DNA of 64,000 nt from Tubulanus polymorphus (Eukaryota; Nemertea; Palaeonemertea; Tubulaniformes; Tubulanidae), in contig NC_134030.1 in assembly GCF_964204645.1 (NCBI RefSeq), positions 4,689,855 to 4,753,854 on the forward strand. The letters are read 5' to 3'. Position numbers and translations under genes: made by a program. How positions within the stretch are numbered: position 1 is the stretch's first letter; the number at the start of each line of letters is the position of its first letter. Shown here in pieces: positions 1-64,000 of this stretch. The notes under the pieces were generated by a model. That model was not told the DNA's origin. It was given only the letters and a program-made list of their open reading frames with translations, and did not search any database.

Positions 1-1656
1 TCCGCTTGTGGATCCACCAGGTGTCGCTAGTGTCCATTCACCATTCAGACCCCAGATTTATCGATGATAAGTGAAAACGATGAGGAACCCAAAGATCACT
101 CCGAGTTTGTCAAGACATGGTATTTGTCTAACCACTAATATGATAGGCTCATAATCAAGATGAAGTTCATCGATAATGAACTAAATTATCCGATTCTAAC
201 TTATGAGTAGTCGATACGCACGCCATCTAGCGGTATACCTAGTGGCACAGGTCCTCATTGTCCACCTTGTTAGGTGCGCTAATAGTGCCACAGTAAGTCT
301 GGCTCCGTATCGAAATCAAGTGTATAGTTTCACCTCGCAGCTTGGAAATTCGCATACTTACCCAACAAATAATCGTCACATTCGCCCCTTTGTGGGCCTT
401 CTGGGGCTCACTCTTCATGCGTAATTGATGGGTCCCTGAATTGCCAGAAAATGAAAAACCTTTAGGCTTAACGTGAAAACTTGGTAGCAATAAAAGAAGT
501 TCCGATCGTCAAATGCAAATCTACTACACCGTTGGCACAAAGCTAAATAATCATGATTTATACGGGTAAATAGATTGTAATAAGAAAATCATCGATTCGT
601 TTCACTTAATGCATGTATGAATTTGATAGAATATAAATCTCTCGTAAATCATTTTACAATTTGTCTTCATTTGGCTGATTGCGTGAATATTTCTTTTTTC
701 CGTTGCTTTCGTCCATTGCCGCCCGGGAGACAGAGAGAGAGTTGCTATGGTTGCAAATATCTTTCGTGCTGGTAAAACAGGTAAATGATTGATCTTTTGT
801 TTCTAGATCCGGTAAAACCTAACACTTGAATGGTATTTACAACACTTATCTACATACTTAAAACCAGCCTTTATTCAGATCAAACAAGTATCCATGTGAA
901 CATACATGTAATAGCGCATACCAGGCCTTCATTTTGGATGAGTGCGGAAAAAAAAATATAGATAAGGCAGAACTTGTTCGATGGCACTCGTGGTTGCATA
1001 AGCGTGGAGACATAGGTGTGAAACCCCAAGGGGAGGTTGGGGGTACCCATAAGGAAACTGAAAATCTGAAGCATTTTAGATGCGTTTCCAGTCAATGTTA
1101 TTTTGTTAGTGAATATTTTACATAACAGTCACTGTGATGTAATCTAATACAATTTCATTGACAAAAATAGTGGAACTCGTCGGGTACTCGGCCTACAAAC
1201 ATTCTTCATGGACGGATTTCGATGAACGAACCAGTAAGCAGTCAAGATCTTTACCAAGAAGCCTGTGACTGCTGTTACCATAGTTGGGTAAACTAGGATC
1301 GTAGTGTGACTTAGGACGTAGGATTCATAGGATCGTAGATACAACCACCTCCGTACAAGACTGGGTGAACCTCTTCCTAGGGTCGTACGTATAATATCAA
1401 ATCAGGCACGGGATGCTGGCTTTCCGTGGCGTCTAGAGCTGATTTGATCACGGGATGAAATGACCTGGACATAATTGAGATATAATGGCCCTCATAAATC
1501 AACTGAAGCCGCCGCAGCCATAAATAAAGGTCATTAAATAAGCCGCGTAGAGCCATGGATCATCTCGGTGGTTAGTCTCGTCTCGATAGGCAACCACGGT
1601 GCGATAACAAACACGCGGCTTAACAGCATCCCGCAGAAGCATGTGTAGCCTATATT

Positions 1657-1764
1657 TTCGGTAGTAGCGAGTAAATTATCTACGATCTTTTTCCTAGGGA
1701 AGAAACGGCCTGCGGTGGTAACGAGTAAATTTTCTACGATCTTTTTCCTAGGGAAGAAACAGCC
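1657..1764. repeat. 54-bp tandem duplication, two units
   Basis: Two adjacent units share the core CTACGATCTTTTTCCTAGGG followed by AAGAAAC, with a period of about 54 bp and a few substitutions between units. It is a local duplication with no obvious function. Confidence 0.8.
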
Positions 1765-2186
1765 AATTTCTGAAGTGGCTTCATTTTCCTAAAATCTCAG
1801 CTGATTTGTTCACGAATAATTCAATTTAAAGTAGGGTTGGATAGATAATAATACTAACACGGATGCACAGAAAATTATAGATTGAAAACAAATTTTCCTT
1901 CAAGTACAGAGCTATGGAGCCAAGTCACAAGCATAATAGGCAGTATACCTTATTTTTGTATTGGCGTTACCAAATATCTCATCACTTATGAATCAGTAAT
2001 AATCACTTGTAAATAAATGAATACGTTTTGCATGCAAATGTACAGTGCTTACCTCTAATAAAGAACATCACGAGCAAAACAAATGGAATAATACCCATTT
2101 TGAAATGGACTATCTAGAATGAGAAATAGGTTATATGTATAAGGTTGAAAGTGTAAATATCTGGATTCCACTTAAGTAGAATTTAA

Positions 2187-2443
<257 letters not shown>

Positions 2444-3411
2444 AGTTTTGGTGTATTCTCTAAAGGTGGCAAAATCCCTGGGATATGAATTCAAACAATT
2501 TCGAAATTGCAATATGACAACCCATCAGCGCGAATGAATTGCCTTAAGCTGAAACTGGAATAATACTGTATAGCGGCAATATTTTACCCTCAGAACTGAT
2601 TCTCATTATTGAAAGTGTCAAGTCTCTCCAATCAGCATCTGAGTTTAGTTGGCGTGATATCCAGTGAAAAACACGACGATGTTCAATCAAATGTGGATTT
2701 TTGAGATGATAAATGAATCGACTCGTATTGTTGCTATCGCAAATGACGACGGCTACAACACGATAGTTTATTAATTTCAACGCAGCTATCCCACTTAACG
2801 TGCACTCTCATCGTCGGTAGCCGTGCTGGATTAATCGACCATATACATATCACGTCGTAATTCATTAAGATAGTATCGGAATTGCAACACTGTGTAAATA
2901 TTGTCTAGTGGCTTCATCGCAAGCATGGGTAGAGATGCGCGAAAACCATGCAACCTAACGCTGCAATTGCTAAGAACATTCTCAAATGTGCGGTGACATC
3001 CAATTAGAATTTTACGGTCATTCCTCACCAAACTCGGATCAATACATTTCAGCTCTTAAACCCATTATAGTGAACAGTGAAATATGCCCGGACAATGTAG
3101 CGGAGGTTGGGCACAACTAAAAGATCCGTTTTGAAAATATGTCAACACACATCATTCGACACGCACCATTATTATGGTTCTCATTACAGTTGAATAGTTC
3201 TCAAGTACTTCTCAGAACTTCTCGATAGTTTTGTGAATACGGATACTCCATGCTACTCACTAACGTGATGATGCTATTTATCGAAAGCTAGAACAGGCTT
3301 TCAGATCACGATACACCATTAGCTCCGATTCGACGATGAAAGATCCAGAAATGCATTTTTTACATCATGTAAAAGAAATAGAAACGTTCTACGGAGACTT
3401 ATTATATCTTC

Positions 3412-3609
3412 ATGAAAAACGTTGTTATTTTCGTCACCGTCATGCTACTCATCCACGTTCAAATTTCTTTTTCTGATGCCTCGGTGTTCGATCATTTATT
3501 TATCATTTCTCGCACCCAGAGAAATGTGACAGCAAGAGATGCGCTGCCACAGTATTGTTTCAGTGCGTATCGACGGTCGGGATTGATAGCAATATCCATC
3601 TACCAATAG
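3412..3609 (+). CDS. Possible small secreted peptide or first exon (unrecognised)
   Basis: A 65-codon ATG-initiated frame. Its first 24 residues look like a signal peptide: a short Lys-containing start, a hydrophobic core VVIFVTVMLLIHV, then small or polar residues. One N-glycosylation sequon (NVT) follows. No family is recognised and no partner exon was found. It could be a chance ORF or the first exon of an unseen gene. Confidence 0.2.
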   Translation: MKNVVIFVTVMLLIHVQISFSDASVFDHLFIISRTQRNVTARDALPQYCFSAYRRSGLIAISIYQ

Positions 3610-4446
3610 CACGTCCATTTCCTGTTGTACAATGTACTTGTCGATTTCCTTTCGATGAATCTTTTCAGAGACTGTGTGTACTGGTGGCTCGTGACCTTGC
3701 GACCGTTTCGAAACATTCTTTTCATAAATATTAGAATAAAGAACATCGGAACTGCTCAAAAACGATTTTCTTCGCGCATCAATTTTCGTGTACGGAAACT
3801 TAACCCGTGCATGACGACTTCGCCCTCAGATCAATGATCGAAAGGAATCGACAGACTTATTTTAAGTTCATTTTAGCCCGGTCGATAGATATTCCAATTT
3901 ACTTCGCCGAAAACATAGCCTATACGCTGTCTGATTTGCTCTGACGGATAACTAAATTATGGTCTCGCATCAACACAACAATCGTTCCACGGAACCCCGA
4001 GGCGTTGCTTTTCCGATTCGCTCAAATAGAAAGTGTTCTGAAATGAGTTCCGATACGGCTTTTAGTCGATGAACGATTTTTTCATCATCAAATACTTAAT
4101 TAATTTCCTTAATCATGACTGCATGCATCAAACGACTAATTAGTTTTCGGTTCAGTCGACATATCTGCAAGCAGGTGTAGGGATCTTCCCGATTAACTAA
4201 TGACTCTTTCTTGACGTGAAGATGGGTGATTTGCTTCACATTTCAGACATATACCTCAAGTACGGAAGCGTCCTGGGGACATGAGATAAATAAATATGTT
4301 CGGAATTTATTCTGACATAATATCTCGGAATAAAATCGCCAAACTTTCTAACTTAATCGAAATGCCTTTTTTTCTGACATATTACTTTGTTAAAATTAGT
4401 TCTAATTCGTAGGATGGTATCTTGGAATGAAATATTCAACATTAAA

Positions 4447-4605
<159 letters not shown>

Positions 4606-7600
4606 AACCTTATCGATCACTCGCATAGAAGAAGTACTAGTTCGGTAAAAATCTATATCTATACTTTGGTAAACAATACACGCAACTTTGTCGATCACTT
4701 CGTTTGAAAGGGATTTATACTAGAAGAGTTAACCAGGTACATTCCGTAAATTTTCTCATTTATGCAATTCTCAAGATACATGCATACACTCAACTCTCAT
4801 CAGGATATTCAGTGAACTTGTCGTAAAATATCGTTCATTTCCTTTTCGACCACATACAAAGGCAATTACTCCTAACCAGGGTGATGGATATCGTTATTTC
4901 ATGCTCGGTAAATCATTATTTATGGCGACATGTTGTATTACAGTTTATATCATGTGAATGCGTTTTATGTACGAATACAGACAGATACGTTTTGTGGCGA
5001 GTCAATTCACTTTAGCGCGCTTGCGATGAAGGTCTAGTTTACTATACTGATTAATTGAGAAATGTATGAGCGCGTGATATTGAGTGCAAAACGCTGTTTA
5101 GGGATTTCGGAGATTTGACTTTTTTTCAAATCCGCTGAATCATAAATAGTTAATACATAGAAAAGTACATGCAAAGTAGAGCGTAGATGCATATTGCTTA
5201 GTTTTGAATTTTTGGAAATGAGAAAGTCACGAAACTAGGTTCGTATGTTTTGATCTGTCAGCGAATAACATGCAATGACGCCTTTAAAAGGGGTATACGC
5301 AGCGAGCAAAATGCTTTTAAATGCCAATATCACATTGCAAAATGAAGCAGACACTTTTCGCCTGTAAGATGAAGAATAAATGGACCGTAGCAACCATTTC
5401 GAGAGAATGGACTGCAAGAGAATGGGGAAGGCTGAATAAAAAGGGACAGTGAGGAAAAGAAAAATTGAATGCAGCATAGAGATAGGCTTCATTATATATC
5501 TCTTGCTCGTAGCACGTGGAAGAAATTTTCTGGTCTCTAATTTGTCCAGCACACGTAGCCTGTGATTGTGGTGATTTGTCAATGTTGTCTAATCCTCACT
5601 GGACACGGTACGAAGGGATCATCTTCACTACGTGCCTTGAATCCAATCTAAAGATTGCTTTATGCGGTTTGTGTGGACGCCATTCCAACAACGCGGTTTT
5701 TTCTGCGTCTGTTCGATAACTATAAAGCGGAGGGAGTTGGATCAATCTTTCAACTAGAAAGCCGTTATCGAAACAAACCAAGCTAACGGGATAAAACATC
5801 GTTCTAGTGATTAAATAAAGCTTATAGGAGCAGAATTTGGATTACTGCTTTCCTCAGATAAATCCCTGTCGGAAATGATGCGTCGGGTATCACATGAAGA
5901 CGCATTTGAATAGGGATTTGTTTGTATCTTAACCCTCCTCCCGTCAAATAGAGATAGTCTTCCAATTTGAGCTAGAATCATTAAGAGACGCTAGCATTTG
6001 TGAAGATAGAAATTGAGTAGTGTGCAAACAATTCGCGCACAGTCTCGTGTTTCCAGTACTGCCGATTTAGCACTATTATTACGTACCCCTTCGTGGGGTA
6101 TTTGGTTTCAATTTCAGTGGACATTTACCTATAAAATACTAATTGATTTTTTTACCCAGGTATCTGAATGTATAGATAGCCGTTACGTGCGTATGTAAAT
6201 GATATTCGCGGAACACGCATGCCATAGGTTGTTCGCGGTGTATCATCAATCTTACCGTTTATTGCTAGTACATACTGTCTGCAATGTTCTGATAACGAGC
6301 AACCTGGGTTCGTCGTCACAGCCGCGTCTTCGACGAACAGGTTATTACACCTGCGAAGGATAAACGATTGTCAGAACAGATCCGATTTAATTAGATTACT
6401 AGAGACGTATATACCGAGTGATTTTCTTCGATAGACTTGCCCATTAAGAAGCCATTCGATAATACAAGAATATCAGGCGAATATCAGAGAAATAGCGCAG
6501 ATCTTTGATGCTTCGGTTAAAGGCTATCAAAGAAACGATTCTCTATTTTTCATTAGGGTCTAACCATTCGACAGAAAACCCTATTGTTATTCCCTCGATT
6601 ATTATCATTTCGCCCGTTCTTTTCACAATTTAGCTGCTTAGAGTCTACTACCATCCTCACTTCACTATTATTCAAGAAAAATGTTCCAATTATAATCAGA
6701 CATGAATATATGTAATGATACCGCGCCTGAAATGTTTACGAATCATCGCCTTAAAGTCGCTGTCTGGTGTAAAGCGGTGTTTCCGGTTAAAACTTTATTC
6801 TTAAAGGCATATACATGACCAAAGCCCCCTATTCTCGTTTATTAATGGAAAGTATTTTATTTTGCTTTCGTTTTTTTTTCCTTTTTTTCTTTCTTTCTAA
6901 GGGTACCAACGTTACGCAGCCTCCGGACTTTGCAGGGCCTACATAGCATTCTGTAACTGATTGTATATACATAAGTTTTACATATTCTATGCAAATGAAG
7001 TTTATCGTATTGTCTCAATTTGCGATGAGATGTTGTCGCCTACTGTGTGAATTGTCATCTGTGTTCGTGATGAAGAAATATCATATTATAACCATATATA
7101 GAGAACTGCAAGATTATTTCCATAGCTGTGCATTCCCTTCGTGATATCCTCACTAATGATTTATAACAATCAATGCAAGAAATCAACCCGCGCGAGCTCA
7201 AACGTATTAGATTTTATTGCAATTTTTCACTTCGAAGATGCATCCCGATAGAAATTCGAGTTTGCGACGAATCAATGAAAAATGATCGATAGCTAGAATT
7301 ACTATATGTTAATAGTCGAGAGTTTCACTTGATACGCTCCGATGAAACGTCATGGTATTTTCATCAGAAATCTCCGTTTCGTTCGCTGATTGATAGCGAA
7401 ATTCGAGACGGGTTTAAAGGAGAACTTTCAAACGAGTTTCCCGGGCCATTAGAAATAAATCCTCGGTTAGACGTAATCCTAGCAGAAATCTAGCCATCAA
7501 ATATTCAAATGAATGTCGTATTCGATTTTCAGGTAATACGAATCTCGTTTGAACCACCGACACAAGCAGCTACAGTCGCTGCTCTCCCTTGTTATACATT

Positions 7601-9780
7601 TCCACGAAAATTCGTATTAACACGATAATAAAGCGAAGATGTTATATACAACGAATGCGGGAATTCAGAGTGATATCTTACAGAATTATGTACATATTTA
7701 TGTGAAATTATAGTATATGTCAAGAGTTGGCAACGATAGGTTATAGAGTCAATCGTTATTCCAGCGAAAAAAAGAATTTAAAAAAACGAAATAGGCCTAT
7801 GCAAAAATTCCAACAACAATCGATATAGTAACGAGAATAACCTTCATCGATATTATAACTTTTATAACATATTTATATATCTATCTAATTGTTTATAAAA
7901 CTGAATGTTATATTATGTTATAATTTCAATGTAAATAATGGTTATTATTAATTAATAATTATTAATCGTCATGTATAGTATACGTTTAGCTCTATGATAG
8001 GGAAATATGGTCTTTAGTGAAAAGATAGATCGTTTTAAACGCAAAATTTGAAGTAATGCGTTTTCGGTGTTGGTAGTTGCAGATGGGTATGTTAGATTGT
8101 GAGTGGTTGTGTTTACATTTTGTTAACAAGATTCTTCGATTTTACGCCGTTGAACGCATCTAAACAAGTGTAAACCGATCTCAACATTCGCAAACCACCA
8201 ACCGGCTTCATACGCATAGGATTTTGCGTTTCATCGTTGTAATCTGACTGAAATCTACAGAGTCTAATCTCTTTCATAAAACGTATTCATCAAAATGCCA
8301 CTCACGGTTTAATTAAATGAATTCAATTTATCAAATGTGATATATCGATGCTGCTATTACCGTGTTTCGCGTCAGCTGGGTCGTCTTGTTTCTACGCAAT
8401 CGGCGAAGAATTTAATTTCATACTCCCTCATTAATCTTAGACACTCAAATTGAAGACTTTCAATGTCCGTTTCTCAGCTGATAATCCACTCTTAAACTCG
8501 ACGAGTATTACGTGATTTCCAACACTTAGTGGTCATCAGTTTTGGTCTGGCGTTAAAGCGGGTATAATCAATGTCGATCATTCGGAGTTGATGTAGCTCT
8601 GGGGATGGCAATATTCAAGCTACACTCAATCTTTATATCGACCACGGAATACAAGTGACTTGCATCGACTTGTGCAGTTAGGTCGTCGTTTTAAGGATGT
8701 CTTTATGTAAACACGCTGGATGTGTCTTTCGCTATTAAAAGCCTCGCATCAATTTTCGACTTCCTTTCCTACTTCTCGAAACGAAAACAAGAATATCCCC
8801 GCGGCAAGAAAAAATTCGATATTCTTATTCGGTAAACGTGTGTAGAATATCGATAATAGAATATGGAATCGATGGTGCGTTATTGCGCTAAACCGAGACA
8901 GACGAATTATCTGGTTTCGTTCCCGATATCTCATCTCTTTCTTTATCATCGCTTTGTTCTTTGGAACAGTCCTTCGCACCTGTTCTTTCCGCGATTGATT
9001 GCAGAAATCGACGACCTGCAGGTACGACGACCGTGCGCTAAACAGAGAAGATACAGACCACAAATACGTATAGGAGATATCTAACCTCAAAAAGAAAAAC
9101 GGTCAGAAACTCCCAAACTAAATCCAATGATTAACTTGTACCTCCTCGATGATGTTGCCTCTCAGACTTTATAGTAAATTTAGACGTGTATACAACGCAT
9201 CTTTAATGGCACGGGCTGCAGAACACGTGTCGCTGCTTTGCAGTTATATTCCCTATTCTTTTCATTCATTGATTCATTTTTGCATTTTCCTCTCGAAAAT
9301 ACCTCTCCATTCTGTTACAATTTATGTAGATATAGAGGAACATTTTCTCCTGAGGTCTCACGGCTATTATTCCACGTATTAACTCGCGGGTTTGGTTATA
9401 ATTAGTTTGGGTTGCTTGGGTGAACGCGAGGGAATTAAAGATAATGAAAAGACCGTGTAACGTAGAAATTAAGGACCATGTTCGCTTCAAATCAATGAAC
9501 AAAACCACGACTTAATGTGCATGTCTTGATAAATTGGTTATCTATTAGTTTCCATATTATTCATTAAGCGCATTCGGTCGCAACGCGAGATTCTCATGCT
9601 AACTTGGGAAACGTAAACTCGTATGCATTATCTTCCAGTATGTTAATTAAAAAGAATCGTGAGGGGGATGTGAAAAACATTGTATTCTACATGCCACATT
9701 TTATGAGAACTGATCGTGGCATGTTTTTCTTTATGGTTGTTTCTGTCGTCACATTACCCGGATAACAACTATCGCGGGAG

Positions 9781-10209
9781 CTATGAATGACGTAGCCGAG
9801 TGTACACCACACCCTTTTGATGACATCGGAAACATGGCGGGATCAGAGAAGCCTTGGAAGTTATTATATCGTTTGTTCTATTGCGGAGGAGAGATAGAGT
9901 TCCACCTTCTATGAACTCCACGTTTAAAGAAACCTTGGCATTTATCTTAGAGATGACAACAGACTCGTCGATTTCAAAATCCAAACGAGTTAAATGATAA
10001 AGATAGATATCAGCAGTTGTACGCACGCCTGCCATAGAAAGCGCCTCTAATATTTTGATATGATTTTGCATAACTTTTTGAACTTCACGAGCTGTTTCGG
10101 TTGATGTCGATAAATGTAGGGATGGAAAGCTACCTAAATTAACAACATTATAGCCTAACCTAACCTTAACCCCTTCATCGGGTATGTAAAAAACCGAGTT
10201 GATGTCGTT
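9781..10209 (-). CDS. Unassigned 142-codon open frame
   Basis: An uninterrupted frame bounded by stops at 10210-10212 and 9781-9783; the first ATG is at 10071. The translation has ordinary composition, with segments such as HIKILEALSMAG and SLNVEFIEGG, but matches no family I know. It lacks a clear acceptor or start at its upstream edge. It may be an exon, a decayed gene or chance. Confidence 0.2.
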   Translation of the reverse strand, partial: NDINSVFYIPDEGVKVRLGYNVVNLGSFPSLHLSTSTETAREVQKVMQNHIKILEALSMAGVRTTADIYLYHLTRLDFEIDESVVISKINAKVSLNVEFIEGGTLSLLRNRTNDIITSKASLIPPCFRCHQKGVVYTRLRHS

Positions 10210-12522
10210 TTACGAGCGAAAGTCTAATGAAATTTTCAAGATTCTAAGATATGCGTGGCCATCGAGAATTAGTGCAGCCTGGGTTCATCTTATCGCAGCG
10301 TGAACAATCACCCTTCATCACCATCTGAAAACTTCCCTCCACGCGGAATTGACACAATTACCGCAGAAGAGGAAATGTGCTGCAGACTGCTGCATTCAGA
10401 TTATATACGTAGATGAAAATCACATCTTATGGAGATTACGGACAGGCGTGATAATCTAATAATAATAGCTGGTGTCATCATGACGTGACAGTAAAATGAA
10501 GTGACGGCGAAGGCACCCATTTTACACAATCTTTTACAGAAAGATTTCCCAAGGTCATAGGAGCTTAGCTTTAAAAAGATGTTACCCACGATCATAAACG
10601 AGATTATTATCAAGCTACGATTTAGGGTAATCGTTTACTTTCGGTAAGTTTCAGAACCGTCTAATATCGGGAACCAGTTGATCTATAAGCCCTTGAATTT
10701 TCCAGGACATCCAATGAATGAGTGTAAATATTTCCTCGTGGTCCGGCTTTTGTGACGACACAGAAAGAAAAACCAATAAAGCTTCTAAAGACCTTTCTTT
10801 GCCGAGCAATCTTATTAAATCTTGCAGCCACACAAACCGCGTTGAAGAGCTACATCGCCGAGGACAACATCATGACGACGCGATATTAAACCTGGTAAGA
10901 TGCCTGACTGTATGATGAACTAAACGTTAGCCCCACAGCGATGCGCAAACAGAAAATGATTTGTTTCCAGGAAGAACAATAATCCTCTTACGTTTTTTTT
11001 ATATATCTACATTCCTATGTAGGTTTTTTCCGCCATAGATTATACCTTGTAAAATAGGAGAGAAGCCTACAATTTTGGACATAACAGATAGAAACTAGAT
11101 TCCAGATGGCAGATTGATCAAATATAGAAAATGTGTCAATCCGGAACTATGCATGCTGACCACCATAATACCCTGATTAAGAATCAACTCACAAGTCGCC
11201 GGCGGCATTTTTACGAGCACTGTGCTAAGTCAAACACGCAAAATGTCACGATGCACCGACGTGTGATGAGCTCTAGATAAATCTAATTTGTCGTACATTC
11301 TAGGTACTGGCAGCGATGGTAGTAGTCGTAGCAGACATTTATTACATGATCTTAAATACCGATTCGTGATAGTCTTGTTCGCGTTGGCATCTTATGATAA
11401 TTGTCGCTAAAAAGACATCTGATCAGTCGCTTGCCAGTTCAGGCTGGTTGGAGATGGTTAGAATGAACCGGAACCGAACTTTCCAGTGATGCACTTCGAT
11501 TTAAAAAAAAAAACGAAAAAAAATCTGCAAATTCGACCGCCGATCACACAAGTATATCTGTACTTGGATGTACTTCGATTTCCGATTTCAAAATCACATC
11601 CCCTGTTTCGTTCCCGGCAGGTGTGGTGGGTTTGTAAGGGATACCAAATCAAATCAAAACAAATCAAATCTACCAATCAAATATTACAGGGCCAATCCCT
11701 TCGTAAGATGAAAAAAAGACATCTGATAGAATTAGTCGACAAAAACCCACAATAAAAAGAAAAACTATCTGATAGAAGTTTCAAAAAATTTAGGTCTATG
11801 ACTCGATTTCGATGATTTCACGCAACCATTTTCCTTTCGCGTTCGACAATTGTGCATCCCCACGATTTATTACACATTTTCTTACAACAAAACAAAAAGA
11901 ATTCTTTTAATATTTTTTGCCATTTGAATGAGCATTATTTGCCAAGAGACCCGACGTCGAACATACCTTCAAACGATAGGGGTTTATCAGGTATCGTTTA
12001 CTACCACCTCGTACTCGTGTCGATACGCGAATGACTCCAGGGGCAAATTTAATTGGGAAGAAATTCGAAACTGCTGACATTCCCCATATCTACATATCAA
12101 GCTATATCTTTTAGAAAAAAATCCTTAATATAGGTTCGTATATCTGAGTATCACGGAATCTAAACCGATGATAATTGATTTTTTAAAATTTTCATCGATA
12201 GAAATCTTCGATTTTATTGCACTAAGTGTTTAGATTTTGAATGTTTTAATTTATCATCAATCCGATATGGTTACATACATACGTTAAAAGGATTCTTAAA
12301 AAATTGATCTTGTTAGATTTTCCATCAACATATCAAATATTAAGGCAATCGTAACGTTTGTTTGTGTGAAGTATTTTCGTCGTTAGGTTTTTTTTGGTAA
12401 TCTTTTCAACGAAAATCTCAGATCAACATTTCTTAATCCTACTACACCAGATCTAATTTGTTGCACGGTCGCTACGATTAGAATATGTATTGTTGATTAT
12501 GTATGACAATGAAAATACTTAC

Positions 12523-12764
12523 GTCATATTAGTTAGCATCGCAGTGACAATTAGAAACATTATAGTTGGGTATTGTTCCAGTATGTAGGTAGGCACTCTC
12601 ACTCCGGTGAGTCCTGCATCATCTGCAGTGCGCGCGATATCGCGTGCAGCACGAGCTGATGCTGAGTCAACTATGATCAATCGATACAGACTGTCGCGCG
12701 CACCGCGCACACGTTTACAATGATCATCTTCCGTCATCAAGACAAGTCTCATTGTCGAGATCAT
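12523..12764 (-). CDS. Unassigned possible first exon ending in a splice donor
   Basis: This frame starts with ATG at 12764 and is locally richer in GC than its surroundings. It ends in a hydrophobic segment (PTIMFLIVTAMLTN) immediately followed by a good donor (GAC|GTAAGT at 12523/12522). That suggests a first coding exon. No downstream partner exon was identified and the family is unknown. Confidence 0.25.
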
Positions 12765-12889
12765 CAGAAAAAATTATCCTCTTCATGAAAACGAGGCCAA
12801 TTCTGCTGAAAAATTCAAAATTCTTATGCGTTCCCCAAAACTAACCACAGCTCTCGGAAAGTTTATCTCAGTGGGCTTCGAACAACAAT

Positions 12890-13045
12890 GTTATTTTTTA
12901 TGTTTATTCACAATTTTTTACTGCGTTTATATTATGATTTCCTATAGATTTTGTATTCTATCATTTTCTTATCTTTATTGTTAAAAACCTGACTTGTATC
13001 ACATCACACTAAGGACAATAACGATATATTGAATTGAATTGATTT
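12890..13045 (+). mobile_element. Possible 3' tail of a LINE-type element
   Basis: An AT-rich stretch that ends in a short TTGAA-type repeat (ATTGAATTGAATTGATT). It resembles tails left by truncated non-LTR retrotransposons. No reverse transcriptase is present, so the assignment is weak. Confidence 0.25.
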
Positions 13046-14507
13046 ATCCATCTCTACTGCAGAAAACTAGCTAATTTTCTTCCCCAAACTGCAGCTGGCA
13101 AAGGTTTCTATTTTTATATGTCTGTATCCGCTTTCATAGCAACAAAAAAGAAAGAAACTGTGTTATAAGATTTGCTATCATTGTAAAAATATATCACAAA
13201 TCAACATATTTTCTCTGGTCAAAACATCATCCGATCTTTTGAATCCATGCTCTTTCTGTTGGTAGTCACGTCTATCCTCTTAGGTCGGTGAAAAGAGAGA
13301 TAAAGATATTTCGCAGAGCTTACTCTCATTTTTCTGATAGAAACTATTCCCATCCACGTGGATTAGTGTTGACGCTACCTGTGTGTACTGTACTTGTCGC
13401 GAGAAGATCAATGCAGTTTCCGCCTTGACCACGTGATTTTATCCGAGTATCACTGGTGACTCAATAAAAGCTTACTAGGACTCACTTCGCAATATAGATT
13501 TTCCAATAATATTTTTGCACCACTACTGACGTAGTTAGGTGTATCATCGATATTTTGGAAACAGCTATATTTGCGGTGGTCCTTTAAAGAATTACTTATA
13601 TTTGGCTGGTTCTATCGCTTGTTTGTGTTCGTTTATTCCATTCAATTATGACTATGTTTCTTCTGTGAAAATTCCTTCGAGAACAAGATCCATGAATGTT
13701 TATTTACTTATATAGATTTATAAAGTTGCTTAAGACCTAGTCCACGAGTGTTGGATTCGATGGGGTTTGCTGACGGTGTAAATCCCTGATTACCTATGAC
13801 ATGTTTGCAATGGTTCTCATGGGTTTTCAATCTAAGCACAAACCGATTTCCTGGCGACTCTCGAAACAGATCATCGGCAATAATTCCCATCATCTAACTT
13901 GATCAAGCGTGCTCCGATTGGGATTGGTGGTGTCGCGCTGCTGGTGAGCTATACTTTCATTAGATAATATTGGTCATTGGTCACGGTAAGGCTCTACACA
14001 TACCGCAATAATTATATGATTGGATTTCAACTGTACAATGTGAATCTGATGTGCCATCGATCTATTTTGGAGTGCTGTTTTGGGAAGATACGTACCACAA
14101 TGAGTGATTATTGAGGATTCATTGGGCACAAAGCCTTGCTTCGAATTGAACATATGACGTAACATCAAATTTTCAGTAGAACTAAAACTATATACCTATA
14201 TCCAAAATGTCGCCCCTCACCGTTGTCTGAAGCATATTACATATATATTATATTTAGGTATGCCGATTTTGCTAGGAATAGCAAGAACAAAATCCTACTC
14301 GTTTCACAAATTATACGTGTTCGCAAATTATATACGTACAATATCATACGAGGAAAATTCAACACAACTGTGAAATTGTTATATGCATATACACCATCGA
14401 AGTATCATCATTTTATGATACATTTTTCCACGCGTCGCATCATCGCTTTTTCAAGTCACTTCAACGGACCCAATCGACTTCGTGATTCAATACCGCTGAG
14501 TTTGAGT

Positions 14508-15539
14508 ATGACTGGAAACGTAACTGTCGTCACCACTACGACGACTACTGTTACTACTCCGCAGTATGTTTGTCCATTAAACGGACTCCAAATACGAAAA
14601 CATAAGCTTCAAATATACTTCATTCTTCCCGTATGTATCATGGGAATATGCTTCAATATTTTCAGCTCCTTGGTTTTTAGGAAAATGTCTGATAGCGGGC
14701 AGGCAATGCGTCTCCTCATCCTCGTAGCACTGTCGGATATCATTTATCTTTCAAATACATTTTTAGACGGTCCGTTCCGTCATTTAATATTCAGAGCGAT
14801 CTTCGGTGACCTCATGTTTTATCGACCAGATTTTGCGGTTTTTCCGCTGTGGAACTGGATACGAATTGCGTCCTACAAGTCGACAGTGACGATCCGCAAT
14901 TGGATGGTAGTTCTAACAGCTGTCGTTAGATGTCTCCACGTGTTATTTCCGTTCTGGTCTCGGCGTTGTATCGATAAGAAACGGATCCATATTTGCACGT
15001 CCATTATTATTGTTATTTCGGCAGCTGTGTACGTGCCTCGTTATTTTGGTGGGAGAATAGGCACTGAAAAATGCCGCGGTGCTCCGCCACACTTTCCCCG
15101 TTTCAAGTTATTCAAACGAAGTAAAACCATTCATTACGTAGGCACTTGGATATATATGTTACTAACTATATCCATCCCAGCAGCGATTATCTTGTTCTCA
15201 AACGCAATTCTCTTATGGTCAGTATACAGGTCGTTTCAACTACGAAAATCAATATCTACCGAAAAAAACAATGGACGTTCGTCCAGGAAGACTAAAGCGA
15301 CACAACTAGTTTTAATAGCGACTTCTGTGTATCTGATTTGTGAATTACCACCTCTCATCACGAGGGTATGTAACTACTTCGTCAAAGTTAATTGGAATCC
15401 ATTTCTGTTAGAAACTATATTCGTAGTTATAAATAATCTACCACCGATCGACTCGGCCATTAATTGCGTGATTTATTTACTTGCTAGTAGACAATTTCGG
15501 ACAATGGCGAAAACGATGTGCTTTAAAAGTATTTCCTAA
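14508..15539 (+). CDS. Rhodopsin-class GPCR, left duplicate
   Basis: A single-exon, 343-residue seven-helix receptor. The ATG at 14508 opens a short N-terminus with a sequon (GNVT) and a Thr run. TM1 starts at about IYFILPVCIMGIC. TM2 contains LLILVALSDIIYL, keeping the helix-2 Leu/Asp pattern. At the end of TM3 the usual D/ERY is replaced by VVRC (LTAVVRCLHVLFPFW). TM7 reads DSAINCVIYLL, so NPxxY has become NCVIY. The open frame extends upstream without an ATG that the sister copy supports. It resembles the peptide-receptor-like orphan class A GPCRs expanded in invertebrates; the ligand is unknown. It differs from its twin (21765-22802) at few residues and is convergent with the orphan aquaporin exon. 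Confidence 0.85.
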   Translation: MTGNVTVVTTTTTTVTTPQYVCPLNGLQIRKHKLQIYFILPVCIMGICFNIFSSLVFRKMSDSGQAMRLLILVALSDIIYLSNTFLDGPFRHLIFRAIFGDLMFYRPDFAVFPLWNWIRIASYKSTVTIRNWMVVLTAVVRCLHVLFPFWSRRCIDKKRIHICTSIIIVISAAVYVPRYFGGRIGTEKCRGAPPHFPRFKLFKRSKTIHYVGTWIYMLLTISIPAAIILFSNAILLWSVYRSFQLRKSISTEKNNGRSSRKTKATQLVLIATSVYLICELPPLITRVCNYFVKVNWNPFLLETIFVVINNLPPIDSAINCVIYLLASRQFRTMAKTMCFKSIS

Positions 15540-15737
15540 CTAACAATATAAACCTTTCGATTTGGGGTCATCCTTGAGTAACACGAAGTGTTGCCCTACC
15601 TATGTACCTTTCCTTCGTCCTTAATCAACTACACTTCGGTTGTAGAATCGACTCTCTGTGTCGAAAGAATAGCATTGGGACAAATTACCACATCTATAGA
15701 CTGTATTGTCTTTATTGTTTAGCAGAAAGGGGTATTT

Positions 15738-15948
15738 TTACAGTTTCGTTAGATCCGTTTCATTTGACTGAGTGCAGTACGATATCGACGAACATGAAAA
15801 CTTGACTTCGTCAAGGTCTACGAGTTCATCGTTCACTTCATTGTCTAGATGAATCCCGATTACAAGAGGATACACGACAGTTGCGAACAGACTTCCGATC
15901 AGTGGTCCGATTAGCGGAATCCAAAACCAGCAGTTGTAGTTACGAAAA
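15738..15948 (-). pseudogene. Orphan terminal aquaporin exon
   Basis: This matches exon 6 of the intact aquaporin (23004-23211) and ends in the same TDLTKL-stop. It contains the last transmembrane stretch WIPLIGPLIGSLFATVVYP. A 3-bp insertion adds one Cys after the first Asn-Tyr-Asn. The acceptor is still AG (CGCAG instead of CACAG). Exons 1-5 are absent: homology ends in the intron about 60 bp beyond the acceptor, where element DNA begins. It is therefore a duplicated gene fragment and probably not expressed as an aquaporin. Confidence 0.88.
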
Positions 15949-16118
15949 CTGCGAAAAGAAACGCAAAGATCATTTAACAAAGATAATTTCAAATATGCAA
16001 GATACAAATTAGTGGGGTGATGATGAAGATGACTAAAGATTTTCTTATGGAACAAAAATTAAAATCTAGATGAAATTTTTAAAATATTTTCTATAGAAGA
16101 TCATACACCAGAATATAA

Positions 16119-16603
16119 TGCAATGGCTTGAAAAAATGAAAAAAATAGAAAATGAAAATGGTGAAATAACTAAGAAAGATATAATAAAAAGAATTATTCC
16201 GTCAACATGTAACACAAAAGAAAAGTAAATGTATTTATATTTATCATTTAAAGATTATTATTAGAAACCTTAATTAACAAAAGAAGATGTGGAAAATATA
16301 AAAGAAACATTCACAAACATATTAAAATATAATGTGCATATAAGAATAACAGATTCAATTAATTATGAATTCTTTTTAAATAAGATTGTAAATTTTTCAA
16401 ACATCGATATTATAATTCCATTTGATGAATTAACAAACAAAAAGAAACAAAGAGACCGAGATGAAATGTGGTACAATATAGAACTTTATTTAAATGAGAA
16501 AAATGAAATGAAAGAACCTAAAGAAATTATAGAAAAACAATTAAATGAAAATGAAGAAACCACTAGTGATTTCGAGTATGATGATATTGATTTCATGTTT
16601 TAA
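16119..16603 (+). pseudogene. Degenerate element ORF, unknown function
   Basis: The longest open piece is 16289-16603, about 104 codons. It is rich in Lys, Glu, Asn and Ile and ends with an acidic tail (TSDFEYDDIDFMF). The first codon of that open piece is GTG in mid-frame, and related coding-like sequence continues upstream (a 37-codon piece beginning with MQWLEKMKK near 16119) across stop codons. It is the decayed 3' part of a longer gene. No family is recognised; composition ties it to the polymerase relic. Its TAA at 16601-16603 overlaps the polymerase stop on the other strand. Confidence 0.5.
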
Positions 16604-19600
16604 TCACCATAAGGTAATGTTTTTATTCCATCACCCAAAATATGTCTTTTATCATCGAATGGATTTAAGCTAGTTTTTTCAACTTCATTAATGTACATCT
16701 CGTGATCTTCTGATCTGAAACAATTAATTTTATGTTTCATTACAATTTAATTATATAAACATTTTATATTCTCTTGAAATTCTATATGTTTAGCAACCAA
16801 ATGCTTTGTTATTCCTTTTAACTTTTTAGCTTCATGATCTTTTGTTCTATAACTATACATTTTACTTCTTATCCCAACAAATTCATGATAATTCATGATA
16901 AAATAATTCATGATCTTTTGGATAATTGCTTAAGTCAAAATGATGTTTTAATGTTTTAAAAGTCTTTTGTTATATCATTTATTTTGATTTTTAGTATGTA
17001 CGCATCCGTATTGACCGCTATTAATGGAAATCCACAGTTAAGTTTCCCATCTTCAGTTGATAAATCATAAACATTATCTGATGGGTTATATATTTCAAAT
17101 AAATCTTTAACTTCTTCAGTTATTTCTTTTTCTGTATGCCTTAGATTAAAACAATTTGGCTTAGATTTAATCAATCCAATATTCATATCAAATTCTAATG
17201 AATTGCATAATATATTTTATCCTGCTAGAACAACTTTTCCTTTTTGAGCAAAAGATACTGATTTGTGGTTTTTACATCTTTTTGAACCATCTGCTGTGTA
17301 GAATCCTATAAAATACCATTTAACATAATTATACACACCTGCTGAACCATCTCCCATAAAAAATCCTTTAATAAAATATTATTTTTCTTCTAATGTTTCT
17401 GGTTCTATATTATAGATATTATTAATTATTTCATCAAATGACATATGATTCATTCTTGGATAAAATCTTTTATGTAATAATTCATCTCCAATATTTATAT
17501 CAGTTGGTTTTATTTCATCACCATTTTGTTTAATTAAACTATGATCTTCAGTAACATCTACAAACCCTAATTTAGTTCTAACTCTATAAATCTTTTTATT
17601 TGTTTTATGTCTAATTATATTCTTTAATTTTTTCCATCCATTTCTTGTCCAAACATCCCTTAATCCATTTATTTGTATTAATTCTTTTTCACGATATGAA
17701 ATATAAAGTTCATTTTGATTAGGCATTATTTCTGAAATTCTTCTTATTAATATTTGATTATCATATTTTAATAATATTAGAGTATCAGCTGTAACAGAAT
17801 CAAAATATAATATTTCAATATGCTTTTCCCCAAAAAGTGGTTGTAAAACATTATAATAAAAATCATACATTAATAATTTTGATACTTCTAAAACAGTTGA
17901 ACCTATGAGTATAGGTTTATTTAATTTCATTGACGTTCTTTTTAATTTTACTGCTGTTAAATAATCTTCAAATCTTTTATTTCCTAAGTGGCTATGACTT
18001 GATTGTAAATGTCTCAATCGTTCAGAATTATTTACTAATTCAATTTCATTTCTATTTCTAATATTTTCACATGTTTTTCCATAAAAACTATTATGCATTA
18101 ATTTTAAAAAACCTTTTTCAAAGTCTGTTTTAGATATTGTTCTCTGTTGAGTATTGAAATCTATATATTTTTCTAACCACTTCGATTGATTAAATTCAAT
18201 ATATCTATGTACTTTCTTTAATTTCATTCCTTGTTTTAGATAAAATTATAACATTCTTTAATGAACAATATAATTGTATTGATTATTTTGTGTTGATATT
18301 AATTTTTCAGTAAAAACATGATCTTTCGTTTGTATTTTTTTCTGATATTCACTTAGATAACTATCATCTACGGCTAAATGTTCTGGGCAATAAGGTAAGT
18401 TTCTTGTTTTAAACTTTATGTTACCTGGATATTCTAAATCAACTACAAAGAAATAACCAATTGGAGCATCATCTTCTAAACTCATAATTGCGCTTTCCCA
18501 ATTAGTTTTATCATCATTTTCAACTTCTGTTAGTATAAAATTTTTATATGGTTGAGGTTGCATCATCGCCCAGCCATAAAAATTAGTTGCGTCAATATAT
18601 AATAATTTATATTCATCATTTGCTTTAAAATACCTATCTCCCATAACACCACTAATTCCACCTATAATTAATTTTTCAAATAATAAAACTATGTCTGGTT
18701 CTTATAATACATCTAATTCTACATTTGTATATTTTAAACCACATTGCCAAGTTGAACCGGGACTAGAGTAGCAATAACAAGGATCAATTTAAAATGATTT
18801 ATATTAACTTCTCTAACTTTTTCAAATATGTCAGCCTATATCATAACATCTGATTTCAAGTATAAATCTACTAATTCACCATGATTTTTTACCTTAAAAT
18901 GATTCCAAGTATTTAATGTTCTATTAAAAACTTTCACATACTCATTTTTTAATTGATCATCAAATTGTTCTTTTAATAATTCTGTTACATCAAAATCATC
19001 GTGTGTTTTATAAAATGAATAAGGAATTGCACCTTTATATCTCAATAATTTAAAATCTTGTTAATTTGGATAATAATGTCGAGTAATAACAAAATCATTA
19101 TCAACTAAACTTTTTCCTAAATTATCTAATGAACTTGCTAGAAATCTATAAGAATCTAAGAATGTAATGCAACCAAATTGAAATGAAATACAATTTTCAG
19201 ATGTTTTAGCTAATAGTTTAAAATCATATTTTCTTACATTTTAATCATTTATAGCATTATATTCTTCTATTTCTTGATTAATTGCACCTAATTTTCCTGA
19301 TAATTGTTTTATAAACAAGTGGGTATCATACCCTGATAAATTATGAAATAATATTGGTACGAAATCAACATTTTTAGCTTGTAAATTACAATCTTCATGA
19401 GCATCTCCACGATATTTTGAATTTAAATGATCATGACCTGTAACTTTTTTATCAAATGAATAAAAACGTCTTTCACAGTAACAACAATGAGTTGCATAAT
19501 TAAAATCAATTTCATCTCCTTTTGTCATAACTATTCTTCTATTTTTGTTTAATAATTGTGCAAAATCACTTTCTAATTCAATTATTTTATTACAAAAATC

Positions 19601-21300
19601 ATTTACTACATCTTCACCTCCTAAAGAAATATATTGACTTTCATATAATTCAGGATAATTTGATTTTATATAAATTCCATAAGCAGCAGCTCTTTGATGA
19701 ACTTTATTAATTGTATTTATGATTGGTGGGTCTTGAATAATGTCTTCATTTAATTCATTTCCTTTGTCCATTGATTTTAAAAATTGCTTTTTGTGGTATA
19801 TTTCTTTTTTGATCAGTTAATATTTTATTCAACGATTCAAAATCCCTACAAATTAGAAATGGCACTATATTTTTAAATTTATTATGCGTAAATCTCAATT
19901 CATAATCTTTTTCTGTTGGCATTATAAATTTGCAAAAATCTTTATTATCACATAATTCTTTATGTTTTAATAATGCATTCTCAGTCAAAAATTTTGATAA
20001 ACATTTTCTACATAGACAAATTTTACGATGGTGATCACTTTCTGTTCTAAAAAATAAATCTATTTGTTTTAACCACATAAAATGTTCATTTTCATCTTTC
20101 ATCTTTATAACAAATCTATGACATTTTCATCATCATAATATTCTGTTAAATATAAAGCTTCTAATGTATAATCTTTAATATTTTCACCTTTTGTCTCTGG
20201 TTATTGCATTAATTCGACAACATTTATTTTTAAATTATTAACTTTTTCTATTTTAGGTATCATCTTTATAGTAACTGGATATTGGTCAATTTTATATAAT
20301 GTTTCATATTTCCGGTAATCTGTTATTCTAAAACTATGCGTTATATCTTCTGTTGGGTATAAACAACTAATAATTGACCATAGAAAACATTTATTATCTT
20401 CATTTTGAACATTTATTACTGCTTTTGTTGTAAATGGTAATTTAATATAAGATGATGCTTTAATATCCTTTTCTGTTGTAAAGTTTGAATCATTTTTAAA
20501 CATTTTATGACTTTTTGATGTTTTATCTCTTTTTGTATTATAAATATTTAAATCTAGAAATATAATTTCATCCAATGTTAAACCAGAACCCTCAAATATC
20601 TTTCCTCAATATGACGTTTGAATTCATTAATTATTTTTTCTAATTTCTCTTTTATATGTGTTTCTGAAATTATTTCTTCAGAATATGTTTGAATATTATA
20701 ATCCATTTTTTCTTCTGACGTTATAAAACTTACTTTTCCAGAAATACTAATTTTTGGATAATCAACATCTGTAACAAAGTCAATTATTTTTTCCATTATT
20801 TCAATATATTTGCTATAATCTTCTCTTGTTGTACCTTTAAAAAATCCAAATAATATAGCTGCAGGACCAATTTTACTACGAAATGTTTCTAAAATTTCAA
20901 TTGTATCTTTTATTTCTAGGGAATCGATACAATTTCTAACATATTCCATATAAGGTTTATTTGAAATAGATTTAGTTTTTGAAGCTGGTTTTTTTACTTG
21001 TTGAGGTTTATCATCAAAATATTCTGTTCCTAAAATATTTTTATCTAAATTTTGTTGGTGTTTTTGTGATTCGAGATGTCTTTTATAATTCTTTTTTTTG
21101 CTATAAATTCATTACAAACATTACATTTAATTTCATCTTCATTTAATCGTTCTTTTTTTCATTGGAATTTTCTGGAGTTTCAAAATCTATAACATTTTTT
21201 TTAATGATTTGCAATTTTTTCATGTTGAGATTTATGTGATTAATCCATATATTTTTTACAATATGCACAATTATATTGATTTTTATTAACATCATTGTTT
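16600..21300 (-). pseudogene. Family B DNA polymerase (Polinton/adintovirus type), broken, with intein
   Basis: The relic of a protein-primed-type DNA polymerase. N to C: a CxxC...H zinc-finger-like piece (about 21.25 kb); the upstream module with SSYIKLP and NKCFLWSIISCLYP (20.2-20.6 kb); a second Cys/His finger CLCRKC (20.0 kb); exonuclease motif I as CRDFES (19.85 kb); an HNH-like stretch GHDHLNSKYRGDAHEDCN and exonuclease II FHNLSGYDTH (19.3-19.45 kb); exonuclease III region FLDSYRFL (19.16 kb); polymerase motif A YIDATNFYGWAM (18.6 kb); motif B KLMHNSFYGKT (18.1 kb); motif C split as YFD / TDA around an intein (17010-17798); C-terminus LGDGIKTLPYGD. Breaks: frameshifts near 20590, 20105, 19765 and 18.8 kb and just past 16956, plus stops at 20201, 19241, near 19060, 18258, 17379, 17217 and 16956. 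The order of motifs is that of Pfam DNA_pol_B_2 proteins. It cannot make a functional enzyme as read. Confidence 0.88.
17010..17798 (-). other. Intein inserted in polymerase motif C, with homing-endonuclease remnant
   Basis: A 263-codon insertion in one uninterrupted phase splits the polymerase motif C between YFD and TDA. Its first residue is Ser (SVTADT). A block-B-like VTEDHSL follows with the T-x-x-H signature. Two LAGLIDADG-like (DOD) motifs come next: GFFMGDGSAG (17337-17366) and IGFYTADGSK (17280-17309). The C-terminal blocks are VYDLSTEDGKL and GFPLIAVN, ending in Asn, followed by extein Thr. Placement equals the pol-c site known for PolB inteins of giant viruses and archaea. The two DOD motifs are only about 10 residues apart, so the endonuclease core appears to have lost most of its middle. 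In-frame TAA codons lie at 17379-17381 and 17217-17219. The penultimate His is Val. It is probably extinct; the identity as an intein looks firm. Confidence 0.9.
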
Positions 21301-21397
21301 TCTGTCTGTCTCCCATTCATTAGGAAAAATTACTTATGGTGATGAGTGATTGTCGCTCTCTCGCTCTCTGGTATGAAACCCACATTCACCAATTACT

Positions 21398-23273
21398 AAT
21401 GTGAATCTGGTGTGCCATCGATCTATTTTGGAGTGCTGTTTTGGGAAGATACGTACCACAACGAGTGATTATTGAGGACTCATTGGGCACAAGGCCTTGC
21501 TTGGAATTGAACATATGACGTAACATCATATTTTCAGTAGAACTAAATCTATATACCTTTATCAAAAATGTCGCCCATCACCGTTGTCTGAAGCATATTA
21601 CATATATATTATATTTGGGTATGCTGATTTTGCTAGGAATAGCAAGAACGAAATCCTACTCGTTTCACAAATTATACGTATTCGCAAATTATATACGTAC
21701 AATATCATACGAGGAAAATTCAACACAACTGTGAAATTGTTATATGCATACACCATCGAACATTATGGAATGGACTGGAAACATAACTGTCGTCACCACT
21801 ACGACGACTACTGTTACTACTCCGCAGTATGTTTGTCCATTTCACGGACTCCAAATACGGAAACATAAGGTTCAAATATACTTCATTCTTCCCGTATGTA
21901 TAATAGGAATATGCTTCAATATTTTCAGCTCCTTGGTTTTTAGGAAAATGTCTGATAGCGGGCAGGCAATGCGTCTCCTCATCCTCGTAGCACTGTCGGA
22001 TATCATTTATCTTTCAAATACATTTTTAGACGGTCCGTTCCGTCATTTAGTATTCAGAGCAATCTACGGTGACCTCATGTTTCATCGACCAGATTTTGCG
22101 GTTTTTCCGCTGTGGAACTGGATACGAATTGCGTCCTACAAGTCGACAGTGACGATCCGCAATTGGATGGTAGTTCTAACGGCTGTCGTTAGATGTCTCC
22201 ACGTGTTATTTCCGTTCTGGTCTCGGCGTTGTATCGATAAGAAACGGATCCATATTTGCACGTCCATTATTATTGTTATTTCGGCAGCTGTGTACGTGCC
22301 TCGTTATTTCGGCGGGAGAATAGGCACTGAAAAATGCCGCGGCGCTCCGCCAAACTTTCCTCGTTTCAAGGTATTCAAACGAAGTAAAACCATTGATTAC
22401 GTAGGCACTTGGATATATATGTTACTAACTATATCCATCCCAGCAGCGATTATCTTGTTCTCAAACGCGATTCTCTTATGGTCAGTATACAGGTCGTTTA
22501 AACTACGAAAATCAATGTCTACCGAAAAAAACAATGGAGGTTCGCCCAGGAAGACTAAAGCGACACAATTGGTTTTAATAGCGACTTCTGTGTATCTGAT
22601 TTGTGAATTACCACCTCTCATCACGAGGATATGTAACTACTTCGTAAAAGTTGATTGGAATCCATTACTGCTACAAACTATATTCGTAGTTATAAATAAT
22701 CTACCACCGATCGACTCGGCCATTAATTGCGTGATTTATTTACTTGCTAGTAGACAATTTCGGACAACGGCGAAAACGATGTGCTTTAAAAGTATTTCCT
22801 AACTAACAATATAAACCTTTCGCTTTGGGGTCATCCTTGAATAACAACAAAGTGTTGCCCTACCTATGTACCGTTCCTTCGTCCTTAATTTACTACACTT
22901 CGGTTGTAAAATCGACACTCTGTGTCGAAAGAATAGCGTTGTAACAAATATTACAACATCTATAGTCTGTTTTATCTTTATTGTTAAGCAGAAAAAGGTA
23001 TTTTTAGAGTTTCGTTAGATCCGTTTCATTTGACTCTGTGCAATACGAAAGCGACGAACATGAAAACTTCACTTCGTCGATGTCTACGAGTTCATCGTTC
23101 ACTTCATTGTCTAGATGAATCCCGATTACAAGAGGATACACGACAGTTGCGAGCAGACCTCCGATCAGTGGTCCGATTAGCGGAATCCAAAACCAGTTGT
23201 AGTTACGAAAACTGTGAAAAGAAACGCAAATATCATTTAACAAAGATAATTCAAATATGCGAGATACAAATTA
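21398..23273. repeat. Segmental duplication, right copy
   Basis: The 1876-bp partner of 14038-16011 carries the second GPCR and exon 6 of the intact aquaporin. Its left edge abuts a short (CT)-rich piece and then element DNA; its right edge runs into aquaporin intron 5 and the rest of that gene. Because the aquaporin is complete only here, this copy is likely the original location. Confidence 0.92.
21765..22802 (+). CDS. Rhodopsin-class GPCR, right duplicate
   Basis: A single-exon, 345-residue twin of the GPCR at 14508-15539. The ATG at 21765 (MEWTGNITVV) is preferred over one seven codons upstream because it fits a short N-terminus with a sequon and Thr run. The same changes from consensus are present: VVRC in place of D/ERY and NCVIY in place of NPxxY. 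Basic loop segments (WSRRCIDKKR, and RSFKLRKS in the third cytoplasmic loop) support seven-helix topology. Substitutions against the twin are few and mostly conservative, so both copies look selected or very recent. The ligand is unknown. The gene is tail to tail with the aquaporin. Confidence 0.87.
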   Translation: MEWTGNITVVTTTTTTVTTPQYVCPFHGLQIRKHKVQIYFILPVCIIGICFNIFSSLVFRKMSDSGQAMRLLILVALSDIIYLSNTFLDGPFRHLVFRAIYGDLMFHRPDFAVFPLWNWIRIASYKSTVTIRNWMVVLTAVVRCLHVLFPFWSRRCIDKKRIHICTSIIIVISAAVYVPRYFGGRIGTEKCRGAPPNFPRFKVFKRSKTIDYVGTWIYMLLTISIPAAIILFSNAILLWSVYRSFKLRKSMSTEKNNGGSPRKTKATQLVLIATSVYLICELPPLITRICNYFVKVDWNPLLLQTIFVVINNLPPIDSAINCVIYLLASRQFRTTAKTMCFKSIS

Positions 23274-24384
23274 ACACATAAATAAGTGTAATGCCTTGCT
23301 TACCTGAATGTTTCTAGGCCCCACCCGAAGATGGCTGTGAATATTCTGGGACCTAGATCTCTGGCAGGATTGATCGCGTAACCGCAATTATAACCGAACG
23401 AGATTCCCAAAAGAAATACGATGAATCCTACAATAACCGGCACGAGTCCTGATGATGGATTTACACCGTGTTTATGATCGGTTACAGCCAGTACGCAAAT
23501 AACCAACAACATCGTACCAACTATCTGAAATATGAAAACAAATTATTGCTCTATCAATTTGTACTTCATATTAAGATATGAAAATCAATTGCCCAAAACT
23601 ACTGAAATAATTTATGAGTTTTAATTTGACATTTACTTGATCGCCAAGTCCAGTTGCCCACGTAACGTGATCCAATGGATACGTGCTGAAAATACCGGCA
23701 GTTGCTAATGGTCCGGTCACACTTCTATTTCCACCATCAAAATTATTCAGTCCATCTATGGTAAAACAACGGGATCAGTTTCTCATAAGTTGATAGAAAG
23801 AACTTGTTATGTCTTTGAAGAATTGTGGATTTTTTTCTTACCCAGATAAACGAAATAAACAAGTATCGAAGACAGAAAAGAGCCGATAGTTTGAGCGATG
23901 ACGTATGCAGGTAAATAGCGCCACCTGAGCTTCCCTAAAACTGCCATCGCGAGTGACACCGCTGGGTTCAAATGTCCACCTAGATAAAACAGACATCGAT
24001 ATAAAAGAAACGACTGTATCATCCTGAGCGGTGACATTGTGGCTGCGCAGGCCAATATACGTGACATGTTGTTGTAGTTGTACTTTACCAGAAGCTCCCG
24101 TTGATACAAACACTCCCATCGCTGCGCCCAGTCCGTACCCCCAGTTTACAGAAATATATGTCCCCATTTCCTTGTTGCTTAATACGGACTGCGCCACGGA
24201 TCCATTGCCAAATGCCTGCAAAAACGTATCGTTAAATAAATCGACCAAGCGCTGGAGGACATGGATACAGACAGAATCATTTACTTACGCAGAGCAAGCA
24301 AGTCCCTAGAATCTCAGCCAGAAATGCCCTTCCAATTGGGCTTTTAATCGCGATTCTGTTTTTAAATCGGTCGTACCAAACCAT
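23004..24384 (-). CDS. Aquaglyceroporin
   Basis: A membrane channel of the MIP family for glycerol and water, 302 residues from six exons: 24384-24289, 24215-24089, 23979-23842, 23755-23637, 23524-23304 and 23211-23004, all with GT/AG borders and consistent phase. The ATG at 24384 gives a short cytoplasmic N-terminus and then TM1 (FLAEILGTCLLC). The first pore loop is GGHLNPAVSLAM. The second is GYAINPARDLGPR; the Asp after NPAR is characteristic of glycerol-permeable aquaporins. The tail ends in an acidic, Ser-rich cytoplasmic stretch. Length is normal for AQP3/7/9/10-like proteins. It is divergent with the 25536 gene across 1.15 kb and tail to tail with the right GPCR. Its last exon is duplicated at 15738-15948. 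Confidence 0.9.
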
Positions 24385-25535
24385 GGTAGCGAATATTTGA
24401 TATTCAAAGCCACGTGTGTATATCCGTTACACCGTTAAACCGTTATATCATTTAAATGAATGTTGATATTTACTTTGGGAAATACTATGTACGGTGTCAA
24501 GTGATGTCGAGGCTTATCAACTTGGTTGAGTGTGGAAACATAGAGTTCACGTGCAATGACATGCCATTGAACTGATAAAGTCCCATAGCACACGAGCGTA
24601 CGTTAAACCACATAACATCGAGGCTTCTGATTAGATCAATGTATTTCATTTTTGTTGATACAGGTTCCTTATGGCTGTTAATCTCAGTACATTTCATTCA
24701 ATATGAACTCTAATTTATGAGTCCGTGGATCCGATTACCTTGCAAATCACATTCTTGACACGATAATCTAACATGAGAATCTAGGACAAACACGATAACG
24801 ATTAATAAGATATCTAATAAGTAATTGCCGTTTCAGATATTAGACACTTTTACATTGGTAGATTTTTCAGTAACTTGTAATAAATATAAATAGAAAGTAC
24901 CTGAAGCGTTTTAACGGGTTAATGACTGAGCCGCGTTGAACCCTAAAAACGCCCGACCGCTGCACACGAGGAATGTCATTTGGAGAATTCTACATAACTT
25001 TGAAAGGATTAAACCTTTTCAATCAATAAGCTACAATCCTTTAACGAGTTAATATATACATGAGATATGACGTTGTTTAATTGAATGTGTACACAAATTG
25101 AAAGACATTGACAAAACCAGTCGTATTCCTCGTGATCTCACGATCTAAGACGATACATCTTTGATGACATAAACTCACAAATACAATTCGGATCTTCAAC
25201 CTTTGAATCGCTACTTTCCGGGGAAATTGGAATACCGTGTTCGTGTTAACTGGATTAAAAATGGTCATTTTATAGAATTATGAATAGATTTCTTTGGAAT
25301 GAATGCTAGTGTTTCGTTGAGTCGAAGCAGTTTGTCGAAAACTCGGAATTATGTGCGTTCAAAATAGCGCTGAAGAGGTAAAACAGTCCAATCAGAACTG
25401 ATTTCATATATCAATCCCTATAGTTATTTAAAGATTCATTCCACGAACAAACTGCGTTGGGAAGTAAATTGTGAATAATTGTCTAACACCTCCGAAACAA
25501 TCCGTGAAAAACAACCGGCTAGGAAACAGCACAAC
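24385..25535. other. Divergent intergenic region, aquaporin / disordered-protein gene
   Basis: This 1.15-kb gap lies between two genes reading away from each other, so it should contain both promoters and 5' UTRs. No TATA box, repeat or conserved element was recognised. Confidence 0.4.
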
Positions 25536-26524
25536 ATGAGTCACAATAATTGCGGAATTAATTCTTATGACCAGCCATTTTTACTTCTCGGGACAAAAGT
25601 TTCGGCGTCAAACGTGACGCGAAGAATTCCTTGGGATGAGGAATTCCTGGAAACTGAGAAATCTAACGACGCTTTAGCGATAGGAAATTCCGAAACGAAT
25701 TCTCGAACGACTTCGTGCAATACCGTTAGTGACACGTTAGCCAGCGATACTCGCGGCGATTCTTCCTGGAATTCGGCGATACCCGAGACGACAAACACAG
25801 CCGGTGAGAACGAAAAGAGATTAGTTCAGGAGATAAAAGTGCGTCGATCGGACAAACAGCAAGAAAGCGTCGTGGTCGTATCCTGGCGATCTGGAGATTC
25901 CGGTAAATCAGATATACCGAACTCTAGCGAACAAAAAAGACAAACCGATTCAAAAATGGCAGACACCGCAGGAACTGGTAGCAACTCGGATTTTAGATTA
26001 GACACTGAGGACTTTTCCAATTTCAGCGACGATTCGGATACCGAAGATTTCATGCACGCGAAAACTCGACAGTCTGTTAACAAAACTTGGCAGTATCAGC
26101 CTTTCTTGGCCAGTGACACACCAACTATCTTAGAATCACCTCGTGGCTTCAAAGGAGGTAAAAAGATGGAGCGACGGGACCCGAGACTGCTCGTATCTCT
26201 CAGTACTGAACATCTATCCAGACAAGTTCCGTCAATGCTGCTCGATAGCCCGAATTCTAGCAGGCGGCATTGCTCGGACGGCCGTCGTTTCAGCGGTGGC
26301 GACATCCAAGTCCGCAGCGAGGAAAATCTCTCGCACGAATTCAGACAATTAGAACTTGACGACTTAAAAGTTCCGTCGCCAGTTAAACATTTTCGTCGAG
26401 CTTCCAACGACTACGTTCGTAACAGAAAAGCGTCGCTTACCTCGCGGAGAGATATAGAATTACCGCTTTACTCGCGCTACTTACAAAACAAATTAAATCA
26501 GAACGGTAAAATGGAAAGATTCTA
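25536..26524 (+). CDS. Uncharacterised disordered Ser-rich protein
   Basis: A single-exon frame of 329 residues starting at the ATG at 25536, with an in-frame TAA at 25476. Codon use is clearly coding: high third-position GC against AT-rich flanks. The protein is low in hydrophobics, with Ser/Thr/Asn/Glu-rich linkers, an acidic patch (FSDDSDTEDF, about residue 165) and basic Ser-containing stretches near the C-terminus (HFRRASNDY, RNRKASLTSRR) that look like basophilic kinase sites. There is no membrane segment or known domain. It may be a cytoplasmic scaffold or regulatory protein, but no function can be assigned. It is followed by a poly(A) signal. Confidence 0.7.
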
Positions 26525-26666
26525 ATGTTGGAATAATCCATAAAAAACTTAAGTAGGGATGCTATCCAAACATGTCATAGTAATGTTTTTATTATTGTTA
26601 ATATCCTACTTTGTATTGGGATCTGTTTGCAACACAACTGTTATATACTGTACGTGACCATATTTG

Positions 26667-26672
26667 AATAAA
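26667..26672 (+). terminator. AATAAA polyadenylation signal
   Basis: A canonical hexamer about 140 bp after the stop of the 25536-26524 gene and 250 bp before the next gene's ATG. It probably ends the disordered-protein transcript. Confidence 0.6.
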
Positions 26673-26711
26673 ACTAAACTATGCTCCTTACTCAACCTTC
26701 GCTTCTAGACG

Positions 26712-26920
26712 ATGATGACAGATTCAAGTAGTCCAGTTTCCTTTCATTCGTCGCAATTTATTCACCGGAACAAACAAACTTTTCCGATAGTTTACGAAGC
26801 AGCGCGCATACCGCTGCGCGTTGCTACACATCATAACATCACCGCGATATTCAACGAGCAATTAAACCAAGCGACGCTTACTGAAGCTCGGACGATCTTT
26901 GTAAAAGCTCATCACTCTTC

Positions 26921-26924
<4 letters not shown>
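26712..26924 (+). other. Possible upstream ORF of the lectin gene
   Basis: A 70-codon ATG frame whose stop overlaps the lectin start as ATGA (26921-26924). It has no domain or signal peptide. If the lectin transcript begins upstream of 26712, this uORF would limit initiation at 26921 or allow reinitiation. It may also be chance. Confidence 0.25.
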
Positions 26925-31880
<4,956 letters not shown>

Positions 31881-31944
31881 GTAACTTTCTTCACGAATTA
31901 TTAATGAGTTATACCAGTTAACGTAAAGACAAAAAGTACCTATT

Positions 31945-32072
31945 AGGTCAACTAGATTTTGTAAAAAATACGAGCTTTCGATATTAGTGCAGCGTAGCAT
32001 CATCAGCTAATACGTGACGTCATTTACCTGATGAAAGCTTGTATTTCTTGATTAAATCTAGTAACCCCCACA
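31945..32072. mobile_element. Inverted-repeat element with CTGATGA...GAAA box
   Basis: An imperfect inverted repeat of about 35-bp arms: CTAGATTTTGTAAAAAATAC with GAGCTTTC on the left, and GAAAGCTTG with ATTAAATCTAGT on the right. On the minus strand it contains CTGATGA, 20 nt, then GAAAGCTC. A related copy, also reading on minus, lies near 59880-59985. It sits in the intron just after the lectin gene's nonsense codon. Confidence 0.5.
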
Positions 32073-32295
32073 AAGTACTTCGTATCTTCCCATTTACTGA
32101 TTTGACATCAGGTTAACCTCCACAACTTGATAAATGAACAAAAATCAAATCGAAGTGTGATTTCGAGAAATAACGAAAACATCGAAAGATACATCATAAA
32201 ACTGATAGCATTCTATTATTACCAACATATTCAACATCGTCAGCTCTTGATTTTAAATCAATGATTATTCGATTATTTCGATCTTTTAGTTTTAG

Positions 32296-35200
32296 ACTGC
32301 ACGAGGCCTTGGTTTAGACTTGACAGCGGTTGCGTTCTGGTGTCACAAACGGTTGTTGAAAACGTGTTTGAAGCGAAGGAATTGTGTTTAGATCTCGGTG
32401 GTACGAGTCTCCTAAGTTTAGACACTGCCTTGGCCAATTTGAACTCCATTAGCCAGACTATTAACATGGTAATTAAACGCCCTGTTTAATGTTAGACTGG
32501 TCAATTTGCATAATGGGGCTTCTTCAGTTTCATCTTGTTCCTATTTCTACAGGTGCCTATATTCTATCGCCTATTTCAAGATACAAATCGTCGTTTTTTT
32601 CTTGGCGATTACGACGTCAGCAGAACAAATACATACACAACTACGGACGGAAGATGGACGGTTGGTGTACCGAATCAGAAAAGGGGCGGAAATATGAGCG
32701 TAATGTTTTTAATCGGAAAATCCACTCTCGGAAGAATCGCAGAAGTTTCCGAGACTCTCGGTCGCTTTCTGTGTTACAAACCTGAGGAAATAGGTAATTT
32801 GTCAATTAAACGATGCCTAAACTGTTTCCAAATTATGAGTGCGTGTTTCATATTTCAAAATTATAGATTTTATCGGCTGTTTGAATGCGAGCATGATCGG
32901 CGCAAATTACACCACGTACGACACGTTCATTGACTCGAAAATGACGGTTCTAAAATGCGTGAAGTTTTGCGAAGGTTTGTCCGGAGAATTAGCGGTGCTT
33001 AAGCATGCAGTGTGCCAGTGCATCCGGTCTTCGCTCGTGAACGGATTTCTACCGAGAATCTATTGCAGCAACTCTTGCCCGGGACATCCGCTTCAATCGT
33101 GTGGAAATGAAACTATCTACGCAGTTTACAATACAAGTTAACAGAATTCCACTGAATTTCTATTATTTAAAAACATGAATTAATTACAAGATTATCTATT
33201 AAGTGATTATATTTCAGGTGTCTACATGGATGAAGTGGGTAGTTGTTTGGATTTGTCAAATCAAGGAATAAGGCACAACGGCTTCTACAGCATTAATCAA
33301 ACTCGTCGATACTGTACATTTGCGGGTGAAATTTCTTTTCATTTTCGATAAACATGAAGGTATTATAAGAATTTTCTAGGTTAAGACATGAAGTAATTCT
33401 TTTTTTGTTTGAAGATAATTCTAGTGAGAGTTGTGCTGAAACGCGAGGATTTTCCTGGAAGCGATCTTGTTATAAATTCGATGCAAAAGGAACCGATGAT
33501 TGTACATCAGCTGGTTATTACCTCAGCAGTGTGACGTCACCGGACGAGTTGGGATTTATTACTGACTTCATCAAAGGTATACGAAGCCCTGAAGGTGACA
33601 TTGTGAAAAATCTTTCGGACGAAAAACTTTTCGTTCCCACGAAAAACATTCTAACGTATTATTGAGTTCTCACGAAAAAACTATTTTCACCATGTCGCCT
33701 CCAAGGTTCGTAAAGGTATTCACGTTTGTATCATCGTCTGCATGCATCAAGATTGAATAACGTAATTTGAATATTACATATTAATTTTCTGTATATTTAC
33801 AGGTGACACGACTATGGGTACTGTAGACACCTGGCTACTAGGATTCACTAATCCAAATCGGACTGAATCAATGGGCACATTCGTCGATGGAAATTTGTTT
33901 CTCGGTTCGCCCTGCGCGTCTTTCCATTCAAACTCCTCTCTATTATGTCTGAAGAAGAGAATGTCGAAAAATTTCATTTACGAGTACGTTTGCGAACCTT
34001 GTGAAAACGGCGTTAAAGTGGAAAACATTATATGTAAAAGACCTTCAGGTATATGTTAGCATTTTAGTAATGAATGACTTTTCTAAGAATTTACCGCTTA
34101 AGTTCTATTCCATTTTAATGATAGATTACATTGGCTGTTACAATCTGAGTGATCCTAGCGCTATCGACTTAGCAGTGTTTGCCTACAGTTTTATGACGTT
34201 AACTCTCTGCCGACAAATATGTTTCGGCAGACTGAAGCATTTTGCAGTTGTTTCTCAGGGAAACTGTTCTTGTCTCGACGACTATGGGATTATCAGTGGT
34301 ATGAATAAATTACCTGACAGATTCTGTAATCGTTCTTGTCCCGGGCTTTTAGAACAGTCATGCGGCGGAGACGGTACGGTGTCCACTGTGCTTCAGACTA
34401 ACGGTACGCGCAACACATTCATTGGAAACTCGATTTCTTAAATCAAGCCCTCAGGGAAGTTGCGTATTATTTATAAACAACAATTTTCAGATGAAACTGC
34501 TGCAGCGCCCAACTGTTCAGTTCTGTACAATAACTATATCCATCTGAACGCCACCTATCGAGTGGGCCAACCCCCGAAAATAACTAGATGTGGATCTACG
34601 GGTGAGAAATTTATCATTTTCATGAAATTCTACAGCTTAAACCACTTCACACGGGCCGGTCATATTGTTTGAATATATTCTTAGACGAATCTTTTTGTCC
34701 GGATGGTTGGTACGGTAACGATCGAATTTGCTACTTCTTCCACGAAATTCCAAAGAATACAACCGACGCTGAACGTATATGCCAACATTTCGGAGGAACG
34801 CTAGCAATGCCAAGGATTCCTAAACAATGGGCCTTTCTAAGGACGATAATAACCGATACGCCATATTTGCGAAACGTCCCGCTGTGGTGTTTAGGCTTCG
34901 TCGATCCTTACAACTATGGGCAGTTGATAGGCGTCGACGGTTCGTACGTCTTGCAGGAAATAATGATAGACCCTAACACTAGGGGGCACTGGGTGTGCAT
35001 TGACGTCTGGATGAATTCGACGAACTATACGACCAGCCAAACAGCGTCGTTTATTTGTCAGAAGCCATCAAGTAAGTACTAAATACGAATTTAGATATGT
35101 ATGTAATATTTTCTATCAAAATATTTATATATTATCATTGAAAAGTAAACTCAGTTTCTAGAGGTGCAAGACAAATTCCTACTTCGCATAATTTTAGGTA

Positions 35201-36998
35201 CCCGCGGTTGTGCTAAAATACCATCTGGTCCCGTTGATACTTACATCCTGAATACGTCTGTGACGTTGTGTATTGAATATTGCCGTACATTGAATTTATC
35301 ATCGGAAGTCTACGTCACTGATACCGGATGTTCGTGTAAGCGAATGAACCCAGATATTACACCGTGCCCAACACCGCTGAGTGAATGCCCGGGCACCTAC
35401 GCCGGACGACAAATATGTGGAGCAAATAAACTGGCGGTTATTCGTGACATCAGTTAGTATACTAAACTTGAAATTCTAATTGAATCAGAAAATACAATGT
35501 ATATTTCTAAGAGTGATGCAGGACTTCTGATTTTTGTAATTACTCAATCGTTATCTCTTCTATTCCGATTTTAGGTAAATACCCGATAGCACCGTCCTGC
35601 AGTCTGCACACAATCTATAAGATTGCAGATAAGGTTAAGAACGTCACCGTACGCATCAATGATCGTATTTTATATGTAAATTGCGAAGATACGACTGGTA
35701 AGTCTATACACCTTTTGTCATTCCATTCGTCTTATACCATGTATAAAGTGCGTATTATTTCAGGCGTTTGCGAGAATCAGTTGGGATCTTATGAAAATGG
35801 CCATATTCAACTGAAATCCCCATATTTGATTATTGGATTAATCGGAAAAGGTAACATGAATGTCGTTGTGTGAACAAAAAAAACTTGCAGATAGGCCTAC
35901 ATATATTCAGAAACATTTATTGATTTGTTTTTCGATCGCCCATTCTCCATTCTATTTGGGACTCATTCCTTTTTTGTAAATTGTAGCTTTCTTCGATGGA
36001 GACATCGCGGAAGAAACGGCTGATTTTACATTCGCCGTGGATATTCAGACGGACGGCCAGTGGCTACCCGCGTCACAGGCTGGCCGGCAATCTACAACTT
36101 TTACCATGGTGATAATTACATGTACTCTACAGTGAAATTTACTTTTGGAGTCTTTCTAATAACCGAACAAATTTAAGCTTCAAATACAAATCATGATGTA
36201 ACTTTCTGCCGTTCTTAGTTCACATCCGTCATTTCTTTTCAGCCAAGAAGAAATGTCACGAAGCATTTCTGGTTCAGCGCGCAATACAACACTTCAATGT
36301 TACAGATCAGGCCGATTGGTAACGTTAGCATGGTGCTTAAACATCAAATGTCGTTTTATGGAATGGGCTGCATTAAACAGTTGAACGGTGACAATCATTC
36401 GAATTTTTCTCTTAAACTTTTCCTCAAAACCCTATGATCACATTTTGATGATTCGATAACCACTGCCCGATATAATTATACAAGACATCGCTTTTTAGTA
36501 ACAAATGGATACATGGTTCAGCGTGAAGGCTGCTTTGTTGACCAGCCTCCATTTGAATCTCAGATGGTGACAGTTGAAAACCTGCAATCGTGTCTGGAAC
36601 AATGTCAACTTTTAGGATATCCATACATTTCTTATAGAGGTAGTCATTATTTCCTATTGCATACTACAGCAACATCTCTAAGGCCAGCGTATATTTTCCG
36701 TCGCGTATAACAACAATCGTGTTCTGTTTTACTGGTTTCACGTACATGCTGAAATACATTTGCAGAGAATTCCGAAGGTATAAGATGCGCTTGCGTAATT
36801 GAATTTGGTAAATACGGTCGTTTGAGCGATTCTGCCTGCAGCGGACATTGTCCGAGCACTGATTTCTGCCCACCGGGTAGTCAAGTTTACACCGCGTTTC
36901 ATCTACCGGGTAAGTATATTATTTTAGTCGGTGCTGGTGACTCCATCTACTTAGATTACGATCATAATATCTTATTTTTGATTAAGAATATGATTTAA
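32296..36998 (+). CDS. C-type lectin / WSC repeat protein, 3' half
   Basis: Exons read by phase: 32296-32468, 32553-32793 (lectin 2: CTRPWFRLDSGC); 32867-33136 (WSC 2: DFIGCLNAS ... CSNSCPG); 33218-33325 (cysteine module); 33415-33576, 33803-34048 (lectin 3); 34125-34403 (WSC 3: DYIGCYNLS ... CNRSCPG); 34491-34601 (module); 34685-35071 (lectin 4 in one exon, SFCPDGWYGNDRICYFF); 35198-35452 (WSC 4); 35575-35698 (module); 35764-35850, 35987-36108, 36243-36387 (discoidin/F5-8C-like: GVCENQLGSYENG to FYGMGC); 36499-36639 and 36766-36998 (WSC 5: CLEQCQLLGYPY, CSGHCPSTDFC). Most borders are phase 1, ideal for module duplication. Reading through the last donor-like site at 36909 gives a stop at 36996-36998; an unseen further exon is possible. 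There is no signal peptide here, so this is likely the continuation of 26921-31880. Lectins 2-4 also lack the classic calcium motifs. Confidence 0.75.
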
Positions 36999-37196
36999 TC
37001 ATGTACATCATGGAAGGCAGTTGTGCATTTTTTGTACCGTAAGTATATATTTTGTTTACTATGTCTCGCAGAAGTATCTTTAATACGAAATATTCTGATG
37101 TAGTGATGTTTAGGATATAGCCATTATAATAACCAGTCAAAGCCAGCCGGTAGGTATTTCATCAGTCATGTTTTTTGGTATACTAAGGTTTGATAT

Positions 37197-38171
37197 TCAC
37201 CATTTTCGCGTACCACCGCATACGAATATTGACCTAAGATCATTTCTAAAGCGTTTTCCACCTCCGACGCAGTACAACAAAAAGTTAATACCGTGGTTCA
37301 CGTACAACATGTCATGCAAAATCTTTTCGATGGTGCCGTGGAACGTAAATGTTGCGCAGTTGGTCCTTTTAAGTTTAGGGTATATCGAATTGTAGACGAG
37401 TTTGATAGTGAACGGACTGACTAGAATCGTGAAAGTTATAGACACTAATAGCAGCGTCCTTGTTATTTGCGTTTCACTGAAACTGTCTTTGCCCTTAGCG
37501 CCCAGGTGTCCGTCGCTGGTTCGTCGTTTCCTGATACTTGCGATGATCAACACGTTACACATGAAGACGATCGCGCACGGTCCGACCGTATCAAACGCTA
37601 GTTTGACGACGGTGTCGACAAAGCGCACCGTAGCGGTAAACAGCTCGGAGCCGATGCACGTGTTCCAACCGGATAACACGTCGATTCCAGTCGTGAATAC
37701 GAAAAAATAATGAAAGAACCGCGCCACCATGACTCCGTATAAAACCACCACTGAAATCTTGACATTGCGCATTCTGCATATTCGCATCGCTTTCAGCGGA
37801 AAAAGAGTCGCAATACTCCGCTCTATCGTCATGAAAGCTACTAACCACGCGGCCGTCGTGACGCCAAAACTGCCCAGAAATACACCCAGCTGACAGTAAA
37901 ACGGGTGCGTATTAGTGTCGTGAATACGCGCCGCCCACAGATAGTTGTGCAGGTACGACAGAAGTGGAATATTGTCGACGAAAGCAAGATTCGCCATCAG
38001 GAAACAGATCGAACTCGCGCGATTCTTCTTCATAGTCATCACAGCCAGCGCCAGACAGTTACCGATAATACTAGGCACGACAAGCCCCATACGAATGTGC
38101 ATGATGATGCCTTGGACATTGTCACAGTTAAGCCGACTACTTTTCCCGGTTGTGGTGTTCGGATGCAACAT
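37197..38171 (-). CDS. Rhodopsin-class GPCR, single exon
   Basis: A seven-helix receptor of 324 residues from the ATG at 38171, with sequon NTTTG near the N-terminus. The open frame extends to 38282 without another ATG, so a longer spliced start is possible. Class A marks: TM1 VVPSIIGNCLALAV with the conserved Asn; TM2 ANLAFVDN; a Cys before TM3 (CQLGVFLG); ERS in place of D/ERY (TIERSIATLFPLK); basic third loop (RKRRTSDG); TM7 VNHGINFLLYC, an altered NPxxY. The tail is short and basic. It is unrelated at close range to the duplicated GPCR pair. It resembles orphan peptide-receptor-like GPCRs; the ligand is unknown. Its 3' end is 200 bp from the end of the lectin gene, tail to tail. Confidence 0.85.
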   Translation of the reverse strand: MLHPNTTTGKSSRLNCDNVQGIIMHIRMGLVVPSIIGNCLALAVMTMKKNRASSICFLMANLAFVDNIPLLSYLHNYLWAARIHDTNTHPFYCQLGVFLGSFGVTTAAWLVAFMTIERSIATLFPLKAMRICRMRNVKISVVVLYGVMVARFFHYFFVFTTGIDVLSGWNTCIGSELFTATVRFVDTVVKLAFDTVGPCAIVFMCNVLIIASIRKRRTSDGHLGAKGKDSFSETQITRTLLLVSITFTILVSPFTIKLVYNSIYPKLKRTNCATFTFHGTIEKILHDMLYVNHGINFLLYCVGGGKRFRNDLRSIFVCGGTRKW

Positions 38172-39071
38172 CCTCTTTTTCAAATCCCGCGCGAATGAAG
38201 GTGGAAGATCACTCTCAGTGTAACTGAGAATGCGAACACGTTCTAATATCGGCGCATATTTACCCGTGAACGCCTCGAGCAACGGAGCTCAATAATTGCA
38301 GTCATTTTCGCAATATCGAAAATCATTGAGAACAAAATTATTGCCATCTTCTAAAACGACGTATAAATAAGTACCAGCCAGTTTTACGACGTAAAACGTC
38401 AATCCAACCGGGTACGAAAAAATTATCATTACATGTTACTTTAGAAAACTTCCGCGGGGAAGAAATCTGTACACAAGTGAAAATCAGGATCGATAACAAG
38501 GTGCTTTACCATCGTGTTGGAACCTAAGTAGCACTATTCATATAACATTTTCACTTTAAGTTCAGTAAAATGACAAAGCTTTACTGACCGTAGGAAAAGT
38601 GGTGGCGCAGCCGAAGTTTATTCCTAATAAAACACATTACCTATGCTTTTCTTTTCTTTTTAATGAATATGTGGAACTTTGTCCTTTCGTTTTTTTTAAG
38701 TATCCTTCAGATATGTATAGGTAGTAAGAGATCTAGGTCATTTCAAACGGGTTAACTTTTTAATGATTGCTTCGTACTGAAAAGACCAAAATATTCAAAC
38801 TCGTAATAATTTTCATAATTGACCGTGTATATACCAGAGTATAGATATACTCGCTGGTAAATCTGATAGGCCTACACGCTGGATTTGTAGATATTAATCC
38901 CTGCAGCTCTGTGTGATATATGGATTAACAATTCCAGTCTAATTAAAATCCGCACCGATGGTTTTGCAGCAGTGTTCTGGTATAAATAAAAGTTTGAATT
39001 TCCTCACGGAAATGCGCTTATAGTTAGGGACAGACCTCCGTTTGAATAACTCGTTGGCCTATGATGATATA
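38172..39071. other. Divergent intergenic region, GPCR / pantothenate kinase
   Basis: A 0.9-kb gap between genes reading away from each other; it should hold both promoters. No repeat or recognised regulatory motif was seen. Confidence 0.35.
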
Positions 39072-41019
39072 ATGCGATGCAGTCAAGATATGTCAGGAGA
39101 AAGTGAATTATTTTGTCCTGAATCGGTGGAGTGGCCAGGACTGCGTGTTCCGTGCGGATCTATAGTAGTGGCGATAGACATAGGTAAGTGATAAAAACGT
39201 CAACACTTAGAAAAATTTGCTCAAAATATACCCGAGGTTCGTCTTAAATCGACAAAAATGCAAGCGAAGATTTAGGGGAACTTGGCGGCGAGATACGACG
39301 ATATTGATACTAGCCATCGTATTGAAAGAATATTTTCCAGGGAAAATCAACAATTTTTTTCCTCTAAATCTTAGGATGTAGTCTCATAAAGCTATGCCAT
39401 TTAGTGGACGATTTGTGTACTGGTAAAAACGCAGCGGCGGACCTGCAAGAACCGTGTATACATTGTGAAAAGGTATCGTACATATTTCATTTACGAATAG
39501 ATTCTTGAATATCAACATATGGTATCAAAGAATTCATTCAATTTTTAGCAAGAAATCGGGTCAAACGTTCGAATGAATTTCATCAGTTTGAAAAACTCCG
39601 ACATCGAAAAATGCATGCAGTATATAAAACAGTTGATGGAAACGACAAGAAAAAAACCAGTGATAATCGGGCTCGGAGTTGGCACGTTAAAACACAGAGA
39701 ACGAATCAAATCTGAACTACGAGTCGAGTAAGAAAACCTCGGAATAACCTCGCAATAATCTATTGCGTTACGAATAATTATACATGCTAATTCATATTCA
39801 TTAGGCTTCAGGAAAGCGATGAATTCAAATGCTTCGCGAAAGCATTTCACAGCATCTTGGAAAATCAACAGTTGGCGGCATCGTTTGTGCTGCCTTCCGT
39901 TGATCCTGTAATCGACCACAGACAGTTCGGTCTGGCTCAACCAACTCCGGATAACTCTCAAACGAACGACGATCAAGCGGATGAAATATTTCCTGCCATA
40001 TTATGCGTATTGGGCTCCACGGCTAACTTTCTCAAAGTATGTCCTATACGTGTATACGTTGAAAAAAAATAACCGTCAATTTCCTTGTTATTCCAGTCCC
40101 CCGCAAAATTACATTTTTCATCCAGATTGACGCCGATGGAAGTTACACATATCTACACAACGTGAAACGGTGCGGTGTATTTTTCTATTCACTAGGCAAA
40201 ATACTAACTGGTTGTGAGGTTAGTTAATTCAAAATTCGTGACGTGTCACATTGCAAAGTATGACGTCATTGCTCATAATTTTCAGACCTATGAAGAGTTG
40301 ATGTCGCTGACGCGTGAAGGACACGCCCCTAATTTAACAATCTGCTTGGACGAAATACTGACGGAAAAATACGGCGATGTTGATGGTGTTAGATTGAGCA
40401 AATCGCTTCAAAGTCTCGATTTCCGGGCAGAAACGTTGCCTTTCGGTCGGCTGATAAAAGATGGTCAGTTTCAACAGGTTATTCCCATAAACAAGAAACT
40501 CGATGACGCTGCTATGCACTATAATCGCGAAAGCTTGTACTTCAAATAAATCTAGTTAACTTTCAAAGGTCTACTTAAAAAGAAACTTTTCTCGCAAAAG
40601 GCCGCTTTATTGATGGCGCATGGGTCTCCTTCGTCTGAAATTTATCATATTGTAGATTCATTGAAACCAACTAGAGAAGATATGGCCAGGGCTTTACTTC
40701 ATACAGTTGCTGACGGTGTTATGGACGTAGCTGTGTTGCTCGCGAAGGAAACACGACTACGCCGGGTGTACTTCGCCGGATCTTTCCTTCGCGAAAATTT
40801 TCCCGCACGAGATTACCTTTCGCAAATGCCATACGCATCTATGGTGAGACCGTACACAGATCGAAACTTTCGCAAATGAGTTTAATTGTGGACTTTCTTT
40901 TTCACTAAATGGGTTTTCTTACATTTCAGAATCGTTGGATGGTTAATGCCCGGTTTTTACGCCATGATGGTTATATTGGGGTGATGGGAGCCGTTTTGAA
41001 TTGCGTAGGAAGTCAATGA
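39072..41019 (+). CDS. Divergent pantothenate kinase (Fumble family)
   Basis: Eight exons give 418 residues: 39072-39183, 39375-39472, 39549-39727, 39805-40036, 40126-40218, 40286-40463, 40569-40843, 40930-41019, all with GT/AG borders and matching phase. Eukaryotic PanK phosphorylates pantothenate, the first step of CoA synthesis. Family marks: IVVAIDIGCSLIKL aligns with the N-terminal phosphate loop; FPAILCVLGSTANFL with the central strand; LGKILTGCETYEELM; EDMARALLHTVADGVMDVAVL; VYFAGSFLREN; and FLRHDGYIGVMGAVL at the end. Departures: the first loop has Cys-Ser where DIGGT is usual, and the glycine-rich GTSLGGGTF stretch is replaced by RCGVFFYS. It may be a weak enzyme or a pseudokinase. 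Donor choice at 40463 rests on phase continuity. Confidence 0.82.
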
Positions 41020-42409
41020 AAGACACAATATCCGATATAACGATGAACCCGCTCATTTAGAACCATCATTAAAAGACTGAATGAAACTGAATGCGATATT
41101 TATTCATGGAATGATGTGAAAAGCGATAAAAAAGCGAATTAGATAATGCAGGAATATATGCAGATATACTGTATAAGCATTTCTAGCGTTATTCACGTTT
41201 ACAAATGAGAGGTTTCACTCTATTGGATTCCCGAATACATCTGAATCATCTCATTTCAATCGCTAAACAGTCTCCAAAAAATAAATTATTGTGTGATCGG
41301 CATAATTGTTTCGCTAGTATATGGAATTTGGTGTCTAATACAGGCTGATTCTTTATTTGCCATAAGTAGACAGAACTTTCTGAAAAAATACCCAAAGTAT
41401 TAACTTTGGAAATATTTCCAAAGTATAAGAATTTCACTGATCCCATATCGGCATTTAAACTACTCTACAATTGATATGACATGACACGACATGCGGCAAG
41501 GCCAGCAATAGTTGTGACATTTTCCAGCAGCACTTGCTACAACGACCTTCTGACTGAAGATATATATTCCGGATTTGATTAGGCTAGACTCGAGACACCA
41601 AAACAAGAAATCCTGTATCTCTTCTCCATCCAAACTTTGGTGATTCAAATTTCCGAATCTCATTACGAAGAATGTAATCTATCAATATCAATCATAAGAA
41701 AAATTTGAAAAAGAATTCCATTTTTAAGCCAAGGAAATCCTTCATGTCATCTGTAGCCGAACGGCCCGAAGTGCATGCAGCTGCTGCCCACCAGTACGTG
41801 CGCGGTGGCTCATTTTCTCAACATCTACGCTCAGAATATGGAACAGGTAATAAATGCTATTATGCACGATGAAAATTGCGGTGCCGAATCCCAACCGTGC
41901 ATTCACCTAAGATAAATATAGATATTTTACATGAATAAAATAGATATATATGTATATGCTGTAACCAATGAATTAATTAACTTCATGATTCGTGGAACGG
42001 ATATCTATACAGAAAAAAATATATAACAATTCTATAGGAAATCTAAATTACTCGTATCCAAATGACTGGATTATGAAATTTGTCACGAACGCCAAAACAC
42101 TGCGAAAAGGGTATTTTATCCTTCGTGTTATTTGATAATTATTTCATTGTACGAACCATGAAGTTAACTCTACCGAAGCGCCACCTACTGTGGAGCTAAG
42201 GCGTGCCGTGAGTCCTTATATGGGATTCTCTCAATATCCAAATTATTTTTTTTCCTACAGCTTAGATTCCAAATCGCTGCGAGCACAATCATTTCGTTTT
42301 GCAGATAGGTTCTTTTCTTTTGCTTACTCAAATCGAAAAGACATTACTAAAAATAATTATAATGATAATTTTCTCTGAAATCTGGGGTGTTTAAAAAAGT
42401 ATATTTAGC
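41020..42409. other. Intergenic, no gene seen
   Basis: 1.4 kb between the pantothenate kinase stop and the Ly6 gene's last exon, which is on the opposite strand. It presumably holds both 3' UTRs. No repeat family was recognised. Confidence 0.4.
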
Positions 42410-44210
42410 TTATCGAGAAAGGAATTTCATTAAACCCGCAATGCACACCATCAGCGACCAAGCAAATGGTAACGTGTTAGGGGCAGCATTTTCAGTCGCG
42501 GTTAGAGTGTTAACATTGCATCCATCGCTATCATCGCAACATTTCACGGTTACTTTAGTCACACCTGCTTGAAGCGGGCTCACTATTTCGCTCGGGCAGT
42601 TGTCGTAAGGAGCGCATCCTCTTAAGTAGAACTTGTCGGTTCCTTTCTTGTATATTGCAAACTGTAAAAAAAACATTCGTTCTCATGTATGCGATTGTAA
42701 ATTATGTATATACGGGGTCACGAATTCATGGGCGGTATAATCAATCTCAATTAAATAGTCGAAAAACATAGTCTCGAAACTTCTGACAACTAAATGAATC
42801 ATGAATCATATTAAAACTGAACTTAAAGTCTATATGGTTTTTATTAGTTCAAAGCCTATGTTCTGTCTTATTTTCAACATCGAATGGATATACTTACTAC
42901 GCATTGTTCAAAAGCATAACACGATTTCGGTGGCGGCGATTTTGCCTCTGCTACACAATTTGGAGACAGTGAATGTGTATTGATTTTTGCGTCAGTTATC
43001 CCGGTGATCTGACCTGAAACAGGCCCTGTTTGGTTCCCAGTCGTCCCGGCGCATTGGTAACATTTCTTGATAGTTGGAACTATTATTACAGAAAATGACA
43101 TGATAACAATGCATCTTACCACTCTCAAGATGGATTCTATAACTTTTTCGATGGGACACTGCGCGATAACATACACTTCATGCGTTTGAAGATTGACTGA
43201 CTAACCTGGCGGGGGTGTGTACCCAGAGCAGCCTGCAGCCGGACAGCAACCTTGTTTTACAGCTGTAATAACGCCCGGTAAGATAGCTTTCGAGCATTGC
43301 GCCTTGGGGACACATGCCTTGATGACAAGGGGTTCTGCGTTAAATGTGTATTCGGCTACCTAAAAAGACACATTGAACCTGGGCGATAAATATTTCCTGC
43401 ATTTCGATGGTGTCCCATTCTAAGAGTGCTACAGTTTCATCCAGTTTCCACAACGGGAGGATGAATTTTTTGGAAGTTGTCTAATGCTTGCGTGCCATGC
43501 TTGCGGATGGTTACGTTTTGAAATACCGATCCGCAACGATGACTGACTACAAATATTAACAATATAGAATCTTGATCTAAAGAATTACTACATTTTAACC
43601 TACCAGACATTCATCAGTTGCATTTGTGCAATTTGTAGCGGCAGCACTGGTACAATTCAGGTCGTATTGAAGCGCTGCAACTCCTGTGCCTGCAGTTGTG
43701 TTCACGTGGCTTGCCAAAGTCGTAGCCGCTGCCACTGTTGCTGCACTGGTTGTGTTTGACCAACATTGTCGACAACCTTTTCGAAAAAACAAACCATTTA
43801 TTTAATGGAAGCGAGTTCTGTGGTAGCGATTGAATTTTCTCCCGAGAGCTATTGGGGCCATTGAGAAAAAACTACTAATTTCCGGTTTGCATAAACTCAC
43901 TTTTTGCCTGGACTAGAATTCCAGTGCCTACAACTGAAAGAAGAAGTAAAACAAACAAATTTATGACATGAAGTGTCTTGCAGATGAAAACTTTCGTAAA
44001 ATGTAGAAGCTATATTGTTTTACATAACATACATAATATAAAAACCCTATTTCAATTATTTCTTCGGGCATCGATCTATTTCAAATCTTGCTTTCTTGTA
44101 AAATGAATATTTGCTTAATTCGATGAATAAAATCGTTTTTCTTTTATCTTTTCTTTCAATGTTCTCAACTCACCCAACAGTAACACGGTAATAATCCCTT
44201 TATTGTCCAT
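42410..44210 (-). CDS. Two-domain Ly6/uPAR GPI-anchored protein
   Basis: Six exons give 276 residues: 44210-44174, 43933-43901 (together the signal peptide, GIITVLLLVVGTGILVQA), 43776-43604, 43359-43206, 43079-42898, 42661-42410; phases match throughout. The first three-finger domain starts SCRQCW, includes several sequons and ends QGCCPAAGCSG. The second starts IKKCYQCAGTTGNQT and ends VKCCDDSDGCN, the classic CC....CN end of a Ly6 fold. A C-terminal hydrophobic tail (FAWSLMVCIAGLMKFL) after a small-residue stretch fits a GPI-attachment signal. Such proteins act at the cell surface as receptor modulators or adhesion proteins; the partner is unknown. Confidence 0.82.
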
Positions 44211-44944
44211 TCTTGTTGTTTTGTCTGCTTAGTTTAGTTAGTCCGTGTCCTTGCACTGCGCTGGTTAATGTGCGACAACGCCCTAATGGCGAATCATCGG
44301 CTTGATATACAGTTTACGAAAAAAAAAACAACCATACTCTAACGCATACTTCAAATACACTTCAAAATCATGTGATCGAGTTATGTGACTTCACGCAATA
44401 ACGTATGACGGAATTTCTTGAATTGTAATTGTATTATATTATATTCAGCAATATATAGATACCGCGGTACGCGATAGGAAACACCTTTTTGGTAAATCTA
44501 TTTACAGATCGTTAGATTTCGGTTGAACATCATGATTGATTCTTCTTTTGAATGGCCGTGAAAGATGTTAAAATATGGTAGAAGCCATAAAATACGTCGA
44601 GTGTAAGAGAAAGCTATTAATGGGTAATACCGAGACATTCTGGTCAATTATTGCGTCTTCGTGACTTCTTGTTCTGGGAGTAAACTTTCATTCTGCGTAA
44701 AATCAACCTCTGTCCAGAAATATATTTTCATTTTCAACTCGAGGGCTCGACAGTTCAAAACGAAATTGAAAATTCGCTCAACTAACTAAATACTTGAGAA
44801 AAAATTTAGAGTCTTGTCGTTTCAGGTGTTTAAATCTGGAATGAAAAATCCAATCGTTTTGTGGGTCAGGTACTATCATACTGGAATGTATGATTAAATA
44901 AGGGTTAACGCTCAATATAGGATAAGTGTAATTATCGAAACCTA

Positions 44945-44993
<49 letters not shown>

Positions 44994-45913
44994 CGGTCAA
45001 GATGATCTCAACTAAGACGAGTGGGCCTATACGTTTTTCGCTAAACGTGGGTAAATTTTGTTTTCCCTGTCACTCATTTTGTGATCCCACATTCCACATT
45101 AACACAACCGAAACCAACAAACAATTATTTGTCATGTCCCTGGCGAGTCGCTATCCCAATTAAATCGAAAAGATTAGCACGAAACTGATTTCAAGGTGAT
45201 AATTCGGCTTAAATTAGTTAGAATATATAGAGAATTTCAATAAGAATAGAATTTTAGATAATAGAGAGGCAAAGGATGACATCGTGAAATTAACGAAAAA
45301 TGTTTGTAGCCGAGATAGGATACAAAAAACTTCCGTGAAGAAAGTGCTCGAAAACTGAGGATGTAAAACAATAGTAATACTTTTCATTATCATTCACCCG
45401 ATGAAGCACATTAGTAGCGAAAGCCCGCGCGTCAAATCAAATAACTCCACCCAGTTAATACGGCTCCTCTACGAATCTGCTTTGAACGCATGCTTGTAGA
45501 TATAAGCTAAAAAAACAAGACACTCGTTTTTAGTATTATTCAAGTTTATTGAACAATGATAAGTATTGAAAATATGAATGCAAATAAGGAATCGGACAGT
45601 CGTTTCTAAAGTTGAAATTACGGCCCCTGGCGGAGCGTGTCAGGGGACCGAATATCATATCAAATGCAAAATACGTTCATTCGGCATCGCCCGTGAATGA
45701 CTTTGGAAACGTTTGGGCCAGAGTACGATCAACTTAGGCAATAACGCGATACAACGGGATGCTACATTCGCTATAATCTCAGCCAGTAAAAACAATTCGG
45801 TCTCGTTATTCTAAATCCCCATTCATAAAAACACATCACAATATCGATCGTCATGAAGGTCTTTAAGTTCAGTAAATAGCCGATCGATTATTGTAACATA
45901 TCAGAAGTCCGAT
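44211..45913. other. Intergenic, no gene seen
   Basis: 1.7 kb holding a short (AT)n tract and a CGATGAAGC...GCGAAAGC sequence (45399-45425). It contains the Ly6 promoter region and the presumed 3' UTR of the methyltransferase gene. Confidence 0.4.
44948..44990. repeat. (AT)n microsatellite, about 43 bp
   Basis: A TA dinucleotide run. Confidence 0.95.
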
Positions 45914-47268
45914 CTAGTAGGTTGAAGTCGAAGAAACATTACTATTTTTACTATGAGGAAAGAATTTCGTGTTTATGAAACCCATATCTGCTTGCCATCG
46001 ATAGTTATCGCTATTAGTATTGAATATCTTATTCAGGACATAGAACGGACGGAATCCAATTTCTAGGGTTTTTTTCATATCTGCAGCGTACTGCCCCATG
46101 CTGAATCGTTTTTCTCCGAATACGTGGTATTCGACTAGGTACTGTTTTACGATGTTTATCGTACCGTCTGACAATATATTATGCAGGACGTCGAATTCTG
46201 TGCCTTCGATATCGATTTTAAAGAAGTCGATAATCCTCTGAAAATACAACAAATCAACGAATAAATCGAATAAGGAATTCTTGAAATACGATTTTATGAT
46301 TTACGTTTTTGAAATGAAGGATTCGAACCTGAATGATCATATATGACATAATTCCGATATATCGGAAAGAGAATTGCAACGAACATCTTCGTTCTTTTGA
46401 ACTTACGTTCTCCCGTTTTACCATTTTCAGAATGGATCTTACAGTTCGAACCTTCCATACTTGATCTGATTCGACGTATTCATCCTTTCTCGGAATAAAA
46501 CTATCAGTGTCTGATCCACCAACTCCCAGATCGTAAAACCAGACTTTTTTCGAATGTCTATGATCCGGTTTATTCATGCTATGATTAGGACGAAAAAACA
46601 AAATATAAAGAACATGTAATTTGCGTGTGAACGCGCTCTCTAATTAGGCACGGTCCAAATTTGGCCAGAGCCTGATCGGTGTCAATTTAGCCTGGGCCAA
46701 ATCTTCTCCGTGTGATCGCGGCTATAGAAATGTCTTAATCGCACATTAATTTTTGGTACGCGTAAAATCAATTTACGGGTATTGCTTATTACGGGTTTTA
46801 CTACCTCGGATCAAACGCGTAGACTTCACATCCGAATTTTTCCATTTGATCATCAAACTGCCATAAATTAGCGATCCTGCGTCAGATAGAAATAAGAAAC
46901 AAAATATGATATATAAAATATATGCGCCGGGTAACCCCGGAAGCCTTCTTTGTGCTATAGGGATCGGGACACACGTGTTTCGAGTTCTGGAAACAGTGCG
47001 GAATAGTTGAATGAAATATCAAGTGCCCAACACACACGAGGCCCGGAACGCTCGGAAACATGTTTCCGTCTGCTGTTTCCGTGTTTCAATGCGTCGTTTA
47101 AGTTGGGCTTAATCAAGCTATTACTACATTACGTACCCGAATGAAAGAGCCAAACAACCAGGTTTAGGTGCAAACGGTTCATCGTGACAAACGTACCAGC
47201 TTCCTTCTCCACCCTCGCCATAAATTTTACGATTTTTACACGTATACATGGGGCCTTTATTCATGTAC
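45914..47268 (-). CDS. METTL24-like methyltransferase, 3' exons
   Basis: The C-terminal part of a putative SAM-dependent methyltransferase. Exons: 47268-47137 (GEGSWYVCHDEPFAPKPGC ending LSFG), 46876-46805 (IANLWQFDDQMEKFGCEVYAFDP), 46578-46407 (HSKKVWFYDLGVGGSDTD), 46237-45914 (IIDFFKIDIEGTEFDVL, then VEYHVFGEKR). Splice phases join SFG|I and DP|S correctly. The CEVYAFDPS and FKIDIEG motifs are the SAM-pocket and post-motif strands seen in METTL24 and FkbM-related families. Animal members usually have an N-terminal signal anchor; that part was not located upstream of 47268, so the 5' end is missing from this model. The substrate is unknown. Confidence 0.75.
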
Positions 47269-47429
47269 CTAGTGTTAGAAAACAACGCAATCCATCAATG
47301 TAATAACACTAATTGTTATAATTGCTCACTCTTCTGAACCCTCTAGCTTACTCATATAAACTCTCCTGAAATTATCAAAAATCATCAACTTTCATTTCCT
47401 TCCCCTTTATTTCTTCATTTCCCTATCGT

Positions 47430-47625
47430 TTTTTTCCCTGGGTGCTTGCGACAGCGGCCTAAAGGCTTTGCTTGGCCCACACTGAAAGCTACTGTTCTCT
47501 CTCTCTTTTTATAATTGTGCTTTGTTTAAAAAAATTGTAAATTTTATTTTCTCTCAACCTGTGTACATAGCCTGTCATGCTTTCTGTGAAATAAATTTGA
47601 ACTTGAACTTGAACTTGAACGCATT
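47430..47625 (+). mobile_element. Truncated LINE-type 3' end
   Basis: The segment contains GCGGCCTAAAGGCTTTGC, a CT run, and ends CTGTGAAATAAATTTGAAC followed by a short TTGAAC tandem tail (47596-47620). AATAAA plus a simple tandem tail is typical of 5'-truncated non-LTR retrotransposons. No coding part remains. Confidence 0.5.
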
Positions 47626-48516
47626 GTTAGAACTATACGATATACACGGAAGCATAGATACATTGAGTTTAGAGGCTAACAGAAATATTAATCATCCGCT
47701 CTATAAAACACACACACCCTTTGATTAAAGCCTCGCCTTCCCACCATTTCAGCGCAGATACACTTCCTGAAGAATAAAGCGAAAGAAATATTTCGAGATG
47801 TTTTCGCGGGGGTGAACCTAGATATTTTGAATTGGACAACACCTCCTAGGCCTTGTACATACATTACAGTACACGAAGAGCGAACACAGATAATGGGGTT
47901 TGGGCCCTCCCCAAGTGAGTATGTATACACATAATCGTATGAAGCTTTTATTCGATAAAAAATAGCGATTAAATGCGCGATAAAGAGTAATAGAAATTGA
48001 GGAAAAAATTCTTTTCATTGATTTATAAAAAAATGGCAAATGAATAAAACTTTGAATGTAACGCATATTTCCAGAATAGATAAAATGTATGTGCACAATC
48101 GATCTGCCGTTATTTACTCATCTGTCATTATCGTTATTATTTTAAACAGCTTTAGCAAATGTAATACGTGCATTCTTTCGACAAAATGTGCATTATCCTG
48201 GTGATACAAAATGTTACCTTACCGGGTTGTTGAGCTTCTGTAGACTTAGCACCAGCTAGATTGATAATGGCATACCGTAACGTCGATTCTTTACTTAGCA
48301 ATTGCTGTGTCGTTAGAAAAATATAAAGAAAACCGAGTTTACGCGAAGCATCCAACCCGGAACATGTGTCACATTAAGACGATTGATAAGTCTTGGCTTT
48401 CGTGTCAGCTGACACTATATGAAAGTTAAAGAAAATATGTGAATAATTCTGAATTCCCAATGGTGGACGGCACCATTCGGTAGGAGGGCAGAAGTCGCGG
48501 TTGTCGAGTGTCTAAA

Positions 48517-49211
48517 GCCGGGCGTAGGTTGGCCTTGCGACGCGACGCGATCGTCGCGTTGCGTCATAAGTGGCCGCGCAAGTCGGTTGCGATGCGGTTT
48601 TCAGCGACTGTGTGCGACTAGTTGCTGCACGGTCGCGTCGCGTCGCAGAAAGTAGAACATGTGCGACTCATTGCGACTGGCGTCGCTGGCAGTCGCAACC
48701 CCGCAAGGTAGCGTAGGTCGGTGAGTCGTTGCGACGCGAACGTCGCTGGCGGTCGCAGTGAGTCGCAAGCCGTCGCAAGGCCGACCTACGCCCGCCTTAA
48801 GAGGAGTGGGTAAACCTATAGAAAAGTTCGTATTTCGCATCCAAATGGCTAGAGTTATACTTGATCAAAAGCTGCCACTTGGATGCGAAATAACTACTTA
48901 TCTATAGGTTTACCCGCTCGCTTAAGGCGGGCTTAGGTCGGCCTTGCGACGGCTTGCAACTCACTGCGACCGCCAGCGACGATCGCGTCGCAACGACCAA
49001 CCGACCTACGCTACTGCCAGCGACACCAGTCGCAATGAGTCGCACATATTCTACTTTCTGCGACGCGACGCGACGCGACCGTCACAACCGACCTGCGTGC
49101 TGTTGCGACTGGCAGCAAGTAGTCGCACACAGTTGCTGACAACCGCATCGCAACCGACTTGCGCGGCCACTTGTGACGCAACGCGACGATCGCGTCGCGT
49201 CGCAAGGCCGA
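48517..49211. mobile_element. GC-rich 0.7-kb palindrome (foldback element)
   Basis: Two arms of roughly 330 bp are reverse complements around a loop of about 35 bp (near 48845-48880). The arms are packed with GTCGC/GCGAC pentamers, far richer in GC than the flanks. Each arm is itself nested: it opens GTAGGTTGGCCTTGCGAC (left) and closes CGTCGCAAGGCCGACCTACG. The inner flanks share GGGTAAACCTATAG / CTATAGGTTTACCC and TTTCGCATCCAA / TTGGATGCGAAA. No transposase is present. It is most likely a foldback or MITE-type element; a transcript through it would form a long hairpin. Confidence 0.85.
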
Positions 49212-52200
49212 ATTGTACCGACCGCCATGGGAATTTAGATTTATTTACATACATAAGTTCGATAACTCGTCTCGCCGATGCAATAACGATAATTTGATAT
49301 AGATCCTGCACTGTCACCGATTGAGTAAATATGATTCCGATAAACGATATGAGATACAGATTAAGTGTAGATTACTGTATAATTCTTTGATGACGTACGT
49401 GTACAAAAACTGCCACAACCATGAAAGATATAAGCGCAAGTATGACCACTACTTTTCTAGACAACTGAAAAGACATCCTGCTATCACTCTTATTCCTCAG
49501 CGTAATGAAATCTGTAAAATGATGAGAATGAAAAAGAAATTCCAGCTGTCACCCGAAGTCACAGTCATGTTATTGTCAATCTTAGAGCGTATATAAGTCT
49601 ACATGTCCCGGCAGTTTCCATTTCTGATGGTAAACTATAGTAGTTGTTGTTTTATCTATATTGAGACCTTAGATAAAGACACATTATAGAATCAGCTATC
49701 ATAGAAAATACTGTCAATTCTAATACAGGTTTCTCCCTATAACAAACTCTAATAGAATATATACATATCATCTTGTATGAACATATGATATTAAGTATGC
49801 CCCCGACCTTCCTTGGTAATAACTGTATTTTCAAATCACGTAATGCATTATTATATCATTCTAGTTACTCTGATGATGGAGTTTAGATCCGAAAATCCGA
49901 AACTGTCAGACAATAGACGGTTCGATATGAACTTTGGGTTTTTACGTGTGATTAATATTAGTCTTCAAGTCGCCCGTGCCCGTTTAACTTCAAACAAATA
50001 TATGTCTTACCTGAATCACGCAGGTTCTAACAGATAGAGCCACAGGTTTTAACAGATAGGCCATGTATCTACGTCTGATGTCACGTGGTTATTTATCTAT
50101 TGAAATTCAGTATTGATCATTGCCTCTGAAACTATACTGGAAAATATGGTGCCGATTCTACAAATGATGTCACATACTTGCATTCTTCTGCAAATATTAG
50201 AACACAAGTCATTCTTATATTCAAAATGTGATGCTAAGATTCATCATTTTCCATTTTTGTGGCATTTAGGGTTCATATGAAATTCCGTGTTGTAATTGAT
50301 GCTCCAGTCATAAGTCTGACATTTGATAATGATATTATTGACCTTATTATCGGTAGACAGATTTTATGTCGATACCGGAACACAGATGGATCGGTTCATT
50401 CGCGTTCACACACTCATTAACTTTCGTACCTGGAACTGTCCAATTGGAACGAACCAAATCACAGTGCGCTAAATTGGCAACATGTAGTTATGACTTGCCC
50501 CACAAGGTGTCGCCGTGAGTACTTTAACCCGAGATTCGTTGAGTCCCCTGACTGTTATTCATTCAAAAAACTTTTTATGACAGCAGTTTATCATTATATT
50601 TGGACACATCAATCAATTGTGAATTCTAGGACATTTTCAAAACAATTAAAAGGGCAACACACACGATAGACATATCTGTTTGCCTACATTCTAAGGCGAT
50701 GTAGAAATTAAATGTTGTGTGAAAACTAGAAAACGAGAGTCCATGATTTATCGTTTTAGATTCCATGTTTTATCATAATAGTAAATCTGAGTAGTCATGA
50801 TAGTCCAGAAGCTTATCAGTATAGCGCCTTGGACCAACGATGCTTCAACTTAAAGCTTGATAGATTACGATTTTGGACCGGTAAAATAAGTGTTAATGAC
50901 AGGAAAATACGTAAGGAACTCACAATCAAAATCAATTAATTCGAAGTTTCGAGTTATCCATGTCTGAGTTAGGCGAGGTTTACAATAGAATGAATATCTT
51001 TGACAGGGTCATTTTCCATTCCGTCAACCCGATCAAATCATTACGGGGGGAGGGGGGTGCAGCGACGGCCTTTTATCGACTTGACTATAAAGGGGACTGG
51101 GAACTGAGCAGACAACAACGGAGGAAAAATCGATGAACAACGTTGAAAAATTGCTATACAATTTCTTAGAATTTTTTATTTTTACTCTTCATTTAAATAA
51201 TTACAATATATTTCATTACATTTACATACACATATATAGGTCGTGTATATGTATAATTACACACGATTGATAGAACAACACTTACAGCATATACACAATA
51301 CCAGTTACTATTGTAAACAAAACTCGGCTGCTAAGAAAAAACCAATCTCGATGACAACTTCAGCCAAATTAAATAGCAATCTTGTTTATCGATATCTTCA
51401 AATCTAAAAACTCGAAGTAATTCCGAGGTTTATTGTATTTCGATTTAGGCAATGATATCGCCATCTTGAAGTTGCAATCAAAAAACTGAATGCACAAAAA
51501 TGAAATTAAAGTCTTAATAAAACAACATATTAATCAAACACATATCGGATACCGAGTCCCATTTTCAGAGGCAAGTCAAGGCAATTAATTGTTCTATAGT
51601 TCTATCAACGCTCGGCAGCTGTAATAATATCAATAAAAAACTACATTGTACATACAAAAAGCAAACCATTGTTCACAACCTTTTGTAAAATGAGGTATTT
51701 AAAATATTAACGAGGGCAAATATATGTGACTTACATAATCAAAAAAATGTCATCAGGCTATTGCAAAGTGTGGATGAGTTTACTAACGAGCAAAATCTTA
51801 AAATTAAGCTTCTTGGTTGGATGATAATTGAACGAAGGTTTGGGACCCGACTCTAAAAGAACATGTAGTTGAAAAGTACTAAGAAAAAGGAAAGCAACTT
51901 TTAAGGTTATCAAGTAACCAGCTCAAACACTGCATGAACAAGCAATCATACTACAAAAGTACAAACTAACTTAGGTTAACTTAGTCACTTTCATTCATCC
52001 TTCTGACCATAGACTACAGAAGAATTCCTCTTCTATGGTCATGTTCTGACTGTTGTGTCATGTTGTTTGAATTTCGGCTTTAATTCAGTATTAACCTTGG
52101 GAGTATCATCGATAAAAAAATAATTGATCTGCTAAGGAAACAGGTTGTTCTGTTCATTCACTATCAAGCAGTTATTGTTACATTCAGTGGTAGCAGCATT

Positions 52201-54858
52201 TTTTTTAGATTTTTATCTATTACTTGTATAAACTGTTAAAACTACATTGTGAATATTCTTTCTTTATTTTCTTTATCAATATGTCATTATCATTATGCAT
52301 TGAATTAAAAATCAACCACTCTCTGTAAAATGCTTCGAAATGTTCAGCACAGTAAAAAATGATCCAAATAAGAGCCAAAAATCAAGAAAACTGATATCAG
52401 TAACTTGGAAACACAGTAAAAATAGATATAAATGCAATTGTCAATTACTCTGTAAGTAAGTACAATCATTGTTTTAAAAAGATTATCTATCGGTCAAAGA
52501 TTCAAATGTAGTGAAATTCGCCCGATCGCTCTGCGTGCATAAATACAATGCTGAATTCTCTTCAACATTAAAAATGTAGCAACAATAAGTAGATACGAAT
52601 TTAGAAGATTGCACCAAAAAGTCAAAATGCAAAGGCCACCCTGCCCTACCCCAACCTTTGTAAGTATCTAAAATCAACTAATGAATTGAATGAGTAATAA
52701 ATCAATCTCTTAGAAACTAATCTCATATTATTCAGAATAATTGCCATAAACGTCACTTTCAGATCAAAAATTAGATACAAACACCAGGGGCCAGTTGCAC
52801 AGTCGTGACTTAAGTCCAAAAAGGGTCTTAAATCTTAAGACTGATCTTAAGTTGTTAGATTGGCTATAGAACTAAGTTGGTCTTAGACTGGTCTTAAGTC
52901 TAAGCCATGACTATGCAACCGGCCCCAGGGCCCAGTTGCACAGTCATGCCTTAAGTCCAAAAGTGGTCTTAAATCTTAAGACTGGTCTTAAATCTTAAGA
53001 CTGGTCTTAAGTTGTTAGATCGAGTATAGAACTTAGTTGGTCTTAGACCAGTCTTAAATCGAAGCCATGACTATGCAACTGGCCCCAGAGTGTTATATCA
53101 AAACCAGGGTGATTTCAAAATCGTATAACTATGAAGTGATTACCGATGCAACATTTAAACTGCAGCCGGACACATAGCTACAGCCAGCATTTATACAGAA
53201 ACACACTTGACACGTTTACTTGTACAGACTAGAATCAAATAATATCACCAACATTTAGATCACTATGTACACTACAGGTGGCAGCACCACTTGATCAGAA
53301 AATGTCGACTTACGATGGAAATGAAACATTTTATGTACACAATTCTTTCTATGATGGTTTAAATGCTCGGTTTTTCTATCAGATATTTCTCCATATACAT
53401 ATATCGTATTAAAGCATTCATTCGAACCATTCACTCTCAATGTCACATGAACAGTGTTGTTTTTCAGAAAATACGATGCACACCTTATCGTTGCGAAGAT
53501 ATTTCATACCTCCATGAAAAAAATAACATACAATTTCTAAATTCATGATTTCATTCGTTGTATAATAAATTACAAATATGTAAATACGATGATTCCGCCC
53601 CATAACCTTACTGCAGTGATCAGCGGTACTCGCATACTGAATATCCAACCACAATTACACTGTAGACAACATCAATTTGTACAATTGTTTTTTAAGTACT
53701 GTTTCCGCAGGAGTGCCAACAAGCTCTGCATTGACTTCAAACTTCCGATCCATATCATGTCAATGTTGTACTTAATTGAAGAGTCGAGCTTTCCCGTCTA
53801 TGAACCTCTAGAGAGATCTTTTATTTACAAATGCTGTTTGCATGCTTGGGATGTACCGGTAGTGTCCTTGTGAAGAGATTGGACTTAATCGTATAGATCA
53901 TTTACAAATGAATATCAATGTCGCTTTTTGTTAAAGCTCTGATCGAGACAGGATTACAGCAGTCAAGAGGTTAACAGAGATTCATAGAGATCGCAACGAC
54001 CAAGATCAAAAATCCAGTCATAGTAATATAGACATTCAGACCCAACGCCACAGTTGTTGGTTTGGTCTGACTGTAATGTCAGTTCATTTTCAAGTAGTTG
54101 TCTGACGGCTGTGGAACTGGATCCAAAAGAGTTAACAATAGGAAGTCAACGAACAATACAAAGCTATGTGCATGAGCCACCTCTATATGAACATCTACAG
54201 CATTTAGTTCTAATGATATATTATTATGCACCGACATTGCGCGTAGTAAAAAAAAAGAAGAAACAAGCTTTAAAATCCGATAACAACAAAAATCTTAAAA
54301 TGCCAACAACATACGCCTTTTTATGGATTGTTGAATGATATGTTTAAAAAAAACAACCATCGATCTACACATACATAATATATAAAATATTGTGTACTGA
54401 ACTTTAACAGCGGACAACTGCACACATACAGTTACCAGCTACAAAGCGAGAGAGATGAGTTACATTTCTTTCAAAGGCCCAATATAAAATTGAAATGCCC
54501 TCTCTACATCAGGTTTTAAGATACGAGATTCATGTCTTTTTCGATTGCTGCGCAAAAAAATCTGTTCACCACCAGACAATTCAGCGAAGATTGAGATTCA
54601 TTTCAATGAGTGATCTTTGCGGACGCAAAACTGCAGATGTTACGATTCAGTAACCGGTAGTTTGATTGATTGTACCCGGCTGTTATCCGTTGACACTAAT
54701 TTGCGACGCATATTCATACCAAAAATCGGACATCGTTTATTTCACTACGGGGGCACCGTGTTTCGATCGCATCGCTAATGGCTGCCTGATCGTCGTACTG
54801 AAACACGCGAGCTACATCGACGGCACACGATATCGACGTCATGCCATCTATAGACTTT
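49212..54858. other. 5.6-kb region without recognised gene
   Basis: Only short frames without domain features are present. It holds the paired MITEs at 52787-53086. Part of it, upstream in plus coordinates of 54859, is expected to be the 3' UTR of the Ihog-like gene; minus-strand AATAAA-like signals are frequent in the AT-rich 51.2-52.4 kb stretch, so its end cannot be fixed. Confidence 0.45.
52787..53086. mobile_element. Two tandem MITE copies, GGGGCCAGTTGCA termini
   Basis: Copy 1 is 52787-52926 and copy 2 is 52928-53086, nearly abutting. Each begins GGGCCAGTTGCACAGTC or GGGCCCAGTTGCACAGTC and ends GACTATGCAACYGGCCCC, forming terminal inverted repeats. Inside are CTTAAG-rich inverted pieces (GTCTTAAATCTTAAGAC); copy 2 has that block doubled. 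They encode nothing. Confidence 0.85.
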
Positions 54859-57800
54859 TCACGGAGTTAAATTGTAATCGCTGTAGTCGTGAACTTGTGG
54901 AATATCGGGCATACAAACGACAGGACTGCGTCTGTGCTGCATGTACGGGTTCTCATTACGCAGCGCGTCTAATGAACGATACGTTAAACTATGATGATCA
55001 CTGAGACTCATGTGATCCGGAAACGGGTTATTATTTTCTAACGTCCCTTCTGAAAAATACAAGAGTAAAAAAAAAACATCAGTGGGGAAACACAAATACT
55101 CAATTCATTTTCAATCAAATTAGAAATGGCACAATCAAGGGGACATAAAATTCTTTTAGGGCCTATCCCTGATCCCTGAAATTCATGGATGGTTGACAGT
55201 AGACTCCTCCTTAATCGGTACTGTTTATCCCGGTACTCCAGTAATTCAGTGGTTTTATAAGCAAACTTTTATCCTAGACACTACTAATTTGTTAACTGTA
55301 CCGAATTAGGCATAGTCTTATTTACCACTTCTGAATATCTAATTGCCTATTTCTTCAAATAAAATGGAAGGAGTTTTAATGAGTTTCAGACATTTCACTC
55401 AATTTAAAGGAGTTTCAAGCACCTTCAATAGCATTTTCCGTTTAGAATGAGTTTTAAGGAATCAAGGAGTTGTAGGGACCCTTTAAAGAATCTTACCATT
55501 GCTTCCGTCTGTGTTAGTTGACTGATCTTTCATCGGAGTACGATCGCGGCTGCCATGACGTTTCTTACGTCGTTTGTGTCGTAAATGCGGCGAATCGAGG
55601 TCATTACTGAAGTGGTCGTGCGACCCGCTTAGAAAGTTATTCGGTCGCTGATTCGCGTATTGTTCGTGCGACCGCGGTATTTGGTCGTGCGACCGGTAAA
55701 CGGGTAAATCACCCGGTCTATCGAGTCGTTCGTTCGAACGGTTCGGTATTTTCGACGGATCAGGCGGCTCCGGTTTAAACGTGCTTCCTCGTATGCGTTG
55801 ATTCAGCTGTGAGTTGAATGTGTTGTTATATTCCAAACGATTAATGTCTTCTGTTCATGAAAAAAAGCAAATAAAACCATTTGTTACATGAGAATAGAGA
55901 AACAGAAATTGGATTTTCGACTCCAGGGGTGTTCATTAAGCACATTTGCCAACTGTAGGTCCGGAGATGCTAAGCTGACTTGGAAAGTGGTAGTGAAACG
56001 CTCAACAATCTGACCATTTTATGACCTCCTACCTAATGTATGCACATACTTATGAGTACCAGGGTACACACACAAACAAAATCATTTTTGTTACTCAAAC
56101 ATACACGTATACCGAGTTATTTCAACGGTACGATTATTGTTAATTTTTTACAATGTTCTATTACTTTTATTTCAATAGCTACCTATCTATGCAGATCAGT
56201 TCTGGGTAGATATTGAAATAAAAGAGATCATAGCTTTTGATTTTTTTGGTCATAAGCAACAGCTTGCATATATGCTTTAAATGAACACTGCACAAAGAAA
56301 AAGATACAAATATAAAGATCAAGATCAAGATAAAAATATAATAAAATATGGGTCTAGCGGCTTGAAGCTTCTATATATCTGATTCTGGAAACACTGGATA
56401 TCAGATCATAGATATAATCCAATAGATACTACATGAAGATTGACAACTAAAATAGCGACCTCTACTGGCCCTTACCTGCACTACTATTACCAACTATACT
56501 ATGATGTTCGTATTGATGGCGACGATCTAAACTATTATAAATACCACCGAGATCCTCGCGACGTCCACCATTTAATATTTCTTGTAGACTATGAGCCAAA
56601 TCACCATTTGACTGAAAATAACCGTATTGAAGTATTGAGCGCATGAACTGTGCAAAACCCTTCCAGAGGATATCAGCATATCGCATACGTATATCATTGA
56701 AAAAACTCTTAATATTGCTCCTGCATCATAAATATGCCATTATAATCTACCGATAATTGAATGAGGTACTAATCAATGTAAGAAGTAATTGAAACGCAGT
56801 AATCCGTTAAAAATATGATTGAGGAAACAACCAAAACTTTGTGGTCACAATAGACCTTCAATTTCTTAAACTTTTAGTCTTTACAACTGAGGGATTAATC
56901 TTAAAATTAATCAATACTCTTTAACAACAAGATAAGGAATAAGGCCATGCTCAAAAGGTAGTTAGTTAACTGGTAGACAAATACCATGGTAACAATGCAA
57001 TTTCGATTGTCACAATGGCATTTATCGACTGGTTAACTCTAACCATCTACCTTTGAGCAACTAACCCCAAAATGGCTTCACAAAGTCAATCATGATTCAG
57101 TAAACTCCTACCTGTACATTTTGTATGTTTTCATTCATGAAGGAATGTGTGTCATATTGCGTCATCGGATTCACATTGATGTTCACTTTACTGCCCAACG
57201 TGCTGCCACCTAGATACCCGTTACAGATACTACCATTAGCGTAATGTCCCGGGCTGCCGATCGGGTTTATATCGCCGTTCAGGGCGTTCAACGCGAATCC
57301 GCCGTTCATATATTTCTTACGGATGCTATCACTATGAATACGCTGTGACGAATCCTGGAATTTGCTGCGGAAATTTGCGTCCAGCGCTGCAATAAAATGC
57401 ATCAAATATAATACAGTTGAAATAGTTATCCATAAAACAACAAACAGTTTGTATTTTTTTCGCATATCTTTATCTTGATGTTTTTCAATATTCAGTCAAA
57501 CCTTTCAAGGGAAACGTTCTATACAGATTCAGGAGGGGTAAAGAAGGGGTGAGAACATTAAGATACAAAATGTTATGATACAAAATCGCCACTATACTGG
57601 AAACTACTGGTTTTGGATCCACGGTCTGATTCAGGAAGGGGTGTACCCCTAAAATAAGGTATATCATATAATTAAAAGGGCACCGTGGGAAAAATTAATT
57701 AAAAAAAACTGAACTAATTTTTGGAAATACAAAGGACAAGCTAACTTTTTAGGTATCAGTTGGATATTTTTCATTTTCCCATAAAATTTCAGGGCAATCT

Positions 57801-60800
57801 TTAGGGGGTGCGCACCCCGCACAATCCCCTTGGAAATGCCCCTGAACTAGATGAGACAAAAATCTGTATTTTGTGTGTATTTTTGAGAAACTGTATTTGT
57901 TTCTTACCCATCATGCGTCTCTGTTGACGCTGTTTCCAACCACACATAACCATGAATATGACGAGTAGTAACATCATTACTCCGAGTACAATACCGAGTA
58001 CCATATACAACAGAGTGCTACTCGACTGAGTACTCAATTTCCTCTCGACGAAATCATCATCAGTATCCTTGGTCTGTTCAAAAAGAAAATCTTAGTCTCA
58101 GAATCTCATTAACTAGCTGAAAAACTAACCATCGAAAAAAAGACATTTTTGAGAAATGTACCTTATTATTTTTTACCTTATTCACGATATCAAAAATGTT
58201 GATATCTTTAGAAATGTGGCCGTGACCGTGGCGATTGATTCCAAATGTGTTACTGTGATGATTGTGCGCGTGGTCATGGTGCGATGTGTGGTCATGTTTC
58301 GAGTCAACTACTGGGAATAAGCCTGTTTTTGGTTTGCCATCGACAGCTGAAAAACGCAAACAATCCTAACCCATTAACGCCTCATTCAGGGTTCAATGTC
58401 TGATAAGCCGCTATTCTGATAGAGCATTCAAAAAACACATGGTCCCTACTAAGAAGACCTACTTTTATGACCTTCCCAAATATCTACGTATATATATATA
58501 AGTATGAATGTAAATACCTACAGTATGTTCAATATCATATTGATTGGAAACTTTTCATATTTGAAAAAAGACATCCCCGAAGTAGGGATGCCCTCTTAAA
58601 AAAGAAATTAATAATGCAGCTAATACCTCCAACATCTTAACTATCATTTTAGAATCAAAACCTATCTGCTCACTTACGTAAAGTACGTTTAACAACTGTA
58701 TTGCTGAAGTCGCTAGCTCCCGCCGAGTTGAAACACTTCATTTTGATCTGATATTCCGTATCCGGAAGCAACTGAGACAATACGTGTCGCACGTGTTGAC
58801 CTCCGAATATTGTACGGCGAATATAATCCTCGCCTGAGTCAAACGGGCGATAAAATATCACAAATCCTTCGATAGCCATCGTGTCGATCATTAGATGCTA
58901 AAAACATTACAAAAAGCAAGAATTAATGTTGAGAAATGGGTGCTTCATTGAAGTGAACATCACACTACAGGGAGATTTCAACATTTTAGTGGTGACTGGT
59001 AGATAAAGATGATTTTCAAGAAAGATTGCTGAAGAAAGGACCCTTTGGGCAAGCAATTGATGACTCAGAACTATTATTCTAGATGGGTACAAAAAATTTT
59101 CAATATTTCTGAATATTCTGAAAATCTATCAAATTCCCAAAGGAAATTTTGAAATTCCTAAGTTTTTCCAATTTCCTAGTACTGTGGAAAACATCGAGAG
59201 AAAGAAATTTGAGTTAATGATTTCTTTTAGTTCTAACACAAACCTTCCATCGCAGTGCTATTGCTCCTCCTGGTAATGGATTGACCTCAACTATCACTGG
59301 CCCAGCTACCGGACGTTTGGGCCGATGTGCTGGTACTGCTTCCAACATAAACTTGTCAGATTTCGCTCCATCTTTGTTGTCGTTGTTGCTATAAACAGCC
59401 ACAATGCGGAATCTATACGTATCACCTAAACACAGAAAATAATTGTTGAGTACAACACATACAAGATGAAGTCATATCTCTTTTTCTTGAACATTAGAGT
59501 TCAATTCAACTAGGAATGTCAATGAAATCTCCTGTACCTGGTTTTAACCCTTTCACTTCGTATTTGCGGTGACTATCAGCTATGTCCTCGTCAATTGTGT
59601 GCCAAGTCGCTCGTTTTTTCTTCTTGCGATTTTTATGGATCGTGCGGTATTGAACGCGGAAGAATGCGATCGGCAGACCGTCATTCAGCGGTACGTCCCA
59701 CTGGAGCATTACCGACGTGTCTGATAGTTTACTGACTTCCGGGCGAGATGGTGGAACCATTTTCACTATGAAATAGAATATAAATTATTATGAAGACATA
59801 TATTCGATATCCTGGACACAGGTTCAGGTTTTGAGTTGAGATTGTAAACTAGAGTTAGGCAAGAAAACAAGTAGTATAAGTAGGTCAACTGATCTTATCA
59901 GAAACCATGAGCTTTCACTATCAATGTGTGGTAGCTTCATCAGATGATCAGGTAAATTTCGAATAATATCAACATGACCTACATGTACCGGTACTAATTG
60001 TTTTCTCATTAAAATTGATAACCAGGTTAACATGGCTCATCTTCAAATCTACTCCAGAGGTAGCTAAATGATAATAAACTAATTCTAACCCAACAGCTAA
60101 TTCACATCTGTGGAACCAGGTTACACTGAACTGTACAAAGCATCATATAAACAACAATAATTCGTATTAAGTCTATACACAGTTTCACAATTTTTGATTC
60201 ACAGTTTTCATTATGAACTGACCTGGTACAATCGACGATGGATTCTCTACGTCTGCTGCGGTCGGTTCTTCATCGACGTGTATGATCGACGGTCGTCCTC
60301 GATTCCGATTTTTCTTGTTCTTTCGTTTTTTGTTCTTTTTCTTCTTGTTCCGTCGGCGGCCGGCGCCACCTCGGTTACCGCCGCCGGCGTTCTCGCCGAA
60401 TTTCGCCATCGACGACGACGTAGGGTCAGAGAGGTCGTAGTCTCCGTCGAGCGATCCCCAATCGTCATCATCGATATCATCGACCTCGTCACCTCGCACA
60501 ACCTCGTTATTCAACGATGCATCCGTTTCATCATTATAATCTTCCTCCCCCCAATGATCGGGTAAAATTCTATCATCTTCTTTAACTCTATTATTCACAG
60601 ACTCATTATTTCCATCATTGAACGTTTCTCCATTATCATTCCCTTTATCATTACCGTACTCATAATCAGCATCTTCGTAATCATCCACATTTTTCTCTTT
60701 ATTATCCTCATAATTATCAGGAACCACTGGGTCTGGCTCCTCGACTCCTTCGGGTCGACCTCGTTCGTCGAAATACTCCTTTACAAATTTATTGTCGTCT

Positions 60801-63800
60801 GACTCTGATTGCTCCTTAGTAGCCGGTGCTTTGTAATCGGCTTCGAAGTCAAAATTAGTCGAGGCGTTCTTTTCCGCCACTGGTAACAAACTCTCTTCTA
60901 TCAATTCTTTGACATCATCAACATTTTCATCAGCACCAGAAGGACCAGCAGCCTCATCTACTGTTTCATTCTTATCACTGGCAGCATGATTTATAGACTC
61001 AGTAGTTGTTGCAACATCCGTGACCTCCTTATTCATATCTGTGACGTGGTGTCTACCAGTCACTTCATCCACTGAAACAATAATAATAATCATAAACATT
61101 ATAAATGGTAAATTTCCTTCAAACTCTGTAAACTGATTTATATTCATCTGCATCTGATATTTTTAGGGTACCTTTCGGAGGCTGAACATCTTCTACTAGT
61201 TCATTGTCCTCTTTGTCATTTGTTTCACTTCCATCATCAACATCTTCCACTTTATCCTCACTTTCAAAATCTTCTTTATCTTCAGCTTCTACCACTGGAG
61301 GTTGGGCAGTTACAACATCCTGTTTTTCATTGTAAGCCTTAACATTTTCAACCTCCTCAGGGATGATGGAATCCTCATTTTCACTGACTGGTAGTGGTGG
61401 CGATGATGTTGTTGTAGATGGTTTTAATGTAGTTGTAGTGGATATAGTGGTAGTAGTCGATGTTGTTGGAGGTTCTGGAGTTGTTGTCGTTGTAACGGGC
61501 AGCTTTTCGTCGATGTCCTGGAACTGATCTTTAGTCGGTGGAATCTGCGACGGTCCCGTGTTAACGACACCAGCTGGAAATATATACCGAAATGCAAATC
61601 TAGAGATGAAACATGAATGGTGAGGTATCTGAGTTACATAAATACAATATCAGCATCCAGTTGCTCAAAAGTTTGTTAATGAATGGATAAATACCATAGT
61701 AGCAATGTTGTATCGAGTACCTGCTGATGTGTGTAGTAGTATTATAAGTGTGATTGAAGCTCTAAAGGTTTGTATGATTGGCTGTAACAAATCTTGCTAG
61801 CTACTGTGATGGTTAGCTCGCTATTTAAATCGAAATTAAGGTTGGGGATTGGGGCTTCCATGTAGTAAGAACTTAAGTTTTTTCAGCTATAGTCGGTATA
61901 GAGTTAATAATTGGAAAATATCTGGGTTAGTGAGCAACTTACGTAGTACAATGAGATAAGCAGATGCCGTGGTGAAGCCCATTCTATTGGATGCCAGACA
62001 GATGTACTCGCCAGCATCCGTCAACTGCCCATTGAATATTTGTAAACTGCCGGTTGGCGATACGTCATGACGTTCATTCAACGCGTAATCGAGCGGAGTA
62101 CCGTCCTTCAACCAGCTGACCTTCGATGCAGCATCAGCGATACACAACAGCGTAATTGTTTGACCTTGAACGGAGGTCAAGTTCGACGGCCCCATCGTGA
62201 TGATCGGCTTTGACACAGCTGAAAATATCGGATTTCAACATTACATGAAAATAAGAGCAGTATTAGAATAATAGTTATAGTTCAATATCTATCATTTGAA
62301 AATTACCCGATTCTGGCTCCAAAAAACGCCGTGAAAATGAGTCATCAGGAGCTATTGACTGCGGTTTAGTCGTCGGATCTTTATAGCCCCACTTTTTCAC
62401 TTTCAGTCGAGCAATCGCGAACGCGTGGCCGATTTTACTCTCAGCAAAACACTGATACAATCCAGCCTCGTCCATGGTCACATCTCTGATCGTCATAGTG
62501 GTCGCTAAATGAATGGAAAAAATAATCCATGTAATGAATAAAAATTTCAATCTCGATCTAGATATTACGATCGACAGGCTTGTGGTGGGTAAGAGTTGTT
62601 TAGTTTAGTTTCATGCAAAATTTACCAAATGAACTGGATCCCATAGTATAAGCAATGAGCTTGTTTTAATTGGACTCAGAAGTCAAGGTCTAAAGATTTG
62701 CTCAGAATTGAAGTTTAGAGCAGTTTAGGGTTGATGAGGAGAGTTCCTTGGGAAACTTGGTCAAACGAACTGGATCCCAGAACAAAAAAAAAGAACAACA
62801 CTGGGAAAACTGCTGGATCAGAATTTTAAGCTCCATACATAAGAATAACATGGGTGGTGAGATATCTGAAGAACAACAATGAAAACTCAAATAAACGACA
62901 TTAATAAATGGCTGCACTAGTGATGAAAAGTTAGCAGCAACAGTGATTATTTTCAGGACAAGGTCATATATAAGACACCTGCCTTTTAGAAGATACAATG
63001 TATTCCATACTGAAGGCACATCTATAGAACACATTAATGGAATTAACACAAAATATGTAAATTGTGATCAAATCAGCTAAAAAGTAAGTGATTCGATACG
63101 CTAGGATTGTAAATGAAAGGGGAACACATCAACAGTTTACAGCGATATATTCCTTACCATTTATACCAAAATCCATATTCCATGCTGATTTAAGTATGCA
63201 TAAATATAAAATCATCTTTATACAGAATACATGCACCTAAACCAAACATTTTCATTTCAAATTATTTCGCCATCTATTCAATCTAGTTCCAAATTATCAT
63301 GATTTATTCCATATAAGTTCAAAATGCTCTACTGTTTGAATTAAGAAGTTTGTTGTCATCATGCGGGGGCTACAGTAGTAAATTCTTACCGTCAATAGAG
63401 ATGAGACTGTCGCGATAAAGAGGTTTCGCGTTATGGAACCAAGAAATACGTGCTCCCGTACGAGCCTCCGGTTCGCATCTAAACGTCACTGAATCGCCTT
63501 GCGAAACGACCTGACTCCTCGGCGCACGTTTTATACTGGGAGGTTCTGTAAAGGAGGGAATAAAGAATGAGGATAAATGCTTATACATGTATACATTAAC
63601 AATGCTTCCAGTCTGTGAGTATCAGAATCAGGGGCATTCAAAAAAATATTCCAAGAAATAAAAATTTCTTTTCAGAGACAGAAAACAGTTGCAGAGACGC
63701 TGATCAATTTATAACATCATCACAAAGATGGCATAATCAGGAGCATCAGAACTCGATGCTTAACTTGTACGCTTACCTAACACCTCTAATATAGTATGGC

Positions 63801-64000
63801 GCGATGTTGGCGCCCCCTGGAGGTTATCGGCTCGACAGACATACGTTCCGCTGTCCTGCACCTGTACATCTTTTAGAATAAGGTTTCCGTATTTTTGTTC
63901 GAAACGGCCGTCGGGTAAGATAGCGGCGACTCGCTCCCACGTAACGACCGGCACGGGAGAACCAGTCACAACGCATTCCAGAGTAACGTCCTGACCGCGA
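54859..64000 (-). CDS. ihog: Ihog/BOC/CDON-like Hedgehog co-receptor, 3' part
   Basis: A type I membrane protein, 5' end outside the window. Exons in order: 64000-63777 (Ig, WERVAAILPDGR, DSGTYVCRA), 63545-63390 and 62504-62307 (Ig), 62218-61943 (Ig, VSWLKDG, DAGEYICLA), 61573-61172 (Thr-rich mucin-like then acidic), 61071-60223 (acidic, then a Lys/Arg-Asn block), 59765-59538 and 59425-59244 (FN3-1, VMLQWDVPLNDGLPIAFF, and start of FN3-2), 58897-58678 (FN3-2: GFVIFYRPFDSGEDY, YQIKMKCFNSAGASDFSN), 58346-58177 (His-rich), 58073-57908 (TM: LLYMVLGIVLGVMMLLLVIF), 57386-57112, 56611-56476, 55850-55497 and 55049-54859 (cytoplasmic). The FN3-2 wording is that of CDON/BOC/Ihog proteins; two FN3 domains fit arthropod Ihog/Boi better than vertebrate BOC (three). 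These bind Hedgehog and help Patched reception. The long disordered linker between Ig and FN3 is unusual. Confidence 0.8.
56946..57068. mobile_element. Short MITE, TGCTCAAAAGGTAG termini
   Basis: It begins GCTCAAAAGGTAGTTAGTTAAC and ends with its complement CTACCTTTGAGCAACTAACCCC, with ACCATGGTAACAATG inside. It lies in an intron of the Ihog-like gene and is related to 30019-30127. Confidence 0.55.
57612..57846. mobile_element. Diverged MITE copy related to 29087-29315
   Basis: It shares GTCTGATTCAGG, GGGGTG.ACCCC and the GGGGGTGCG...CCCCTTGGA end with the lectin-intron copy; the terminal CAGGGGCGGATC is eroded. It lies in an intron of the Ihog-like gene next to the transmembrane exon. Confidence 0.6.
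59880..59985 (-). mobile_element. Second copy of the CTGATGA...GAAA element
   Basis: On the minus strand CTGATGA, 20 nt, GAAAGCTC, then TCAGTTGACC at the edge; the same arrangement occurs near 31945-32072 (minus). It lies in an intron of the Ihog-like gene. Confidence 0.4.

What the first reader, a model, noticed from the sequence alone, without database searches (positions are those of the whole stretch)
17010..17798. Intein inside a Polinton/adintovirus-type DNA polymerase relic in an animal genome
A 263-codon insertion splits polymerase motif C between YFD and TDA. It begins with Ser-Val-Thr-Ala-Asp-Thr, has a T-x-x-H block B (VTEDHSL), two DOD endonuclease motifs, and ends in AVN before extein Thr. 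These are the diagnostic intein blocks, at the pol-c site used by giant-virus and archaeal PolB inteins. Inteins in PolBs of animal-integrated Polinton-like elements are, as far as I know, little described.
Basis: partly seen in the sequence, partly recalled or inferred. Interest (0 to 1): 0.92.

Follow-up and report, generated by a model that had tools for sequence, protein, structure and literature searches.

The report
Dead intein in animal-integrated viral polymerase
An invertebrate animal's genome carries the broken remains of a virus-type DNA polymerase gene, and inside it sits the broken remains of an intein (a self-splicing protein parasite), a kind of element that the intein literature describes as absent from animal genomes.

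Summary
Confirmed. The minus strand of 17010-17798 is a LAGLIDADG intein relic splitting polymerase motif C (YFD|intein|TDA). Its N-piece scores 35.1 bits (cut-off 24.5) to the intein N-terminal profile; its middle piece matches LAGLIDADG_3 at cut-off. Related polymerases carry 347-348-aa inteins at this site; others, such as P0006 and P0022, are uninterrupted. The copy is dead: two in-frame stops, about 80 codons missing between the endonuclease motifs, penultimate His replaced by Val, polymerase broken throughout. It lies in a 5.4-kb AT-rich insert between two copies of a duplicated GPCR gene whose best match is a ribbon-worm protein. In the tree the intein falls in a supported clade (99/95) with inteins of another polymerase family, PF00136, from viral contigs and unnamed proteins. 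Presence is patchy among relatives, as expected of a homing parasite. No other Polinton gene or long terminal repeat was found, so 'Polinton/adintovirus-type' fits the polymerase only. Two intein papers state that inteins are absent from metazoan genomes; this is an exception, as a fossil.

The parts
17010..17798 (-). intein relic (263 codons, two stops included) between motif-C residues YFD and TDA
17382..17798 (-). N-terminal splicing (Hint) domain: Ser1, block B VTEDHSL; 139 residues, open
   Evidence: TIGR01445 35.1 bits; 65-67% identical to P0004; model matches intein structures
17379..17381 (-). in-frame stop codon in intein
17220..17378 (-). remnant of LAGLIDADG homing endonuclease; the two DOD motifs brought together by an in-frame loss of about 80 codons
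   Evidence: LAGLIDADG_3 at cut-off; split matches to P0121, P0130, P0139, P0161
17217..17219 (-). in-frame stop codon in intein
17010..17216 (-). C-terminal splicing block ending PLIAVN; penultimate His of relatives is Val here
17799..18242 (-). N-extein: polymerase palm with motif B (LMHNSFYGK) up to YFD of motif C
   Evidence: PF03175 22.6 bits, below cut-off; 59-60% to P0005 and P0006
16606..17009 (-). C-extein fragments (TDAYILKIK, NYPKDHELF, SKMYSYRTKDHEAKKLKG, SLNPFDDKR) in more than one frame
16606..20458 (-). polymerase gene relic as covered by tblastn to the 1313-aa relative in L082: six blocks in frames -2,-1,-2,-1,-2,-3, with 7 in-frame stops inside the blocks; upstream ORF 20578-20949 probably belongs to it (not matched)
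16012..21397 (.). AT-rich insert (22-30% GC in 500-base steps, flanks 36-43%) holding the polymerase relic
14037..16011 (+). first copy of duplicated host GPCR unit
   Evidence: 95.2-95.6% identical to 21398-23273; Srw GPCR
21398..23273 (+). second copy of duplicated host GPCR unit

Best explanation
It is the fossil of a mobile LAGLIDADG intein (Ser1 nucleophile, Thr +1) at motif C of the DNA polymerase of an integrated DNA virus or virus-like element in an animal nuclear genome. In the ancestor the intein would have been translated inside the polymerase, excised itself and joined the two halves of the catalytic motif, while its endonuclease would have cut intein-free alleles so that the intein was copied into them. 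After integration the polymerase was no longer maintained: frameshifts and stops accumulated, the endonuclease lost about 80 codons in frame, and the intein gained two stops and lost its penultimate His. Shown: intein homology, exact site, empty-site relatives, decay, animal flanks. Inferred: splicing and homing in the ancestor, viral origin of the insert, direction of transfer, order of the decay.
For: TIGR01445 E 2e-8 over cut-off. LAGLIDADG_3 at cut-off. Relatives spanning extein and intein. Uninterrupted sites in P0005, P0006, P0022, P0055. The four relatives in which both ends could be read have inteins of 347-348 aa ending HN before TD or AD; the window pieces match such relatives one by one. 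AlphaFold model of the window N-piece: Foldseek ranks 1-16 are 14 entries titled as inteins or intein endonucleases plus two NeqN/NeqC entries (a split intein, recalled). Model of relative P0139 (pTM 0.83): homing-endonuclease inteins, best E 2.5e-18. Intein and extein differ about equally from relatives (intein/extein: 49/47% P0002, 46/43% P0130, 63/56% P0001, 73/80% P0003), as expected if the splicing domain was kept working while the polymerase was. Host GPCR copies on both sides.
Against: No splicing or cleavage was or could be tested. The C-terminal His is absent here. Pfam Intein_splicing stays below cut-off. No Foldseek hit of the window piece reaches E 0.001 (best 1.2e-3, TM about 0.4; truncated domain, pLDDT 74). 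Viral status of the insert rests on the polymerase alone.
Confidence: 0.93

Rival explanations
1. The stretch is an ordinary lineage-specific domain or loop of the polymerase, not an intein.
For: It keeps the frame of the polymerase on both sides.
Against: Intein profile above cut-off, uninterrupted site in relatives, intein folds, position in the centre of catalytic motif C, related inteins at that site in another polymerase family.
Confidence: 0.02
2. The intein was inherited within this polymerase family from a deep ancestor and lost many times, rather than having moved between polymerase families by homing.
For: Similar divergence of intein and extein. One origin of the eight family inteins is not rejected (p-AU 0.47). 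22 of 23 intein rows fall in one starred extein clade of 30. The DNA next to the site agrees with the window at only 13-17 of 30 bases in the 12 viral and archaeal loci compared, so the cutting site is not obviously shared (the window copy is decayed).
Against: The 23-row intein clade that joins them to inteins of PF00136 polymerases has support 99/95, although few columns (115) carry the tree. Presence and absence are mixed: at least 5 changes, 4 forced by starred branches. P0010, placed elsewhere in the extein tree, has an intein too.
Confidence: 0.33
3. The viral sequence is an assembly artefact or contamination joined to animal DNA.
For: Composition changes sharply at both ends, and the host genome could not be searched.
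Against: The insert is heavily decayed, unlike a live contaminant, and lies between two related but about 5% different host copies.
Confidence: 0.05

Closest known systems
Motif-C (pol-c, name recalled) inteins of PF00136 family-B polymerases: in the same tree clade L002, L004, L005, L009, L010, L013 and P0088, P0094, P0095, P0096, P0098, P0100, P0101, P0102, P0106; further off, other viral contigs and archaeal L070-L080
   Same: Related N-domain, TEDHS-type block B, insertion between D and T of the YxDTDS motif where both ends were read; clade with the window intein supported at 99/95. In the 12 loci the boundary is the same, but the search pattern there demanded it.
   Different: Extein is PF00136/PF03104 in the three viral loci scanned (L004, L005, L010) and PF00136 by precomputed match in P0088, P0095, P0101, P0106; P0096 instead carries a Clp protease match; the others of the clade were not scanned. 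Here the extein is DNA_pol_B_2-like and the copy is a pseudogene in an animal genome.
Full-length inteins in polymerases P0121, P0124, P0130, P0139 and kin
   Same: Same polymerase family and site; N-domain 44-50% identical to the window's.
   Different: 347-348 aa with both endonuclease motifs and terminal HN; most of the 45 hits are 73-93% identical to P0002's intein part; hosts not named.
Homing-nuclease insertions in polinton pPolBs (PMC11071308, passages seen; it cites Jeong et al. 2023, not held)
   Same: Nuclease-bearing insertions in polymerases of animal-integrated elements, which the authors suggest result from intein invasions.
   Different: As recalled, those are HNH and VSR domains at other positions; the passages seen do not mention a motif-C LAGLIDADG intein.

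Membership tests
Intein | N-terminal splicing (Hint) profile | tested here: met
   TIGR01445 35.1 bits, cut-off 24.5; but PF14890 20 bits, below its cut-off of 35.8
Intein | Ser/Cys at position 1 and block B T-x-x-H | tested here: met
   S1, T83-E-D-H86
Intein | C-terminal His-Asn followed by Ser/Thr/Cys | tested here: not met
   Asn and +1 Thr present, His is Val in this decayed copy; complete relatives have HN. The claim is therefore 'intein relic', not working intein.
Intein | In-frame insertion with intein-free homologues | tested here: met
   P0005, P0006, P0022, P0055 read YxDTDS without insert; 69 of 159 proteins classed as empty by pattern, at least one of them (P0153) wrongly
Intein | Protein splicing activity | not testable with these tools
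   No bench test; this copy has stops and cannot splice as it stands
LAGLIDADG homing endonuclease | Two DOD motifs in a domain of normal length, and the profile | tested here: inconclusive
   Both motifs present, about 80 codons between them missing; PF14528 22.5 bits, exactly at cut-off
Polinton/adintovirus polymerase | DNA_pol_B_2 type family-B polymerase | tested here: inconclusive
   Window piece 22.6 bits against cut-off 25.8; relative P0155 41.4 bits, while P0022, P0006, P0014, P0061 and the L082 polymerase gave no Pfam match at 0.01
Polinton element | Integrase, capsid, ATPase, protease genes and long terminal inverted repeats | tested here: not met
   No such Pfam family in the 29 ORFs of 110 aa or more (decayed fragments could be missed); six non-polymerase genes of L082 give nothing better than E 0.024 in the window; none of the 25 of 33 inverted repeats shown for 15400-22000 is longer than 36 nt

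The most novel reading that the evidence does not exclude
One mobile motif-C intein lineage has crossed between two separate polymerase families, PF00136 polymerases of DNA viruses and the DNA_pol_B_2-like polymerases of elements integrated in animals, and is still spreading in some genomes. That would make animal nuclear genomes part of the intein's range, contrary to the published view that inteins are absent from metazoans. (Probability lowered from 0.5 to 0.45 on recheck, because of the weak agreement of the flanking DNA.)
Probability: 0.45. Interest if true: 0.78.

Novelty: new variant of a known kind. Interest (0 to 1): 0.64.

Why it matters
Two papers, seen in passages, say that inteins are absent from metazoan genomes and use this to argue for intein inhibitors as drugs (PMC5784728; PMC8529194). 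A fossil intein in an animal genome qualifies that statement, adds a polymerase family to those invaded at motif C, and offers a case in which a genetic parasite may have moved between unrelated virus lineages that share little more than the catalytic motif.

Tried and rejected
Rejected: ordinary polymerase domain; complete Polinton element. Led nowhere: viral-contig scans with A1 and P0130 confirmed no relative; the first scan gave L001, matched over 31 residues only, whose reading frames do not look like an intein; the L082 polymerase scan found only its own contig; PHROGs gave nothing for the intein; the PDB profile search with the extein family gave nothing; Rfam and tRNA scans were empty. 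The search of the window's own genome did not complete five times. Single origin of the family's inteins is neither shown nor rejected.

Rows dropped: intein tree, 97 sequences reduced to 75 by removing identical ones; L001, L068 and L069 were not in it. P0096, which may be a joined prediction (Clp protease match), was kept. Extein tree: 159 proteins classed by pattern as 69 empty, 42 intein, 48 without a readable site; the pattern is imperfect (P0153 and P0158 mis-called; some of the 48, such as P0161, do hold an intein). The tree used 91 rows, window included: 68 empty and 23 intein. Left out: the 48; 13 further rows taken out by name as other polymerases or mis-calls; 8 intein rows with under 70 extein residues.

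Full report
What is there. The minus strand of 17010-17798 translates in one frame to 263 codons, two of them stops. The open N-terminal piece (139 aa, 17382-17798) matches NCBIfam intein_Nterm at 35.1 bits (cut-off 24.5) and, below cut-off, Pfam Intein_splicing (20 bits against 35.8). The middle piece matches LAGLIDADG_3 exactly at its cut-off (22.5 bits). The C-terminal piece matches no intein model on its own but aligns with the C-terminal blocks of relatives. An AlphaFold model of the N-piece (pLDDT 74, pTM 0.46) has inteins as Foldseek ranks 1-16 (14 so titled, two NeqN/NeqC entries recalled to be a split intein), best E 1.2e-3 and none under 0.001: weak numbers for a truncated domain, but a consistent list.

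The gene it sits in. Upstream, 17799-18242 is the palm of a family-B polymerase ending YFD; downstream the sequence goes on with TDA and then the rest of the polymerase in fragments. Aligned with a 1313-aa relative in L082, the gene covers 20458-16606 in six blocks that differ in frame from one to the next, with seven in-frame stops inside the blocks. It is a pseudogene. The polymerase piece reaches 22.6 bits to DNA_pol_B_2 (cut-off 25.8); relative P0155 reaches 41.4, while several other relatives match no Pfam model at 0.01.

Relatives. A search of 5.8 billion proteins with the open N-extein plus intein piece gave 117 hits. Seven of them (P0001, P0002, P0003, P0004, P0007, P0008, P0010) carry this polymerase type with an intein at the same site; P0005, P0006, P0022, P0055 and many more are uninterrupted there. 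A second search with the intein part of P0002 gave 45 hits, most of them 73-93% identical to it, one cluster standing for 55 member sequences. The four in which both ends could be read have inteins of 347-348 aa ending HN before TD or AD. A model of one of them (P0139, pTM 0.83) matches solved homing-endonuclease inteins, best E 2.5e-18. Against these the window copy lacks about 80 codons between the two endonuclease motifs, in frame.

Kin of the intein. Scans gave 67 IMG/VR loci and 12 archaeal loci with related inteins. In a tree of 75 N-domains (115 columns) the eight inteins of this polymerase family and 15 others, six from viral contigs of 4-80 kb and nine from unnamed proteins, form a clade with support 99/95; the archaeal ones fall outside it. 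The three viral polymerases of this clade that were scanned (L004, L005, L010 of six) are PF00136/PF03104 polymerases, and four of the nine proteins carry a precomputed PF00136 match. That they belong to large viruses is inferred, not shown. The eight are not one clade in the best tree, but one origin is not rejected (p-AU 0.47). The DNA beside the site agrees with the window at 13-17 of 30 bases in the 12 loci compared, which does not by itself suggest a shared cutting site.

Patchy presence. In a tree of 91 extein rows, 22 of 23 intein rows lie in one starred clade of 30 rows together with 8 empty ones; P0010 lies elsewhere. At least 5 changes are needed, 4 forced by starred branches. This suits a parasite gained by homing and lost again. 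Between the window and its relatives, intein and extein differ about equally, which suggests that the splicing domain was under constraint as long as the polymerase was.

Where it lies. The polymerase relic is in an AT-rich insert, 16012-21397, between two copies of a host unit that are about 95% identical. The unit encodes an Srw-type GPCR; its only matches at E 0.001 or better, among 2,007 candidates, are two proteins of Tubulanus polymorphus, a nemertean, at 51-52% identity. The host is therefore an animal, probably a nemertean or related lophotrochozoan; its name is not known here. No long inverted repeat was found across 15400-22000 (25 of 33 pairs shown). Pfam found no integrase, capsid, ATPase or protease family in the window's 29 ORFs of 110 aa or more, and the other genes of L082 found nothing convincing (best E 0.024, inside the intein).

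What is known in print. Two papers, seen in passages, state that inteins are absent from metazoan genomes (PMC5784728; PMC8529194). A preprint, seen in passages, says polinton pPolBs contain diverse homing-endonuclease domains that suggest intein invasions (PMC11071308), citing a nematode study that is not held. PMC12220804 and PMC3671162, seen in passages, mention inteins only in general or in giant viruses. Eight literature searches, several with capped listings, listed no paper whose title or abstract start describes an intein in an animal genome. Most subscription journals are not in the library, so this is no proof of absence.

Verdict. The observation and the main interpretation stand. 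It is a new variant of a known kind: a known intein type at a known site, in a polymerase family and a kind of genome for which I found no description, preserved as a pseudogene.

Noticed in passing
window 14037-16011 and 21398-23273: Tandem duplication of an Srw-type GPCR gene, about 95% identical, with the AT-rich insert exactly between the copies; the order of duplication and insertion is open.
   Followed up: partly
window 16097-16603 (+): Two plus-strand reading frames inside the AT-rich insert, convergent with the polymerase, without a Pfam match near cut-off.
   Followed up: partly
P0037, P0042, P0047, P0082: Intein-free copies in the P0002 lineage read DCD instead of DTD at motif C; they could be intein-resistant target sites or plain decay.
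   Followed up: no
L082 (IMG/VR contig of 15,128 bases): Full-length 1313-aa relative of the polymerase beside a phospholipase A2 (PF08398) and a fibre gene (PF03903; Peptidase_S74 below cut-off).
   Followed up: partly
L076, L079, L081: Archaeal proteins with a related intein after a VEDS or IEDS motif in what looks by eye like an ATPase, not a polymerase.
   Followed up: no
LR756508.1 265506-265796 (L069): A 484-kb uncultured phage genome encodes a stretch 37% identical to the window's intein N-domain, E 2e-11.
   Followed up: no
window 2192-2441, 4449-4603, 28877-28998, 30397-30529: Long TA/AT dinucleotide arrays, up to 125 copies.
   Followed up: no
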